NCBI RefSeq assembly: GCF_000015285.1
Contig: NC_008709.1
Location: forward strand, 868,001-932,000
Length of the DNA: 64,000 bases
Direction of reading: 5' to 3'
Source: Psychromonas ingrahamii 37
Lineage (GTDB): Bacteria > Pseudomonadota > Gammaproteobacteria > Enterobacterales > Psychromonadaceae
The notes under the pieces were generated by a model that saw only the letters and a program-made list of their open reading frames with translations, was not told the origin of the DNA and made no database searches. Shown here piece after piece: positions 1-64,000 of the stretch (the stretch's first letter is position 1; each line of letters opens with the position of its first letter). The translations under genes and the position numbers were made by a program.

Positions 1-1
1 A

Positions 2-100
2 CGTTCTGTTGAAATTCATCTGTCTGGCGAGCTGGCCGCCGATAGCGATTATAAATATGCCATTAACACTACGGTGCAAGTTCGAAATCTTGAACTCTAG
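2..100 (+). CDS. C-terminal end of a probable pilin-like protein (partial)
   Basis: Only the last 32 codons are inside the window, read in frame 2 to a TAG stop at 98-100. The tail ends in TTVQVRNLEL. A short beta-rich end with T-T-V-x-V-R-N is what I associate with minor pilin assembly proteins of the PilW type, but the piece is too short to be decisive. The gene continues upstream of the window. There is no ribosome binding site coupling it to the next gene, which starts 65 bp later with its own purine-rich site. Confidence 0.45.
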   Translation, partial: RSVEIHLSGELAADSDYKYAINTTVQVRNLEL

Positions 101-164
101 CCTTTTGAATTATAACGTTTACTTATTCGATAATCATATTGGCTGCTAATAAAAGGGAAATAAA

Positions 165-521
165 ATGTATCAGTTGATTTTTTATGTACCAGTTTCACAT
201 CTAGGAAGCGTAAAAAGTGCCTTATTTAAAGCAGGGGCGGGGCGTATTGGGGATTATGATTGTTGTGCATGGCAAACTCTGGGAGATGGCCAATATCGTC
301 CTCTTGCTGCGAGTAATGCTTTTATTGGTACAAAAAATCAAATGACAAAAATAGCCGAATATAAAGTTGAAATGGTCTGCTCAGCAGAGATAATTCAATC
401 GGCTTTACAAGCATTAATAAACTCTCATCCCTATGAGATGCCCGCGTATGCCGTTCTGGAAATAAAAACAGTGGAAAATTTTGATTTTCAGTCTAAACAG
501 CTTGTGCTTAATGGCTGTTGA
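165..521 (+). CDS. Small NIF3/YqfO-like domain protein
   Basis: A 118-residue protein that looks like the free-standing form of the CutA/PII-like insertion domain found in the middle of YqfO/NIF3 metal-binding proteins. Visible hallmarks are an N-terminal beta strand (YQLIFYVP), GAGRIGDYD at residues 24-32 and HPYEMPAY at 88-95 near the C terminus. Family members of about 100 residues are common in marine gammaproteobacteria; their biochemical role is not settled. The ATG follows the purine-rich stretch AAAAGGGAAAT. It appears monocistronic, closed by the hairpin at 544-566. No signal peptide or membrane segment is visible. Confidence 0.75.
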   Translation: MYQLIFYVPVSHLGSVKSALFKAGAGRIGDYDCCAWQTLGDGQYRPLAASNAFIGTKNQMTKIAEYKVEMVCSAEIIQSALQALINSHPYEMPAYAVLEIKTVENFDFQSKQLVLNGC

Positions 522-543
522 ATGAGCCTTTTCGGGGTTGATG

Positions 544-567
544 GAGCAGCCTTATGACTGCTCTTTT
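544..567. terminator. Convergent intrinsic terminator
   Basis: GAGCAG (544-549) and CTGCTC (558-563) form a six-pair stem followed by TTTT on the plus strand. The hairpin sits between two convergent genes and overlaps the last codons of the minus-strand gene that ends at 552. Confidence 0.6.
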
Positions 568-1046
568 ATTACTGGCTGAGCAACTTTCAACTTGATAAAT
601 GCAATCGCTTGTTTATTTAAGCTGGATTTTGAGAGGTAATTTTTAGCCCCACTTTTCAAATACAGCATCAACCCTTTTGGGGTTTCAACCCCGTGTTTAA
701 TCTCATTCCAGAGCAGTTCATTGTTATTATATAAACTTTCTGTTTTTACACCCCGTTCGCTGATCGTTAAGGTAATGGTATTATGAGAATTTTTGCTCCA
801 CATCTGTCTCATTAACCACCATGCACGGCGGTAACGAAAACTGAAATATTCAACAAAAGAGAGAGAAATAATAAACAAACCCACTGTCTTTTGTTGGTCA
901 GCAAATACGATAATCGCGCTACCTGCAAAAACAAGAAAGGCCATCAATTTATATTTCGGCGTCGCTTTTCCCCCTAACAATAATGATTGATCAAAACATT
1001 CTTCAAAATGTTCACGGTTGAGCACAAATTCTGACTGAAATAACAT
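552..1046 (-). CDS. YcxB-like membrane protein
   Basis: A 164-residue protein with two predicted membrane segments (about residues 32-49 and 54-70), then a basic stretch and a soluble C-terminal part with alternating beta strands (about 90-145, including ITLTISERGVKTES and a WNEIKHGVETPKGLMLYL segment). This arrangement matches the YcxB-like C-terminal domain family, whose function is not known. It probably sits in the inner membrane with the C-terminal domain in the cytoplasm. The start ATG at 1046 is the only good in-frame start before the family-like N terminus (FQSEFVLNREHFEECF). It is convergent with the NIF3-like gene. Confidence 0.65.
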   Translation of the reverse strand: MLFQSEFVLNREHFEECFDQSLLLGGKATPKYKLMAFLVFAGSAIIVFADQQKTVGLFIISLSFVEYFSFRYRRAWWLMRQMWSKNSHNTITLTISERGVKTESLYNNNELLWNEIKHGVETPKGLMLYLKSGAKNYLSKSSLNKQAIAFIKLKVAQPVIKEQS

Positions 1047-1268
1047 GATTAAGACCTTAATAGAGTATCGCCTGCAAATTATATAAGATAATTGTCTCTA
1101 GCGTTGTAATAAATTTATTAGATTACTGATTGGATTATTCTGAGCTGTTTTGCGAAATTAACCCGTAAAGCAATTTTTTCTTCTAAGCTATGGCTTTATT
1201 CTCACTGTTCATCACTCTGTGAAATGCTAATATGGTATTACTTGCGATATTTACCGATGGAAATAAAT

Positions 1269-2447
1269 ATGAAAAAAGAAACACAAATTGTATGTCTAGG
1301 ACGTAATAAAAAATGGACAAAAGGGGTGGTTAATCCTCCGGTGGTGCGTGCTTCAACTATGTTGTTTGATACGATGGAAGATATGCGTTTTGCCGGCAAA
1401 AATAAAAACAATGGCGAAATGTATTATGGACGCCGTGGCGGACCGACTCACTTTGCTTTTCAAGAGGCTATTGCTGAACTTGAAGGTGGTGCTGGTACCG
1501 CCTTATATCCTTCCGGTACCGCTGCGATTAGCAGTGCATTAATGTCCTTTTTAAAAGCGGGCGATCATTTATTGATGCTTGATAACGCTTACGAACCTAC
1601 CCGTGCTTTATGTGATACTTTACTGGCCGGATTTGGTATCGAAACGACTTATTATGACCCGTTAATTGGTGCGGGGATCAGTGAGCTAATACAGCCTAAT
1701 ACCAAAGTGTTATTTCTTGAATCACCAGGTTCCATCACCATGGAAATTCAAGATGTACCCACATTAAGCCGTATTGCCCATGAAAATAATCTGATAGTGA
1801 TGTTAGATAATACTTGGGCTTCTCCTATCAATTCACGTCCCTTCGAAATGGGTGTTGATATCTCCATTCAAGCGGCGACTAAATATATCGTTGGGCATTC
1901 CGATGTTATGATGGGCACTGCCACGGCGAATACCAAGTATTGGCCAACGCTGCGAGAACACAGTTATTTATTGGGTCAATGTACTTCGCCTGACGATGTT
2001 TATTTAGCCAGTCGTGGATTACGTACGTTAGGTGTACGTATGGCGCAACATGAAAAAAATGCGCTTGCCGTCGCTAATTGGTTAGCAACTCGCCCTGAAG
2101 TTGATCACCTGCGTCATCCCGCTTTCGAAACCTGTCCGGGTCATGAGTTCTTTAAACGCGATTTTAGTGGTAGTAATGGTTTATTTTCATTTGTTTTAAA
2201 AGAGGGAAATTTAAAATCGGTGACTGCTTTAGTTGAGAATATGGATTATTTTAAAATGGGCTTTTCATGGGGCGGTTTTGAAAGTCTTATTCTGGGCGTC
2301 TTTGGTATTGATAAAATACGCACGGTAACACAGTGGGATAAAAGCAAGCCGCTGATCCGCCTGCATGTTGGTCTGGAAAATGTAGATGATCTGATTGCTG
2401 ATTTAGAAGCCGGATTTGAACGAATGAATAAAGCCTTAAGTAAATAA
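1269..2447 (+). CDS. metC: Cystathionine beta-lyase
   Basis: A PLP-dependent enzyme of the Cys/Met metabolism family that cleaves cystathionine to homocysteine, pyruvate and ammonia in methionine synthesis. From the ATG at 1269 the protein has 392 residues, close to E. coli MetC (395). The Schiff-base lysine is Lys205 in ATKYIVGHSD, the cofactor-binding aspartate is Asp180 in MLDNTWA, and the phosphate-binding MYYGRRG lies at 51-57. The open frame extends upstream to 1224 and contains another ATG at 1257. I prefer 1269 because MKKETQIVCLGR resembles the family N terminus. No MetJ-like operator is evident upstream. A strong hairpin closes the gene. Confidence 0.9.
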   Translation: MKKETQIVCLGRNKKWTKGVVNPPVVRASTMLFDTMEDMRFAGKNKNNGEMYYGRRGGPTHFAFQEAIAELEGGAGTALYPSGTAAISSALMSFLKAGDHLLMLDNAYEPTRALCDTLLAGFGIETTYYDPLIGAGISELIQPNTKVLFLESPGSITMEIQDVPTLSRIAHENNLIVMLDNTWASPINSRPFEMGVDISIQAATKYIVGHSDVMMGTATANTKYWPTLREHSYLLGQCTSPDDVYLASRGLRTLGVRMAQHEKNALAVANWLATRPEVDHLRHPAFETCPGHEFFKRDFSGSNGLFSFVLKEGNLKSVTALVENMDYFKMGFSWGGFESLILGVFGIDKIRTVTQWDKSKPLIRLHVGLENVDDLIADLEAGFERMNKALSK

Positions 2448-2490
2448 CGTTAAGGTAAATAAAAGTTTAATATTAGCTGCCGGCAGCAGA

Positions 2491-2525
2491 AAGATATGCG
2501 CAGTTTAACCCAGTGCGCATATCTT
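2491..2525. terminator. Bidirectional hairpin between metC and the Bax-like gene
   Basis: AAGATATGCGCA (2491-2502) pairs perfectly with TGCGCATATCTT (2514-2525), a 12-pair stem with an 11-base loop. A second perfect palindrome, GCTGCCGGCAGC, sits just before it at 2476-2487. The genes on both sides converge here, so the hairpin can serve both. The T tract is not immediate (a T run follows at about 2545). Confidence 0.65.
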
Positions 2526-2552
2526 ATTAATGATACTAAATCTCTTTTTTTA

Positions 2553-3515
2553 TCACTCTTGTCCGCTGATTAAATGAATTAATCTATTATCGGCTAAATA
2601 GCTATTATCAATGAATTGCAGTTTGTTATAACGGATCATCTTACGTAAACCCTCGGTATATGCCTGGCCACGTTCAGAATATTTATTCAATGTTCCTACT
2701 AATTTAAGACCGGTTATTTTTTGATTCTTATCGCGCAGTTGTGCACGTACCCTGCGTAATTTCTTATAAGCGTTATTGGTATTGATATTAAGCATATAAC
2801 CTTCAACGGATGCCAGCGGACTATCAAAACGCGCTACGCCATAATTTCCCAGCGCCTTACGTTGTCGTTTAGGTTTCATGCCGTTACCACTGAAATCCCA
2901 TTGACCAAAAAAAGCATTACCTTCTTTTGCGAAACGGGAGGTGCCCCAGCCACTTTCCTCGGCTGCCTGTGCAAGTGCAAGGGAGGGCGGTAAAATATCA
3001 ACTTTATTCAATAACATATTACGCATCGTGGCGGTTATTCGGTTTTTTTTATTTTTTATAAGACGATATTTAAGGGCCACTTTTTTCAGTTCAGGTGAAT
3101 TTAAAGAATCGTATTTGACTATTTCTCGCTCACCAAGAATATTTTCGTTGGCCATTAAAATAAGGGGTGCCATCAGGCGGAAAAAGAATGATTTTTTAGT
3201 TTCGACAGGAAGTTTTTGCGAATTTTTTTGCCAATTATCTGTCACTTTTTCAAAGGTGATACGTGGTAATTCCCACTTGCCGTTTTCCCAATTTTCACTG
3301 CTGTACTGGTATTTATCAAATAATTTATCCAATTCTTGCAACGACACAATGCTGATTTCAAGAGGTCCTTCAGGCACTTGCTTTATGTTAACAATCGGAT
3401 TTGGTGTTTTTATTTTGGGTATTATCAGGGGCTTTTTTTGTGTTGAGCATCCACTTATAATTAGTGTTATAGCGAAGGCTAATACGCATGTTATGCGATA
3501 AAAGTGTTTTTTCAT
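2553..3515 (-). CDS. bax: Bax-like glucosaminidase-family lipoprotein
   Basis: A 320-residue protein starting with a lipoprotein signal: MKKHFYRITC, a hydrophobic run, then the lipobox ISGC with Cys23. The C-terminal half carries a FlgJ/Bax-type N-acetylglucosaminidase domain. LPPSLALAQAAEESGWGTS (about 175-193) contains the family's conserved catalytic glutamate (Glu187), followed by GNAFFGQW. The likely role is peptidoglycan hydrolysis from the periplasmic face of a membrane. E. coli Bax is about 274 residues, so this copy has a longer N-terminal spacer. Two similar lysine-rich stretches flank the domain. The gene is monocistronic and convergent with metC. Confidence 0.75.
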   Translation of the reverse strand: MKKHFYRITCVLAFAITLIISGCSTQKKPLIIPKIKTPNPIVNIKQVPEGPLEISIVSLQELDKLFDKYQYSSENWENGKWELPRITFEKVTDNWQKNSQKLPVETKKSFFFRLMAPLILMANENILGEREIVKYDSLNSPELKKVALKYRLIKNKKNRITATMRNMLLNKVDILPPSLALAQAAEESGWGTSRFAKEGNAFFGQWDFSGNGMKPKRQRKALGNYGVARFDSPLASVEGYMLNINTNNAYKKLRRVRAQLRDKNQKITGLKLVGTLNKYSERGQAYTEGLRKMIRYNKLQFIDNSYLADNRLIHLISGQE

Positions 3516-3584
3516 ATAGGCTGTTCCTAAGGATAATTGAGAATATATTTTATTAATGCGTTTAATCCTTCAAACGGCTTACTT

Positions 3585-3664
3585 GTTATTTAAACTGCTA
3601 TTTGAACTGTTATTTGAACTGTTATTTGAACTGTTATTTGAACTGTTATTTGAACTGTTATTTT
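3585..3664. repeat. 12-bp tandem repeat, six units plus a partial
   Basis: The unit GTTATTTGAACT repeats in strict 12-bp register from 3585 to 3656. The first unit has TTTAAACT and the second begins GCTA; the next four are identical. A partial unit follows to 3664. It lies upstream of the Bax-like lipoprotein gene and downstream of tdk, in a non-coding gap. Confidence 0.9.
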
Positions 3665-3900
3665 AGCTTTTGTTGAAGTAATAACAGGCGATTTTAGCAG
3701 ATCTTTTGTACTGTGGCAGATTTTTATATTGCCTGATCATGCAAGGATGGCGATTAGCCCATAAGATTATCTTAGTTGGCAATGAAAACAGACGCACATA
3801 TTTTAAGTCTTTTATTAAGAGAGGCTCGCTGTTATCGGTTGAAGGATTCGTCCTAAATGATGAAGATAACCTGCTGGTATTTGGCTTAAATCAAAGAAAT

Positions 3901-4479
3901 TTAATCCCATATAAAAATGCGAAAGTGTTTCCTGCAAACGGATTCATAGCTTTCATTACCGCCAATTTCAACCTGTGCTCCTTTGGTGATTGGCTTACCC
4001 TGTTTATCCAGTCGTAACACCATATTAGCTTTACGGCCACAGTGGCAGATGGTTTTTAACTCAACCAATTTATCAGCCCAAGCCAGCAGATAGTGGCTAC
4101 CGGTAAATAATTCACCTTGAAAATCGGTTTTAATGCCGTAACACAAAATAGGAATTGATAACTTATCCACGATCCAGGTTAACTGTTTAACCTGCTCTTT
4201 AGTGAGAAATTGTGCTTCATCAATTAGAATACAATGCTGATGCTCTACCCGATGGGCGATCTCTATCATTTTTGCTAAATTATCCTCACCAGAAAACAGT
4301 TGTGCATCACACTCCAGCCCAATTCTCGAGGCGACTTTCCCCACGCCGGCGCGATTATCAATGCTGGGTGTCATGACCAAGCACTGCATGCCACGCTCCC
4401 GGTAGTTATAGGCGGATTGCAATAGAGAGGTTGATTTACCGGCATTCATGGTTGAGTGATAGAAATAGAGCTGCGCCAC
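3901..4479 (-). CDS. tdk: Thymidine kinase
   Basis: A type II thymidine kinase of 192 residues that phosphorylates thymidine to dTMP in the pyrimidine salvage pathway. The P-loop is MNAGKST (11-17). The Walker B/catalytic region is ILIDEAQF with Glu88. The zinc-binding residues are Cys145 and Cys147 (CHCGRK) and Cys182 and His185 (CRKHF). Length and motif order match E. coli Tdk (205). It is monocistronic. The 235 bp downstream of its stop (3665-3900) holds no convincing gene. Confidence 0.93.
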
Positions 4480-4650
4480 AGAGAGGTACCTTATTGGGAG
4501 AGAGAAATTGGGGGAGCTGATAATAACATTCTGTTAGTTAAATTGATTGTTTATTTCGCAGTGCTGATGGGCAATTAATAGTGTCTTTTTTCTAAGGGCT
4601 CTGCTTTTTTTGTTATTTATGAAGGTATTTTTTTACTAGGAGTAGCCCTT

Positions 4651-5823
4651 GTGTTGTTATTCAATGAAGGCATAATATGGCTATCTTCAACAAACGGGAA
4701 GCGCATAGTGGAATTGCTACAACTTGAACATTTTGGAAAAACATTAAGGCTCGAGGGCTCCCTTGCCGGGTGGCAAGAGCTGTATTGGGGGGATAATTTA
4801 GTCTCGCAGTTAAGTGCAACAGAAAATCTAGACGCAAAATCGAGTCATCATTTTGAGCTGCATAATAACGTGCCTCGGGCAGTCGAGCCTGAAGAGCAGG
4901 CGCAACCGGCAATGCAATGTCAGCTCGCTATTGATTTAACTTGGCAGCCCTTTACTATTGAGTATCAGTTAATGATAGATGGTCGTATCATTGATCAAGG
5001 CAGCCGTAACAGTAAAGATATCGAGCAGCAAGTCCCGATAAAAAAGCCGCAGATTAAAAAGAAATTTAGCACTGTGGGACTGCTCTCATTGGGTCTTAAA
5101 TTATTTAAAAGTGCCAAATTATTTAAAGTGATCCTTGCTGGTGCGAGCTTGGCCGCCTATAGCTGGTTTTTCTCCTGGCAATTTGCGCTGTCATTAATCG
5201 CTTGCCTGGTTTTTCATGAGTACGGCCATATTCGTGCTATGCAGTATTTTTCTATGAAAACCAAGGGTATTTACCTGATCCCTTTTTTTGGGGGACTGGC
5301 TGTTAGCGATGATAAAATTAATACACGCTGGCAAAATGTGGTTATTTCCATTATGGGGCCAACCTTTGGTTTATTCCTGTCGATTGCCTGTCTGCTGCTT
5401 TATTGGTCTACCGATATTACTTTTTTTGCCGGACTGGCTGTTTTTAACAGTCTTTTAAATCTTTTTAACTTGCTGCCAATTTTACCGCTGGATGGTGGGC
5501 ATATTCTAAAAAGTATTAGCTTTTCAATCAATAGTAAGCTTGGATTAGTTGCTTGTATGCTAGCCGCTGCGCTGGGTGTATTCATCAGCTATAGTTTAGG
5601 ATTAGCCTTATTAGGCTTTTTGCTAATAATTGGCAGTGTCGAAATTATTATGGAGTGGCGTGGTCGTCATCAAAGTCATCTGCTTCCACTGGATCGTTAC
5701 GGGCAAATTTTTTCAACAGTGTGGTATCTGTTAACCGTTGGCATTTTGGTGGCTATTATTATGTATTTTGCAGATTCGCCTGAAGAGATCCTGGCATTAC
5801 CAATGAAGATCTTAGGGAGTTAG
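4651..5823 (+). CDS. M50-family (site-2 type) membrane metalloprotease
   Basis: A 390-residue protein with an N-terminal soluble region (1-130), then several membrane segments. The zinc-site motif HEYGH (189-193) sits inside a hydrophobic helix, and the third ligand is Asp281 in LPLDGGHIL. This is the classic pair of the M50 peptidase family, which cleaves membrane-embedded or membrane-proximal substrates. The substrate is unknown. The GTG at 4651 follows AGGAG (4638-4642). A second GTG at 4708 (VELLQLEHFGK), preceded by ACGGGAAG, would remove 19 residues and could be the true start. It is monocistronic, with a terminator about 50 bp after the stop. Confidence 0.75.
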   Translation: MLLFNEGIIWLSSTNGKRIVELLQLEHFGKTLRLEGSLAGWQELYWGDNLVSQLSATENLDAKSSHHFELHNNVPRAVEPEEQAQPAMQCQLAIDLTWQPFTIEYQLMIDGRIIDQGSRNSKDIEQQVPIKKPQIKKKFSTVGLLSLGLKLFKSAKLFKVILAGASLAAYSWFFSWQFALSLIACLVFHEYGHIRAMQYFSMKTKGIYLIPFFGGLAVSDDKINTRWQNVVISIMGPTFGLFLSIACLLLYWSTDITFFAGLAVFNSLLNLFNLLPILPLDGGHILKSISFSINSKLGLVACMLAAALGVFISYSLGLALLGFLLIIGSVEIIMEWRGRHQSHLLPLDRYGQIFSTVWYLLTVGILVAIIMYFADSPEEILALPMKILGS

Positions 5824-5852
5824 GAAGTTAGGAAGTCAGGAAGTTAGGTAGC
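5816..5852. repeat. Short 8-bp degenerate direct repeat
   Basis: Around the stop of the protease gene the sequence runs through GGAGTTA, GGAAGTTA, GGAAGTCA, GGAAGTTA and GGTAGCTA, an eight-base pattern repeated about four to five times. It begins inside the last codons of the gene and continues past the TAG stop. Confidence 0.6.
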
Positions 5853-5875
5853 TAGTAATTGTCATTGCGTGAAAG

Positions 5876-5908
5876 AGCCGATCTGCATTAAAACAGATCT
5901 GCTTTTTT
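5876..5908. terminator. Intrinsic terminator between convergent genes
   Basis: AGCCGATCTG (5876-5885) and CAGATCTGCT (5894-5903) pair with a single mismatch around an eight-base loop, followed by TTTTTT. It lies between the M50 protease gene and the minus-strand di-heme protein gene. Confidence 0.8.
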
Positions 5909-5914
5909 ATTTCC

Positions 5915-7390
5915 TTATAAGTCGTGCAAAAAAGCAAGCAGTGCCTGACGCTCGACCTTATCCAGTTTCAATAGGGCCAATTTACTTGTCTGCGCTTCAC
6001 CACTGTGCCAGAGAACTGCTTCCAAAATGGTTCTGGCGCGACCATCATGTAAAAAAGTAGCTTTAGGATCAACTGTCTGTGCCAAACCAATTCCCCATAG
6101 AGGAGGGGTTCGCCATTCATTTGCCTGCGCTAAAAACTCAACCGGTATTTCACCGTCGACGGCATTACTGTGTTGATCAAAATCAGTTAACCCTGTCCCC
6201 ATATCATGTAATAACAGATCGCTGTAGGGATAAATTTTTTGCTCGGAGAGTTCACTAAACTGCTCACTCTTTTGGGTTGTATAGCTTTCGCTATGGCATT
6301 GTCCACAACCTATTTTATTAAAAAGTTGTTTACCCTGTAAAACTTTTGGTGCATAGGCGTTGCGGCGTATCGGGACGGCGAGATGATGAGCATAAAAAGT
6401 GACCTTGTCGAGGATCCGCGTTGACACTTCAAATTCTTCCGGTGTATTGTTATGATGACTATTACCATTTTTTGCATTAAGACAATCGGATTGCGTGCTT
6501 AAACAGTTTTCATTGGTAGCTAAATCACTAGTAATCCCCATATCGCCTAAAAAAGCGCCTGCTGCCTGCTGCCTTAAGCTTGGCTGTCCCGCTTTCCAGC
6601 CAAAACGGCCTAAGGTGACACCCTGCGCCGCGATTGACCAAACTTGATTGGCTTTACCGGAGATACCATCTTGATTGGCATCATCAATATCCTGCCTGGC
6701 TAAAATATCTTGCTTATCAATCAGCGCCAGTAAACCCAGACCAATCATTGCGGGTGCAACGCGCGCAGAAAGAACAGTATCTTGCCCAATATCGCAGCTA
6801 ATACCCTTAACATGCCAAATTGGACTGCGCAGCTCAATAGTTTTCCCATCGGCAAAATTAACCGTCTTATAACGATAACTCAGTTGTTGATTAGCTTCAT
6901 TTGTAACACCAAACACAGCTTTGTGCTGCAGTTGTCCACCAATACAGGCATCACCAACATTCGCTTGCAATGATTGTTTGATACGTGCTGTTTGCGCTGT
7001 TGTTAGCTCACTCTTGGAGGCGCGAATTAACAGGGTAGAAAAATCATTCCCCAATTGCCCCTTTGCAGCTTCCGATGCATGTCCCCGGCCATCACGTACA
7101 TGACAATTTTGACAGGCATTACTGTTAAAAAGGGGACCTAACCCATCTTGAGAGCTTACGGAACCAACACTTTGTGCCCAGGGCTCTTCAAAAAATTTAT
7201 TGCCGCCGTTAAAGCTTAAAATATTTTTGGCTTTGGTCATATTCGCTGAATGCATTGAAAAGGCTGAGGCCATTTTGTTGTCCACGCTGGCTGTACCGCC
7301 CGCTAGATGCTGATTTTTATCCAGCGCTAAACTATTACAGGAAAGACAGGAAAGCAGCACTGATAAAGGAAAAATATTTTTGTTAATCAT
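5915..7390 (-). CDS. Di-heme thiol-oxidoreductase-like protein (DUF1111/COG3488)
   Basis: A periplasmic c-type cytochrome protein of about 491 residues from the ATG at 7390, beginning with a signal peptide (MINKNIFPLSVLLSCLS). Two heme motifs are visible: CQNCH at about 93-97, followed by VRDGRGH, and CGQCH at about 362-366. The layout, with MauG-like haem spacing, matches the COG3488 putative thiol oxidoreductase family, which often sits next to imelysin genes in iron-responsive operons. The open frame extends to a GTG at 7471 that overlaps the end of the imelysin gene. Translational coupling from there is possible, but it would bury the signal peptide. Confidence 0.75.
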   Translation of the reverse strand: MINKNIFPLSVLLSCLSCNSLALDKNQHLAGGTASVDNKMASAFSMHSANMTKAKNILSFNGGNKFFEEPWAQSVGSVSSQDGLGPLFNSNACQNCHVRDGRGHASEAAKGQLGNDFSTLLIRASKSELTTAQTARIKQSLQANVGDACIGGQLQHKAVFGVTNEANQQLSYRYKTVNFADGKTIELRSPIWHVKGISCDIGQDTVLSARVAPAMIGLGLLALIDKQDILARQDIDDANQDGISGKANQVWSIAAQGVTLGRFGWKAGQPSLRQQAAGAFLGDMGITSDLATNENCLSTQSDCLNAKNGNSHHNNTPEEFEVSTRILDKVTFYAHHLAVPIRRNAYAPKVLQGKQLFNKIGCGQCHSESYTTQKSEQFSELSEQKIYPYSDLLLHDMGTGLTDFDQHSNAVDGEIPVEFLAQANEWRTPPLWGIGLAQTVDPKATFLHDGRARTILEAVLWHSGEAQTSKLALLKLDKVERQALLAFLHDL

Positions 7391-7457
7391 AAATAGAGCC
7401 GCTATTGTAAGAAAAATTGATAGGGTGGAATTTTTATATAAACTGTCTGCGGGCAGA

Positions 7458-8747
7458 TTAGTCACCGTCACCGGAAATAATCAGAGCAGGTAGGGAGAAT
7501 AATGCCTGCAGATCATTAAAGGCGAATTGTAAATCGACCAATTGATAGACAGCATTAAAGGCAGCGGTGCGTTGCGGAGCCGTTTCTGCTTGACCTATTA
7601 TCTGGTCAAAACGAATTGGATTGTTAATACGCTCACCGGCATCAAAAACAATTTTCATGTTTTTTTCAATGTCATTGAATTGATCATCAAACTGCTTAAA
7701 AATAGCCGGGCTTTGCTGGTGGATATAATCACCCAGACTGGCACCGCTAACATATTGACCCATAGTATTTTGATAACCGCCGTAAAAGGCATTACGAATA
7801 GCTTGAAAATTATAATAAATAGCAAGATGGCTGAGATCGCTAAAGCAATCATGCTCCTGTTCGGGATCTAATCCGTCTAATCCTTCATTCATGCGTGCGG
7901 AAGCCAGTTCATCGGTTGCCATGCTTTTCATCGCAAATAAGATGTAACGAATCCCATCATCGGAAGCTAAAAAGTTATACGCCAGAGTGCCTTGTTGCCT
8001 GCTTGCCGTTGCACTCCACTGATCACGCATCTCTCTCAAATCCGCAACCAATAATTGGCTGGCGGCTTGTAAATAGGTACGTCTACGATCACAGTTATTG
8101 ACGCTGCATTTACCGCTAAGATCGGTCTGAAAATCATTAACGTTACGTTGACCCGCGCCTGCGTTGGTACCATTAAGATCCTGTCCCCAAAGCAAAAATT
8201 CAATAGCATGAAAACCGGTTGTAACATTGGCTTCGCCTCCCATGCCATTTTGAGCAATTAAATAATCGGGGTTAATAGCAGGGCCGTTTTTTTTATTAAT
8301 AATCCCTGCGTTAGCATTCCCTTGAACATAATCGATCGCCTGCTCGTCTAGCGGCCAGGCATTCACTTGTCCTTCCCACTGATCAACGCTTGCCGGTCCG
8401 CCATCTTTATCAAGTTCTGCAGTAATAGTAATATCGGTGTCCCAACGCATAATTTCTGTTTGCTGGTAGGGAATACGGGCTAATTTATAGGCGGCTTTGG
8501 CTTGTAGTAATTGCCCTTCACTTGGACTTGCCAGCAATTTTCCTATGTTATTTTGTAAGTATAAGGCACTGTTAAGTGAGTCTTCATAAGCTGCATAAGC
8601 CATTTTCACATAGTTGGCTTTAACCTCTGATTCACTAACCTGTGTCGAACTCGCGCTACGATGCTCGGCTTTATCTGCAAATGCAGCAAAGGCGGTTGAG
8701 CAGAAAAAGGTCAGTATGAGAGTGATGATTAGATTTTTTTTAAACAT
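7458..8747 (-). CDS. Imelysin-family periplasmic iron-uptake protein
   Basis: From the ATG at 8747 the protein has 429 residues and starts with a clean signal peptide (MFKKNLIITLILTFFCSTAFA). The family signature GFHAIEFLLWGQD lies at about 178-190. Its GxHxxE motif is thought to bind metal. Imelysins (IrpA/ICMP-like) are periplasmic or surface proteins induced by iron limitation. The frame can be extended to a TTG at 8771, but that would place eight residues before the signal peptide. It is the first gene of a two-gene unit with the di-heme protein, and a Fur-like box lies about 45 bp upstream. Confidence 0.85.
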   Translation of the reverse strand: MFKKNLIITLILTFFCSTAFAAFADKAEHRSASSTQVSESEVKANYVKMAYAAYEDSLNSALYLQNNIGKLLASPSEGQLLQAKAAYKLARIPYQQTEIMRWDTDITITAELDKDGGPASVDQWEGQVNAWPLDEQAIDYVQGNANAGIINKKNGPAINPDYLIAQNGMGGEANVTTGFHAIEFLLWGQDLNGTNAGAGQRNVNDFQTDLSGKCSVNNCDRRRTYLQAASQLLVADLREMRDQWSATASRQQGTLAYNFLASDDGIRYILFAMKSMATDELASARMNEGLDGLDPEQEHDCFSDLSHLAIYYNFQAIRNAFYGGYQNTMGQYVSGASLGDYIHQQSPAIFKQFDDQFNDIEKNMKIVFDAGERINNPIRFDQIIGQAETAPQRTAAFNAVYQLVDLQFAFNDLQALFSLPALIISGDGD

Positions 8748-8790
8748 AAAGTTAATACCCTGTTGATTCAATTCCTAAATACGAATAGTA

Positions 8791-8809
8791 TTGATTATCA
8801 TTATCAAAA
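8791..8809. promoter_or_regulatory. Fur-like operator
   Basis: Read on the minus strand, the site contains GATAATGATAATCAA, which follows the Fur consensus GATAATGATAATCATTATC over most of its length. It lies between the divergent imelysin gene (start 8747) and the fatty acid hydroxylase gene (start 8840), so it could repress either or both. Confidence 0.75.
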
Positions 8810-8839
8810 GCAAGTGCTTTATTTTTTGGGGAATAAGCT

Positions 8840-9718
8840 GTGTGGGAAGGGTTTGAGGGGGTAATGCAACCGCTATTTTTTATCTTAGATCCCAATAAAA
8901 GGGTTTACTGGCTATATCTGTTATCTGCTTTAATCTTGTCTATATGGCTTTACGGTGCATTAATTTTTAAAAAGCAGCACTGGATTAATAGCTCATCATT
9001 TGTGGATCTTGTGTGGATTTTTGTCAATCAAGGGGGGACAAAACTATTGCTCGTGCCGATGCTGGCGATGCAGATAAGTTGCATTTTATGGCTTAATCAA
9101 ATAATTAAACAGCTTTTTGGAGAAGGGCATTGGTTTTATGTCAATGATAGTTATTTATCATTAGGTTTTGCATTTGCATTGTTTGTAAGTCACGATTTTT
9201 CCAAATATTTGCTCCATTTAGCGCTGCATAAAATGCCCTTTCTGTGGCGTTTTCATGCTGTACATCATAGTGCAACAAGCATGACACCCTTAACGCTATA
9301 TCGTATTCATCCTGTTGAATTCACTATCAATGCACTGCGCGGTCTGATAGTGAACGTATTACTCAGTGTTTTTTTTATTTACCTGTTTAAAAATAAGATC
9401 ACAGTGTTTGATCTGCTCGGGGTTAATCTATTTGTTTTTTTATTTGATGTCGCAGGAAGTAATTTACGTCATAGTCATATTTGGCTGGGGTTTGGCAAGT
9501 GGGAGCGATTTTTTATCAGCCCAGCCCAGCACCAAATTCATCACAGTGCTAAAATTAAGCACTTTAATCAAAATTTTGGGTCCACCTTAGCTATTTGGGA
9601 TGCTTTGTTTAATAGTTTATTATTGAGTAAAAATGAGCAGGTTAAGGTTTTTGGTTTTGACCAAAAATTAAAAAACAGGCAAACATTAAAGCAACAGTGG
9701 TCGGGCATTGTGTACTAA
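8840..9718 (+). CDS. Fatty acid hydroxylase / sterol desaturase family protein
   Basis: A 292-residue integral membrane protein with the histidine clusters of the di-iron fatty acid hydroxylase superfamily: HDFSKYLLH (118-126) plus His130, FHAVHH (139-143) and HQIHH (231-235). At least four hydrophobic segments separate them. The substrate cannot be told from sequence. The GTG at 8840 has GGGGAA upstream; an ATG at 8864 (MQPLFFILD) with GAGGGGG upstream is an equally good start. It is divergent from the imelysin operon and shares the intergenic Fur-like box, so iron regulation of an iron-dependent enzyme is plausible. Confidence 0.8.
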   Translation: MWEGFEGVMQPLFFILDPNKRVYWLYLLSALILSIWLYGALIFKKQHWINSSSFVDLVWIFVNQGGTKLLLVPMLAMQISCILWLNQIIKQLFGEGHWFYVNDSYLSLGFAFALFVSHDFSKYLLHLALHKMPFLWRFHAVHHSATSMTPLTLYRIHPVEFTINALRGLIVNVLLSVFFIYLFKNKITVFDLLGVNLFVFLFDVAGSNLRHSHIWLGFGKWERFFISPAQHQIHHSAKIKHFNQNFGSTLAIWDALFNSLLLSKNEQVKVFGFDQKLKNRQTLKQQWSGIVY

Positions 9719-9780
9719 AGTAGAAGGGTCATTATGTTGTATGATCATAACAACAAAATAATTTATCAATGTCGGAAAAG

Positions 9781-9808
9781 AACAAAAGTGCCACTGGACA
9801 CTTTTGTT
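9781..9808. terminator. Perfect 10-bp stem-loop after the hydroxylase gene
   Basis: AACAAAAGTG (9781-9790) and CACTTTTGTT (9799-9808) pair perfectly around an eight-base loop, 62 bp after the hydroxylase stop. There is no long T tract beyond the arm itself, so termination is likely but not certain. Confidence 0.5.
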
Positions 9809-9987
9809 AAACTATATAGCATTCCGCATCATTATCAGATCAATTTCACGACTAAGATAAAAACGAAGATCGTTTCTTTGATTGGTAATAAGCCGCTGTT
9901 ACTCAATCAAATACCTGACAATCATTTATTTTTACTGCGTAACATTAGCCTTTTTATTGATGCGAATTGCTACTTAAGTAAGTATAT

Positions 9988-10983
9988 TTATTTTACAACG
10001 GTTAAGCCGGGTGTAAATACTGATACACGACGGTTTAACGCTCGTCCGTCTTTGGTTGCATTACTTGCTTTTGGCGCTAGTTCGCCGCGACCACTTTCCT
10101 TGATGCGGTTTTTAGCAATAGCAAAGTGAGTTGCTAAGTAATCAGCAACTAATGCTGCACGTCGCTCAGATAACTGTTGATTGTAAGACTCTGGGCCGGT
10201 GCTATCAGTATGACCAATGACGATTAACTCTGCTTCCGGGTATTTAATGAGCTGCTGTGCAATGGGTTTTAATTGGTCGATATATTTAGGTGCTAATTTA
10301 ACACTATCAAACGCAAAGGGTATTTCAATGATCAGTGGCTCAATGTCAATTGTTTTTTGTGGCTCAGCAACCGCTGGTTCCATAGCTGTCATTGTTATTG
10401 GCGCAGGTGCACCCCAGCTATAAACTAGACTGACACCATAAAAATGCGTATTCCAGCTAGTATCGACCCCTGAATCTTTAAGATCTATATCATGATAGTA
10501 TTGATACTCAAGGCGTGCAGAGACGTTTTTATTGAAAAAGTATTCTACACCAGCACCTGTAGTTGGAATCAGCCCTCTATCGTGAGAAGTGTTAAACTCA
10601 CCTTTGCCATCAGCAAAGTAGTAAAATCCGCCGGCCTTAGCGAAAACATCAAGAGAATCTGTTGCTTGCCAAGTGAATTTACCAACAAGATCGATGCCTT
10701 GTTGTTCGACGGAGCGATTGTTTCCAAACTGAGCTTCACCAAGGTATGTGTAACCTGTTTCAACAGCCAACCATGGTTTGTAGTTATAACCTAGGAAAAT
10801 ACCGCCCGCAAGATCATTCTGATCTTGATTATCCGGTGTCCAGATGTTCTCCGCAAAATCACTATAGTGAGCGCCACCCAAGCGGGCACCGGTATACCAA
10901 GGGTTTTCAGTTGCTTCGGTTGCGGCAGTTGCTGCACCGGAGACCAGTAATGCCAATGGCAGTATGTAATTCATTTTAGACAT
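9988..10983 (-). CDS. ompA: OmpA-family outer membrane protein
   Basis: A 331-residue protein: signal peptide (MSKMNYILPLALLVSGAATA), an eight-strand beta-barrel (about 25-200, starting NPWYTGARLGGAHYSD), a short linker and a C-terminal OmpA-like peptidoglycan-binding domain. In that domain IEIPFAFDSVKL, GHTDSTG and LSERRAALVADYL are visible, ending with ALNRRVSV. It anchors the outer membrane to the cell wall. The start ATG at 10983 is preceded by AAAGGA at a proper distance. It is a single-gene unit. Confidence 0.92.
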   Translation of the reverse strand: MSKMNYILPLALLVSGAATAATEATENPWYTGARLGGAHYSDFAENIWTPDNQDQNDLAGGIFLGYNYKPWLAVETGYTYLGEAQFGNNRSVEQQGIDLVGKFTWQATDSLDVFAKAGGFYYFADGKGEFNTSHDRGLIPTTGAGVEYFFNKNVSARLEYQYYHDIDLKDSGVDTSWNTHFYGVSLVYSWGAPAPITMTAMEPAVAEPQKTIDIEPLIIEIPFAFDSVKLAPKYIDQLKPIAQQLIKYPEAELIVIGHTDSTGPESYNQQLSERRAALVADYLATHFAIAKNRIKESGRGELAPKASNATKDGRALNRRVSVFTPGLTVVK

Positions 10984-11266
10984 AGTTATATCCTTTTAGT
11001 TATGTATAGTTTTTATCATTGCCTCTACAATGTGAGAAGCTTTTGTACTTTTGGTAAGTTAATTCTTTATTTTTTCCTACTCTTACCTATACAGTATATC
11101 TTGCGCTTTTATTATAACCGTTTGATAATAAATAAGTTGTTTTTAAGCAATATAATTTCAAATAGTCTACTCACTCAACATTAAAAACAGAGTGAATAAA
11201 ACTTTTGGCACCGTCAGGGGTAATCTCAGCAAGCAAGAAAAAACACTTTTAGTGCTTATGCGATTA

Positions 11267-13096
11267 TTAATCCATCCCTAAAAAGCCACCCGTTTGATGA
11301 GCCCAAAGCTGAGCATAAATACCTTTACCCTGAATAAGTTCGCTATGCGTACCCTGCTCAACTATTCTCCCTTCATCTAAGACAATTAACCTATCCATCG
11401 CGGCGATGGTTGATAGACGATGAGCAATAGCGATCACTGTTTTGTCCTGCATCAAGTTATACAAACTTTCATTAATTGCAGCTTCTACTTCTGAGTCCAG
11501 TGCCGATGTTGCCTCATCTAAAACCAGAATGGGTGCATCTTTAAGCAAAACGCGGGCAATAGCGATACGTTGGCGTTGTCCACCGGAAAGTTTTACGCCA
11601 CGTTCACCGACTTGCGCATCATAACCTGTGTTGCCGGTATTATCGATTAAGCCCAAAATAAATTGATGGGCCTGTGCTTGTTGGGTGGCATTGATCATAT
11701 CTTCTTCGGTCGCGTCTGGACGACCGTAAAGAATATTTTCACGAATCGAGCGGTGTAATAAGGAGGTATCTTGGGTGACCATGCCGATTTTAAAACGTAA
11801 ACTTTCCTGCTGAACATCGTTAATATTCTGCCCGTCAATGATAATCCGGCCTTTCTCAACATCATAAAAACGCAGCAGTAAATTGACCAGGGTAGATTTC
11901 CCAGCACCGGAGCGGCCTACTAAACCAATTTTTTCGCCTGCTTTTATCTGTAGATTGAGATCAGTGAGAATGCCTTTTTCTTCGCCATAATGAAAACTGA
12001 CATTATCAAAATATATTGCACCCTGATTCACCACCAGAGGTTTTGCCTCTTTTTTATCTTCTATAATATTGGGTTTTGCAAGCGTTGACATACCATCGGT
12101 AACAGTGCCGATATTCTCAAAGAGTGAACTTATTTCCCACATTATCCATTGCGACATACCATTTAAACGCAGGGCTAAGCTGATTGCGATTGCAATAGCG
12201 CCAATAGTGATGGCGCTTTGCATCCATAATCCGATCGCCAGTGCAGTGATAACAAAAGCTAAAATATAATTTGAAACTTGTACGCTGACATTAATGCAGG
12301 TGACTAAACGCATCTGCCGGTAAACGGTATTCAAAAAGCTTTTCATCCCCTGTTTTGCATAGGCGGACTCTGCATCCGTATGAGCAAAGAGCTTAACCGT
12401 TGATATATTGGTATAACTATCAACAATACGACCTGTCATAGTAGAGCGTGCATCGGCCTGTTCAGTGGCTATTTTTCTTAATTTAGGCAGAAAATGAGTT
12501 TGCAGCATGACATAAATAACTAACCAGATAAGCATTGGAATCGCCAGACGTATATCGGCTTTGGCAAGCATCACCACCATCGAGATAAAGTACACTGTGA
12601 TATAAACCATTACATCGAGCAGCTTCATGACCGTTTCCCTAACGGCCAATGCGGTTTGCATTACCTTAGTGGCAATACGACCGGCAAAATCGTCCTGGTA
12701 AAATGAAATGCTTTGTTTGAGCAGATAACGATGCGCGAACCAACGAATAGACATTGGGTAGTTACCAAGTAAAACCTGATGCACAACTAATGAGTGGAAC
12801 AGAATAAGTAACGGGATAATCACCAGTACCATAATTGACATGGCCAGTAATGTGTCGCTTTCGTCGCTTAATAAGGTTTCTGGATTTTTAGTGATTAACC
12901 AGTCAACGAGCTGCCCCATAAAACCAAATAATTGCACCTCAAGAATGGCTAACAAAGCGGTTAAAACTGTCATCAATACAAGTGGTATTTTATAACCATT
13001 TGTATAATAAAGACAAAAAGCCAGTAGTGTGTTTGGGGGTTGTTTGGGTTCCGCGTCATTCAATGCGGGGACTATTTTTTCGAAAAAGTTAAACAT
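11267..13096 (-). CDS. ABC exporter, fused permease and ATPase
   Basis: A 609-residue half-transporter of the MsbA/multidrug type. It has a six-helix transmembrane domain in roughly the first 340 residues. The ATPase domain carries Walker A GRSGAGKST (about residue 400), the Q-loop region GMVTQDTSLL, the signature LSGGQRQRIAIAR, Walker B ILVLDEATSALD and the H-loop IAHRLST. It would act as a homodimer or as half of a heterodimer. No partner gene is adjacent. The substrate is not predictable from sequence. The frame starts at an ATG preceded by AAAAGGTAAC. Confidence 0.9.
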   Translation of the reverse strand: MFNFFEKIVPALNDAEPKQPPNTLLAFCLYYTNGYKIPLVLMTVLTALLAILEVQLFGFMGQLVDWLITKNPETLLSDESDTLLAMSIMVLVIIPLLILFHSLVVHQVLLGNYPMSIRWFAHRYLLKQSISFYQDDFAGRIATKVMQTALAVRETVMKLLDVMVYITVYFISMVVMLAKADIRLAIPMLIWLVIYVMLQTHFLPKLRKIATEQADARSTMTGRIVDSYTNISTVKLFAHTDAESAYAKQGMKSFLNTVYRQMRLVTCINVSVQVSNYILAFVITALAIGLWMQSAITIGAIAIAISLALRLNGMSQWIMWEISSLFENIGTVTDGMSTLAKPNIIEDKKEAKPLVVNQGAIYFDNVSFHYGEEKGILTDLNLQIKAGEKIGLVGRSGAGKSTLVNLLLRFYDVEKGRIIIDGQNINDVQQESLRFKIGMVTQDTSLLHRSIRENILYGRPDATEEDMINATQQAQAHQFILGLIDNTGNTGYDAQVGERGVKLSGGQRQRIAIARVLLKDAPILVLDEATSALDSEVEAAINESLYNLMQDKTVIAIAHRLSTIAAMDRLIVLDEGRIVEQGTHSELIQGKGIYAQLWAHQTGGFLGMD

Positions 13097-13300
13097 CTGG
13101 TTACCTTTTGGTTGCTCTATACCCTGCAGCTTAGTAATTTGTAAATTTTATATTTTATATTTTATAAATCAGAAAAACAGTAAGTGAAATGCGTGACGCT
13201 TGAGTTTACACTAAGTGCTCGATATAAATGTATGTTTTAGTCTTATCCATCGATTTTTTATAACATATTGTGCAAATGATGGCCCATGATTTGTGCGGGT

Positions 13301-13560
13301 AAATTTAAGGCTGCTCGCTTTGTAGAAAGACAAAAAACGCCTGTATTGGTGATTTTAACCGATAATATTAATCACTTTCCTATATTCAAATAAGTAAGTG
13401 GGAAAGGTATCAATAAAAACTATTTTTCTGCTGCTGATTAGAAGTGTTGTGCGACCGCTTACGGGCAAGAAAAACAACAATAAATTATTATTCCGCAGGG
13501 ACAATCGAATGTTTCGCACCAAGCAAAATGCTGGAAGATGATTTATCAATAAAAGCTAAG
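13301..13560 (+). pseudogene. Decayed GGDEF-domain relic (tentative)
   Basis: This stretch of the 530-bp gap before the deaminase gene carries no open frame, but its conceptual translation recalls a diguanylate cyclase domain broken by stops and shifts. First comes ARFVERQKTPVLVILTDNI then NHFPIFK, resembling the start of a GGDEF domain where PLxLxxxDIDHFK is expected. About 35 codons later comes AYGQE, and then IIIPQG in the positions of YGGEEF and the following beta strand. The likeness is partial and was judged by eye. The remaining part of the gap (13097-13300) shows nothing I can support. Confidence 0.4.
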
Positions 13561-13591
13561 CTACAACAAGAGTCAAAACTTAAAGCGTTAA

Positions 13592-14635
<1,044 letters not shown>

Positions 14636-14775
14636 TTATTATGGACTAATGTTATTAGTCAGTTTTTAAGTTTTTACTGCTTTAATCAAGTAAGGCTCAA
14701 TGCATTAAAAGCAAAGCCATTAAGCTATCTGATTATTATCTGGCAATCATAATTCATAAAATTTACTATTAACGG

Positions 14776-14810
14776 AGCCTGATAAAAGTTCTGTCATATC
14801 AGGCTATTTT
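14776..14810 (+). terminator. Terminator after the deaminase gene
   Basis: AGCCTGATA (14776-14784) pairs perfectly with TATCAGGCT (14797-14805) around a 12-base loop, followed by ATTTTA. It closes the deaminase transcript about 140 bp after the stop. Confidence 0.65.
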
Positions 14811-14864
14811 ATACCCAAACTAATTAAGATGCAGATACCTGCGTCTTAAAATAGTTTGGGTATA
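14810..14864. repeat. 55-bp palindromic repeat with TATACCC ends
   Basis: TATACCCAAACTA (14810-14822) and TAGTTTGGGTATA (14852-14864) are perfect 13-bp inverted repeats; inside them AAGATGCAG and CTGCGTCTT also pair with one mismatch. The outer heptamer TATACCC and the inner AAGATGCA occur in the same order at the left end of the 304-bp element at 41099-41402. This could be a minimal member of the same mobile or palindromic family. Confidence 0.75.
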
Positions 14865-14905
14865 TTGCTCTATTATCAGTCGTTTTTTAAACTAAGGTTT
14901 TGTAA

Positions 14906-15835
14906 ATGAAACATTTTTTCGGTATTTTTTTACGTGGATTGGCAATGGGGGCTGCAGATGTTGTACCCGGTGTTTCCGGGGGAACCATTGCATTTATTAC
15001 GGGTATTTACTCTGAGTTATTACATAGCCTCAGCCGTTTTAATCTGCAATTTATTACAATATTAAAAAATCAAGGGGTTAAAGCTGCATGGTTACATATT
15101 AACGGATATTTTTTACTGAGTCTGGGATTAGGAATTATTGTTAGTATCCTCTCTTTAGCCCGACTTGTTACTTATTTGTTGGCGTCTCACCCCTTATTAG
15201 TTTGGTCTTTTTTCTTTGGTCTTATTATCGCTTCTAGTATTTTTGTATTACGGCAAATGCGAGGTTGGAATGTTGGGGGCATCATATTGTTGGTGGCAGG
15301 CATTGCCTTGGCGGTTGCCATTGGGCAGCTGCGTCCTGCTGAGGTGGTGGCAAGTAATGCCTATATATTTATGGCTGGTGCGATTGCTATCTGCGCCATG
15401 ATCCTGCCGGGAATTTCAGGCAGTTTTATTCTTTTGTTACTGGGTGTTTATGGCCATGTATTAGGCGCAATCAAAGCATTAGATCTAACTACTCTGGCGT
15501 TATTTGGCAGTGGTTGTGTGGTCGGTTTGTTGAGTTTTGTGAGGATTTTAACCTGGTTACTGGATCATTATCATCAACGTGTTATTGCGCTGTTAGCTGG
15601 ATTTATTGCGGGATCTTTATATTTGGTGTGGCCGTGGAAAGCCGTTTTATCTGTGTATACCGACTCACATGGTATTGAAAAACCACTGACTCAAGCCAAT
15701 GTTCTACCGGCTGATTTTGAGCTAATAACGGGTCACTCTGCACAGCTTTTACCTTGTATATTATTAATGATCTCAGGTTTGCTGGTGGTTTTTGCACTGG
15801 AAAAATTGGGCGAAAAAAACGTAAATAATCTTTAA
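14906..15835 (+). CDS. DUF368 membrane protein, probable undecaprenyl-phosphate transporter
   Basis: A 309-residue polytopic protein with two internally related signature segments: GAADVVPGVSGGTIAF near residue 13 and AICAMILPGISGSFILL near residue 155. Each sits at the start of a hydrophobic half, the inverted-repeat layout of DUF368. Members of this family (PopT-type) have been reported to recycle undecaprenyl phosphate across the inner membrane for cell wall and surface polysaccharide synthesis; assignment here is by family only. It has its own terminator. The next gene (nhaD) is convergent. Confidence 0.85.
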   Translation: MKHFFGIFLRGLAMGAADVVPGVSGGTIAFITGIYSELLHSLSRFNLQFITILKNQGVKAAWLHINGYFLLSLGLGIIVSILSLARLVTYLLASHPLLVWSFFFGLIIASSIFVLRQMRGWNVGGIILLVAGIALAVAIGQLRPAEVVASNAYIFMAGAIAICAMILPGISGSFILLLLGVYGHVLGAIKALDLTTLALFGSGCVVGLLSFVRILTWLLDHYHQRVIALLAGFIAGSLYLVWPWKAVLSVYTDSHGIEKPLTQANVLPADFELITGHSAQLLPCILLMISGLLVVFALEKLGEKNVNNL

Positions 15836-15855
15836 TCTGTCAATAATAGGAAGCT

Positions 15856-15884
15856 AAAAGGCGGCTAAATTTGACCGCCTTTTT
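15856..15884. terminator. Terminator between the DUF368 gene and nhaD
   Basis: AAAAGGCGG (15856-15864) pairs with CCGCCTTTT (15875-15883) around a 10-base loop. A-rich and T-rich flanks on both sides make it usable by both convergent genes. Confidence 0.85.
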
Positions 15885-15915
15885 ATACTAAAGCGTAAAG
15901 TTTTTATTGATTGAG

Positions 15916-17343
15916 CTAAAAAAAATGTTGATTTAACCACAAGTGGCAGGCAATGCCAGCGACATAACCAAGCAAAATAACAGGTGACCAGCGTAAGTGT
16001 CCGACAAAGGTATAACTGCCGCGCGCATGTCCCATCAGTGCAACACCAGCTGCTGAGCCGATTGATAATAAACTGCCACCAATACCGGCTGTTAGTGTAA
16101 CCAATAACCACTGGCCTAAGGCCATATCCGGTTGCATGGTTAAGACAGCAAACATAACTGGGATGTTGTCGATAACCGCACTCAATAATCCTACGGCAAT
16201 ATTGGCATAAGTCGGATCCCACTGGGTATAGAGAAGATTCGAGACCAGTTCAAGGTAACCTATATATCCCAGACCTCCGACACACATCACCACGCCATAA
16301 AAGAATAACAGTGTATCCCATTCGGCTTGAGCGATACGGTTAAATACATCAAAAGGCACAACATTACCCAGATAATTCAACCTTTGATCGTCGCCACTAG
16401 CAATAGCACAGGCTCTTTTTTTGGCAAGACTTGAGGCCAATGTTTGACGTAAAAAATAGCCGAAAAACTGCAAATACCCTAAGCCCATCATCATACCCAA
16501 TACGGGCGGAAGACTAAATAAACTAAAGCTTGCGACAGCCGTTGAAATAGTAAATAAAAACAGTGCGATGATCCGTTTTGCGCCACGTTTTAATTCAACG
16601 CGCTCAGATATATCGCTGATGGGCCCCTTACCAATAAAAAATGACATGATTAATGCCGGGAGTATAAAACTGACCAGAGAGGGGATAAATAAGACTAAAA
16701 ACTGATCAAATGCCACTAGTCCTTTTTGCCAAACCATCAATGTGGTTATATCACCAAAGGGGCTAAATGCCCCCCCCGCATTGGAAGCCACCACTATGTT
16801 GATACAAGCAAGGTTGATAAACTGTTTTTTTCCGGGGGCCACTTTGATAACCACGGCACACATCAGCAATGCGGTGGTTAAATTATCAGCAATAGGAGAA
16901 ATGAAAAAGGCCAATAGGCCGGTAAGCCAGAATAAGCTGCGATAGGATAAACGCTTATGGACTATCCAGCTGCGCAAGGCATCAAATAAACGACGCTCTT
17001 CCATGGCGTTGATATAGGTCATAGCGACTAATAAAAACAGCAATAACTCGGAATATTCCAGAAGGTTATGACGAAAGGTCAGCTGCACTGTTTCAGCATC
17101 ACCGGTACCATAAGCATGCCAGCCAATGGCCAGCCAAATTAAACCCGCGGCAACTAACACGGGTTTTGATTTTCGCAAGTGCAGGACCTCTTCGCTCGCC
17201 ACTAACAAATAAGCGAGCACAAAAATGATCAGTGCAAACCAGGCAACGGGTGTACCGACCATAGATGTTGTTGCTTGGCTGGCCAGTGCGCCAAAACTTG
17301 ATAGAGTTAAGATCAAAGTAAATAAGATTCTAAATTTCACCAT
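15916..17343 (-). CDS. nhaD: Na+/H+ antiporter NhaD
   Basis: A 475-residue inner membrane protein with about a dozen hydrophobic helices, matching the NhaD family of sodium/proton antiporters (Vibrio homologs are about 477 residues). Visible family segments are NLTTALLMCAVVIKVAPG, NIVVASNAGGAFSPFGDITT and GLLSAVIDNIPVMFAVL. The first 22 residues resemble a signal or first helix. It exports sodium in exchange for protons, expected in a marine organism; a second, unrelated antiporter is at 30650. Single gene, ATG start at 17343. Confidence 0.9.
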   Translation of the reverse strand: MVKFRILFTLILTLSSFGALASQATTSMVGTPVAWFALIIFVLAYLLVASEEVLHLRKSKPVLVAAGLIWLAIGWHAYGTGDAETVQLTFRHNLLEYSELLLFLLVAMTYINAMEERRLFDALRSWIVHKRLSYRSLFWLTGLLAFFISPIADNLTTALLMCAVVIKVAPGKKQFINLACINIVVASNAGGAFSPFGDITTLMVWQKGLVAFDQFLVLFIPSLVSFILPALIMSFFIGKGPISDISERVELKRGAKRIIALFLFTISTAVASFSLFSLPPVLGMMMGLGYLQFFGYFLRQTLASSLAKKRACAIASGDDQRLNYLGNVVPFDVFNRIAQAEWDTLLFFYGVVMCVGGLGYIGYLELVSNLLYTQWDPTYANIAVGLLSAVIDNIPVMFAVLTMQPDMALGQWLLVTLTAGIGGSLLSIGSAAGVALMGHARGSYTFVGHLRWSPVILLGYVAGIACHLWLNQHFF

Positions 17344-17600
17344 ACTCTTCCTGTCTGCAATGAGTTAATTTTTCATTTTTGAGGCGTCTGTACCTGCGGG
17401 GTTACAGTCTTGAACAGTCACTTTTCCTGTTAGAAATCATGGCACGACATCCCCAAAAATACTATGACAGGCACTTGATTTTTGGGTTTTTTAGAAAAAA
17501 ATCCAAAGAGAAGAGTAAGCATAATACTGTCAATACTGTTTTTATGGTTGTAGGTAAATAGGATGCTAATAATGGTGCTTAATTAATACCCTTAAGCTTA

Positions 17601-17933
17601 ATCGGAGGATCAAGTTATCCGGGAATTAGTTACTATTTTAAAAAAATATCCGCGCGTTGATACAGTAGGCCGATGGGGAAGGAAGAGTTTTTAATTATTT
17701 GCCCCGAAAATGACCTTAAAAGTGCAAAACAGCTCGCAGATAAAATCCGAGAAATAATTGAGCAGCACAACTTCCCTTCGTTTGGCTGTGTTACCTGTTC
17801 TTTTGGCATAAGTATTTTTCATTATGGAGACAGCTAGGACAGTATGATGGAACGCGCTGATAAAGCCCTCTATCGAGCCTAACTGTCTGCGGAAAACTAT
17901 AGGATTGCGCTGCAAGCTAATACCTTCATCTAG
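17601..17933 (+). pseudogene. Remnant of a GGDEF diguanylate cyclase domain
   Basis: A decayed C-terminal GGDEF domain in the 782-bp gap between nhaD and nudL. The first frame reads EDQVIRELVTILKKYPRVDT then VGRWG up to the active-site loop. A one-base deletion in the second glycine codon (at 17680-17681) then shifts the frame, which resumes as EEFLIICPENDLKSAKQLAD with a central FGISIFHYGDS. In-frame stops at 17835-17837 and 17880-17882 interrupt MMERADKALYRA, where functional proteins have ADKALYxAK. The remnant ends at 17931-17933. The upstream half of the gene is not recognisable. Nothing supportable is seen at 17344-17600 or 17934-18125. Confidence 0.85.
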
Positions 17934-18125
17934 GTATAGGGGAAATGGACAAGAACGTCTTTTTTCATTCGCAGTAATTACGATGACTCAATCAGAGGCT
18001 TTGCTACTTTGCATTTTCTTGATCTGTTTATTTTTTTGTAAATAAGCACTAAAGGCCAGCCGTAATTTTGGTGCGTATTGAGTCATTTTTTGTGAGTTTT
18101 ATTTTTTAATTAAAGATTAAGGGGA

Positions 18126-18719
18126 TTACTTGGCTAAATGCTCCTGTAGGTTTTTAAGAATTTGCGCTGTTGCTCCCCAAATTAATCTGTTTTGGTATGG
18201 AATACAATAAGTGAAGTGACGTTTTTTATGGGTAAATAAATGTTGTTTATAATAATTATTGACATCTAAGAGGTAAGAAAGGGGCACTTCAAAAACACTG
18301 CGTACCTCCTGCGGCTCAATTGCGATAGTATGCTCATTATCGATAAAACCGAGAAAAGGGCTAATCATAAATCCACTTCCTGTCGGTAGATTAGGCAATG
18401 AACCAAAGAGACTTACCTGGCGCTGTAAAATACCGATCTCTTCTTCTGTTTCGCGCAGGGCTGTTTGCTGTAAAGAATGATCCGATGGCTCATATCGGCC
18501 GCCAGGAAAACTAATTTGTCCAGGGTGGTGACGTAAATGTAAAGCCCGTTCAGTAAATATTAGGTTTAAGCCATTTTGGCGCTTTATCAAAGGTAACAAA
18601 ACAGCGGCTTTTTTTAACCCTTGTTGGTTTAAATTAAGAGGGGACTTATGCGCGATCAGGTCAGAAACATTTTGTCTATTATGAAATAAAAAACGACTTA
18701 AAAAAATTTGTTTATTCAT
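18126..18719 (-). CDS. nudL: NUDIX hydrolase, probable CoA pyrophosphatase
   Basis: A 197-residue Nudix protein. The UPF0035-type CoA-binding motif LHLRHHPGQISFPGG precedes a Nudix box with TALRETEEEIGI, the REUxEExGU core. This combination is diagnostic of the NudL/YeaB group, which hydrolyses coenzyme A and related diphosphates. The glutamates of the box should bind the metal ions. A single gene, running antisense to the GGDEF relic at its 3' side. The 180 bp between it and cmoB show nothing notable. Confidence 0.85.
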   Translation of the reverse strand: MNKQIFLSRFLFHNRQNVSDLIAHKSPLNLNQQGLKKAAVLLPLIKRQNGLNLIFTERALHLRHHPGQISFPGGRYEPSDHSLQQTALRETEEEIGILQRQVSLFGSLPNLPTGSGFMISPFLGFIDNEHTIAIEPQEVRSVFEVPLSYLLDVNNYYKQHLFTHKKRHFTYCIPYQNRLIWGATAQILKNLQEHLAK

Positions 18720-18898
18720 TCAAAAAAACCTAAAAAATATTGGGTGTATTAATCATAACAGCAAAGGAGTGCATGGCACAAAGTTGCTGGACGCGCGGCT
18801 TATTTTAGCAATAATGGTTTTAACACAGTCACTCATACATCACTGCGTCAGCCCTCACCCCTCCAGTTCAAAGCTTAATCACTATTAATTTTACCTGT

Positions 18899-19885
18899 TT
18901 AACTTAATGCTTTTATGGCTTTTTTAGCAATTAATAAGGCACGTTTTGGTGCCGGGTAACCTTCTACTGTTCTGCTGGGATCATTAGGATCTAAATAATC
19001 CTCCAGTGATTCATTGGTCATCCAGGCAGTACTGCGCTGCTCGCCAGTTAAGGTATCGTTAATATCGGCAATGCGCACATTTTCAAAACCGCACTTTTCA
19101 ACCCATAGTTTTAACGCTTGTGCGCTGGGTAAAAACCAGATATTGCGCATTTTTGCATATCTGTCCTGAGGCACTAATACCGCATTTTCATCACCGCCAA
19201 TGACGAGGGTTTCGAGTACCAGTTCGCCGCCTTCGACCAACTGATCCTGCAACTGGGTAATATGATCCATGGGCGATTTTCTGTGATATAAAACGCCCAT
19301 TGAAAAGACCGTATCAAAAGCGCCTAACTTAGGCAGTTCCTGAATACCTAAAGGTAATAAATGTACATTTTGCTCTTTATTGGCAAAATGGCGCACAGCT
19401 TCAAACTGGCATAAAAACAGCTCACTGGGATCAATGCCAACAACAAATTCAGCACCTTCACCGCGCATACGCCACATATGATAACCGCTGCCACAACCCA
19501 CATCTAAGACATAACGGTATTTAAGCGGGCTAATATGCGGCAGTAGCCGATCCCATTTCCAATCACTGCGCCATTCTGTATCAATATGTATTCCGTGAAT
19601 GACAAAGGGGCCTTTGCGCCAGGGATGAAATTTTTGTAATAAATTTTCCAGTTTTTTGGTTTCACCCGGTGATAATTCAGTGGCAGATCCTATCTCAACA
19701 CGATCTTTAAGCTCGATATGACTCGTTTTAATATCAGGAAACTTATTTAAGACCCTAATCCAACTGGCTAATTGGCCATGCACATGGGTATTTTCCCATT
19801 CATGTAACTGCATTGGCAGAGTCCGTAACCAATGGCTTAAACGGTTTTTAGCGATGCTGCTGTAGAAGTTTGTAAAGTCGATCAT
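18899..19885 (-). CDS. cmoB: tRNA U34 carboxymethyltransferase CmoB
   Basis: A 328-residue SAM-fold enzyme that transfers the carboxymethyl group of carboxy-SAM (made by CmoA) to 5-hydroxyuridine at position 34 of tRNAs, producing cmo5U. Family hallmarks are [17 protein letters not shown], the nucleotide-binding [27 protein letters not shown] and the C-terminal [13 protein letters not shown]. Length matches E. coli CmoB (323). It lies downstream of cmoA on the same strand, but the usual short intergenic space is expanded to more than 500 bp by the 37-bp repeat array. Confidence 0.93.
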
Positions 19886-19929
19886 GGCGAACCTTGTGAT
19901 AATTTTATGTGTATCTTCCCTTTTTGAAG

Positions 19930-20447
19930 GGTTATTTAATGCTGATTGTTAACCCCCGATTTAAAGGGTTATTTAATGCTGATTGTTAACCCCCGATTTA
20001 AAGGATTATTTGATGCTGATTGTTAACCCTCGATTTAAAGGGTTATTTAATGCTGATTATTAACCCTCGATTTAAAGAGTTATTTAATGCTGATTGTTAA
20101 CCCCCGATTTAAAGGGTTATTTAATGCTGATTGTTAACCCCCGATTTAAAGGATTATTTAATGCTGATTGTTAACCCTCGATTTAAAGGGTTATTTAATG
20201 CTGATTATTAACCCTCGATTTAAAGAGTTATTTAATGCTGATTGTTAACCCTCGATTTAAAGGGTTATTTAATGCTGATTGTTAACCCCCGATTTAAAGG
20301 ATTATTTAATGCTGATTGTTAACCCCCGATTTAAAGAGTTATTTAATGCTGATTGTTAACCCTCGATTTAAAGGGTTATTTAATGCTGATTGTTAACCCC
20401 CGATTTAAAGGATTATTTAATGCTGATTGTTAACCCTCGATTTAAAG
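19930..20447. repeat. Fourteen-copy 37-bp tandem array between cmoA and cmoB
   Basis: Fourteen contiguous 37-bp units start at 19930 and end at 20447. The unit begins GGTTATTTAATGCTGATTGT and ends TAACCCCCGATTTAAAG. Within it GGGTTA and TAACCC can pair, so each unit can fold as a small hairpin. Units vary at the first two bases (GG, GA or AG), at GTT/ATT and at CCC/CTC. The variants occur in a repeated order, with units 2-5 and 6-9 nearly the same. A partial fifteenth unit runs into the 3' end of cmoA. There are no spacers, so this is not a CRISPR array. Confidence 0.97.
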
Positions 20448-20449
20448 AG

Positions 20450-21178
20450 TTATTTAATACTGATGATTGAGCCAAAATTAAAATATTGGTACCAGAGATT
20501 GTTATGCTTAAAGCCGGCTTTTCGTAAACGTAAATAATGTTGTTCAACGGTATCGGCAATTAAAACGTTATCTAATGAGGCACGTTTCTGGCTAATTTCA
20601 AGTTCACTGTAACCCTGGCTGCGTTTAAAGTCTAAATGCAGATCGTTTAATAGCTGGTGGTTAAGCGGATCCTCAAAAACAAATTTTTCCGACAGCACTA
20701 AAACCCCGCCTGGTAATAAGCCGTTATAGATATTGGTAAGCAGGTTTAAACGTTTTTCAGGTGTCAAAAACTGCAGAGTGAAATTCAAGATCACAACAGA
20801 TGCATTTTCAATGTGGATATTACAAATATCATCACATAAGACCTGAACAGGTGTATCGGATTTATAAGCATGAATGTATTGCTCACAGCGTTCAACCATT
20901 TGCTGTGAGTTGTCCACCGCAATGATTTGGCATCCTGCTTTATTCAGCCCGCGACGCATCGACAGGGTTGCGGCACCAAGTGAGCAGCCCAAATCGTAGA
21001 GATTACTGTTTTCAACCGCGCAGCGTTCGGTGATAGTACCGATGCTGTTAATAATGGTTTCATAACCGGGCACCGAGCGTTTGATCATATCCGGGAATAC
21101 CTGCACGACCTGCTCATCAAAACTAAATCCGTCGATCTGTGCGCGCCGTTTGCTGTAGATATTGTCCGTTTTACTCAT
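20450..21178 (-). CDS. cmoA: Carboxy-SAM synthase CmoA
   Basis: A 242-residue enzyme of the SAM-methyltransferase fold that makes carboxy-S-adenosylmethionine from SAM and prephenate for tRNA wobble uridine modification. Visible features are the N-terminal FDEQVVQVFPDMIKRSVPGY, the cofactor loop LYDLGCSLGAATLSMR, AVDNSQQMVERC and LNFTLQFLTPEKR. Length matches the E. coli enzyme (247). Its stop codon (20450-20452) lies inside sequence that resembles the neighbouring 37-bp repeat. Start ATG at 21178. Confidence 0.93.
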   Translation of the reverse strand: MSKTDNIYSKRRAQIDGFSFDEQVVQVFPDMIKRSVPGYETIINSIGTITERCAVENSNLYDLGCSLGAATLSMRRGLNKAGCQIIAVDNSQQMVERCEQYIHAYKSDTPVQVLCDDICNIHIENASVVILNFTLQFLTPEKRLNLLTNIYNGLLPGGVLVLSEKFVFEDPLNHQLLNDLHLDFKRSQGYSELEISQKRASLDNVLIADTVEQHYLRLRKAGFKHNNLWYQYFNFGSIISIK

Positions 21179-21267
21179 GTTAGTTTACCCGTTAGTGATT
21201 CATGCTGAGATGTTGCGCCGTATTTTACTTAAAATAAAGCAGATGGTCATTTTTTTATTTAGCTGTG

Positions 21268-21294
21268 TTGCTATTAACTGTTTTCTTCTATAAT
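21268..21294 (+). promoter_or_regulatory. Possible aspS promoter
   Basis: TTGCTA (21268-21273) and a perfect TATAAT (21289-21294) lie about 43 bp upstream of the aspS ATG. The 15-bp spacing is shorter than ideal, so the -10 element is firmer than the -35. Confidence 0.45.
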
Positions 21295-21336
21295 GCACGC
21301 ATTATTTTTATATGATATTTAAAACAGGAATCGATA

Positions 21337-23115
21337 ATGCGCACTATGTATTGTGGCGAAGTGACTGAAGCCGTCTTAGGTCAGGAAATTCAGTTAGTAG
21401 GTTGGATCAATAAACAGCGCGATTTAGGCGGTGTAATCTTTTTAGATATGCGCGACCGTGCCGGTATTGTACAAGTGTTTTTTGATGCAGATACACCCAT
21501 AGCAACGGCACTTGCGACTACGGTACGTAATGAATTCTGTATCCAAATTAAAGGCTTAGTTCGCGCGCGTCCCGAAGGTCAAGTCAACAAAGATATGACC
21601 ACCGGTGGGATTGAGATTCTAGGCCTTGAACTCGAAATATTAAACCGCTCAGAGCCATTACCGCTTGATAGCAACCAGCAGAACAGTGAAGAGCAGCGTT
21701 TACGTTACCGTTATCTGGATTTACGTCGCCCGGAAATGGCCAAACGGATGCAGTTCCGCGCTAAAGTAAGCAGTTTTGTGCGTCGTTTCCTCGATGATCA
21801 GGATTTTTTAGACGTTGAAACGCCTATTTTGACCAAAGCGACACCGGAAGGCGCGCGTGATTATTTAGTGCCAAGCCGAACCCATAAAGGGAAATTCTTT
21901 GCCTTGCCGCAATCTCCACAGCTGTTTAAACAATTATTAATGATGTCCGGTATGGATCGTTATTACCAAATTGTTAAATGTTTCCGAGATGAAGATTTAC
22001 GTGCCGACCGCCAGCCTGAATTTACCCAAATAGATATTGAAACCTCCTTTATGAATGCGGATCAGGTGATGGAGATCAGCGAAGAGATGATAGTGAAGCT
22101 TTTCAAAGAGATGCTCAATGTTGATTTAGGCAACTTTCCTAAAATGACTTATGCCGAAGCACTGCGCCGTTTTGGCAGTGATAAACCTGATCTGCGTATT
22201 GATTTTGAACTGTATGATGTTGCTGATTTAATGAAAGACGTTGAATTTAACGTTTTCTCCGGTCCTGCAAATGATCCGGACAGCCGTGTTGCCGTTATCT
22301 GTGTACCGGGTGGCGCAAAACTTTCGCGTAAAAATATTGATGAATATGGAAAATTTGTGACTATCTACGGTGCTAAAGGACTTGCATGGATGAAAGTCAA
22401 TGAAGTGGCTAAAGGTTTAGAAGGTGTACAATCACCGGTTGCTAAATTCTTAAATGAAGAAATTGTCACAGAGTTACTCATCCGTACGGGTGCAAAAGAT
22501 GGTGATATCATCTTATTTGGCGCTGACAAATCAAATATTGTCAGCGAAGCTATCGGCGCATTACGTCTTAAAGTCGCGCAAGACTTAGGGTTGGTTAAAG
22601 ATCAATGGAAACCGCTTTGGGTTATCGATTTCCCGATGTTTGAACCGCTGGATGATGGCGGATTAACACCGCTGCACCATCCTTTTACCGCGCCCATTGG
22701 TTTAACAGTTGAAGAATTGGAAGCAAATCCTGTTGGCGCTATCTCCAATGCCTACGATATGGTCTTAAACGGTTGTGAACTCGGTGGTGGTAGTGTGCGT
22801 ATCCATAAACAAGATATGCAGGCGGCTATTTTCCGCATTCTAAAGATCAGCGATGAAGAAGCTGAAGATAAATTTGGTTTCTTATTAGAAGCCCTTAAAT
22901 ACGGTGCTCCACCGCATGCAGGTTTAGCCTTTGGTTTAGACCGTTTAGTGATGTTAATGACCGGCACAAGCTCAATTCGTGACGTCATTGCTTTCCCGAA
23001 AACGGCTTCTGCTGCCTGTCCTTTAACCAATGCACCAAGTTTTGCTAACCCGGCGGTGCTGGCTGAGTTAAACGTTGCTGTTGTTGCCGATCCGAAGAAA
23101 GTTATTAGTGAATAA
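21337..23115 (+). CDS. aspS: Aspartyl-tRNA synthetase
   Basis: A 592-residue class II aminoacyl-tRNA synthetase of the bacterial type. The OB-fold anticodon-binding domain spans about 1-110 ([20 protein letters not shown]). Motif 1 surrounds [19 protein letters not shown], motif 2 is [20 protein letters not shown], the bacterial GAD insertion lies in the middle, and motif 3 is [13 protein letters not shown]. It charges tRNA-Asp. Length matches E. coli AspS (590). It is transcribed divergently from cmoA. Confidence 0.97.
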
Positions 23116-23285
23116 GCTTAGGGGTTTAAGGCTTGGGGCTTTAGGGCTTTGGGGCTTGAGGGTTTCGAGCTGTCAGCTGTCAGCCGTCAGCTTTGAGCTT
23201 TGAGCTTTCGGGCGTTAAGGCGTTAATGCGTTAGAGTTTCGAGCCGTCAGCTTTCAAGCCTTCCGCCTTCCGCCTTTCTGTCTGA
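23116..23285. repeat. Degenerate 7-bp-period repeat tract after aspS
   Basis: Between the aspS stop and its terminator the sequence runs in near 7-base register: CAGCTGT, CAGCCGT, CAGCTTT, GAGCTTT, GAGCTTT, with looser GGGGCTTTAGGGCTTT-like units before and CCTTCCGCC units after. The same style of repeat recurs at 24121-24215, 28861-28962, about 29775-29860 and 57785-57880. It is non-coding. Confidence 0.8.
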
Positions 23286-23294
23286 TAGAAAATA

Positions 23295-23330
23295 AAAAAC
23301 CTTGATGTCATTAAAACACCAAGGTTTTTA
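23295..23330. terminator. Bidirectional terminator between aspS and ompW
   Basis: AAAAACCTTG (23295-23304) and CAAGGTTTTT are complementary around a 14-base loop, with A-rich and T-rich ends on either strand. It separates convergent aspS and ompW. Confidence 0.85.
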
Positions 23331-23354
23331 AAAAACACTTTAGATTAGGCTAAA

Positions 23355-23963
23355 TTAAAAAGTGTAACCAAGACCCAACATAGCAGACACGGGATCAATG
23401 TCAGTATTGATAGTACCAACAGCGGTATGAACATCAGTATTAATATCCATATACCAAACAGAAACATTAGCAAACCAATGTTCATCAAGTTTTACATCCA
23501 AACCAGCTTGAACAGCCCCACCCAGAGAATTATCTACGCTAACATCCGTTCCAGATAATGCTCCATACCCTTCTTCTTCAAAGAAAAAAGTATAGTTCAG
23601 ACCCGCACCAACATAAGGACGAAATTGACTATCTGGCTGACCAAAATAGTATTGCACCATCAAAGAAGGGGGTAACTGAGAGACTTCAGCCACTTTATTG
23701 CCATCTAGAGAAACATCATGTGTAAAGGGTGTCGCCAAAAGCAACTCGATACCTATTTTATCAGTTGTCATATAAGTAAATGTGGCCGCAGCTTGAGTAT
23801 TATTATCAATTTTTAACTCATTGCCACCCACTTTATCACTGCTTTCATTTGGCATAACAATAGCAGCACCACCACGAACAAATAAGTCACCAGCATTATG
23901 AGCAAGAGCAACAGAAGAACAAAGGGTAGAAACAAGTGCAACAGATAGAATAGCTTTCATCAT
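23355..23963 (-). CDS. ompW: OmpW-family outer membrane protein
   Basis: A 202-residue small beta-barrel protein with a signal peptide (MMKAILSVALVSTLCSSVALA) and the OmpW layout. N-terminal FVRGGAAIVMPNESSD, a central PPSLMVQYYFG, FRPYVGAGLNYTFFFEE and the C-terminal aromatic LGLGYTF targeting sequence are visible. OmpW proteins form narrow hydrophobic channels. The two adjacent ATG codons at 23963 and 23960 follow AAAAGGAAT. An FNR-like box lies 68 bp upstream, consistent with the oxygen-dependent regulation known for ompW in E. coli. Confidence 0.9.
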   Translation of the reverse strand: MMKAILSVALVSTLCSSVALAHNAGDLFVRGGAAIVMPNESSDKVGGNELKIDNNTQAAATFTYMTTDKIGIELLLATPFTHDVSLDGNKVAEVSQLPPSLMVQYYFGQPDSQFRPYVGAGLNYTFFFEEEGYGALSGTDVSVDNSLGGAVQAGLDVKLDEHWFANVSVWYMDINTDVHTAVGTINTDIDPVSAMLGLGYTF

Positions 23964-24030
23964 CAGATTCCTTTTTTATTAAACAAAATATCAATGACAT
24001 GCAAGCTAACAAGCATCATGCGGGGAACTA

Positions 24031-24044
24031 TTAATCTAGATCAA
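24031..24044. promoter_or_regulatory. FNR-like box upstream of ompW
   Basis: On the minus strand the site reads TTGATCTAGATTAA, nine of ten matches to the FNR half-sites TTGAT and ATCAA. It is centred about 75 bp upstream of the ompW start codon, a reasonable distance for an activating site. Confidence 0.6.
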
Positions 24045-24120
24045 TTTTTGATTAAACTTCATCTGCAAGTGTTATAAAACTCCAACATAGGTCAATAAAA
24101 AGCAAAAATTTAAAATTAAA

Positions 24121-24215
24121 TGTCTTTGAGCTTTGAGCTTCGAGTTTCGAGCTTTTAGCCGTCAGCCGTCAGCTTTCAAGCCCTCCCGCCTTCCCGCCTC
24201 TAGCCTTTAGCATTC
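24121..24215. repeat. Degenerate 7-bp-period repeat tract
   Basis: Between the divergent ompW and DUF2202 genes (a 352-bp gap) the sequence carries CTTTGAG, CTTCGAG, TTTCGAG, CCGTCAG, CCGTCAG and related heptamers, followed by CTCCCGCC/TTCCCGCC units. It belongs to the same family as the tract after aspS. The rest of the gap holds the FNR-like box near ompW. Confidence 0.7.
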
Positions 24216-24315
24216 CAGTTCCGCATAAAAAGGATAATATTCTATAATTAAACCGAGATTGAATAAATCATTCAATGTCATCGTTGTGTGAAAAAAGGCT
24301 AACCAGAGGCTCGCT

Positions 24316-25014
24316 ATGAATAAAATATTGATCAGTGTTATTTTTATATTAATTGCTCTTTTGGGGGCTAATACTTTGGTTGCAAAATATTATGGAGCAG
24401 AGGCAGAAAAAGTGCTTGTACCTCCATTAGTCGCGCTCGATGTTGTAGAAGTATCCCATTTGACCTTTATGCGCGAAGAAGAAAAATTCGCACGTGATGT
24501 TTACTTAACTTTGGCAGAGCAATATCCACAGCAAAAAATTTTTAAGCTTATAGCGACGGGTGCAGAGCAAATTCATACTGATATGATGCGTGATAAACTG
24601 GAGATGTTTAATGTGCCAGATCCAAATCCTAATAGCGATAATTTGTCCGATATTATCGGTGTTTTTGCTGGAGCGGAATGGGGCTGGTACTTTACTGAAC
24701 AGTATCAGTTTTTAATAGATCAAGGCATGATCAGCGAGCTTGAAGCCTTATACGTCGCGGCTTATATTGAAGAGCTAAACATAAAAGATATTGCGCTGTG
24801 TCCAGACGTAATGATTGATAATGGATATCCCTCTCCATGCGGTTTAGCCTATACCACTCAAAAAGCCTTACAAACCGCATATAACACATTACTTAGCGGA
24901 TCAGAAAATCACCTGCGCGCTTTTGTGAGGCGGATCGAGGCGGTGATTGGAGAGGGTGATTATGAGGCTCAATATCTAACTCAAGCTGAAATGGATACCA
25001 TTCTAGGCCGTTGA
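24316..25014 (+). CDS. DUF2202 ferritin-like protein
   Basis: A 232-residue protein with one N-terminal membrane anchor or uncleaved signal (residues 4-22), followed by a helical DUF2202 domain. The conserved core MREEEKFARDVYLTLAE (about 52-68) and the later EQIHTDMM, IGVFAG and a C-terminal RAFVRRIE helix give the Glu/His spacing of ferritin-like four-helix bundles. Metal binding is therefore plausible but unproven; function is unknown. The start ATG follows AGAGG. It is a single gene with a hairpin about 50 bp after the stop. Confidence 0.8.
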   Translation: MNKILISVIFILIALLGANTLVAKYYGAEAEKVLVPPLVALDVVEVSHLTFMREEEKFARDVYLTLAEQYPQQKIFKLIATGAEQIHTDMMRDKLEMFNVPDPNPNSDNLSDIIGVFAGAEWGWYFTEQYQFLIDQGMISELEALYVAAYIEELNIKDIALCPDVMIDNGYPSPCGLAYTTQKALQTAYNTLLSGSENHLRAFVRRIEAVIGEGDYEAQYLTQAEMDTILGR

Positions 25015-25060
25015 CTTACTGGTTTGATGGTTGAGTGTCCTCAATTTTATAATCCTTATA

Positions 25061-25110
25061 AAAAAGCCTCAGATCCAAGGTACAAAAAACCAAGATCAAC
25101 TCGGCTTTTT
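25061..25110 (+). terminator. Terminator after the DUF2202 gene
   Basis: AAAAAGCC (25061-25068) pairs with GGCTTTTT (25103-25110); inside, GATC at 25072-25075 and 25094-25097 can also pair across internal bulges. The remainder of the 576-bp gap to cynS (25111-25590) is AT-rich and shows no gene or operator that I can support. Confidence 0.6.
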
Positions 25111-25590
25111 AACCTTGATTAAAAGTCAGCAAGTATTACTTCGCTCTATTGATTGGTACAACCGTGCGTTTTTATCAACATAGAATTTCAAGAAAAAGAT
25201 TAGCTATAAAATAATTAATCATTACTTTTCCGCTTAACTAAAAACACTTCTATTTATTGTGTTGCCTTAATTTAAAAATCATAACTACCAATAGCTTTGA
25301 TCGTGCCCCATTTGGTGCAATAACAATATAATTTAACCTTTCTGGTGCTAATCTTCATACAAAAAAACAAATAAAAAACCTAACACGTTGATAATAAAGA
25401 AATTGAAAACATGGCATAGTTTTTGCTTATTACCTAGTATGTTAATTATTTATTAATTGCATGCTGATTTTATCTGCCAATTGTACGCCATGATTTGATT
25501 GTTTGATTAACTTGGCTTGCACAATAGCTTACTAAACAATATTGATTTTTTTATGCACATTCAGTATTCACCATTATTAGGAATATTATT

Positions 25591-26031
25591 ATGATTAAAA
25601 TAGACGTAACTGAACTTATTTTTGCTGCCAAAAAAGAGAATGACTTATCTTGGCAGGCGATTGCAGACGCAGCGGGAATGTCCGTGGTTTGGACAACCTC
25701 AGCCTGTTTAGGCATGAATAGTTGTTCATCCGAGGTAGCCGATAAACTGGTTGAGTTTCTAGGCTTACCAGCAGAAACCAAATCAGTACTAATGGAATAT
25801 CCAACTAAAGAGTGGGATAAATCAGTCCCGCAAGATCCTTTAGTTTACCGATTATACGAAGTGGTCGGTGTATATGGAGATACGCTAAAAGAAGTGATTC
25901 AAGAAAAATTTGGAGACGGTATTATGAGTGCTATCGATTTTTCTATGGATGTTCAAAAAGAAGAAAATCCTAAAGGTGACCGTGTCATTTTAACCCTAAA
26001 TGGTAAGTTTTTACCCTATAGTGCCTGGTAA
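25591..26031 (+). CDS. cynS: Cyanate hydratase (cyanase)
   Basis: A 146-residue enzyme that converts cyanate and bicarbonate to ammonia and carbon dioxide. The catalytic triad of E. coli CynS (Arg96, Glu99, Ser122) is matched by Arg87 and Glu90 in RLYEVVG and Ser113 in MSAIDF, with a constant offset of nine residues. The N-terminal helical part (WQAIADAAGMS) and the C-terminal GKFLPYSAW also fit. It is followed after 143 bp by a formate/nitrite-type channel and then a PP2C-kinase fusion. No cynR or cynT is adjacent. Confidence 0.95.
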   Translation: MIKIDVTELIFAAKKENDLSWQAIADAAGMSVVWTTSACLGMNSCSSEVADKLVEFLGLPAETKSVLMEYPTKEWDKSVPQDPLVYRLYEVVGVYGDTLKEVIQEKFGDGIMSAIDFSMDVQKEENPKGDRVILTLNGKFLPYSAW

Positions 26032-26174
26032 ATTTTTATTGTTGATAGTCTTTATCGTAAGTTGTTATTTCACAAGATCTTTTTGAAAATAAGTGGAAAT
26101 TAGCAGTTTTCCACTTGTCTTTGTCATTGAAATGCATGTTATTGAATAATTTAATATTAAAAGTGAGAATTTAA

Positions 26175-26987
26175 ATGTCTTATATTGAACCGAGTGAATT
26201 TGTTACCAAGATGGTTGATTCTGGTGAACAAAAAATATACATGTCTACTAAAGACACCCTTATCCGTGGATTCATGGCCGGCGCTATTTTAGGTTTAGCT
26301 GCCGTTTTTGCAATAACGGTGGCAACAAAAACAGGTAGCCCTATATTAGGCGCAGTTCTTTTCCCTGTTGGTTTTATTATGCTGTATTTAATGAAATTTG
26401 ACTTACTAACCGGTGTATTTACACTTGCGCCACTGGCGTTATTGGATAAACGTCCTGGGGTAACCTTTGGCGGTGTCATGCGCAATTGGGGTCTAGTATT
26501 TCTTGGTAACTTTGCTGGAGCATTAACAACTGCCTTTTTAATGTCTTTTATTTTAACCTATGGTTATTCAACGGACGGTGGTGCTATCGCCGCTAAGGTG
26601 AGTACTATTGGTGAATCAAGAACCTTAGGTTATCAAGAACATGGTGTTGGTGGTTGGCTCACTATCTTTGTTCGCGGTATGTTATGTAACTGGATGGTAT
26701 CAATGGGCGTTGTTGGTGCAATGATATCAACTTCTGCGGGTGCTAAAATGGCGGCAATGTGGATGCCTGTTATGTTGTTCTTCTACATGGGATTTGAGCA
26801 TTCAATTGTAAATATGTTTTTATTCCCGTTCTCTATGATTATGGGCGGTGAATTTACCGTGACTGATTACATATTATGGAACGAAGTACCTACTGTTCTT
26901 GGTAACTTAGTAGGTGGCTTATTATTTGTAGCTTTACCCTTGTATTATACACATGTTAAGACATCACCAGCGCGTAAACTTGTTTAA
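26175..26987 (+). CDS. Formate/nitrite transporter family channel
   Basis: A 270-residue protein with six membrane helices typical of FocA/NirC/HSC channels. Helix segments GFMAGAILGLAAVFAIT, FPVGFIMLYLMKFDLLTGVF, GNFAGALTTAFLMSF, RGMLCNWMVSMGVVGAM and GFEHSIVNMFLFP are recognisable; NWMVSMG and GFEHSIVNM contain the pore-lining Asn/His region. These channels pass small monovalent anions. Position directly after cynS suggests a link to cyanate, bicarbonate or nitrite movement. A strong terminator follows it. Confidence 0.88.
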   Translation: MSYIEPSEFVTKMVDSGEQKIYMSTKDTLIRGFMAGAILGLAAVFAITVATKTGSPILGAVLFPVGFIMLYLMKFDLLTGVFTLAPLALLDKRPGVTFGGVMRNWGLVFLGNFAGALTTAFLMSFILTYGYSTDGGAIAAKVSTIGESRTLGYQEHGVGGWLTIFVRGMLCNWMVSMGVVGAMISTSAGAKMAAMWMPVMLFFYMGFEHSIVNMFLFPFSMIMGGEFTVTDYILWNEVPTVLGNLVGGLLFVALPLYYTHVKTSPARKLV

Positions 26988-27011
26988 TAGAAACCTTTAA
27001 TTAATACCTTT

Positions 27012-27046
27012 AAAGCGCCAAAGTAATAACACTTTGGCGCTTTTTT
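27012..27046 (+). terminator. Strong terminator after the anion channel gene
   Basis: AAAGCGCCAAAGT (27012-27024) and ACTTTGGCGCTTT (27031-27043) pair perfectly over 13 bp around a six-base loop, followed by a T run. Confidence 0.92.
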
Positions 27047-27149
27047 ATAAATATTAGCTATAAAATTATTCACATAAAGAGAATGATTTTATAGGCAATA
27101 TTTACCCTCATACTCACAAAAAAATGCCCCATAGATTAGGATGTAAATA

Positions 27150-28859
27150 ATGAGCCAACCGTTAAGCGTTAGTATTGGGCAAGCCACCAATAAAGGTGTG
27201 AAAGAAATTAACCAAGACGCTATTGGTCATTGTATTCCCGAGGAGCCATTATTAAGCACTAAGGGTATTGTTTTGGCAATGGCAGATGGCATTAGCTCAA
27301 GTAAGGTGAGCCAAATAGCTAGCAGTACGGCCGTTGCTAGTTTTCTCGATGATTATTATTGTACTTCTGATGCCTGGGCGGTTAAAACATCAGCGGAAAA
27401 AGTCATTAAGTCGATTAATTATTGGCTGTATGCACAAACTCGTAACAGCCCCTACCGTTTCGAAAGAGATAAAGGCTATGTGGCGACTTTTAGCGCACTA
27501 GTTTTGAAATCTAATACGGCTCATCTATTCCATTCGGGTGATACCCGTATTTTTCGACTTTTAGGTAATCAATTAGAACAATTAACCAAGGATCATCGCC
27601 GGGTTGTTTCGGCTGAAGTCAATTATTTAACGCGCGCCTTAGGCATTGAGCCAGTATTAGAAATTGATTACCACAGTGAAACCATTGAAAAAGGTGATGT
27701 ATTTATTATTGCGACCGATGGCGTGTATGAATTTATTAGTCACCAGCAGATACTAAGCTGTATTGTCGACTCAGAAACCTTAGATATTGCGGCCCAACAG
27801 ATCATCACACAAGCCATTTCCGCAGGAAGTGATGACAACCTCAGCATTCAAATTGTGCGCATTGAACATCTGCCAAACTATCAACTGAGTGAATTACAAC
27901 AGCATATTACACTGCTGCCACTCCCGCCTAGATTAACGCCCAGAATGCAGTTTGATGGTTATGAAATACTGCGTGAAATATATATCAGTAGCCGTAGCCA
28001 TGTTTTTTTAGCGCTCGACAGTGAAAGCGGGCAAACCGTGGTGATTAAAACGCCCTCAACGGAATTACGTAATAATAGGCAATATCTTGAAAGCTTTATG
28101 CTGGAAGAGTGGATAGCTAAGCGCCTGAATAATCCCCATGTTGCTAAAGCCATAGAGCCGACACGCAAGCGGAATTTTTTATATTTGGTGAGCGAATATA
28201 TTGATGGTATTACACTCACACAATGGATGACTGATAACCCGAAACCGACGATTAATCAAGTTAGAAAAATTATCGAACAAACGGCAAAAGGACTGCAGGC
28301 GTTTCATCGACAAGAAATGATTCACCAAGATTTACGACCCAATAATATTATGATCGACTGCAATAACGTGGTTAAAATTATTGATTTTGGATCAACTTTT
28401 ATTGCCGGTGTAACCGATATCAAAAACGAAGAAGCGGTACGTGGCACTATGCGCTACTCAGCGCCAGAATACTTTTTAGGAGAAGTCGGTAGCTCACGTT
28501 CGGACATATACGCATTAGCCGTTATTACTTATCAAATGTTATCGGGGCGTTTTCCATACCATGCTGAAATAGCACAAGTTAGAAGCCTTTCTGCACAGCG
28601 TCGTTTAATTTATAAGAGTTTAATTAATGATGATATCGAATTTCCAATTTGGATTGATGACACATTGCGTAAAGCATTAAACGTTGAACCCTTAAAACGT
28701 TATGAGGAGTTATCAGAATTTGTACATGATCTGCACCACCCAAATAAAGCCTTTATATCCCGTAGCAGCAGGCCGCTAATAGAACGTGATCCGGTTATGT
28801 TTTGGCAGGGTATTAGTTTGATTTTACTGTTAATCATTGTTATTCAACTGGCTGTATAA
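27150..28859 (+). CDS. PP2C phosphatase - Ser/Thr kinase fusion protein
   Basis: A 569-residue two-domain signalling protein. The PP2C-type phosphatase (about 5-240) has Asp23 in NQDAIG, Asp46 in MADGIS, SGDTRIFRL, Asp190 in ATDGVYEF and Asp229 in SDDNLS. The protein kinase (about 268-525) has Lys300 in VVIK, the catalytic loop IHQDLRPNNIMID with Asp394 and Asn399, and DFG at 412-414. A single C-terminal membrane helix (about 550-568) anchors it with both domains in the cytoplasm. Fusions like this often sit beside nitrate or nitrite transport genes. Here it follows the anion channel after a terminator. Confidence 0.92.
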   Translation: MSQPLSVSIGQATNKGVKEINQDAIGHCIPEEPLLSTKGIVLAMADGISSSKVSQIASSTAVASFLDDYYCTSDAWAVKTSAEKVIKSINYWLYAQTRNSPYRFERDKGYVATFSALVLKSNTAHLFHSGDTRIFRLLGNQLEQLTKDHRRVVSAEVNYLTRALGIEPVLEIDYHSETIEKGDVFIIATDGVYEFISHQQILSCIVDSETLDIAAQQIITQAISAGSDDNLSIQIVRIEHLPNYQLSELQQHITLLPLPPRLTPRMQFDGYEILREIYISSRSHVFLALDSESGQTVVIKTPSTELRNNRQYLESFMLEEWIAKRLNNPHVAKAIEPTRKRNFLYLVSEYIDGITLTQWMTDNPKPTINQVRKIIEQTAKGLQAFHRQEMIHQDLRPNNIMIDCNNVVKIIDFGSTFIAGVTDIKNEEAVRGTMRYSAPEYFLGEVGSSRSDIYALAVITYQMLSGRFPYHAEIAQVRSLSAQRRLIYKSLINDDIEFPIWIDDTLRKALNVEPLKRYEELSEFVHDLHHPNKAFISRSSRPLIERDPVMFWQGISLILLLIIVIQLAV

Positions 28860-28860
28860 T

Positions 28861-28962
28861 GTTTCGAGCCGTCAGCCGTCAGCCGTCAGCCGTTAGTCGT
28901 CAGTTTTCAGGCATCGAGCTTCGAGCCTTCAAGCATTCTAGCCCTCCAGCCTTTAGCGAAGC
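28861..28962. repeat. 7-bp-period repeat tract after the phosphatase-kinase gene
   Basis: Beginning immediately after the stop codon, heptamers run TTCGAGC, CGTCAGC, CGTCAGC, CGTCAGC, CGTTAGT, CGTCAGT, TTTCAGG and onward with slips. It is one of the clearest tracts of the dispersed family in this window. It is non-coding. Confidence 0.85.
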
Positions 28963-29053
28963 TATTGTATAGATTGCCGTTATCTGAACAAAGGTGTAGT
29001 CTCTAACGTTTACAAAAATGGACGTGTGTGTGGCACTTTGAGATCGAGGTATA

Positions 29054-29716
29054 ATGCAAGTTTATAAAGATGACGCAGTAAATTGGCTTTCAACGCTTGC
29101 AGATGAGAGTGTTGATTTATTAATTACAGACCCACCCTATGAGTCACTGGAGAAGCATCGGAAAATTGGCACAACGACAAGACTGAAAGTGAGTAAAGCA
29201 TCAAGCAATGAATGGTTTGGTATCTTCTCCAATGATCGTTTTGAAAGCTTGCTAACCGAGATATATCGAGTCCTAAAGAAAAACTCACATTTCTATTTAT
29301 TCTGTGATCAAGAAACAATGTTTGTAATAAAGCCGATTGCTGAAAAAGTAGGTTTTAAATTTTGGAAGCCAATTATCTGGGATAAGGTTTGTATTGGCAT
29401 GGGTTATCATTACAGAGCCCGTCATGAATATATTCTGTTTTTTGAAAAAGGTAAGAAAAAACTAAATAATTTAGCCACGCCAGATATCCTTGAATACAAA
29501 CGCGTTTTCCGGGGTTACCCAACAGAAAAACCAGTACCGCTAATGGAAACCTTGATTGCTCAAAGCAGTGTTAAGGGGGAGTTGGTCATCGATCCTTTTT
29601 TTGGCTCAGGGGCAACGTTGGTAGCGGCACAAAATCTGGAACGCCGATACAGTGGCTGTGATCTCTCAGAGTCGGCACACCAACACTATCAAAATAGAAT
29701 ACTTGAAAAACGATAA
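29054..29716 (+). CDS. Orphan DNA methyltransferase, beta class
   Basis: A 220-residue site-specific DNA methylase. The catalytic motif IV DPPY is at residues 26-29 and the SAM-binding motif I DPFFGSGAT at 180-188. Catalytic motif before SAM motif defines the beta class of N6-adenine/N4-cytosine methylases. There is no restriction endonuclease or specificity subunit nearby, so it is probably an orphan or regulatory methylase. The recognition sequence is unknown. It is flanked by 7-bp repeat tracts on both sides, consistent with gain by recombination. ATG preceded by CGAGGT. Confidence 0.88.
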   Translation: MQVYKDDAVNWLSTLADESVDLLITDPPYESLEKHRKIGTTTRLKVSKASSNEWFGIFSNDRFESLLTEIYRVLKKNSHFYLFCDQETMFVIKPIAEKVGFKFWKPIIWDKVCIGMGYHYRARHEYILFFEKGKKKLNNLATPDILEYKRVFRGYPTEKPVPLMETLIAQSSVKGELVIDPFFGSGATLVAAQNLERRYSGCDLSESAHQHYQNRILEKR

Positions 29717-29774
29717 GTTATTTAACGGGGCACATAACGGCTATTGACGCTAACCGAGGACAGGCAAACCTTTT

Positions 29775-29862
29775 TGCTGTGTTCGCTATGCCTTCCCGCA
29801 TTATCGCTTTACAGCTTTATCGCCTTCCCACCTTTTAGCTTTTTAGCCTTTTCGCGTTATAT
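29775..29862. repeat. Very degenerate member of the 7-bp repeat family
   Basis: Between the methylase and the dehydratase gene the sequence runs CTTTACAGC, TTTATCGCC, TTCCCACC, TTTTAGC, TTTTTAGCC, TTTTCGC, a loose AGC/GCC-ending pattern resembling the clearer tracts elsewhere. Register is not strict. Confidence 0.45.
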
Positions 29863-29916
29863 TAGAAGGGGTGCTGGCACCCTTGAAATTATCTGGCTTT
29901 GCAAAGGAGAGAATAA

Positions 29917-30225
29917 ATGGATTTGAAAAAATTGAGTGGTAGTGAGTTATTGATTGAGCTTGAAAAACTGAATTGTGATTTAGCTATCCCCTGGAAAATT
30001 GAGGATGAAAAATTAAGTAAAACCTTTAAGTTTAAAAACTTTATGCAGGCATTTGCATTTATGACACAAAGTGCTCTTTATGCGGAAAAGAAAAATCATC
30101 ACCCCGAATGGTTTAATATCTATAACAAAGTTGTTATTCAGTTAACCACTCATGATGTTGCGGGAATAAGCTTTAAAGATTTTGATTTGGCTAAAAAAAT
30201 GGAATCATTTATCCCGCATTTTTAA
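29917..30225 (+). CDS. phhB: Pterin-4a-carbinolamine dehydratase
   Basis: A 102-residue small enzyme that regenerates the pterin cofactor of aromatic amino acid hydroxylases by dehydrating 4a-hydroxytetrahydropterin. The PCD signature is clear: [20 protein letters not shown] (about 65-84) with the paired histidines, then [18 protein letters not shown]. Length is normal. The ATG at 29917 follows AAAGGAGA at an ideal distance. No phenylalanine hydroxylase gene is adjacent within the window. Confidence 0.92.
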
Positions 30226-30649
30226 ACTGAGCGTTACAGCATTCGCGGTTGTTAGGCACTGCTGCTTTATAGATACTCGTCCTTCATCTGCTGGCGAGTA
30301 TTACTCTATGATACTATTTCCCTCTGCGCTGTGCTATTCATACTTAATTTCAAATCTTTATCAACATTTGAAATAATCTGCTCTTGCTGTTTATTTTTAT
30401 ATCCTCTGTAATTTATTAACTATCAATAAATTAAGTGTCTTTCTCTAAACTGTCAGGCGCTATTTTACTATCTTAGGAAAAAATTAAAAAGACGCTGTTA
30501 TCTTGCTATTAAAATATGATCGAGCTATAACTTTAATGTTTTTTTTATATTTTACAGATATGATTTTTAAAAAAACAAGCGCACCAATGTAGTTCTATGT
30601 CGACTCAGGAAGTTACCTTTTTATATTGAAAAAGTTTTAGGGGAAATTT
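30226..30649. other. Intergenic region before the cation/proton antiporter
   Basis: A 424-bp AT-rich gap. ATACTCG (30273-30279) and CGAGTAT (30295-30301) form a seven-pair hairpin that may end the phhB transcript. Nothing else with clear support is seen. Confidence 0.5.
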
Positions 30650-32605
30650 ATGGTTGACAAAATTACCGCTATGCTAGGCTTGGTGGGCATTTTATCTTTA
30701 TTGTGTCAGTGGATTGGTTGGAAAATTCGATTACCAGCTATATTACCTCTGTTGATCTGTGGTTTACTTATTGGTCCCGGATTGAATATTCTCAAACCTG
30801 ATGAGCTATTTGGCGAACTGCTCTTTCCTATTATCTCTTTAGGGGTTGCGATTATTCTTTTTGAAGGGGCTTTAACGCTCAACTTTAAAGAGCTTAAAAA
30901 TCACGGGCGAATGGTGACCCACCTCGTTTCTCTCGGTACGCTTATTACATGGGGATGTATTGCCAGCGCCACACATATTATACTCGAATTTCAATGGTCG
31001 ATGGCTATTCTGTTTGGTGCGCTGGTGGTGGTCACCGGGCCTACGGTGATAGTCCCTATGCTACGTAGTATCAAACCCAAAACAGAATTAGCCAGTATTT
31101 TACGTTGGGAGGGGATCCTTATTGATCCCGTTGGCGCAGTGCTTGCGGTTCTGGTTTTTGAGTACATTTCATTCACTTCTGATCCAGCGGTACATATACT
31201 TTCAGCTTTGGCCACAACCTTAGTAATAGGCTTGGGTTTTGGCCTGATCAGTGGTTATTATTTGGGCTACCTGCTAAGAAATAATTTGTTACCTCATTAT
31301 TTAAAGAATACCGCTGTGGTCACTATTATGCTGGGTGTATTTGTCAGCGCTAATCTCATGCAGGAAGAGTCTGGTTTACTGACCGTTACTGTTATGGGGA
31401 TTGTATTGGCGAATATGCGTGGTGTTGGCGTTTCCGATATTCTAGAGTTTAAAGAAACATTAACGGTATTAGTGATTTCGGTCTTATTTATTCTACTCGC
31501 CGCTCGTGTCGATTCCGAGGCGCTACTGAGTTTAGGTTGGCAAGGTCTTGTTCTTTTATTGGTGGTGCTGTTTATTGCCCGCCCCTTAAGTGTTTGGTGT
31601 TGCGGACTGGGCACATCCTTAACTAAACAGGATAAATGGTTTTTAAGTTGGATGGCGCCGCGAGGCATTGTCGCAGCAGCGGTATCATCCCTGTTTGCTA
31701 TTAAACTGGAAAAAATAGGGGTAGAAGGAGCCGAATTAATTGTCCCTTTAGTCTTTCTGATTATTATTGGAACCGTGGTTATTCAAAGTCTGACAGCAGG
31801 GCCTTGGGCAAAATTTTTACGCGTCAACAAAGAAAAATCACAGGGACTGCTTATTTTTGGCGCTTCCCGTTTTTCGAGAGAGTTAGCGGCCGTTTTAATG
31901 TCAAAGAATATCAATATGCTGCTCGCTGATAATAATTGGGATAATATCAGACTTGCGCGCATGATGAATATTCCTGTCTATTATGGCAACCCGGCATCGG
32001 CGCATGCACTTAATTTTTTAGATATGACCGGCATAGGGCGATTATTAGTGCTGTCTCCCTACACAGAGCTTAATCCTCTGGTGGTTTTCCAGTATCAAGA
32101 TTTATTGGGTAAAGAAAATGTATATGGGTTAGATAACGGGGATGTAAAAAAACCCAGGCACCAATTGTCAGAAACATACCGGCAACGGTTATGTTTATTT
32201 GGTAAAACAGTTTCCTACGCTAAATTAGTCAGTTTAATATATCAGGGTGCTGTGGTTAAAAGTACCAATCTTACGGAAAATTTTACTTTTACCAATTTCC
32301 GTACCTGTTATGGTGATTCTGCACTGCCACTTGTGTACATAAAAAATGAAAAAGTATTTATATATACCGCATCAGAGTCAATACCGAGCAGTGACATTGA
32401 ATTGATTAGTTTATTGCCGGTATCAGCTCAACATCTTGGTACAAAATGGGCTGAAAAACAGCAGCAGGTCTTACAAGAAGCGCGAGAACAGGAGTCTTTA
32501 AGCGCCCAAAGTCCTAAGAGTGATAAGAATCCAAATCATTATGAAAAAATAAAAACATTGATAACAAAAAGCATTAATCACAACGGCAAAGCAAAAAAAA
32601 CTTAA
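30650..32605 (+). CDS. CPA1-type cation/proton antiporter with TrkA-N domain
   Basis: A 651-residue protein. The first about 385 residues form a 12-helix NhaP-like exchanger, with VVTGPTVIVPMLR and the ion-binding ILIDPVGAVLAVL (Asp159) visible and GIVAAAVSSLFA in the C-terminal half. A cytoplasmic nucleotide-binding-like domain follows (GLLIFGASRFSRELAAVL, about 393-410), as in RCK/TrkA-N proteins, then a charged tail. The likely role is sodium or potassium efflux in exchange for protons, gated by a ligand on the C-terminal domain. Single gene, ATG preceded by AGGGGAA. Confidence 0.88.
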   Translation: MVDKITAMLGLVGILSLLCQWIGWKIRLPAILPLLICGLLIGPGLNILKPDELFGELLFPIISLGVAIILFEGALTLNFKELKNHGRMVTHLVSLGTLITWGCIASATHIILEFQWSMAILFGALVVVTGPTVIVPMLRSIKPKTELASILRWEGILIDPVGAVLAVLVFEYISFTSDPAVHILSALATTLVIGLGFGLISGYYLGYLLRNNLLPHYLKNTAVVTIMLGVFVSANLMQEESGLLTVTVMGIVLANMRGVGVSDILEFKETLTVLVISVLFILLAARVDSEALLSLGWQGLVLLLVVLFIARPLSVWCCGLGTSLTKQDKWFLSWMAPRGIVAAAVSSLFAIKLEKIGVEGAELIVPLVFLIIIGTVVIQSLTAGPWAKFLRVNKEKSQGLLIFGASRFSRELAAVLMSKNINMLLADNNWDNIRLARMMNIPVYYGNPASAHALNFLDMTGIGRLLVLSPYTELNPLVVFQYQDLLGKENVYGLDNGDVKKPRHQLSETYRQRLCLFGKTVSYAKLVSLIYQGAVVKSTNLTENFTFTNFRTCYGDSALPLVYIKNEKVFIYTASESIPSSDIELISLLPVSAQHLGTKWAEKQQQVLQEAREQESLSAQSPKSDKNPNHYEKIKTLITKSINHNGKAKKT

Positions 32606-32816
32606 TTTCTTATTTGCGGTTCAGGATCTGCATTACGCAAAATAAATGAGCGAAGCAAGTCGCTGGAAACGACATTCAGGGGCTGCGTATAATGCTATCC
32701 CACCGTTTTTTCAATATGCTATTAGATAACCATTTTAAATATCATTTCACCCCCCATTCCAAGTTTAATTCCCCGATTAAAAGTAAATTGGTAATAGTTC
32801 ACCCATAACATGACTT

Positions 32817-32840
32817 AAGTGGGCGGTTTTCCACCCACTT
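32817..32840. promoter_or_regulatory. Inverted repeat upstream of dctP: enhancer site or terminator
   Basis: AAGTGGGCGG (32817-32826) and CCACCCACTT (32831-32840) pair with one mismatch around TTTT. It is centred about 120 bp upstream of the start site expected from the sigma-54 promoter, the usual distance for an activator site, and its GTGG...CCAC form recalls DctD sites. It is followed by TAACCTTTTTT, so it could instead be a terminator for the antiporter gene. Confidence 0.5.
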
Positions 32841-32921
32841 TAACCTTTTTTAATAAGAATTCAGGTTAACCTTATTCAGAAGATTGTTTGATTGAGCGGC
32901 CTTTGTAACCTTCTTTTGATG

Positions 32922-32938
32922 TTGGCACGTTAATTGCT
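32922..32938 (+). promoter_or_regulatory. Sigma-54 promoter of dctPQM
   Basis: TTGGCACGTTAATTGCT matches the -24/-12 consensus TGGCACG-N4-TTGC at every invariant base, with GG at 32924-32925 and GC at 32936-32937, 12 bp apart. It lies about 110 bp upstream of dctP. DctB and DctD, a sigma-54 activator pair, are encoded 4 kb downstream. Confidence 0.9.
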
Positions 32939-33048
32939 AATCCAACGTTGATTGCTATGTGTTAATTACTATAAAGAATATGTAGTTCAACCAGCGTCCT
33001 GCATCATCAATGCGCAATTAGACTAAAACTATCGTACAGGAGTACAAC

Positions 33049-34047
33049 ATGTTAAAAAAATTAATGACCCTTTCCCTTGGCACCGTTGCTGTACTTGCAA
33101 GCTTTAATGCATCAGCAAGTTGCGAGCCGGGTGAAATAGTGATCAAATTCAGCCATGTAACCAATGAGACCAGCCACCCTAAGGGCATCGCCGCTTCTTT
33201 ATTATCTGAGCGAGTGAATAAAGAGATGGATGGCAAGGCTTGTATGGAAGTTTTTCCTAATACCACGCTTTATAATGATGACCAGGCCTTAGAAGCTATT
33301 TTAAGCGGTGATCTGCAGATGGCTGCTCCTTCTTTATCTAAGTTTGAGAAAATAACTAAAAAATTCCGCATTTTTGATCTTCCCTTTTTATTCGCTGACG
33401 TGGCCGCCGTAGACCGTTTTCAAAATTCAGCATCCGGTGATATTTTGAAAGATTCGATGGTCCGTCGAGGAATCAAAGGATTGGCATTTTGGCACAATGG
33501 CATGAAACAGATGTCAGCGAGCAAACCTTTGTTATTGCCAAGTGATGCTGAAGGTCTTAAGTTCCGAGTCCAAGCATCCGATGTGCTTGTTGCTCAATTT
33601 GAACAACTTGGCGCCAACCCCCAAAAAATGTCTTTCAGTGAAGTTTATGGTGGCCTGCAAACCAAAGTTATCGATGGTCAGGAAAATACCTGGTCAAATA
33701 CCTACGGCAAAAAATTCTTCGAAGTACAAGATGGTGTGACCGAAACGAATCACGGTATTCTGGATTACCTGGTTGTGACATCTGATGATTGGTGGAAGGG
33801 TTTACCAACAGATGTACGTGAGCAGTTAGGCACAATAATGTCTGAAGTGACTCAAACTAGAAATGGTGAGTCAATGAGAGTTAATGAAGAAAATAAACAA
33901 AAAATTATTGATGCCGGTGGCGTGGTGCGCACTTTAACAGCTGAGCAGCGTCAAGCCTGGGTTGACGCACTGAAACCTGTCTGGAAAAAATTCGAAAAAG
34001 ATATTGGTAGTGATCTTCTTGAAGCTGCAATAGCATCAAATAAATAA
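33049..34047 (+). CDS. dctP: TRAP C4-dicarboxylate-binding protein DctP
   Basis: A 332-residue periplasmic solute receptor with a signal peptide ending ASFNASA. Family features are IKFSHVTNETSHPKG near the N terminus, the DctP core GLKFRVQASDVLVAQFEQLG and SEVYGGLQTKVIDGQENTWS; the conserved arginine in FRVQ is the residue that contacts the substrate carboxylate in this family. It delivers dicarboxylates such as succinate, fumarate or malate to the DctQM permease. It is first in the dctPQM operon, behind a sigma-54 promoter. Confidence 0.93.
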   Translation: MLKKLMTLSLGTVAVLASFNASASCEPGEIVIKFSHVTNETSHPKGIAASLLSERVNKEMDGKACMEVFPNTTLYNDDQALEAILSGDLQMAAPSLSKFEKITKKFRIFDLPFLFADVAAVDRFQNSASGDILKDSMVRRGIKGLAFWHNGMKQMSASKPLLLPSDAEGLKFRVQASDVLVAQFEQLGANPQKMSFSEVYGGLQTKVIDGQENTWSNTYGKKFFEVQDGVTETNHGILDYLVVTSDDWWKGLPTDVREQLGTIMSEVTQTRNGESMRVNEENKQKIIDAGGVVRTLTAEQRQAWVDALKPVWKKFEKDIGSDLLEAAIASNK

Positions 34048-34059
34048 TATTATTATCTA

Positions 34060-34097
34060 CCCATTTGCCAATACGCAGTACTGTATTTGCAAATGGG
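34060..34097 (+). promoter_or_regulatory. Stem-loop between dctP and dctQ
   Basis: CCCATTTGCCAATAC (34060-34074) and GTATTTGCAAATGGG (34083-34097) pair over 15 positions with one mismatch and an eight-base loop. No T tract follows. It sits in the 107-bp gap between the receptor and permease genes, where partial termination or RNA protection would raise receptor levels over permease. Confidence 0.65.
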
Positions 34098-34163
34098 AGA
34101 ATGAGACAGCAAGTTTTTTCTAATAGCTAATAGCTAATAACCAATAAGCCCGGAGTGTGGGAA

Positions 34164-34787
34164 ATGAAGCATGGATTTTTTACCCGATTAGGGGAAATAA
34201 CTGACTATATGGAAGAGACACTCATTGCGCTCTTTTTAGGTTTGATGACCCTGTTAACCTTTGCCAATGTCGTTGTCCGATATCTATTCAATGATAATAT
34301 TTTATGGGCATTGGAGCTGACCGTGTTTATGTTTGCCTGGATGGTGCTGGTTGGTGCCTCTTATCTGGTGAAAAAACATTTTCATATCGGGGTCGACGTG
34401 ATTATTAATCTTGCGCCTGCAGGGCTTAAAAAAGTCTTTGCATTAATCGCCGTTGCTTCATGCTTAACGTTTTCAATTTTATTATTAATTGGTTCTTGGG
34501 ACTACTGGCTCCCTTTTATAACCGACCAGGCCTGGTATGAAACCCAGGATATTCCAATGCCGGATTTCTTACAATTTTTATCTGGCTGGCTCAATGAAGG
34601 TGAACGATATGAAAAATTACCCCGTTTTATCCCCTATTTTGCGCTGCCACTGAGCATGGCAATGATGACCTATCGATTTCTGCAAATTGCCTGGCTGGTT
34701 GCAACCAACAAAATAGATAAGATGATTGCAAGTCATGAAGCCGAAGAAGATTTAGATTCGTTACACAATTCAGAGAAAGGAGAATAA
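34164..34787 (+). CDS. dctQ: TRAP small permease subunit DctQ
   Basis: A 207-residue inner membrane protein with four helices, the small subunit of the C4-dicarboxylate TRAP transporter. The conserved LTFANVVVRYLFNDNILWALE (helix 1-2 region) and the FAWMVLVGASYLVKKHFHIGVDV segment are present. The ATG at 34164 is eight bases after GGAG and is preferred over the GTG at 34155, which overlaps the binding site. Its stop is two bases before the dctM start, indicating tight coupling. It works with DctM to import dicarboxylates with sodium. Confidence 0.9.
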   Translation: MKHGFFTRLGEITDYMEETLIALFLGLMTLLTFANVVVRYLFNDNILWALELTVFMFAWMVLVGASYLVKKHFHIGVDVIINLAPAGLKKVFALIAVASCLTFSILLLIGSWDYWLPFITDQAWYETQDIPMPDFLQFLSGWLNEGERYEKLPRFIPYFALPLSMAMMTYRFLQIAWLVATNKIDKMIASHEAEEDLDSLHNSEKGE

Positions 34788-34789
34788 TT

Positions 34790-36163
34790 ATGGCGATGTT
34801 AACCCTTTTTCTAATGGTGATTGTATTTATGACGGTCGGTGTGCCTATTGCGGTTTCACTGGGTCTGTCGAGTATGATCTTTTTATTAATACATTCTGAT
34901 GCGTCCTTAGCGTCAGTTGCGCAAACACTGTTTAACGCGTTTGCCGGACATTATACTTTATTGGCTATCCCTTTCTTTGTATTAGCGTCCAGTTTTATGG
35001 CAACGGGTGGCGTCGCTAAGCGGATTATACGTTTTGCAATCGCAATAGTGGGCTCACTGCGTGGTGGTCTGGCAATGGCCTCGGTGGTTGCCTGTATGAT
35101 GTTTGCTGCACTGTCGGGATCGTCTCCGGCAACCGTTGTTGCAATTGGCGGGATCGTGATTGCTGGAATGGTTAAAAATGGTTACAGCAAAGATTTTGCG
35201 GCAGGTGTTATCTGTAATGCCGGCACCTTAGGGATTTTGATTCCGCCCTCGATCGTGATGGTGGTTTATGCGGCGGCGACGGATGTGTCTGTCGGGCGAA
35301 TGTTCTTAGGTGGCGTCATACCGGGTTTGCTCGCGGGTTTAATGCTGATGATTGCTATCTATATTTATGCGCGGATTAAGAATATTCCGGCTCAGCCTTT
35401 TGTTGGCTGGAAAGAGGTTTTTGATTCGGCTAAAGAGGCGGGTTGGGGATTACTGCTGATTGTTATTATTCTTGGCGGGATTTATGGCGGTATCTTTACA
35501 CCGACCGAGGCCGCGGCTGTAGCGGCAGTTTATGCCTTTTTTATCTCTAATTTTATCTATAAAGATATGGGGCCTTTATCCGATAAAGAGTCTGAAGATA
35601 AACGGGCTAAAGCGTACTGGCGTAAAGCGTCACGTGTATTTTTTCATGAAGATACCCGTAAAACCCTTTATGAAGCGGGAAAATTAACAATTATGTTAAT
35701 GTTTATTGTTGCCAATGCATTGATTTTAAAACATGTTTTAACTGAAGAGCAGATTCCGCAAATGATCACCGCATCAATGCTGGATGCCGGTCTAGGACCT
35801 ATTACTTTCCTGATTGTGGTTAATATCATCTTATTAATCGGTGGACAATTTATGGAGCCCTCCGGCCTGCTTATTATCGTTGCGCCTTTGGTCTTTCCGA
35901 TAGCCACATCATTGGGAATTGATCCTATTCACCTCGGTATTATGATGGTGGTGAATATGGAGATAGGCATGATCACCCCGCCCGTGGGACTGAATCTGTT
36001 TGTGACCGCAGGTGTCGCACAGATGTCGATGATGAGGGTCGTGAAAGCCGCGTTACCGCTGGTCGGTGTTATGTTCCTGTTTTTGATGATAGTCACTTAT
36101 GTGCCATGGGTTTCAACCTGGTTACCCACCCTGATGATGGGACCTGAAATCATTACTCACTAA
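34790..36163 (+). CDS. dctM: TRAP large permease subunit DctM
   Basis: A 457-residue, roughly 12-helix protein that forms the transport channel of the DctPQM sodium-coupled dicarboxylate importer. Recognisable segments are LLAIPFFVLASSFMATGG, MFAALSGSSPATVVAIG, GTLGILIPPSIVMVVYA and the C-terminal NMEIGMITPPVGLNLFV. A charged insertion around 255-290 is typical of some marine homologs. It starts two bases after dctQ and ends at a strong terminator. Confidence 0.93.
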   Translation: MAMLTLFLMVIVFMTVGVPIAVSLGLSSMIFLLIHSDASLASVAQTLFNAFAGHYTLLAIPFFVLASSFMATGGVAKRIIRFAIAIVGSLRGGLAMASVVACMMFAALSGSSPATVVAIGGIVIAGMVKNGYSKDFAAGVICNAGTLGILIPPSIVMVVYAAATDVSVGRMFLGGVIPGLLAGLMLMIAIYIYARIKNIPAQPFVGWKEVFDSAKEAGWGLLLIVIILGGIYGGIFTPTEAAAVAAVYAFFISNFIYKDMGPLSDKESEDKRAKAYWRKASRVFFHEDTRKTLYEAGKLTIMLMFIVANALILKHVLTEEQIPQMITASMLDAGLGPITFLIVVNIILLIGGQFMEPSGLLIIVAPLVFPIATSLGIDPIHLGIMMVVNMEIGMITPPVGLNLFVTAGVAQMSMMRVVKAALPLVGVMFLFLMIVTYVPWVSTWLPTLMMGPEIITH

Positions 36164-36189
36164 CAGCAGCGCATTTTTCATTTGCTATT

Positions 36190-36223
36190 AAAAGCCGATA
36201 AATAAACTTATTTATCGGCTTTT
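36190..36223 (+). terminator. Terminator of the dctPQM operon
   Basis: AAAAGCCGATAAATAA (36190-36205) is fully complementary to TTATTTATCGGCTTTT (36208-36223), giving a long near-perfect stem with A and T tracts at its ends. Confidence 0.92.
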
Positions 36224-36387
36224 AAGTTTCTTAAACTCTCTGGTTAATTTATCCTGCTTAACAGTGACTCATTTCATTAATTCATTTACGGCGGATAGTT
36301 ATTAAAAATAAGCTGATCCGCAACTGTTAAGTTAATGTGCCGGACCTTTTCCGCTTAAAATTTAACCAACTGGGGTAAGTTTAAAAT

Positions 36388-37074
36388 ATGTTTGAAAATT
36401 TACAAAAAGCGATACTGATCAGGCGTTATAAGCGCTTTCTGGCCGATATTGAATTGCATAATGGGAATGTTCTGACCATTTATTGTCCCAACACCGGAGC
36501 GATGACCGGGTGTGCAGAGCCGGGCGATCAGGTTTGGTACAGCACCTCAAACAATCTTAAACGTAAATATAAGTACACCTGGGAGCTCACTTTTACTAAA
36601 GGCGGTCACTGGATTTGCGTGAATACAGCCAGGGCTAACCAGTTGGTTAAAGAGGCGCTACATAATAGCGAAATCGAAGCGCTTTCGGGTTATAGCCAGA
36701 TTAAAGCAGAAGTGAAGTATGGTACTGAAAATAGCCGCATCGATTTTCTGCTAAGCAATGAAAATAAAGCCGATTGTTATGTTGAAGTGAAAAGTTGTAC
36801 TTTGCTTGAACAGCCCCTTGCCGAAGGCAAAGGTTTTTTCCCTGATACCGTCACAACGCGTGGTCAAAAACACCTTCGCGAGTTAATAGAAATGAAACAA
36901 CAGGGTCATCGCAGTGTCTTACTGTTTGCTGTACTTCATAGTGGTATTAAATCGGTGCAGGCAGCGGGGCACCTTGACGTGAAATATGCACAATTATTTG
37001 AGCAGGCTAAAAAAGCAGGCGTAGAAGTATATTGTTATTATCCTGAATTGACCCTGCCTTGCCTTGAAGAATAA
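36388..37074 (+). CDS. sfsA: SfsA family protein
   Basis: A 228-residue protein of the SfsA (sugar fermentation stimulation) family. Characteristic segments are [15 protein letters not shown] near the N terminus, [20 protein letters not shown], and the nuclease-like core SRIDFLL ... [12 protein letters not shown], with [17 protein letters not shown] after it. The D-x-n-ExK arrangement resembles restriction-fold nucleases; E. coli SfsA binds DNA, but its role is still unclear. Single gene, convergent with dctD. Confidence 0.93.
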
Positions 37075-37105
37075 CTTGCACCATAAAGCGGCTGCTTCGC
37101 GCAGT

Positions 37106-38446
37106 TTAAGAGCGTTCCGGCTCTTTATAATTTTGTTTTTCCAAATCGTGTTTTTGCATTTTATCGTAAAGGGTTTTACGCGCCAAATTGAGTGTGGTCA
37201 TCGTCTCTTTAATGCTGCCGCCAGTGACACTTAGCGCCTGTTCTATTAAGGCTTTTTCAAATGCTTCTACCTGAGCTGATAAACTTAAGCCGCTATCGGC
37301 AACGTTATTATCGTTATTTAATCCGGTTAATGATCCGAGTAAAATAAAACGTTCGGCCGCATTTCTTAGCTCGCGCACATTTCCCGGCCAGTCATGGGCT
37401 AATAATGCCTGTAGCGCATTCGCCGGAAGCGCGGGAGCAGCTTTACCGTAACGCGCTGCTGCAACTAATAAAAAGTGATGAAATAAGGTCGGAATATCTT
37501 CTTTGCGTTGTTTTAAAGTGGGTAAATCAAGAGTGACAACATTTAGCCTGTAATACAAATCTTGTCTGAAATCAGGGGCCGTTTTTAAATCTATTTTGGT
37601 GGCAGCGATAATACGGATATCTAAGGAAATTGCCTTGTTTGAGCCAATACGTTCTAAACTGCGTTCCTGCAATACTCTTAACAAACGCACTTGTGCCTGC
37701 ATCGGCATGGACTCAATTTCATCGAGAAAAAGAGTTCCCCCCTGCGCATACTCAAACTTTCCTATACGCTGCGTACCTGCCCCGGTGAACGCGCCTTTTT
37801 CATGTCCGTAAAGTTCACTTTCGATAAGATTTTCCGGTATCGCGCCACAATTAACCGCGACAAAGTTTTTTGTATTACGCTGACTTTGCTCATGCAGGGA
37901 GCGTGCGACTAATTCTTTACCTGTGCCGGTTTCGCCAAATAATAAAATATCGGCCTGGCTATCAGCAACTTGGCTGACCATTTTCTTTAGTAAAATAATA
38001 CTCGGGGTATGACCAATAATACGTGGACCCAGTGTTTCTTTACTTTGCAGTGCTTTTTTAAGATCGCGATTCTCCAGGGTAAGCTGGCGTTTTTCAATGG
38101 CTTTACGGGTGGTTTCAATTAACCTGTCCGATAAAAAAGGTTTTTCGATGAAATCATAAGCGCCGGCGCGAATCGCCTGAACCGCCATTGAAATATCACC
38201 ATGTCCGGTGATTAGAATAACCGGCAAGTCCGGATCTCGCTGGTGCAGCGTGGTTAATAATTGCTGGCCAGATAAACCCGGTAAACGGATATCCGTTATC
38301 ACAACCACCGGAAGTGTGTTTTTCATTGCTAATAACGCAGACTCGGCATCGCTAAAAAAGCGCGCCTCAATCTCTGCCAATTCAAAGGTTTGTTCACTTG
38401 CGCTGCATAAATCATATTCATCATCAATAAAAAAAACCGGATTCAT
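37106..38446 (-). CDS. dctD: C4-dicarboxylate response regulator DctD
   Basis: A 446-residue NtrC-class activator. The receiver domain (1-120) has the acidic pair Asp8/Asp9, the phosphorylation site Asp52 in VVITDIRLP, and EKPF. The AAA+ domain has Walker A GETGTGKE (171-178), GAFTGA (218-223), which contacts sigma-54, and GTLFLDE. A Fis-type helix-turn-helix lies at the C terminus (about 405-435). It should activate the sigma-54 promoter of dctPQM at 32922. The start ATG overlaps the stop of a short duplicate of its own 5' end (ATGA). Confidence 0.93.
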   Translation of the reverse strand: MNPVFFIDDEYDLCSASEQTFELAEIEARFFSDAESALLAMKNTLPVVVITDIRLPGLSGQQLLTTLHQRDPDLPVILITGHGDISMAVQAIRAGAYDFIEKPFLSDRLIETTRKAIEKRQLTLENRDLKKALQSKETLGPRIIGHTPSIILLKKMVSQVADSQADILLFGETGTGKELVARSLHEQSQRNTKNFVAVNCGAIPENLIESELYGHEKGAFTGAGTQRIGKFEYAQGGTLFLDEIESMPMQAQVRLLRVLQERSLERIGSNKAISLDIRIIAATKIDLKTAPDFRQDLYYRLNVVTLDLPTLKQRKEDIPTLFHHFLLVAAARYGKAAPALPANALQALLAHDWPGNVRELRNAAERFILLGSLTGLNNDNNVADSGLSLSAQVEAFEKALIEQALSVTGGSIKETMTTLNLARKTLYDKMQKHDLEKQNYKEPERS

Positions 38447-38574
38447 AACTCTTCCTTAATGCTGTAATACTCGGCATCGCTCAAAAAGCGCGCATCAATC
38501 TCTGCCAATTCAAAAGTTTGTTCACTTGCGCTACGTAAATCATATTCATCATCAATAAAAAAAACCGGATTCAT
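38443..38574 (-). CDS. 43-codon truncated copy of the DctD receiver N terminus
   Basis: A tandem duplication of 128 bp repeats the ribosome binding site and first 35 codons of dctD between dctB and dctD. The result is an intact 43-codon frame starting MNPVFFIDDEYDLRSASEQT, differing from DctD at three of the first 35 residues (Cys14 to Arg, Glu27 to Asp, Phe31 to Leu) and ending in a new tail, EYYSIKEEL. It keeps the acidic pair but lacks the phosphorylated aspartate. Its TGA stop (38445-38443) overlaps the dctD ATG as ATGA, and its own start lies 16 bp after the dctB stop. It may act only as a translational relay. Confidence 0.8.
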   Translation of the reverse strand: MNPVFFIDDEYDLRSASEQTFELAEIDARFLSDAEYYSIKEEL

Positions 38575-38589
38575 AATTCTACTCTTCCT

Positions 38590-40374
38590 TCATTCATTCT
38601 GTAATGGCAGGCTAACACAAAATTTGGCACCCTGATCTTGTCTGTTTTTCGCCCAAATTTTACCGTGCATATTTTTTATGATCTGCTGGGAAATTGACAG
38701 ACCTAAACCAAGCCCCATTTCTTTAGTGGTAAAGAAAGGTTCGAATAATTTTGCTAAATCACTTTCATTAATACCTATACCGGTGTCTATCACTTCAATC
38801 TGTGCCTGTTGACCATTCACTGATAATATTATTTCAATCTGTTTTTCTTTACATTCTTCCATTGCCTGAATGGCATTGGAAAGTAAATTAACCACTATTT
38901 GCTCTAACTGAATAGGCTCAGCTTTTACCTGAACCGGTTTATCGGGCAGGTTCATATGTAATAATACTCGGCTTGCCTTAAGTTGGGGTTTAACCAATTC
39001 GTAGGATGCCATTAACACCGGCTGTAAAGAGATAATAGAAAGCTCGCCGTTTGATTTTCGTGCAAAAGCTTTGAGCTGAGAACTAATTTTTGCCATCCGG
39101 TCGGTAAGGTAGGTAATGCGTATTAAGTTATTGGAAACTTTATCTATTTTATCACGCTCAAGAAATATAATGGCATTTTCAGCATAACTGCGAATGGCCG
39201 CCAGAGGGTTATTCAACTCATGACTAATGCTGGCTGAAAGTTGCCCTAACACGGCTAATTTGGCAGACTGGATCAACTCTTTTTGAGTCTCCCGCAGCGC
39301 CCGTTCAGCTTTGCGTCTTTCATCTATTTCCGCATGTAATGCAGAGGTGCGGCGCATCACCTGAAATTCAAGTTGTTGCTTAGCGTTATCTTGTAATCGC
39401 GTTTGTTCATGGCGTCTATTTTGTTTTTGACTTATCAAAATGTAAATAAGATAGACGGATAAATAAAACAAGGAAAGAAACACAATAAGTATGCTGACAT
39501 TAATTAATAAGGATGTTGTCGGGACAAGCACCCGCACCTGCCAATCCGCATTGTTTAACGTTTTGGTGAGTGATAAATAATTTTTCCCTAATCGTTTATT
39601 AGTATTTAAACTGAGCGCCGCAGGGCTCTTATCTAACTCACCTGAAAAGGATAATGTTTTGATTTCTCGAGAAAGGTATCGGCGACTATTTAAAATCTGA
39701 TTTTTTAATTGAGTTGAAAGCGGGGCCATACTGTGGAATAACCAAGATTTTTCGCTGGAAATAAAGACAATATGATTTTTATCAGTAACCAGAAAATGCT
39801 GATCTTTTCCCGACCAATTTTTTTCTATTGAAGAAAGATCCATTTTAATGACCACCACACCTAACACTCCTGCGGCATATTTAACGGGATAGGAAAAATA
39901 ATAACCGCGCTGACCAGAAGTGGAACCCAGCGCAAAATAATGTCCCCGCTGATTATTTATCGCCTGTTGAAAGTAGGGGCGGAAAGCGAAATTTTTGCCA
40001 ACAAAAGAGGTGCTCGTTGACCAATTACTGGCCGCAATAGTTGTTCCCTTAGCATCGAGAAGGTAAGTGTCCGATGCGCCAATAATTTCATTAATAGACG
40101 CTAGGTGGCGGTTAGTGATATCACGTTGAGCTGGGTTATTGACTGAATTTAATGTGTCAATCAATATCCCTTGTCGAGATAACAGTTGTGGAATATAAAC
40201 AAAGCGTTCGAGTTGACTTTCAAGGTGACGGCTAAAGCGCTCAAGTTGTTCCTGATTGGTCGTGATAAGACGTTCATAACTAAATTTCCATAACCAATTA
40301 ACAGACAGAATAAGGGTTAGAAAATAGAAAAAAATAAGTACAAGTGTTATTCGTTGGGTATGACTATGACTCAT
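38590..40374 (-). CDS. dctB: C4-dicarboxylate sensor histidine kinase DctB
   Basis: A 594-residue membrane kinase. A first helix (8-28) and a second (289-314) enclose a periplasmic tandem PAS/Cache sensor of about 260 residues. A coiled-coil (about 320-372) follows, then the dimerisation/phosphoacceptor box with His385 in ISHELNNPLAAI and the ATPase core with VVNLLSNAIQAM, DTGIGI and GLGLGLSI. It phosphorylates DctD in response to external dicarboxylates, often in cooperation with the transporter. It is the first gene of the dctBD unit; the stop is followed by a duplicated dctD fragment. Confidence 0.93.
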   Translation of the reverse strand: MSHSHTQRITLVLIFFYFLTLILSVNWLWKFSYERLITTNQEQLERFSRHLESQLERFVYIPQLLSRQGILIDTLNSVNNPAQRDITNRHLASINEIIGASDTYLLDAKGTTIAASNWSTSTSFVGKNFAFRPYFQQAINNQRGHYFALGSTSGQRGYYFSYPVKYAAGVLGVVVIKMDLSSIEKNWSGKDQHFLVTDKNHIVFISSEKSWLFHSMAPLSTQLKNQILNSRRYLSREIKTLSFSGELDKSPAALSLNTNKRLGKNYLSLTKTLNNADWQVRVLVPTTSLLINVSILIVFLSLFYLSVYLIYILISQKQNRRHEQTRLQDNAKQQLEFQVMRRTSALHAEIDERRKAERALRETQKELIQSAKLAVLGQLSASISHELNNPLAAIRSYAENAIIFLERDKIDKVSNNLIRITYLTDRMAKISSQLKAFARKSNGELSIISLQPVLMASYELVKPQLKASRVLLHMNLPDKPVQVKAEPIQLEQIVVNLLSNAIQAMEECKEKQIEIILSVNGQQAQIEVIDTGIGINESDLAKLFEPFFTTKEMGLGLGLSISQQIIKNMHGKIWAKNRQDQGAKFCVSLPLQNE

Positions 40375-41098
40375 TATGGGTGGGTGCCATTGCTGTTAAC
40401 TCCTAAATTTCTGGATATAGGGTATAGATTACCTGATTTTTTACTATTAGCCTTTTATTCATTTGCCAAGTGACTCACAAAATTAGGGGCTGAATATTCA
40501 GTGGGCTGAAGGGGAATGAATAAAAAGGCGGGAAGATCTGGAATTTACTGTTTATTTACAAGGGGTTCTCGTTTTAAATGGTGGGTATTTAAGCGTGTCG
40601 AAGCAACAGTTTCTGACTGGAGGTTTGATAAGTGAAAAGGATAAAGTATATTTATAACAGTACAGGCAGATAATCTGAGATGTTAAAATAATTTTCTGCT
40701 AACCGCTAAGTATGCTCAATATGCTCAGTGCCTAAGACTCAAAGAAAGCGAGATTAAGCTTAATGCACTTTCCTAACCAGTAAGCATATTCAAGATGGCT
40801 TCCAATGCTCATCGAATCCAGCAGAAAAAGGATTGAATATGGGTGGCTAGAAGCCTTTATTTTAGCGGAATAGCATCACTGGATGAGTGACTTATTGTAA
40901 AATGAGTATTGCTCTGGTTTATTAGCTGGGTTTAAATGCAATAAGAAAAACACCCAACCGTTCGATATGTTAATTTTTTATAAAATGTTTTTATAAAAAT
41001 AATGTAAGCAAGGTCTAATAGTTAATACATAGTGTATTTAAAACTTTTAGGGGAACAATTAAAACGGTAATCTAAGATTAATTTAATTAAATTAATTT
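40375..41098. other. Intergenic region upstream of dctB
   Basis: A 724-bp AT-rich stretch without a supportable gene. The only clear structure is a perfect 9-bp inverted repeat, CATATTCAA (about 40787-40795) and TTGAATATG (about 40833-40841), separated by 37 bp. Short frames are present, but none has a recognisable product. The right end abuts the inverted-repeat element at 41099. Confidence 0.5.
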
Positions 41099-41402
41099 TA
41101 TACCCATGATACTTCAAGATGCAAAGTCAGCAAGAAAAATTGTGCTGAGATGCTAGGCATAAAATTGAAGTATCGTTATTCTACATAGCGATTTTATAAC
41201 AACACAGATTGGCACCATTTTCCTTGCCCTATGGGGTGCAAGTTCGAAAACCAACGCTGCGTTGCATCAATCGAAAAGGGAATAACTATTTACATCTACC
41301 GCTAGAGGATTAACGCAGTTAATCGCTCGAAAGGTCATGTTGCGTCTTGCTCTGATCGAAGACCTTGCGCCTGACAAAGCATGTTGAAGTAACATGGGTA
41401 TA
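41099..41402. mobile_element. 304-bp MITE-like element with 24-bp terminal inverted repeats
   Basis: The left end starts TATACCCATGATACTTCAAG and the right end finishes in its near-complement; 22 of 24 terminal positions pair (41099-41122 with 41379-41402). An internal inverted copy, GATACTTCAA versus TTGAAGTATC (about 41165-41174), lies near the left end. There is no open frame, so it would need a transposase in trans. No target duplication longer than TA is visible. The 55-bp palindrome at 14810 shares the TATACCC...AAGATGCA end. Confidence 0.7.
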
Positions 41403-41455
41403 CACTCAGCTTAATCCGTATTACATAAGTTCATCACTTATTTCAAGGAATTATT

Positions 41456-41833
41456 ATGTACTCAAATTTAAAAAGCATTGGTGTTGTAAATTATGACAAT
41501 ATCGATAAATATACACTTCGCCAGGAAGGCGATACTGATATTCTAAAAATATATTTTCGTAAGGCTTCGCGCCAGTTTCTGGCTAAAAGTCTTAAGTTTA
41601 AATTTCCAAGGCAGAGAAAAAAAATAAGTCAGGATCACGGCAGTAGCGGATTTAGAAATGTTTCTGAGATTGGTAGCACCCTGCGTTATGTTCTAAAAGA
41701 GCTCGATTCGTTGACGGAACATGTCAAAGAAGAGAAAGAACTAAAAGTGCAGGTATTGGAGGATTTAAAACATTTGGAATCTGTGGTTGCAAGTAAAATA
41801 AAAGAAATTGAACGCAAACTAGAGCAAATGTAA
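41456..41833 (+). CDS. DUF3461 family protein
   Basis: A 125-residue protein matching the small DUF3461 family of marine gammaproteobacteria: MYSNLKSIGVVNYDNIDKYT, then DILKIYFRK, AKSLKFKFPRQRK and a C-terminal coiled-coil (about 80-124) rich in Glu, Lys and Leu with LRYVLKELDSL. The basic patch followed by a coiled-coil suggests a nucleic-acid or protein-binding adaptor, but no function is known. Start ATG follows AAGGAATT. The upstream 50 bp separate it from the MITE-like element, which may carry its promoter. Confidence 0.8.
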   Translation: MYSNLKSIGVVNYDNIDKYTLRQEGDTDILKIYFRKASRQFLAKSLKFKFPRQRKKISQDHGSSGFRNVSEIGSTLRYVLKELDSLTEHVKEEKELKVQVLEDLKHLESVVASKIKEIERKLEQM

Positions 41834-42189
41834 TTATTTTTAAGCGTTACAAATAATTGAATCAAGAGAGCATTAAAGTTGCTCTTTTGATCTGTATCAG
41901 CTCCATATTACCCTTCATTTTGTTAACTATAGCGCTATCCCTTTCGATAATTAAAGGGTTAATGGCCTTGCTCTATTTTTGGAAGGCAAGCAAATAGCCG
42001 GCTACCGTGACCTTTATTCTAACTCTCTCTATTCAAAAAAAATAAAAAAATTTTGTGATTTTGCTTTGCTCTATTTCACCGCAAAGCGTACAGTTAGCGA
42101 CTTTTGCTGAGTATATATAACTATCTCTTTGATGCGCATTTTGAAGCCGTTTAGTTATATATTTTGTGATCTTTTTTTAAGGTTTTGTT
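41834..42189. other. Intergenic region before ruvC
   Basis: A 356-bp gap. AGAGCA (41867-41872) and TGCTCT (41880-41885) followed by TTT form a weak terminator for the DUF3461 gene. CCCTTT and AAAGGG around 41940 form a second small hairpin. Nothing else is supportable. Confidence 0.5.
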
Positions 42190-42711
42190 GTGAGTATTAT
42201 TCTTGGTATAGATCCCGGTTCACGAATCACCGGGTATGGTGTTGTTCAGCAAAAAGGCAGTAAATGTATTTATATTGCCAGTGGTTGTATCCGTACTAAA
42301 GGCGATACACTAGCCCCCAAACTGGATATGATTTTTAATGGTATCAGCGAAATTATCAAACAATACCAACCCACTGAGTTTGGTATTGAACAAGTCTTTA
42401 TGGCAAAAAATCCGGATTCTGCATTAAAACTCGGGCAGGCTCGCGGCGCTGCCATTGTTGCTGCTACTCAGGCTGATTTATATGTCTGTGAATATTCAGC
42501 CAGGCAGATTAAGCAGGCTGTTTCCGGTAGTGGCGGTGCAACTAAAGAACAAGTCCAACAGATGGTGATGCAGATTTTAAATCTTTCAGGCAGACCTCAG
42601 GCCGATGCTGCCGATGGTCTGGCGGTTGCCATATGCCATGCGCATACAGCCCAGACTATTGTTGCAATGTCCGGCAAGGTTTCTAAAACCGTTCGTGGCA
42701 GGTTTCGCTAA
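42190..42711 (+). CDS. ruvC: Holliday junction resolvase RuvC
   Basis: A 173-residue endonuclease that resolves Holliday junctions with RuvAB. The four catalytic acids are visible: Asp8 in LGIDPGS, Glu67 in GIEQVF, and Asp139 and Asp142 in [13 protein letters not shown]. Length equals E. coli RuvC (173). It starts with GTG at 42190. Unusually, ruvC is separated from ruvAB by rarD rather than being contiguous. Confidence 0.96.
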
Positions 42712-42761
42712 CTTATTTTTAACACGCTTTATTCTCCCCCCGACTCGCCTTAGAGGTAACA

Positions 42762-43646
42762 ATGAAAGATCTTTCTCAAACGCAGCTTGGTATTGTCTAT
42801 GCGCTTAGTGCCTATCTCCTGTGGGGAATTAACCCCATCTTTTTTAAGTATCTTGGGTTTATTCCTGTTTATGAAATACTCGCGCATCGGGTGATCTGGT
42901 CGGTGGTGTTTATCGCCATTGTTATCACTTTTCTGGGGGGATGGGGAAAAGCGCTGAGTATCCTTAAAACACCTAAAAACATTTTATTTTTAACCTGTAC
43001 GAGTCTCTTAATTTCGGTCAATTGGAGCGTTTTTATTTGGGCGATAAATAATGGACGTATGTTAGAGGCAAGTTTAGGGTATTTTATTAACCCGCTTATT
43101 AATGTTGTTTTGGGTTTGGTTTTCCTGAATGAAGCCTTAAGCAGAGTCAAATGGATTGCTGTCTCATTAGCCCTGATCGGTGTGCTTATTCAGGTTGTAC
43201 AGGTAGGCAGTTTACCCTGGGTTTCTTTAGTATTGCCCATTAGTTTTGGGTTTTATGGTTTATTGCGTAAAAAAATTAAAATTGAAGCCCTAATTGGCTT
43301 GTTTTTTGAAACCTTATTAGTGTTACCCGTGGCATTATATTACCTGTTTTTTGTCGCTAACGGTGAAAACGTGAATATGCTTAATAATAATTGGTCGTTA
43401 AATCTTTGGTTAATGTTTACCGGTATTGCGACCGCGATGCCGCTTTTCTTTTTCGCACAAGCGGCATTACGTTTAAAACTGTCAACTCTGGGATTTTTCC
43501 AATATCTTGCCCCCTCAATGATGTTTCTGATGGCAGTGTTTATCTATGGTGAAGTATTAAGTTTGGCGAGAATCATCACTTTTATCTTTATCTGGGCGGG
43601 TATCTTGTTATTTGCTGGTGAGAATAAGCTTAAAAAGTGGTTATAA
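42762..43646 (+). CDS. rarD: RarD-family EamA permease
   Basis: A 294-residue ten-helix transporter of the EamA/DMT superfamily, RarD branch. LGIVYALSAYLLWGINPIFF at the start, AHRVIWSVVF, NWSVFIWAINNGRMLEASLG and GYFINPLINVVLG are the RarD hallmarks. The substrate is unknown (the E. coli gene is linked historically to chloramphenicol sensitivity). It lies 50 bp after ruvC and 97 bp before ruvA, so it interrupts the ruv cluster. Confidence 0.9.
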   Translation: MKDLSQTQLGIVYALSAYLLWGINPIFFKYLGFIPVYEILAHRVIWSVVFIAIVITFLGGWGKALSILKTPKNILFLTCTSLLISVNWSVFIWAINNGRMLEASLGYFINPLINVVLGLVFLNEALSRVKWIAVSLALIGVLIQVVQVGSLPWVSLVLPISFGFYGLLRKKIKIEALIGLFFETLLVLPVALYYLFFVANGENVNMLNNNWSLNLWLMFTGIATAMPLFFFAQAALRLKLSTLGFFQYLAPSMMFLMAVFIYGEVLSLARIITFIFIWAGILLFAGENKLKKWL

Positions 43647-43743
43647 GTCTGGTTTATCAGAGTAGTTACTAAAAAATAATACTGGATATTTACTCAGTTG
43701 TTTTTTATGCTTGTCGCATTATATTATTAGCTAGGATGTTAGA

Positions 43744-44367
43744 ATGATTGGACGATTACGTGGTGTTTTATTAGAAAAGCAACCTCCAGAAGTGTTAATA
43801 GAAGTGTCAGGTATAGGCTACGAAGTACAATTGCCGATGAGCTCTTTTTATGCTTTACCCGATGCAGGGCAAGAAGCCATTATTTATACGCATTTTGTGG
43901 TGCGTGAAGATGCCCAGCTATTATACGGTTTTGCTGATAAACATGAACGTGCGATGTTTCGTGAATTAATAAAAGTGAATGGGGTGGGTCCAAAGTTAGC
44001 ACTGGCTATTTTGTCGGGCATGTCAGCAAATCAATTCGTGCAGTGTATTCATAATGATGCCGTCACTACTTTAGTTAAATTGCCGGGGGTGGGTAAAAAA
44101 ACCGCGGAGCGTTTAGTGGTTGAAATGAAAGACCGACTCAAAAACTGGACGGGTGCCGATTTATTAACACCGGCATCAGACAAAATGGTCTTTGAAAACG
44201 AATTTACCAATAGCGCTGCGAGCGGTAATGCCAAAGATGAAGCTATCAGTGCGCTGGTAAGTTTAGGGTACAAGCCAGTTTTGGCAGAAAAAGCGATCCA
44301 GCAAGTTTATGTGGAAGGCATGGATTGTGAGGCTTTGATCCGCAGTTCATTAAAAAGTATGCTCTAA
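43744..44367 (+). CDS. ruvA: Holliday junction helicase subunit RuvA
   Basis: A 207-residue junction-binding protein. Domain I ([20 protein letters not shown]), two helix-hairpin-helix motifs in domain II ([16 protein letters not shown] and [19 protein letters not shown]), a flexible linker around 140-155 and the RuvB-contacting domain III ([20 protein letters not shown]) are all present. It forms the tetramer that loads RuvB. It is followed after 30 bp by ruvB. Confidence 0.96.
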
Positions 44368-44397
44368 ACGATAATCATAAGAAAGGTCGGGTAAAAA

Positions 44398-45402
44398 ATG
44401 ATAGATGAAGATCGTCTGATTTCAGGCACACAAAAGATTGATGAAAATTTTATTGATCGGGCTATCCGTCCAAAATTTTTAGCCGATTACGAAGGCCAGC
44501 CGCAGGTTAATAAGCAGATGGAAATTTTTATTGAGGCGGCACGTCAACGTAATGAGGCATTAGATCACCTGCTTATTTTTGGTCCGCCAGGATTGGGTAA
44601 AACAACCTTATCTCATATTGTTGCCAACGAACTGGAGGTGAATATTAAAACCACCTCGGGACCTATTCTTGAAAAGGCCGGTGATTTAGCGGCGTTGTTA
44701 ACCAATCTTGAAGAAAATGATGTGTTATTTATTGATGAGATACACAGATTAAGCCCGGTTGTGGAGGAAATATTATATCCTGCGATGGAAGATTACCAAC
44801 TGGATATTATGATTGGTGAAGGTCCCGCTGCGCGCTCTATTAAACTTGATCTCCCCGCATTTACCTTAATCGGTGCAACAACGCGAGCAGGATCCTTAAC
44901 TTCTCCTTTGCGAGACCGTTTTGGTATTGTGCAGCGCCTTGAATATTACGACCTTAAATCACTCACGCGGATAGTGCTGCGCAGTGCCGGACATTTTAAG
45001 CTTAATATGAGTGAAGCAGGTGCCGTTGAGATTGCCCGGCGCTCACGCGGTACACCGCGTATCGCTAATCGTTTATTACGTCGGGTGCGGGATTATGCTC
45101 AGGTTAAAAAAGCCAATGTTATTGATGACGATGTCGCAAAATTAGCCCTGGATATGCTCGAAGTGGATAATGAAGGCTTTGATTATATGGATAGAAAATT
45201 GTTGATGGCGATTTTAGATACTTTTATGGGCGGACCGGTCGGCTTAGATAATTTAGCCGCTGCCATTGGTGAAGAGAAAGAAACCATTGAAGATGTCCTA
45301 GAGCCCTACCTTATTCAGCAGGGGTTTTTACAGCGTACACCTCGCGGACGCATTGCCACTAATAGAACCTATCTACACTTTGGGTTTGATAAACCTCAAT
45401 AA
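44398..45402 (+). CDS. ruvB: Holliday junction helicase RuvB
   Basis: A 334-residue AAA+ motor that drives branch migration. Walker A is [13 protein letters not shown] (about residues 61-73) and Walker B is [12 protein letters not shown]. The sensor and arginine finger regions are in [20 protein letters not shown]. The C-terminal winged helix includes [20 protein letters not shown]. Length matches E. coli RuvB (336). It is probably co-transcribed with ruvA. Confidence 0.97.
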
Positions 45403-45620
45403 CGTAAGATGAAAAAAATATAAGACTCTTTGAGGGCCCAGGTGTCTTCAAAGAGTAAGGAAATCAATAACAATATTAATTATTAATGTCTGTTGATTTT
45501 GTTCAATACCCTGTCAGATGGTTAATATTCTCTCTTGCCACTCACCCTTTAAGACTTGCTCTCTCCTGATAATCATTAGTTATAGAACACCCTTCAATAC
45601 AAGATAAAGCGCTTAAATTT

Positions 45621-45668
45621 TTAGCTAACCTTTTAGCTAACCTTTTAACTAACTTTTTAACTAACCTA
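45621..45668. repeat. Four 12-bp tandem units in the cyd upstream region
   Basis: TTAGCTAACCTT occurs twice and is followed by TTAACTAACTTT and TTAACTAACCTA in 12-bp register. It lies about 100 bp upstream of the FNR-like box in the 775-bp gap between ruvB and cydA. Confidence 0.85.
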
Positions 45669-45760
45669 TTGCATTTTAGTCTCCCTTTGAAAGATAAAAC
45701 GATTCCTCAATCTGGTCATCTGAATAAAGAATTTAGGGGTCGTCTGTTACAAATGAAAGC

Positions 45761-45774
45761 TTGATCTAAATCAA
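45761..45774 (+). promoter_or_regulatory. Perfect FNR box upstream of cydAB
   Basis: TTGATCTAAATCAA has both FNR half-sites (TTGAT and ATCAA) without mismatch. A TATGAT hexamer at 45801-45806 lies about 37 bp beyond its centre, giving a near class II activation geometry. It is about 400 bp upstream of cydA. Confidence 0.7.
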
Positions 45775-45819
45775 ATTACTGAGTATAAATAACACGTAGT
45801 TATGATGTAACTCATTGAT

Positions 45820-45876
45820 GTTAAAGTATTGTTAAACTTGAAGTGGAGAATGTTGCCGTGGTTAACAGCTTATTAA
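45820..45876 (+). promoter_or_regulatory. Two ArcA-like direct-repeat sites
   Basis: GTTAA at 45820 and 45831, and GTTAA/ATTAA at 45861 and 45872, are pairs of TTAA-containing repeats spaced exactly 11 bp, the spacing of ArcA direct-repeat sites. ArcA control of cytochrome bd is established in E. coli; here it is inferred from sequence alone. Confidence 0.45.
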
Positions 45877-45980
45877 CATTGAGCTGGTAGCTTGCTTTTT
45901 TTATCGTTCAGATGAGAACATTATTAAAAATATTTACCGCAACACGGTATCTTTTCAATGCCATTAATCCGTGAAATAAC

Positions 45981-46032
45981 ACTGATTTTAATTACTGATT
46001 TTAATTACTGATTTTAATTACTGATTTTAATT
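45981..46032. repeat. Four perfect 13-bp tandem repeats
   Basis: ACTGATTTTAATT is repeated four times without mismatch from 45981 to 46032. It lies in the untranslated leader about 145 bp upstream of the cydA start. Its length could vary between strains. Confidence 0.95.
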
Positions 46033-46177
46033 ATTAAAGTTATTGTTTTTTACCATTAAGTGATTTTGTTTTTTAGATCCTATTGCGTTTTATGAAGATC
46101 ATCTTTTTGGAGAAGTTGCCTCGCAAGAAATATTGCTGCAGAACAATAACAAATAATTATTTATTTAGGAGAAACGA

Positions 46178-47758
46178 ATGGATGACATAGTTGATTTATC
46201 GCGGTTACAATTTGCAATGACCGCCTTGTATCACTTTTTATTTGTACCGCTAACACTCGGCTTGGCGTGGTTATTGCTGATCATGGAATCGTTATATGTA
46301 ATGACCGGTAAGCAAGTTTACCAAGATATGACCAAGTTTTGGGGTAAACTATTTGGTATTAACTTCGCGCTTGGTGTAGCCACGGGTTTAACCATGGAGT
46401 TCCAGTTTGGTACTAACTGGTCTTATTATTCGCATTATGTTGGTGATGTATTTGGTGCACCCTTAGCTATTGAAGGCATGATGGCCTTCTTTTTAGAGTC
46501 CACCTTTGTGGGTTTATTCTTTTTCGGATGGGAGAGACTGAGTAAATTGCAGCATCTAGGGGCTACTTTTTTGGTGGCATTCGGTTCAAGTATGTCGGCG
46601 TTATGGATTTTAGTTGCCAATGCCTGGATGCAGAACCCGGTTGGTGCTGAGTTTAACTATACAACCATGCGCATGGAAATGACCAGTTTTGCTGATTTAG
46701 TTTTTAATCCGGTTGCACAAGTCAAATTTGTGCATACCGTGGCCTCTGGTTATGTCACAGGCGCCATGTTTGTATTGGCAATCAGCGCATATTATTTGCT
46801 GAAAGGGCGTGATCTTGCCTTTGCCAAACGTTCTTTTGCCATTGCTGCAGCTTTTGGTACCGCCGGTATTTTATCAACTATTGTATTAGGTGATGAAAGT
46901 GGTTATGAGGTAGGTGATGTGCAGCAAGTCAAACTCGCCGCGATTGAGTCCGAATGGGAAACCCATCCTGCTCCCGCGGCTTTCACGCTGTTTGGCATCC
47001 CTAATCAGGACGAGCAGCGTACCGACTATGCCATTAAAATTCCCTATGCTTTGGGTATTATTGCAACGCGTTCACTCGATGAGGAAGTCATTGGATTAAA
47101 AGAGTTAATGGTGGAACATGAAGCCCGTATTCGCAACGGAATGATTGCTTACGCCCATTTAACGGATCTGCGCAATGGTGATGAATCGGCTGAAAAAATA
47201 GCCGCCTTTGAAGCCGTGAAAATAGATTTAGGTTACGGACTATTGCTGAAAAGATATGCGCCAAATGTTGTTGATGCTACTGAAGAACAAATTCAGATGG
47301 CTGTTGATAACAGTATTCCCGGGGTCGCGCCGATTTTTTGGGCCTTTAGAATCATGGTCGGCTGTGGTTTGTTGATGTTATTTATCTTCTTATTTGCATT
47401 TTATCAATCAGCTCGTAGCCGGATAGGCAAAAATAAAACTTTCCTTAAAATTGTACTTTATAGTCTGCCGTTACCTTGGATAGCAATAGAGGCAGGATGG
47501 ATTGTTGCCGAGTATGGTCGTCAGCCCTGGGCGATTGCAGAAATATTGCCAACCCATATGAGTGTCTCAAGTATTTCAAGTGAACAACTGCTCTTTAGCA
47601 TTATTTCAATTGCCGCATTCTATACCGTATTAATAGCGGTTGAGATGTACTTAATGTTCCACTTTGCCCGGTTAGGGCCAAGTACCCTTAAAACAGGAAA
47701 ATATCATTTCGAGCAGTTAGCTGATCACACACAAACACAAAACAATAAACAGGGATAG
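46178..47758 (+). CDS. cydA: Cytochrome bd oxidase subunit I
   Basis: A 526-residue inner membrane protein that oxidises quinol and reduces oxygen to water with three hemes. The heme ligands His19 ([10 protein letters not shown]) and His186 ([10 protein letters not shown]) fall at the same numbers as in E. coli, and [20 protein letters not shown] and [20 protein letters not shown] are family hallmarks. The quinol-binding loop is of the long type, judging by total length. It is the first gene of cydABX-ybgE. ATG preceded by TAGGAGA. Confidence 0.97.
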
Positions 47759-47767
47759 GAGATTCTT

Positions 47768-48907
47768 ATGTTTGATTACGAAACCTTAAAATTAATCTGG
47801 TGGTTATTGATAAGTGTTTTACTGATTGGTTTTGTTATTACCGATGGGTTTGATATGGGAGTGGGTGCACTGCTGCCTTTTATGGGTAAAACCGATCAGG
47901 AACGGCGGATTATGATCAATAGCATTGCGCCGCATTGGGAAGGAAATCAGGTCTGGTTAGTGCTGGCAGCCGGGGCTATCTTTGCTGCCTGGCCGACCGT
48001 TTACGCCACTGCATTTTCTGGTTTTTATGTAGCGATGATGCTGACCTTGTTTGCTTTGTTTTTCCGCCCGGTAGGCTTTGATTACCGCAATAAAATCAGC
48101 GATCCGCGTTGGAGAAGCAGTTGGGACTGGGGGATTTTCATCGGTAGCGCTGTGCCACCGATCATTTTTGGTGTCGCTTTTGGTAATTTGCTGCAAGGCG
48201 TGCCCTTTGTCTTTGATGAATACTTGCGTTCAACTTACCAGGGTAGTTTTTTTGACTTGTTAAACCCTTTTGCTTTGTTAACGGGAGTTTTCTCTTTAAC
48301 TTTATTTATTTTACAGGGCTCAACTTGGCTGCAAATGAAAACTGAAGGCGTTGTGCAGCAACGAGCACGTTTGCTTTCATTATATTGTGCGCCATTAGCC
48401 ATGCTGTTGTTTGCATTGGCGGGAGTTTGGGTCGCTTACGGTATTGATGGTTATGTGATCACCTCATTAATGGATTTAAACGGGCCGGCTAACCCGTTAC
48501 TAAAATCTGCTCAGTTGCAATCGGGTGCCTGGTTAGCTAACTATGACAAATATCCGCTTACTATGATTGCACCATTAGTAGGGTTGTCATTTCCAATATT
48601 AGTTTGGATTGCCAGTAAGTTTAATCGTAATGCTTTTGCTTTTTTCTTTAGCAGTGTTACCCAAGTGGGTGTATTAATGACTTTTGCCGTTAGTACATTC
48701 CCTTTTATTATGCCATCAAGCATTGAGCCCAATTTCAGTTTAACGGTTTGGGATGCAGTCTCAAGTGAGATGACGCTTAATATTATGACCATGGCGGCTG
48801 CTATTTTCTTGCCCATTATTTTACTTTATACCTGTTGGTGTTATTTCAAAATGTTTGGTCGAATTGGCAAAAAACATATGGAACAGAATAAAAATTCAGC
48901 ATATTAA
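47768..48907 (+). CDS. cydB: Cytochrome bd oxidase subunit II
   Basis: A 379-residue, eight-helix partner subunit. Recognisable segments are LIGFVITDGFDMGVGALLPF, SIAPHWEGNQVWLVLAAGAI, FFRPVGFDYRNK and the C-terminal TIMTMAAAIFLPIILLYTCW-like helix with WCYFKMFGR. Length matches E. coli CydB (379). It starts nine bases after the cydA stop. Confidence 0.97.
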   Translation: MFDYETLKLIWWLLISVLLIGFVITDGFDMGVGALLPFMGKTDQERRIMINSIAPHWEGNQVWLVLAAGAIFAAWPTVYATAFSGFYVAMMLTLFALFFRPVGFDYRNKISDPRWRSSWDWGIFIGSAVPPIIFGVAFGNLLQGVPFVFDEYLRSTYQGSFFDLLNPFALLTGVFSLTLFILQGSTWLQMKTEGVVQQRARLLSLYCAPLAMLLFALAGVWVAYGIDGYVITSLMDLNGPANPLLKSAQLQSGAWLANYDKYPLTMIAPLVGLSFPILVWIASKFNRNAFAFFFSSVTQVGVLMTFAVSTFPFIMPSSIEPNFSLTVWDAVSSEMTLNIMTMAAAIFLPIILLYTCWCYFKMFGRIGKKHMEQNKNSAY

Positions 48908-48929
48908 TAATTTATAATAAGGGAATTTT

Positions 48930-49058
48930 ATGTGGTATTTAGCGTGGATGTTAGGGGTTTTGTTGGCTTGCTCATTAGGTATTATTAATGCCCTGTGGTA
49001 CGAGCAAGTTGAAGCAAACGAGAATGCGGAGGGTATTGATGAAGATCAGCACTCTTAA
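48930..49058 (+). CDS. cydX: Cytochrome bd small subunit CydX
   Basis: A 42-residue single-helix protein starting MWYLAWMLGVLLACSLGIIN and ending in an acidic tail (EGIDEDQHS). CydX stabilises the heme centre of cytochrome bd and is normally encoded directly after cydB, as here (22 bp gap). The conserved W-Y-x-x-W-x-L-G start and the NALWYE end of the helix match the family. AAGGGAA precedes the ATG. The start of the broken ybgE lies inside its last codons. Confidence 0.92.
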   Translation: MWYLAWMLGVLLACSLGIINALWYEQVEANENAEGIDEDQHS

Positions 49059-49329
49059 ATGTTTATATCGATATATTGCAGTGTCTATTTAAGTTTTTAA
49101 TAACGCGGGTTGTTTCACTGTTGCTCGCGTTATTTTTAAGTGGGTTACTGCTTATATATTTTAATCATCTAGCCGCAAGTTCAGCTCAATGGGTTTATGG
49201 TTACGGATTCAGGCATTAAGTGCAGCGTTTATCCCTGGAGTAGGTTTTATCTTTATTATCGGCTGTGAAAAATACTTTTTCCTGAGGAATATTGGTGATT
49301 TTCATATTCAATCGCATAGTGTGATTTAA
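49039..49329 (+). pseudogene. ybgE: Frameshifted ybgE (cyd operon protein)
   Basis: The position after cydX belongs to ybgE in related bacteria. An ATG at 49039, after a strong GGAGGG site inside cydX, begins MKISTLKCLYRYIAVSI and then stops. The reading continues in another frame as FLITRVVSLLLALFLSGLLL ... WVYGYGFR, hits a stop, and resumes in a third frame as ALSAAFIPGVGFIFIIGC. The total span is 291 bp, exactly 97 codons, the E. coli YbgE length, and GFR followed by a hydrophobic helix fits YbgE. At least two single-base shifts are needed, so it is probably inactive. Confidence 0.75.
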
Positions 49330-49342
49330 CAATCCTAAAAGC

Positions 49343-49372
49343 AAAAGAGGCAATTACTGCCTCTTTTTTTTT
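49343..49372 (+). terminator. Terminator between the cyd and tol operons
   Basis: AAAAGAGGCA (49343-49352) and TGCCTCTTTT (49358-49367) pair perfectly around a five-base loop, followed by a T run to 49372. Confidence 0.92.
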
Positions 49373-49461
49373 GATTGACTAAAATATCTGACATTATTCG
49401 ACAAAATATGGTATTTATAGTAGTTTTAGCTTTTATTATTTTTTGGAAAAACTGTGTATTC

Positions 49462-49860
49462 ATGTCAACTTTAGCCGTACGAATTTATTATGAAGACACC
49501 GATGCCGGTGGTGTTGTTTATTACGCAAATTATCTGAAATTTTTTGAGCGCGGGCGTACTGAATTTTTACGTGAGCTTGACATCCAACAAGACACATTAT
49601 TGGATAAAAATATTGCATTTGTAGTGCGTAAAGTGGAGATGGATTGTCTTAAACCTGCCCGTTTTAATGCGTTACTGAGCGTGAAAACACAAATAACCGG
49701 TCACAAAAAAGCTAGCTTAATATTTCAACAAGAAGTTTTTCATGAAAACGGGGAACTTCTATGCCAAGCTAGCACTCTAATCGCCTGTGTTAATTTACAG
49801 AAAATGAAACCCGCAGCTATTCCGGCTGAAATTATTGAGGTAATCGCCAGTGCATGCTGA
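49462..49860 (+). CDS. ybgC: Tol-Pal acyl-CoA thioesterase YbgC
   Basis: A 132-residue hot-dog fold thioesterase from the ATG at 49462 ([20 protein letters not shown]). The catalytic aspartate lies in [23 protein letters not shown], the diagnostic 4-hydroxybenzoyl-CoA thioesterase pattern. The open frame extends upstream to a TTG at 49375, but that adds a hydrophobic stretch not found in the family. First gene of the conserved ybgC-tolQRAB-pal-cpoB order; its end overlaps tolQ by 11 bp. Confidence 0.93.
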
Positions 49861-50533
49861 TATGTCTTTTTTAGGTCTGTTTTTACAAGCTAGTTGGCTT
49901 GTGAAATTTGTATTAATTCTTTTGCTTGGAATGTCCATTTATTCCTGGACATTGATTTTCTCCCGAACAAAAAATCTTAAATCGTCAGAAAAAGCACTGA
50001 AACTTTTTGAAGAGCGTTTCTGGTCGGGTCATGATTTAAGCCGTTTATACAAAGAATCGGCTGCCCGTAGTGAGCGAATTACAGGTGGTGAAAAAATATT
50101 TCATGGCGGTTTTAAGGAGTTTTCACGTTTACATCGGATTCCAGGGCGCACTGTCGACAGTACGACTGAAGGTGCTCATCGTATTATGCGTGTTACTTTA
50201 TCAAGGGAAATTGATGAGTTAGAAACGGGTCTTCCTGTTTTAGCGACAATAGGCTCTATTAGTCCCTATATTGGATTATTTGGTACAGTATGGGGGATTA
50301 TGAACTCCTTTATTGCATTAGGAGAAGTGCAGCAAGCCACTTTGACTATGGTCGCCCCGGGTATTGCTGAAGCGTTAATCGCCACTGCGATGGGGTTATT
50401 TGCAGCGATTCCTGCTGTTATGGCATATAATCGTTTTTCGACACAAGTGGGTAAATTAGAAACGGCATATATTAACTTAATGGAAGAATTCACCTCCATT
50501 TTACACCGTCAGTCAACGACTGAAAGTGACTAG
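49850..50533 (+). CDS. tolQ: Tol-Pal proton channel subunit TolQ
   Basis: A 227-residue inner membrane protein of the TolQ/ExbB family that converts proton motive force into movement of TolA. Three helices are visible: [20 protein letters not shown], then [20 protein letters not shown] and [20 protein letters not shown]. The GTG at 49850 follows GAGG and gives the family length (E. coli 230); a downstream ATG at 49862 lacks a binding site. It overlaps the ybgC stop. Confidence 0.94.
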
Positions 50534-50541
50534 GGAAGGTT

Positions 50542-50979
50542 ATGCAACAATATTCATATCGAAGCCCCAAAAGACGCCGCGTTATTGCTGAAATTAATGT
50601 CGTTCCTTATATCGACGTTATGTTGGTTTTATTAATTATTTTTATGGTAACCGCTCCCCTTGTGACACAGGGAGTTAAAGTTGATTTGCCGCAAGCTGCC
50701 GCAGAAACCCTGGCGGAAGACAGTAAACCGCCAATGATCGCTTCCATCGATAAACAGGGTCGCTATTATTTAAGTGTTGGTGAGAGTATTGAGTCGCCGA
50801 TTGATGGGCAGCAGATGACGGCTTTAGTTCGCGCACAATTAGCGATCGATCCCAATGCTCAATTTGTGGTTAAAGGTGATGGGGATGTTAACTATAAAAG
50901 CGTTATAGACTTAATGGTTTTGTTGCAATCTGCTGGTGTGCCTTCCATTGGACTAATGACTGAGCCAGAAGAAGAATGA
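50542..50979 (+). CDS. tolR: Tol-Pal subunit TolR
   Basis: A 145-residue ExbD/TolR protein with one membrane helix containing the proton-relay aspartate (NVVPYIDVMLVLLIIFMVTA) and a periplasmic peptidoglycan-binding domain ending GVPSIGLMTEP. It works with TolQ to energise TolA. The TGA stop overlaps the tolA ATG (ATGA). Confidence 0.95.
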   Translation: MQQYSYRSPKRRRVIAEINVVPYIDVMLVLLIIFMVTAPLVTQGVKVDLPQAAAETLAEDSKPPMIASIDKQGRYYLSVGESIESPIDGQQMTALVRAQLAIDPNAQFVVKGDGDVNYKSVIDLMVLLQSAGVPSIGLMTEPEEE

Positions 50980-51890
50980 AAAATAGATCAACATTAATTG
51001 CGTTTATTGGCGCACTTTTGATGCATATTATTGTTGGCACTCTGTTGCTTTTGAATGTGAATTTTTCCAACCCTAAAATAAAACCTAAAAATGAAGTACC
51101 TATTATCAATGCCACCGTTGTTGACCAAAAATTGCTTGATAATTTGGCTCAGCGTCAAAGTGAAAAAAAACAAGCTGAAAGAAAGAAAGTAGAGCAAGAA
51201 AAACAGCGTATTGAACAAGAGAAGAAAAAAGCAGCCGAACGGGTTGCTGCAGAAAAAAAACAAGCCGCAGAAAAGTTAAAAGCTAAACAGGATGCAGAAA
51301 AAGCTAAAAAAGTAGCCGCTGAAAAAGCGGCTGCTGAAAAAGTAGCTGCTGAAAAAGTAGCTGCTGAAAAAGTAGCTGCTGAAAAAGTAGCTGCTGAAAA
51401 AGCGGCTGCAGAAAAAGCGGCTGCAGAAAAAGCGGCTGCAGAAAAAGCGGCTGCAGAAAAAGCGGCTGCAGAAAAAGCGGCCGCTGAAAAAGCGGCTGCA
51501 GCGGCTAAAGTTAAGGCCGAACAAGAAAAGGAACGTTTACGTCGAGCTGAACTTGATAAGCAGATGGACGCGCAATTTGAAGATACCTTTTCAAATGCCC
51601 AGAGCTCTCGACAATTATCCGAAATTGCCCGCTACACAGCGCTTATCCAAGATAAGATAGGACGAAACTGGCAAATTGAGCCCAGTATGAAAGGTAAAAG
51701 CTGCACCTTGAGCATTCGTTTAGCCGCAGATGGGTTAGTGATTAGCGCAAAGCGGAGCAGTGGTGATATTCAACTTTGTGAATCAGCTAAGCGTGCTGCG
51801 TTAAAAGCAAACACATTACCTATACCTAAAGATCCGGATATTTCAGCAAAATTCCGTGATTTTGATCTTAATTTAAAACCTGAATTTTAA
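50976..51890 (+). CDS. tolA: Tol-Pal protein TolA
   Basis: A 304-residue protein spanning the periplasm: an N-terminal helix (about 9-28), a long Lys/Glu/Ala coiled-coil (about 55-200) and a C-terminal globular domain (about 215-304, with [13 protein letters not shown] and [14 protein letters not shown]). The coiled-coil contains 12 uninterrupted pentapeptides of the form xAAEK. It couples TolQR in the inner membrane to TolB and Pal. It is shorter than E. coli TolA (421) in the helical part. Confidence 0.94.
51311..51500 (+). repeat. 15-bp coding tandem repeat in tolA
   Basis: Twelve 15-bp units encode xAAEK. One block uses GTAGCTGCTGAAAAA and the other GCGGCTGCAGAAAAA, each internally identical, which points to recent expansion by slippage rather than selection on codons. 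Changes in copy number would keep the frame. Confidence 0.92.
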
Positions 51891-51904
51891 GGAAACCAAG
51901 CCAT

Positions 51905-53218
51905 ATGCTGTTACGTTTATTTTTATCAATTTCAATGATTATATTGTCGTCTCAGGCTTCTGCCCGCTTAGAAATTTTAATTACCGAAGGGGTTAATACT
52001 GCTAGGCCGATCGCTGTTATTCCATTTAAGTGGTTAGGTGATGGCGAAAAACCGGGAAATTTTTCAGAGATTATCGCTGCAGATTTACAACGTAGTGGTC
52101 AATTTAGTCCCCTTCCTATTGAGCAAATGCCTAATACTCCGTCAAAGAGTCTCGGCCTTGATTATGCCCTGTGGCATAAAATGGGGATTGAAGCTTTATT
52201 GATGGGGGAAGTCTCACCTTCACCGGAAGCCGGGAAATATATTGTTACCTATGAATTGGTAGACGTTGTGGCGGGAAATGCAAATATTGCTGACTACAGT
52301 CCTATTTTAGAAAGTCGCCGTGGCACCGTAAATAAAACTCAATTACGTCGCTTTGCACATCGTATTAGTGATGTTGCCTATGAAAAATTAACGGGTGAAA
52401 AAGGCGTATTTTTAACCCGGATTGCCTATATTGCAGTGGATCGCAAAAGTGACTATCCCTACCAATTACGTATTTCTGATTATGACGGTTATAACGAAAA
52501 ATTAATACTGCGTTCAAAACAGCCTATTATGTCACCAACATGGTCTCCGGATGGAAGAAAATTGGCCTATGTTAGCTTTGAGCACCGCCGTTCAGAAGTC
52601 TATATACAAGATTTATATAGCCAAAAACGTGAGTTAATGACCTCTTTTCCAAAAATAAATGGCTCACCCAGTTGGTCCCCAGACGGTAAATCTTTGGCAA
52701 TAGTATTATCAAAAGACGGGCAGCCCGAGATCTACACCTTAGAAATACAAAGCAAAGCGTTACGTAGAATCACTAATAATCGCGCTATAGATACCGAACC
52801 TAATTGGTCGCCAGACGGCAATAGTTTAACTTTTACTTCTACTCGCGGTGGAGGGCCTCAAATTTATCAAGTTGATCTTCAATCGAAAGTGACAAAACGG
52901 CTTACCTGGGAAGGTGATCTTAATTTAGGTGGTGCAATTACCCCCGATGGTGCTAATCTAGTGCTCGTTAGCCGCCTTGATGGTAATTATAAAATAGCCG
53001 CACAAGATCTGGCCTCTGGCGAACTAAGAACCTTGACCAAAACACATTTAGACGAGTCACCAAGCGTTGCGCCGAATGGCAGTATGATAATTTACAGTAC
53101 TGTTTATAAAGGTAGTCAAGGTCTGGCGTTAGTCTCTATGGACGGTCGTTTTAAAGCGAATATTCCTGCACAAAGTGGCGAGGTTAAATCGCCTGCGTGG
53201 TCTCCATTTTTAAAGTAA
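51905..53218 (+). CDS. tolB: Tol-Pal translocation protein TolB
   Basis: A 437-residue periplasmic protein with a signal peptide (ending SSQASA), an N-terminal alpha/beta domain (about 25-165) and a six-blade beta-propeller marked by repeated [28 protein letters not shown] and [14 protein letters not shown] motifs. It links TolA with Pal and the outer membrane porins. E. coli TolB is 430 residues. Preceded by AAGGAAA. Confidence 0.95.
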
Positions 53219-53246
53219 GTTAATTAACAACTAAAAAGGGAAAAAT

Positions 53247-53834
53247 ATGAAACTAAGTATGATTTCAAAAAGTTTATTAATTGCACTGCCACTGTTAGCT
53301 TTGAGTGCTTGTAGTTCAAAGAGTTATAACGATTCAGCGGCGATGGAAGCTAATAAAGCGGCAATGGAACAAGCGGCGATGGACAAAGCTGCGATGGAAC
53401 TAGCTGCGATGGAACGAGCTGCGGAAGAGAATAAAATTGAAACAGATGGGCTTCAAGTGGTAGAGCTAACTGAAGAAGAGTTAATGGCTCAGCAGTATTC
53501 AGATGCCATCTTGCAAAAAACCATTCAGTTTGATTTTGATACCTCTATGATAAAACCAGAGTTTACTTCTATTTTGGATGCGCATGCTAAATTCTTAGTC
53601 AACAATCCTTCGAAAAAAGTGACGATTGAAGGGCATACCGATGAAAAAGGGACGCCTGGTTACAATATCGCCTTAAGTGAACGTCGAGCAATGTCAGTTT
53701 CTGTTTATCTGGAAAATATGGGTGTTTTACCAGATCAAATTAGCGTTGTAAGCTACGGTGAAGAAAAACCGCTTAACTTTGGACATTCTGAAGCTTCTTG
53801 GGCAGATAACCGCCGCGCAGAACTGGTTTATTAA
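53247..53834 (+). CDS. pal: Peptidoglycan-associated lipoprotein Pal
   Basis: A 195-residue outer membrane lipoprotein with lipobox LSAC (Cys22) and a C-terminal OmpA-like domain (about 85-195: IQFDFDTSMI, IEGHTDEKGTPGYNIALSER, VSYGEEKP, NRRAELVY). It binds peptidoglycan and TolB. The linker after the lipobox carries an unusual run of AxxAAM repeats (about residues 32-62) that makes it longer than E. coli Pal (173). Confidence 0.95.
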   Translation: MKLSMISKSLLIALPLLALSACSSKSYNDSAAMEANKAAMEQAAMDKAAMELAAMERAAEENKIETDGLQVVELTEEELMAQQYSDAILQKTIQFDFDTSMIKPEFTSILDAHAKFLVNNPSKKVTIEGHTDEKGTPGYNIALSERRAMSVSVYLENMGVLPDQISVVSYGEEKPLNFGHSEASWADNRRAELVY

Positions 53835-53840
53835 TAATAA

Positions 53841-54608
53841 ATGAAAAAAAATAATCTTCAAATGGCTATTATTCTGGCCACTTTTTTTTCAAGCTCCACT
53901 TTTGCTACTGCACCCGTCAGTGACGTAACTGGCTCTGCGAGTGGCGTAACTGGGTCTGTCAGTGTCGTAACAGCCGCAGAAGGAGTGAGTGTTGAAAAAC
54001 AATTAGAAAAGTTTGCTCGTCTATTGGAATCACGTAATAGAATGCAAATCATCATGCAAAACCAATTGACTCAACTATCTAAAGAGTTGAGAGAAATTAA
54101 GGGGGGCATGGAGCTGTTTGAGCATAAAATCAGTGAGATTGAAAATCGCCAACGTAATCTATACCAACTGGTTGACCAGCCTAAGGCCGTCTCAACCCCT
54201 ACTACTGCTAATAGCACTGCAACCGCAAGTTCTGCAGGTGAACAATTGGCCTATCAAGCTGCTGTGGATTTGGTTTTAGTTAATAAGGATTATGATCAGG
54301 CAATTACTGCTTTTGAGGCATTTGTTATTGATTATCCGGAATCCGAATATATCGCAAATTCTCATTATTGGTTGGGGCTAGTATTATATCAGCAGAAAAA
54401 ACGTAAAGAAGCGCGCGTCGCTTTCCTGACGGTGAGTGAAAAGTTTCCCGAGTCGGTTAAACGTGCGGATTCTTTATTTAAAATAGGTATTATTGATGAA
54501 TATTTGGGAGAATTAGCTTCGGCAAAAGAGTTTTATCAAAAAGTGTTAAAAGAATACCCAAATTCATCGGCCGCAGGGCTCGCACAAAAACAATTAAATG
54601 CTTTATAA
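53841..54608 (+). CDS. cpoB: Cell division coordinator CpoB (YbgF)
   Basis: A 255-residue periplasmic protein: signal peptide (MKKNNLQMAIILATFFSSST), an N-terminal coiled-coil trimerisation region (about 50-110), a linker rich in Thr/Ala/Ser and three TPR-like repeats (about 130-255: AITAFEAFVIDYPESEYIAN, VAFLTVSEKFPESVKRADSL, EFYQKVLKEYPNSSAAGLAQ). It coordinates Tol-Pal with septal peptidoglycan synthesis in E. coli. Seven bases after pal; last gene of the operon. Confidence 0.92.
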   Translation: MKKNNLQMAIILATFFSSSTFATAPVSDVTGSASGVTGSVSVVTAAEGVSVEKQLEKFARLLESRNRMQIIMQNQLTQLSKELREIKGGMELFEHKISEIENRQRNLYQLVDQPKAVSTPTTANSTATASSAGEQLAYQAAVDLVLVNKDYDQAITAFEAFVIDYPESEYIANSHYWLGLVLYQQKKRKEARVAFLTVSEKFPESVKRADSLFKIGIIDEYLGELASAKEFYQKVLKEYPNSSAAGLAQKQLNAL

Positions 54609-54631
54609 ATACGATTAGGATTTAATCATAT

Positions 54632-54666
54632 AACAAGTTGCAATCCCCGTTGTTTTGCAATTTGTT
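54632..54666 (+). terminator. Probable terminator of the tol-pal operon
   Basis: AACAAGTTGCAA (54632-54643) pairs with TTGCAATTTGTT (54655-54666) over 12 positions with one G-T pair. There is no long T run beyond it. Confidence 0.6.
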
Positions 54667-54702
54667 TACTTTGTCGGCAAACAGAAAAAAAACAAGCGTT
54701 TT

Positions 54703-54731
54703 TTGTTGCGATATTCATAATATTGTATAGT
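54703..54731 (+). promoter_or_regulatory. Promoter of the tRNA-Lys cluster
   Basis: TTGTTG (54703-54708), a 17-bp spacer and TATAGT (54726-54731), followed by a GC-rich CGCCGC discriminator typical of stable RNA promoters. It lies about 180 bp upstream of the first mature tRNA, leaving a long leader that itself resembles a decayed tRNA. Confidence 0.7.
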
Positions 54732-54814
54732 ATACGCCGCAGTTGAGAGCAAGATGTGATTTACTTCATGTTTCTATTTTCTTAAACTATAGCGGAAATT
54801 TTTACTTATCTGCT

Positions 54815-54890
54815 GGCTTGACTAAGTTGATTAAAATATTAATTTTAATCCTATTTAGTTGACAATAGTCGAAGTGAGACCTTCGGTTAA
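54815..54890 (+). other. tRNA-Lys-like leader sequence (decayed copy)
   Basis: The stretch contains AAGTTGATT, TTTTAATCC, TTTAGTTGAC and a GTCGAAGTGAGACCTTCGG hairpin in the same order as the D arm, anticodon loop, variable region and T arm of the neighbouring tRNA-Lys genes. Similarity is weak and was judged by eye. Confidence 0.4.
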
Positions 54891-54913
54891 TAAGTAATAC
54901 TAAAAAACTATTA

Positions 54914-54989
54914 GGGCCGTTAGCTCAGTTGGTAGAGCAGTGGACTTTTAATCCGTTTGTCGAAGGTTCAAATCCTTCACGGCCCACCA
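54914..54989 (+). tRNA. tRNA-Lys (anticodon UUU), copy 1
   Basis: A 76-base tRNA with encoded CCA. Acceptor stem GGGCCGT pairs with ACGGCCC; the D arm is GCTCAGTTGGTAGAGC; the anticodon loop CTTTTAA gives anticodon TTT; the T arm is GAAGGTTCAAATCCTTC. It decodes AAA and AAG. All five copies in the cluster are identical. Confidence 0.98.
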
Positions 54990-54997
54990 AGTTTTTA

Positions 54998-55062
54998 GAC
55001 AGTAAGCTCTGAATTTTATTCGGGGTATCAGTTAAGATTTTTAATATAGATTCGCTGATAAG
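54998..55062 (+). other. tRNA-like spacer segment (decayed)
   Basis: This spacer piece begins GACAGTAAGCTC and contains TTTTTAATATAG before CGCTGATAAG, in the order of tRNA-Lys features but heavily altered. It is the least tRNA-like of the spacers. Confidence 0.3.
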
Positions 55063-55082
55063 TAAGACCAAAAAAACATTAA

Positions 55083-55135
55083 GACCTTCAGCTTAGTTTA
55101 TTGATATAGTGCTTTAATACTCTTTGTTTGATAAG
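55083..55135 (+). pseudogene. Decayed tRNA-Lys copy
   Basis: GACCTTCAGCTTAGTT, then a region ending AGTGCTTTAATACTCTTTGT, follows the order acceptor, D arm, AGTGG anticodon stem, TTTAAT loop and variable region of the intact copies. No T arm or CCA remains. Confidence 0.5.
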
Positions 55136-55153
55136 TAACCCTAAAAAATATTT

Positions 55154-55229
55154 GGGCCGTTAGCTCAGTTGGTAGAGCAGTGGACTTTTAATCCGTTTGT
55201 CGAAGGTTCAAATCCTTCACGGCCCACCA
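55154..55229 (+). tRNA. tRNA-Lys (anticodon UUU), copy 2
   Basis: Identical over all 76 bases to copy 1, including the encoded CCA. Its start is 240 bp after the start of copy 1. Confidence 0.98.
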
Positions 55230-55237
55230 AATTTTTA

Positions 55238-55291
55238 GACAGTCAGCTCAGTTGATCGGAATGTAATTTTTAATTCTCTTTAGTTGATAAG
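55238..55291 (+). pseudogene. tRNA-Lys-like spacer after copy 2
   Basis: GACAGTCAGCTCAGTTGATC, then TTTTTAATTCTCTTTAGTTG, aligns with the acceptor, D arm, anticodon loop and variable region of the adjacent tRNA. It is almost the same as the spacer at 55594-55647. Confidence 0.55.
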
Positions 55292-55324
55292 TAAGACCAA
55301 ATAAGTAACAACAGAAAAATATTT

Positions 55325-55400
55325 GGGCCGTTAGCTCAGTTGGTAGAGCAGTGGACTTTTAATCCGTTTGTCGAAGGTTCAAATCCTTCACGGCCCACCA
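55325..55400 (+). tRNA. tRNA-Lys (anticodon UUU), copy 3
   Basis: Identical to copy 1 over 76 bases with encoded CCA; 171 bp after the start of copy 2. Confidence 0.98.
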
Positions 55401-55408
55401 AATTTTTA

Positions 55409-55490
55409 GACCGTCAGCTCAGTTGGTTGAAATGTGAATTTTAATCCTCTTTAGTTGATAAGAGTCGAAGTGAAACCTTCGATTAATAAG
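55409..55490 (+). pseudogene. tRNA-Lys-like spacer after copy 3, best preserved
   Basis: GACCGTCAGCTCAGTTGGTT matches the acceptor and D arm of the neighbouring tRNA closely, and AATTTTAATCC matches the anticodon loop. About 32 of the first 40 aligned positions agree by hand. A GTCGAAGTGAAACCTTCGA hairpin remains where the T arm should be. The D arm no longer closes and there is no CCA. Confidence 0.65.
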
Positions 55491-55509
55491 TATAAGAAGA
55501 AGTATATTT

Positions 55510-55585
55510 GGGCCGTTAGCTCAGTTGGTAGAGCAGTGGACTTTTAATCCGTTTGTCGAAGGTTCAAATCCTTCACGGCCCACCA
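55510..55585 (+). tRNA. tRNA-Lys (anticodon UUU), copy 4
   Basis: Identical to copy 1 over 76 bases with encoded CCA; 185 bp after the start of copy 3. Confidence 0.98.
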
Positions 55586-55593
55586 AATTTTTA

Positions 55594-55647
55594 GACAGTC
55601 AGCTCAGTTAATTGTAATGTAAATTTTAATTCTCTTTAGTTGATAAG
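55594..55647 (+). pseudogene. tRNA-Lys-like spacer after copy 4
   Basis: GACAGTCAGCTCAGTTAATT then AATTTTAATTCTCTTTAGTT aligns with tRNA-Lys from acceptor to variable region. It is nearly identical to the spacer after copy 2, so copies 2-3 and 4-5 share a 171-bp repeat unit. Confidence 0.55.
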
Positions 55648-55680
55648 TAAGACCAAATAAGTAACAACAGAAAAATATTT

Positions 55681-55756
55681 GGGCCGTTAGCTCAGTTGGT
55701 AGAGCAGTGGACTTTTAATCCGTTTGTCGAAGGTTCAAATCCTTCACGGCCCACCA
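55681..55756 (+). tRNA. tRNA-Lys (anticodon UUU), copy 5
   Basis: Identical to copy 1 over 76 bases with encoded CCA; 171 bp after the start of copy 4. Confidence 0.98.
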
Positions 55757-55784
55757 CTTTTTAGATAGTCATACCGAAAAAATT

Positions 55785-55860
55785 GGGGTCGTTAGCCCAG
55801 TTGGCAGAGCAGCGGACTTTTGATCTACTTGTCAAAATTTTAAATATTTGCCACCCACCA
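55785..55860 (+). pseudogene. Degenerate tRNA-Lys with CCA end
   Basis: GGGTCGTTAGCCCAGTTGGC and AGCGGACTTTTGATC match the first half of tRNA-Lys with a few changes, and the end CCACCCACCA keeps an encoded CCA. The T arm has decayed to AAAATTTTAAATATTTG, without GGTTCAAAT, and the acceptor no longer pairs. It is most likely a non-functional sixth copy. Confidence 0.8.
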
Positions 55861-56101
55861 CTTCAATATACACTTCTATAAAAAATCCTAATAAGTTTGT
55901 ATTAATTTAAGTAAATATCTATTGCTGTAAACTCTCTTTTATTCCTGAATTCAACACCAATCCCACTAAACAAACCACTTAATTGCTAAAATTCCTTTAA
56001 ATAAATATAAAATTGATGGATTGGATATAAGCATTTTTTATTATCATTTTTACTGTTCTTCGCGGTACAATGACCAACATATTTTTAATATCTAAGAGAC
56101 T

Positions 56102-57163
56102 ATGATGAGTAAATACTCTCCAATTGTGGGTTCAGACTATCCTTTTCCAGCTAAACCAGCGGTTCTTTCTGTACCTGAAAAGGTTAATTATAAGGCTAGA
56201 ATTAAAACGCTATTAAAAGAAAAAAATGCTGTTTTAATTGCACACTATTATACCGATCCCGACATTCAGGCATTAGCTGAAGAAACGGGCGGTTATGTTT
56301 CTGATTCATTAGATATGGCGCGTTTTGGTCGTGATAATCCAGCCACTACACTGGTGGTTGCTGGCGTTCGCTTTATGGGGGAAACGGCTAAGATTTTAAC
56401 ACCCAATAAACAAGTGTTAATGCCTGAATTAGAGGCTACCTGCTCTTTAGATGTGGGCTGCCCAATCGAATCCTTCAGTGAGTTTTGTGATCAGCACCCG
56501 GACCGTACTGTGGTTGTTTATGCAAATACTTCAGCGGCTGTTAAGGCGCGTGCTGATTGGGTTGTGACTTCAAGTATTGCATTAGAAATTGTCGATCACC
56601 TTGATAGCCAGGGTAAGAAAATAATTTGGGGGCCGGACAGGCATTTAGGCGATTACATTCAGCGCAAAACCAATGCTGATATGCTGATGTGGCAAGGTGA
56701 CTGTATTGTTCATGACGAATTTAAAGCCAGTTCATTAAGGGACATGAAAGCGATTTATCCCGATGCCGCTATTTTAGTTCATCCGGAGTCGCCAGAGAGT
56801 GTGGTTAAATTGGCGGATGCGGTAGGCTCAACAAGTCAGTTAATAAAAGCGGCGCAAACGTTACCTAACAAAACACTGATCGTTGCAACTGATACCGGCA
56901 TTTTCTATAAAATGCAGCAGGCCTGTCCAGACAAAGAGTTTCTGGCAGCGCCAACTTCTGGCGACGGAGCAACCTGTCGGAGTTGTGCACACTGTCCCTG
57001 GATGGCAATGAATGGTCTTAAGGCCGTATACAACGCCCTGAATGATGCGACTGGTCATGAAATTTATGTTGATGAAAAAGTTGCTCAAGGCGCATTAGTT
57101 TCTTTAGATAGAATGATGAACTTTGCCGCAGAGGCGCAGTTAACAGTAAAAGGTAATGCATAA
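56102..57163 (+). CDS. nadA: Quinolinate synthase A
   Basis: A 353-residue iron-sulfur enzyme that condenses iminoaspartate with dihydroxyacetone phosphate to quinolinate in NAD synthesis. Hallmarks are [34 protein letters not shown], the cluster cysteines in [11 protein letters not shown] and in [15 protein letters not shown], and [13 protein letters not shown]. Length matches E. coli NadA (347). The start is one of two adjacent ATGs (56102 or 56105). Position after the tRNA-Lys cluster is the same as in enterics. Confidence 0.95.
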
Positions 57164-57281
57164 TCTTATAAGGTTATTGCGAAGTTAACGCGCTTTCTTT
57201 TTCCATAATAATTCTAAATTGGCATATTTTCGCTGTTTGCGTATAGTGTGCCTTCTAAAAACCTAAACCTATTGAGAAATT

Positions 57282-57764
57282 ATGATCACCAATGATGTTT
57301 TACGACGTGTACGTTATGCGTTCAAACTGAACGATAAAAAAATGCTAGAAATTTTTGCCTCGGTTGATAATGCAATTGACGAAACAACCCTACACAGCAT
57401 CATAGCTAAAGAAGGTGAAGAAAATTTTGTTTTGTGTCAAGATAGCTTGTTATCACTTTTTTTAGATGGTCTTATTAATGAAAAACGCGGTAAAAAAGAA
57501 GGCTCCAAGCCGGTTATACTAGCAGAAAATGTTTTTTTGCCTAACAATGATATTTTAAGAAAGCTACGTATCGCATTGAATTATAAAGATGAAGATATGT
57601 TAAAGATGTTAGCGCTAGCCGAATTCCCGATTTCTAAAAGTGAATTGTCAGCCTTATTTAGAAAACAGGATCACCGTAACTACAAGCTATGTGGTGATCA
57701 ACTGTTAAGATACTTCTTAAACGGTATTACTATTCATTTACGGGGTGACAAGGGCGAAGATTAA
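57282..57764 (+). CDS. DUF1456 family protein (YehS-like)
   Basis: A 160-residue cytoplasmic protein made of two related halves: NDVLRRVRYAFKLNDKKMLE near residue 4 and NDILRKLRIALNYKDEDMLK near residue 89, each followed by LCQDSLLSLFLDGLI or LCGDQLLRYFLNGIT. This duplicated layout is the DUF1456 family (E. coli YehS, 156 residues), of unknown function. Single gene; a heptameric repeat tract follows its stop. Confidence 0.9.
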   Translation: MITNDVLRRVRYAFKLNDKKMLEIFASVDNAIDETTLHSIIAKEGEENFVLCQDSLLSLFLDGLINEKRGKKEGSKPVILAENVFLPNNDILRKLRIALNYKDEDMLKMLALAEFPISKSELSALFRKQDHRNYKLCGDQLLRYFLNGITIHLRGDKGED

Positions 57765-57784
57765 TCGCTTTCGGATCGCAAAGA

Positions 57785-57880
57785 CTAAAAAGCCCGAAGC
57801 CGTCAGCCGTCAGCTGTCAGTTGTTAGCCGTCAGCTGTTAGCTGTCAGTTGTTAGCCGTCAGCTGTCAGCCTTCAGGCTC
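57785..57880. repeat. 7-bp-period repeat tract between DUF1456 gene and nth
   Basis: About eleven heptamers in good register: CGTCAGC, CGTCAGC, TGTCAGT, TGTTAGC, CGTCAGC, TGTTAGC, TGTCAGT, TGTTAGC, CGTCAGC, TGTCAGC, CTTCAGG. It is the best-preserved tract of the family and lies between two convergent genes. Confidence 0.92.
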
Positions 57881-57922
57881 GCATCTGCGCACTGATTAAA
57901 ATAGATCAGCTAATGAGACAAC

Positions 57923-58558
57923 TTAATCTTCTGTTTTTTCTTTAAACTCGCATAAATCTTCAATCAGGCAGGAACCACAGTGGGGTTTGCGGGCAACACA
58001 GGTATAACGGCCGTGTAAAATAAGCCAATGGTGCACATCAAGTTTAAATTCAGTGGGTATCACTTTTAGCAATTTTTTTTCTACTTCCTCCACACTTTTG
58101 CCCATGGCTAATTTGCTGCGATTAGAGACGCGGAAAATATGCGTATCTACTGCTATTGTCGGCCAGCCAAATGCCGTATTTAACACCACATTAGCTGTTT
58201 TACGTCCCACACCGGGCAAGGCCTCTAACGCTTCTCTATTTTCAGGCACTTCACTATTATGGTATGTGATTAACTGGTTACAGGTTTTGATCACGTTGGC
58301 GGCTTTACTGTTAAATAAACCAATGGTTTTAATGTAGCGCTTTAAGCCCTCGACGCCTAATGCTGCGATTGTCTCTGGTGTATTGGCAACGGGATAAAGC
58401 AGAGCGGTTGCTTTGTTAACACTGACGTCAGTTGCTTGTGCAGACAGGATAACTGAAATTAACAATTCAAAGGGAGAGCTGTAATTAAGTTCAGTTTGTG
58501 GTGTTGGATTTTCAGCTCGCAGACGCATTAATATTTCGCGCCGTTTAATATCATTCAT
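57923..58558 (-). CDS. nth: Endonuclease III
   Basis: A 211-residue DNA glycosylase/AP lyase for oxidised pyrimidines. The helix-hairpin-helix LPGVGRKTANVVL holds catalytic Lys120, the catalytic Asp138 is in IAVDTHIFRV, and the iron-sulfur cysteines are Cys187, Cys194, Cys197 and Cys203, all numbered as in E. coli (211 residues). It follows rsxE as in other gammaproteobacteria; the gap contains three extra partial copies of its own 5' end. Confidence 0.97.
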   Translation of the reverse strand: MNDIKRREILMRLRAENPTPQTELNYSSPFELLISVILSAQATDVSVNKATALLYPVANTPETIAALGVEGLKRYIKTIGLFNSKAANVIKTCNQLITYHNSEVPENREALEALPGVGRKTANVVLNTAFGWPTIAVDTHIFRVSNRSKLAMGKSVEEVEKKLLKVIPTEFKLDVHHWLILHGRYTCVARKPHCGSCLIEDLCEFKEKTED

Positions 58559-58578
58559 TATTTTTCAGTCCCATAAAT

Positions 58579-58753
58579 GCATTAATATTTTGCGACGTTT
58601 AATATCGCTCATTACTTTTCAGTCGATAAATGCATTAATATTTTGCGACGTTTAATATCATTGATTATTTTTCAGTCCCATAAATGCATTAATATTTTGC
58701 GACGTTTAATATCGCTCATTACTTTTCAGTCGATAAATGCATTAATATTTCGG
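58579..58753. repeat. Tandem copies of the nth 5' end between rsxE and nth
   Basis: Three further copies of the sequence around the nth start codon (units starting 58579, 58632 and 58686, with a stub at 58739) lie upstream of the real one (58525). Unit lengths alternate 54 and 53 bp and the two types alternate, so the true repeat is a 107-bp dimer. On the minus strand the copy next to nth still begins ATGAGCGATATTAAACG and would encode MSDIKRRKILMHLWD before a stop seven bases ahead of the nth ATG. Confidence 0.92.
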
Positions 58754-58771
58754 GATATGTAAACCTGTTCA

Positions 58772-59464
58772 TTATTCTTTAATCCGGTGATCAATCGCAT
58801 TTTTAATGGCAATGATTAATCCCATAATAATAAAAGCACCCGGCGGCAGTGCCGCAAGTAAAAAACTTGTATCAGCCTGGTAGATCGTGATGGTTAATAT
58901 CTTAGCCCAATCGCCTAACATAGTTTCTATTCCGTCAAATAATGTACCTTGAGCTAATATTTCTCGGCTGGCGCCTAAAATGATTAATACCAGGCCAAAA
59001 CCCACCCCCATCATCAGACCATCAAATGCGGAATGTTTAATGCTATTTTTAGACGCAAAAGCTTCCGCACGGCCAATAATCATACAGTTAGTGACGATCA
59101 AGGGTATAAAAATACCTAAAGACAGATAAAGCTCATAGGTAAAGGCATTCATTAATAATTGAATACAGCTGACCAGTGAGGCGATGATCATCACAAAAAT
59201 AGGGATCCGGATGGCTTGTGGTACAAGGTGACGGATTAATGAGATCAATGAATTTGAAGCGACCACCACAAAGAGCGTGGCCAAACCAAGCCCCAGCGCA
59301 TTGGTTATTGTATTTGTGACGGCCAGCAGAGGGCATAACCCTAATAACTGCACAATACCGGGATTATTTGCCCATAAACCCTGACGCATTAATTTCCTAT
59401 AAACGGAATCTGCGCTATCTGTCTTATCTTTGTCTGCAGGGATTTCCTGGCTTTGTTCACTCAT
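58772..59464 (-). CDS. rsxE: Electron transport complex subunit RsxE
   Basis: A 230-residue inner membrane protein with six helices, homologous to NqrD/RnfE. After a polar N terminus come [58 protein letters not shown] and [17 protein letters not shown]. The ATG at 59464 overlaps the rsxG stop (ATGA); a longer frame to 59479 reads inside rsxG and is unlikely. It is part of the Rsx/Rnf complex that moves electrons between ferredoxin and NADH pools or keeps SoxR reduced. Confidence 0.95.
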
Positions 59465-60096
59465 AAACTTTCTCCACAATTTGCTTTATGCTTGAAGAGT
59501 GCTTTTTTGTTTTTTTGAAAATAAATTAACGCATCTTTTACTGCAAAAACAACGGCGCGAGGCGTAATGGTTGCCCCGGTAAAAGCATCAAAATCCCCGC
59601 CATTTTTTTTCACTTCCCAGCGTGATTTTTGTGCTTCCTGATAAACTTTATCGTTAAAAGAGTAAATCCAGTCAGATTTATTTGTTTGAATTTTATCGCC
59701 TAGTCCTGGGGTTTCAGAATGTTGAAGTACACGGACACCGGCAATTCTGGCATCTTCATAAATTCCGACAACGAGATCTATTCTACCGGCATAACCGCTC
59801 ATGGTGGTTGTTTTTAACATTAGTGCGATAGGGCGATTGTCTTTTTTAGCAATAAAGGCCTGCTGCGGCTCTGCAGTGCCTAATAAGTTTTTATCCGTGA
59901 CCGCAAAGCAGCTGGCAACAATATCATTATCATATAAATCAGCCGGAATAAGCTGGTTTAGCATTTTCAACAAAGCTTGTTGCTCTTGCTGGGCAATAAT
60001 GGGCTGTGTAAATTCGTTTACAATAGCGATGCTGCCGGTACAGGCGATAGCAAAGGCTGCGAGTAAATACGCATTGCGACTGATTGTTGAAAACAT
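59461..60096 (-). CDS. rsxG: Electron transport complex subunit RsxG
   Basis: A 211-residue protein with an N-terminal membrane helix (8-25) and a periplasmic FMN-binding domain. The covalent FMN site is Thr176 in [13 protein letters not shown], and [10 protein letters not shown] is the conserved loop before it. Homologous to NqrC/RnfG. It ends in an ATGA overlap with rsxE. Between it and rsxD is a 267-bp in-frame repeat ORF. Confidence 0.95.
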
Positions 60097-60097
60097 A

Positions 60098-60364
60098 TTA
60101 AACTCTCCCCTCAGACACTATTGTTTGCCTATAATAATTAATTTTACCGGCACCTTTATTTTCATTTTTAAGCATAAAAAATATCTTAAATACGTCCTCA
60201 CCGGACACTCTAGTTTGCCTATAATAATTAATCTTACCAGCACCTTTATTTTCATTTTTAAGCATAAAAAATATCTTAAATACGTCCCCGCCAGATACTA
60301 TTTTTTGTTTATAATAATTAATTTTACTGGCATTTTTATTTTCATTTTTAAGTATACAAAACAT
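60098..60364 (-). CDS. 88-codon ORF built from three 90-bp repeats, between rsxD and rsxG
   Basis: Three 90-bp units (landmark ATAATAATTA at 60131, 60221 and 60311) fill the gap between rsxD and rsxG. They read in one frame from an ATG one base after the rsxD stop to a TAA one base before the rsxG ATG, as copies of a 30-residue unit containing FFMLKNENKGAGKINYYRQT. Copies 2 and 3 differ at four synonymous codons and few replacement ones, a hint of coding constraint. No domain is recognised. GGGGGAAG precedes the ATG. It could equally be a non-coding repeat that happens to be open. Confidence 0.5.
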   Translation of the reverse strand: MFCILKNENKNASKINYYKQKIVSGGDVFKIFFMLKNENKGAGKINYYRQTRVSGEDVFKIFFMLKNENKGAGKINYYRQTIVSEGRV

Positions 60365-60365
60365 T

Positions 60366-61418
60366 TTATTTTCTTCCCCCATAAACCTTGGGCTGGGTAT
60401 AATAATCAATCAGAGGAACACACATATTGCCAAGCAGAACAGCGAAGGCAACTGCATCAGGGTAACCACCCACATTACGAATAATAACCACGATGAAAGC
60501 GATTAATAATGCATATAAAATACGCCCTTTAACCGTTGTGGATGCACTAACCGGATCGCTTAATATAAAAAAGGCTCCTAACATTGTAGCGCCTGAAAAC
60601 AGGTGAAAGAGGGGAGGCGCATTAAGATCCGGACTGTAGGCAAAAGCGATAAAAGAGAAGATGCCGATACCCAATAAGAAACTCATCGGGATATGCCAAT
60701 GAACGATACGTTTAAATAATAAAATTAATCCACCCGCTAAAAAAGCCCCATTAATCCAATAAATTTGTTGCCAGGAAGAAGCTTTAAACTGCACGCTATT
60801 GAAAATTTCGGTGACTGTAAATCCATTATGCAGGGCATCACGCACTGTGTTCAGCGGGGTTGCCATGGACAAACCGTCAATACTGACACTCAGTTGCGCA
60901 ACAGAATACCCGTCAAGGGTCGAGCCCGTGAAGATTGCATTTATCTGATCCATCAAGGTCAGAGAAAATGGCTGCAGAGATTGTACTGGTAACCAGGAGG
61001 TCATTTGTACTGGAAACGAAATCAACAGCAAAACATAACCGGCCATTGCGGGATTAAAAATATTTTGTCCCAGTCCGCCATATATTTGCTTAACAAATAT
61101 AATTGCAAAAATAGTACCAATTACCACAATCCACCATGGCGCAAGGGGAGGAATGGAAATCGCAAGCAGGATTGCGGTCAGTAAAGCACTCGCATCTTTT
61201 AGCGTGTTTAAAACAGGACGATTTCTTATTTTTAAAATAAAAGCTTCACTTGCCAGCGCGGCAAGACAAGCTAATGATATTTGTATTAAATTTGCATAAC
61301 CAAAAAAATAACTTTGTAAAAATACGCCAGGAATTAAGCATAAAATAACCAAAACCATCACCTGTGACGTTGTTCTCCGCTGTTTTTGATGGGGTGAGCT
61401 TGCATTCTTATAGGCCAT
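60366..61418 (-). CDS. rsxD: Electron transport complex subunit RsxD
   Basis: A 350-residue polytopic protein homologous to NqrB/RnfD. The FMN-attachment threonine falls at Thr187 in GLSMATPLN, the same number as in characterised Rsx/Rnf proteins. Helical segments YGGLGQNIFNPAMAGYVLLL and GATMLGAFFILSDPVSASTT are typical. It starts six bases after the rsxC stop. Confidence 0.95.
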   Translation of the reverse strand: MAYKNASSPHQKQRRTTSQVMVLVILCLIPGVFLQSYFFGYANLIQISLACLAALASEAFILKIRNRPVLNTLKDASALLTAILLAISIPPLAPWWIVVIGTIFAIIFVKQIYGGLGQNIFNPAMAGYVLLLISFPVQMTSWLPVQSLQPFSLTLMDQINAIFTGSTLDGYSVAQLSVSIDGLSMATPLNTVRDALHNGFTVTEIFNSVQFKASSWQQIYWINGAFLAGGLILLFKRIVHWHIPMSFLLGIGIFSFIAFAYSPDLNAPPLFHLFSGATMLGAFFILSDPVSASTTVKGRILYALLIAFIVVIIRNVGGYPDAVAFAVLLGNMCVPLIDYYTQPKVYGGRK

Positions 61419-61423
61419 TTATA

Positions 61424-63997
61424 TTAATCCTTGTGCGCTGTTTTTTGTGCTTTTGCTTTAGCAATTGCGGCGGCTATTTTTGCTTTTCGGTCATCCGCTG
61501 GCAGACTGCTTTTTTTATTGGCGGTCTCCTGGGGCGTTATTGATTGATGACTGTCTAGTTCCTGTTTATGTAAGCGCACTTGCTCTTTGCGCAGTTTACG
61601 GGCTTGTATTGCTTCACTGTTATCCGGCAGCTGCTCACTTGTTTGGTGCACTGTTTGCGCCGCCTGTTTTTTGTTATCTGCTGCTGTAACGTCACCTTCT
61701 GGTTCCTGCGTGGTTTCTGCCGCGGCCTTTTTCTTAGCTTTAGCGCGTGCAATAGCAGTGGCTACGGCATCTTTTTTGTTATCTGCTGCTGTAACGTCAC
61801 CTTCTGGTTCCTGCGTGGTTTCTGCCGCAGCCTTTTTCTTAGCTTTAGCGCGTGCAATAGCAGTGGCTACGGCATTTTTTTTGTTATCGGATTCTGTAAC
61901 GTCACCTTCGGGTTCCTGTGTGGCTTTTTCTGCGGCCTGTTTACTTTCACCCTCAGTTGTCTGCGTTGTTTCTGCTGCCGCCTGTTTTTTGGCTTTAGCA
62001 CGTGCAATAGCGGCGGCGACGGCATCTTTTTTATTATCTGCTGGTTCACTTTCACTTTCAGGTGTCTGGGTTGTTTCTGCTGCGGCCTGTTTTTTGGCTT
62101 TAGCACGTGCAATAGCAGCGCCTACTGCGTCTTTTTTATTATCTGCAGGTTTAGTTTCACTTTCACTTTCGGGTGTCTGCGTTGTTTCTGCTGCCGCCTG
62201 TTTTTTGGCTTTAGCACGTGCAATAGCAGCGGCTACTGCGTCTTTTTTATTATCTGCAGGTTTAGTTTCACTTTCACTTTCGGGTGTCTGCGTTGTTTCT
62301 GTTGTTGCCTGTTTTTTGGCTTTAGCACGTGCAATAGCGGCGGCTACCGCGTCTTTTTTATTATCTGCAGGTTTAGTTTCATTTTCACTTTCACTTTCAC
62401 TTTCGGGTATCTGTGCTGTGTCGGCTAAGCGCTGTTTTTTAGCTTTGGCGCGTTCAAGTGCGGCTGCAATTAAGTCTTGCCCGCCATTTTTTTCTTTTGA
62501 CTGTTGTTTGCGCTTTTCTGCTGCTGCCTGATGCTTAGCCTGGCGTTCTAATTTCGCTTGTTCTAATCGGACGGCTCTATTTTCATGACGAATTCGTGCT
62601 GTTTCAGCTTTTTGAGCTTCCTGCCGGGCATTTCTAATTTCAGCTTTTGCTACCCTGTAATATTCAACCAGTGGAATATTACTTGGGCAAACAAAGGCAC
62701 AAGCCCCACATTCAATACAGGATGGCAGGTTATACTCATCTAATTTTTCATGATCCTGGCTTTTGGAATACCATAAAAGTTGCTGGGGTAATAATACCGC
62801 CGGGCAAACGTCTGAACACTCACCACAACGGATACAGGGCATTTCTGCGGGAGGCTCCGGCATTTCTTCAGGCGTTGGCACCAGAATGCAGTTACAGCTT
62901 TTACTCACTGGAATATCAGTATGAGTAATAGTAAACCCCATCATAGGACCCCCAATAAGCAGTTTTTGCACATGTTTTTTTTCCAGTCCGTACTGCTCTA
63001 GCAGGTACTGAATGGGTGTGCCAATCCTGACATTAGCATTACCTTTCTTTTTAAATGCGTCACCTGTTAAGGTGACAATGCGCGAGATAAGGGGCTTGCC
63101 GTCAATAATGGCCTCTTTGACTGCAAACACAGTACCGACGTTGTACATTACAATACCCAGAGCAGTTGGATGTTGACCAAGGGGGATCTGTTGTCCGGTA
63201 ATCATTTCAATTAATTGTTTTTCACCACCTGATGGATAACGGGTTGCGATAATGCTAACTCTCAAGTTTTTCTGCAGCGATTCAGGTGCTTGCTTAATCG
63301 CTAGATTAATAGCGGCAATGGCTTGCGGTTTGTTATCTTCAATGGCGAAGATGGTTAATGTTGGTTTTAGAATATGCTGTAAGATTTCAATCCCGGTAAT
63401 GAGTTGATCAGCATGCTCCTGCATTAATCGGTCATCTGCAGTGATATAGGGCTCACATTCAATGGCGTTAATAATCAATAGTTTAACATTATGTGCATTG
63501 CTTAACTTTAAATGACTTGGAAAACCGCCCCCGCCCATTCCGATAATACCTGATTGTTGAATTAAATCGATCAGCAGGGCTGCAGGTTGAGTTTGATAAT
63601 CCTGTGGTTTTTTATAAGCAATACTTCTGTCTAAGCCATCGGTTTCAATAACAATGGATAATACCGCTAAGCCTGAAGGGTGGAGGTCGGTACGTTTCTC
63701 TATTGCGTAAACAAATCCTGAACTGCTTGCATGTTGTACAACCATCGCTCCATAAACTTTGGTTAATGCCTGACCCTTTAAGACAGGGTCTCCTACTTTA
63801 ACCAATAATTCAGGAATATAACCTTTGTGATCAATGGAAATAACTAAATACGGGGGGATACCCGCATCAGTAATGGCAATTTGGCTACTTTGTTTATTCT
63901 CTGCCGGATGAATACCGCCATGGAAAGACCACTGCTTTCCAGATGAAACTTGTGCGAGCTGAGCATCACTGAGAAGGTTTATTGCTTTTGTCGTCAT
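61424..63997 (-). CDS. rsxC: Electron transport complex subunit RsxC with expanded C-terminal repeats
   Basis: An 857-residue protein with the RnfC/NqrF-like layout: an N-terminal domain (FHGGIHPAENK), a NADH/FMN-binding-like central part with GIIGMGGGGFPSHLKL, a SLBB domain, then two [4Fe-4S] motifs (CIRCGECSDVCPAVLLP and CIECGACAFVCPSNIP, about residues 370-430). A basic coiled segment and about eight repeats with AIARAKAKKQ cores follow. It is longer than E. coli RsxC (740) because of those repeats. The start ATG lies three bases from the window edge; rsxB would be next, outside the window. Confidence 0.95.
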   Translation of the reverse strand: MTTKAINLLSDAQLAQVSSGKQWSFHGGIHPAENKQSSQIAITDAGIPPYLVISIDHKGYIPELLVKVGDPVLKGQALTKVYGAMVVQHASSSGFVYAIEKRTDLHPSGLAVLSIVIETDGLDRSIAYKKPQDYQTQPAALLIDLIQQSGIIGMGGGGFPSHLKLSNAHNVKLLIINAIECEPYITADDRLMQEHADQLITGIEILQHILKPTLTIFAIEDNKPQAIAAINLAIKQAPESLQKNLRVSIIATRYPSGGEKQLIEMITGQQIPLGQHPTALGIVMYNVGTVFAVKEAIIDGKPLISRIVTLTGDAFKKKGNANVRIGTPIQYLLEQYGLEKKHVQKLLIGGPMMGFTITHTDIPVSKSCNCILVPTPEEMPEPPAEMPCIRCGECSDVCPAVLLPQQLLWYSKSQDHEKLDEYNLPSCIECGACAFVCPSNIPLVEYYRVAKAEIRNARQEAQKAETARIRHENRAVRLEQAKLERQAKHQAAAEKRKQQSKEKNGGQDLIAAALERAKAKKQRLADTAQIPESESESENETKPADNKKDAVAAAIARAKAKKQATTETTQTPESESETKPADNKKDAVAAAIARAKAKKQAAAETTQTPESESETKPADNKKDAVGAAIARAKAKKQAAAETTQTPESESEPADNKKDAVAAAIARAKAKKQAAAETTQTTEGESKQAAEKATQEPEGDVTESDNKKNAVATAIARAKAKKKAAAETTQEPEGDVTAADNKKDAVATAIARAKAKKKAAAETTQEPEGDVTAADNKKQAAQTVHQTSEQLPDNSEAIQARKLRKEQVRLHKQELDSHQSITPQETANKKSSLPADDRKAKIAAAIAKAKAQKTAHKD
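61665..62445 (-). repeat. Coding repeats in the rsxC C-terminal region
   Basis: Six near-identical units of about 30-33 codons plus diverged end copies encode DNKKDAVAAAIARAKAKKQ followed by a linker of the TTQTPESESE or TTQEPEGDV type. Two linker classes occur in blocks (TPESESE upstream, EPEGDV downstream), showing expansion by duplication of neighbouring units. The antisense strand is open over a long stretch only because of this composition. Confidence 0.92.
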
Positions 63998-64000
63998 GTT

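Follow-up and report, generated by a model that had tools for sequence, protein, structure and literature searches.

The tRNA-Lys(UUU) array of Psychromonas ingrahamii 37 raises the question of where the spacers between its genes came from and why they are kept. The window, by which we mean the whole stretch of 64,000 nucleotides that was analysed and to which coordinates refer unless a locus is named, belongs to a genome of one contig (4.56 Mb), and the array lies in it between a reading frame that we take to be cpoB (ybgF), from synteny and from matches to the CpoB_ybgF thermometer family in relatives, and another that is presumably nadA (Table 1). Prediction and sequence comparison confirm what had been proposed from the sequence alone, namely five tRNA-Lys(UUU) genes, all of 76 bases and identical to one another, separated by spacers that measure, in order, 164, 95, 109 and 95 bp. 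Upstream of the array, the TATAGTATACGCCGC block is likely to hold the -10 region of the promoter of the tRNA operon, with a GC-rich discriminator; a similar block is present in the upstream sequence of relatives, and a scan with a promoter consensus reported neither this block nor any other plus-strand site. A scan of 54560 to 56150 yielded no terminator-like site. Two other loci match the Rfam CpoB_ybgF thermometer just under its cut-off of 51 bits (L014:313-452, 44.8 bits; L007:471-615, 43.7 bits). By a modest preference, we take the spacer elements for duplicated tRNA units that ceased to function as tRNA, adopted new folds and were kept as structured linkers, which are probably disposable.

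Table 1. The tRNA-Lys array and its surroundings in the window, with the evidence for each feature.
Feature	Positions	Strand	Evidence
cpoB (ybgF) reading frame	53841-54608	+	Open reading frame; upstream of array
TATAGTATACGCCGC block, likely -10 region and GC-rich discriminator of tRNA operon promoter	54725-54742	+	By eye
tRNA-Lys-derived type A element in transcript leader, two predicted hairpins	54815-54897	+	R3 79 bits (training set); score reached by 24/2000 shuffles; fold
tRNA-Lys(UUU) 1	54914-54989	+	tRNA prediction, RF00005
Spacer 1 with two possible, degraded type A elements (55023-55081, 55083-55153)	55023-55153	+	R3 13 and 17 bits, marginal
tRNA-Lys(UUU) 2	55154-55229	+	tRNA prediction, RF00005
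Type A element without second hairpin	55238-55310	+	R3 58 bits (training set); 5/2000 shuffles
tRNA-Lys(UUU) 3	55325-55400	+	tRNA prediction, RF00005
Type A element, the best preserved; long hairpin and hairpin at T-arm position	55409-55493	+	R3 94 bits (training set); 0/2000 shuffles; fold
tRNA-Lys(UUU) 4	55510-55585	+	tRNA prediction, RF00005
Type A element without second hairpin, near copy of 55238-55310	55594-55666	+	R3 59 bits (training set); 34/2000 shuffles; repeat family D2
tRNA-Lys(UUU) 5	55681-55756	+	tRNA prediction, RF00005
Decayed sixth tRNA-Lys copy	55786-55857	+	RF00005 23.4 bits, cut-off 29; 0/2000 shuffles
nadA reading frame	56102-57163	+	Open reading frame; downstream of array

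Each stretch around the genes was aligned locally to tRNA-Lys and compared with 2000 dinucleotide shuffles of that stretch. The spacer 55401-55509, in which the sequence-only reading had recognised a tRNA-Lys copy (at 55409-55490), scored 55, a value reached by none of its shuffles (41 with tRNA-Asn, 22 with tRNA-Val), and the trailer with the sixth copy (55757-55870) scored 79; that both are derived from tRNA-Lys is beyond doubt. Scores were lower for the spacers 55230-55324 (31) and 55586-55680 (26) and for the leader 54815-54913 (26; shuffle counts in Table 1), and such values are insufficient alone, because among 1080 further tiles of 100 bases from elsewhere in the window ten reached at least 30, the highest being 41. 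These two spacers and the leader are assigned to tRNA-Lys because they are homologous to the spacer 55401-55509. For the first spacer (54990-55153) the assignment is doubtful: its score of 25 was reached by 172 of 2000 shuffles, which is not significant by itself, and tRNA-Thr scored 28 there. The sixth copy, whose T arm had been called ruined, is indeed decayed and falls under the RF00005 cut-off; it is a tRNA pseudogene, separate from the spacer elements, to which RF00005 gave no match up to an E-value of 10 and which on this count lie outside the tRNA family.

A covariance model of the window's kind of element (R3, type A) was trained on the four window elements and nine copies from relatives, and the four consequently match it by construction. 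All four align to the 5′ half of the tRNA and lack the 3′ acceptor strand and CCA, and an R3 search of the own genome returned four matches, all inside the Lys array. It had been suggested that the elements share one order of parts and a hairpin at the position of the T arm; this hairpin is present in 55409-55493 and in the leader and is missing from the elements at 55238 and 55594. The stretch at 55083, likewise named as tRNA-Lys-like, is marginal (55083-55153, R3 E-value 0.44), as is its neighbour 55023-55081 (E-value 2.8). A direct repeat (D3) at 55037-55075 and 55110-55148 is common to other spacers, and in repeat family D2 the 55594-55666 unit is 98% identical to the 55148 unit. For 55401-55509, it is near certain that a duplicated copy lost its 3′ half and refolded.

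Lys and Val genes are mixed before nadA in 11 of 33 named loci from other genera with at least two tRNAs, and the spacers might on that ground be remnants of tRNA-Val genes alternating with tRNA-Lys as in related operons. We rejected this descent, which is very improbable, because tRNA-Lys outscored the genome's own tRNA-Val, and likewise that of E. coli, in each of the six stretches examined. The comparison supports descent from tRNA-Lys, as had been argued before, and so does a near-complete intermediate in a relative's locus (L004), with most of tRNA-Lys positions 1-64 kept.

To place these elements in the genus, we retrieved the nadA loci of 80 named relatives and searched the 295 genomes of the whole order, 24 of them from the genus (23 listed), with R3 and two further models, R1 for the Asn elements described below and R2 for a second Lys form, type B. 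Lys-array elements were found in 17 of the 23 listed genus genomes, R2 matching in 12 and R3 in 5, with no overlap. The type A genomes, in which the 5′ half is kept and, at the L004 locus, almost all of positions 1-64, are the window's own and G012, G022, G001 and G002; type B spacers keep the D arm with an AU hairpin behind it, in up to five consecutive copies per spacer (L014). Neither R2 nor R3 matched in the Lys array of the six other listed genus genomes (G007, G004, G006, G018, G009 and G019), among which G004 has a short form with the D arm only and the array of G006 is mostly N. The elements are dispensable in view of these six, some of which may be explained by assembly gaps.

Searches over the rest of the order, made with stricter filters by which weak matches are lost, gave no match outside the genus for R1 and R3, and for R2 one strong match (G154) and two weak ones in 0.3 Mb genomes (G046 and G067, E-values 4e-4 and 1e-4). 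On the G154 contig (L170, G154:C52:1-3000), type-B elements lie next to a cpoB that shares no more than 35% identity with that of the window, and the tRNA-Lys departs from the genus form near its 5′ end; the hit is possibly due to recombination within the tRNA, that is, transfer between genera, or to an assembly chimera joined there, both of which fit. The spacers before nadA in Pseudoalteromonas sp. HM-SA03 (L135) match tRNA-Lys at its positions 2-20 and then depart from it, apparently a separate 5′-end relic. Colwellia maritima (L153) has a decayed tRNA-Lys copy behind its last tRNA-Lys (z 16.7). In the literature within reach, to which few subscription journals belong, we found no description of such 5′-half spacers.

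Other tRNA arrays contain parallel versions. Of the 33 named loci with at least two tRNAs, 21 entered our per-spacer similarity survey, mostly Lys-only with the mixed Lys and Val loci left out, and 26 of 52 Lys spacers counted in it after L012 had been dropped (z 36.6, a real tRNA broken by an N run). The Asn array of the own genome and of relatives carries 5′-half Asn elements (z of at least 5 in 23 of 44 spacers), with R1 matches in 15 of the 23 listed genus genomes, and the Asp array carries Asp elements (z of at least 5 in 9 of 60). The phenomenon is not universal in the arrays of this genome, since no spacer of its Val (0/6), Met (0/6) and Gly (0/2) arrays has a clear likeness to its own tRNA. 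Decayed copies were seen behind the last tRNA in the case of tRNA-Gly (L043, z 28) and tRNA-Met (L042, z 19). Separately, tRNA-Asn copies with a longer replacement anticodon arm (CTGTCCTCTTTTGAAGGTATAG or similar) occur at L036:1128-1216 and 1301-1389 (tRNA strand) and in L057, L038, L058 and L033; several retain T arm and acceptor, most sit behind the array terminator, and ARAGORN identifies the two in L036 as tRNA-Gly(tcc).

In a tree built from protein pieces of CpoB and NadA, with two outgroups, type A falls in one clade (support 0.96) together with G018 and G006, whose arrays showed no element, while type B falls in two (support 0.99 each). Comparison of these two deep type-B clades gives 78% identity over the 45 bases that follow the D arm and 60% over the trailer, shuffled sequences reaching 51-53% (24 and 27 pairs compared, leader copies dropped). 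Such similarity suggests either that the elements are old and constrained or that arrays have been exchanged between species. The earlier proposal that the spacers are fossils of a larger array thus stands insofar as the copies are relics, and not insofar as it takes all of them for fresh ones.

The elements were also proposed to be tRNA-like linkers, which is partly right as to the linker and wrong as to the fold: hairpins are predicted instead of a cloverleaf. Single-sequence folds of 14 stretches with the type A pattern gave, in most cases, a long hairpin of the old 5′ strand of the D arm with a GTTGAT-like strand, and the second hairpin where present. In the Asn elements, the CCTCT of the 5′ acceptor strand is predicted to pair with AGAG or GAGG directly behind the D arm. 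From the sequence alignments, RNAalifold retrieved no more than the D arm, plus the CCTCT pairing in the case of Asn; the longer structures behind the pair counts below were written by hand after viewing the single-sequence folds. Compared with dinucleotide shuffles, the hairpins are stable in type B (mean z -2.9, below -2 in 40 of 53 copies) and Asn (mean z -2.0, below -2 in 25 of 42), and for both hairpins of type A none of 200 shuffled sets was equally stable.

Evidence for compensatory change differs among the families. Pair counts, whose shuffles can be exceeded by related sequences without any structure, gave 33 doubly changed cells against 10.1 in Asn (0/500 shuffles; covariation score 0.193 vs. 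0.087, 0/500; pairs with a double change, 54/500) and 23 against 9.0 in type B (0/500; further pair types, 419/500). No covariation was found in type A, the window's own type, with 83.8% of cells paired vs. 83.0% (109/500). A second test, in which hairpin arms are swapped between copies, was read only against a control of shuffled hairpins, since this control had exposed a bias in the uncontrolled test. Type-B leader copies passed clearly (own minus swapped arm pairing -49.0 vs. -13.5, sd 5.7; controls 0/150), and the Asp hairpin, tested without L085 (unrelated) and L086 (a real tRNA), was reached by 0, 11 and 23 of 300 controls at window lengths of 29, 24 and 35. The test failed for type-B copies outside the leader (71/150), was weak for Asn (19/150) and gave 20/200 and 147/200 for the type A hairpins. 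Compensatory change is thus supported for the type-B leader copies and, depending on window length, for the Asp hairpin, and partly for Asn. The claim of covariation in all type-B copies, drawn from the uncontrolled swap test, was dropped, as only the leader copies are clear of the bias.

An origin of the elements in tRNA genes is well supported, and the sequences show the missing 3′ half, the predicted new folds, the occurrence across the genus and the parallel versions for Asn and Asp; co-transcription, excision and any benefit are inferred parts of the following account. The spacers go back to tandem duplicates of the tRNA-Lys transcription unit, in which the 3′ half (T arm, 3′ acceptor strand and CCA) has disappeared and the 5′ half remains as far as the anticodon loop. 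In type A, the old 5′ strand of the D arm and the strand of the anticodon loop would then have become the two sides of a long hairpin, with another hairpin at the former T arm; in type B, the D arm would have stayed, a long AU hairpin taking the place of the former anticodon arm; in Asn elements, the freed CCTCT would have re-paired just behind the D arm. Presumably in one transcription unit with the tRNAs, the elements would most likely be excised during processing of the precursor RNA. Since similar relics occur in related bacteria, the elements may have been retained as linkers and not be mere debris; structured linkers of this kind, which allow no second cloverleaf in the precursor, would be either tolerated or favoured, and recombination among the tRNA repeats would copy and homogenise them. 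For the E. coli lysT precursor, one report describes RNase P processing from 3′ to 5′ once the terminator has been removed (PMC11143913).

Whether the predicted structure has been selected is about evenly balanced. It is a less probable, though substantial, alternative that the elements are neutral debris, extra tRNA copies made by unequal crossing-over that then decayed, with hairpins that go back to the inverted repeats of the tRNA and were perfected by template switching, which would produce paired changes without selection. Plain decayed copies at the ends of arrays (55786-55857 in the window, and the Gly and Met arrays), the lack of covariation in type A and the absence of elements from several members of the genus agree with such decay, as does folding, in which native spacers had no protective effect: for L001, L002, L014, L011, L031 and L057, shuffled spacers allowed cloverleaf folding at least as well in 10, 1, 19, 15, 10 and 3 of 24 cases, and the window array was not more stable with its native spacers than with shuffled ones (-254.2 vs. 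-250.8, sd 5.5). Insulation of neighbouring tRNAs by the spacers, which this equilibrium folding did not support, was set aside. Against neutral decay speak the 5′-half architecture common to three tRNA families, the non-tRNA part of type B, more conserved than the trailer between deep clades, and the type-B leader copies, which keep their hairpin despite differing sequence.

A trans-acting role of the excised elements as small RNAs, such as sponges or decoys for tRNA-binding enzymes, is improbable. Such a role would suit the retained anticodon-loop sequence and D arm (D stem paired in 98.6% of cells over 53 type-B copies) and has a precedent in the 3′ ETS of leuZ, an external transcribed spacer that acts as a sponge and, like the Psychromonas elements, belongs to the spacers of a tRNA precursor. 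However, recombination with identical tRNA genes explains the conserved D arm equally well, and the anticodon triplet lies inside a predicted stem in types A and B. Retention as structured linkers stays our preferred reading. More tentatively, and with rather less confidence than in that reading, one may envisage a Psychromonas class of precursor-linker RNA with several independent origins, in the 5′ halves of tRNA-Lys, tRNA-Asn and tRNA-Asp at least. Each time the T arm would have disappeared and the 5′ strand thus released would have found a new pairing partner, and selection would have kept the products for a role in the processing or transcription of tRNA arrays, which would make the class a counterpart of enterobacterial RtT derived from the opposite half of the tRNA.

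RtT is described as a repeated element found in the tyrT operon of E. coli, which covariation supports in part (PMC8250186, where RtR and vTR are printed; PMC7657543). The RtT family (RF00391) reached its cut-off in the spacers of the cpoB-nadA operon in all four Enterobacterales loci tested, with 11 matches (L098, L115, L143 and L151, from Enterobacillus, Cedecea, Rouxiella and Citrobacter), and had no match in the window from 54000 to 57000 at E-values up to 10, nor in L031, L014, L016, L007, L012, L039, L040 and L135 at E-values up to 0.01. Both kinds of element are structured, tRNA-derived repeats between tRNA genes, and RtT lies in the counterpart of the window's operon in these four loci, but the RtT-bearing spacers that we inspected duplicate the 3′ end of the tRNA (positions 58-76), whereas the Psychromonas elements are 5′ halves. 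Ordinary tRNA pseudogenes, such as the sixth copy, also differ from the spacer elements, which keep the 5′ half only and have new predicted hairpins. The series shows, in many copies and at several stages of decay and refolding, a route from tRNA genes to other structured RNAs, in one genus and three tRNA families, at an operon whose enteric spacers hold a different tRNA-derived element; it is suited to a direct test of selection for structure in the spacers of tRNA arrays. Elsewhere in the same genome, behind the tRNA-Pro and tRNA-Phe genes of L045, L046 and L047, repeats of the tRNA 3′ end are followed by a terminator-like hairpin, an arrangement reminiscent of RtT.
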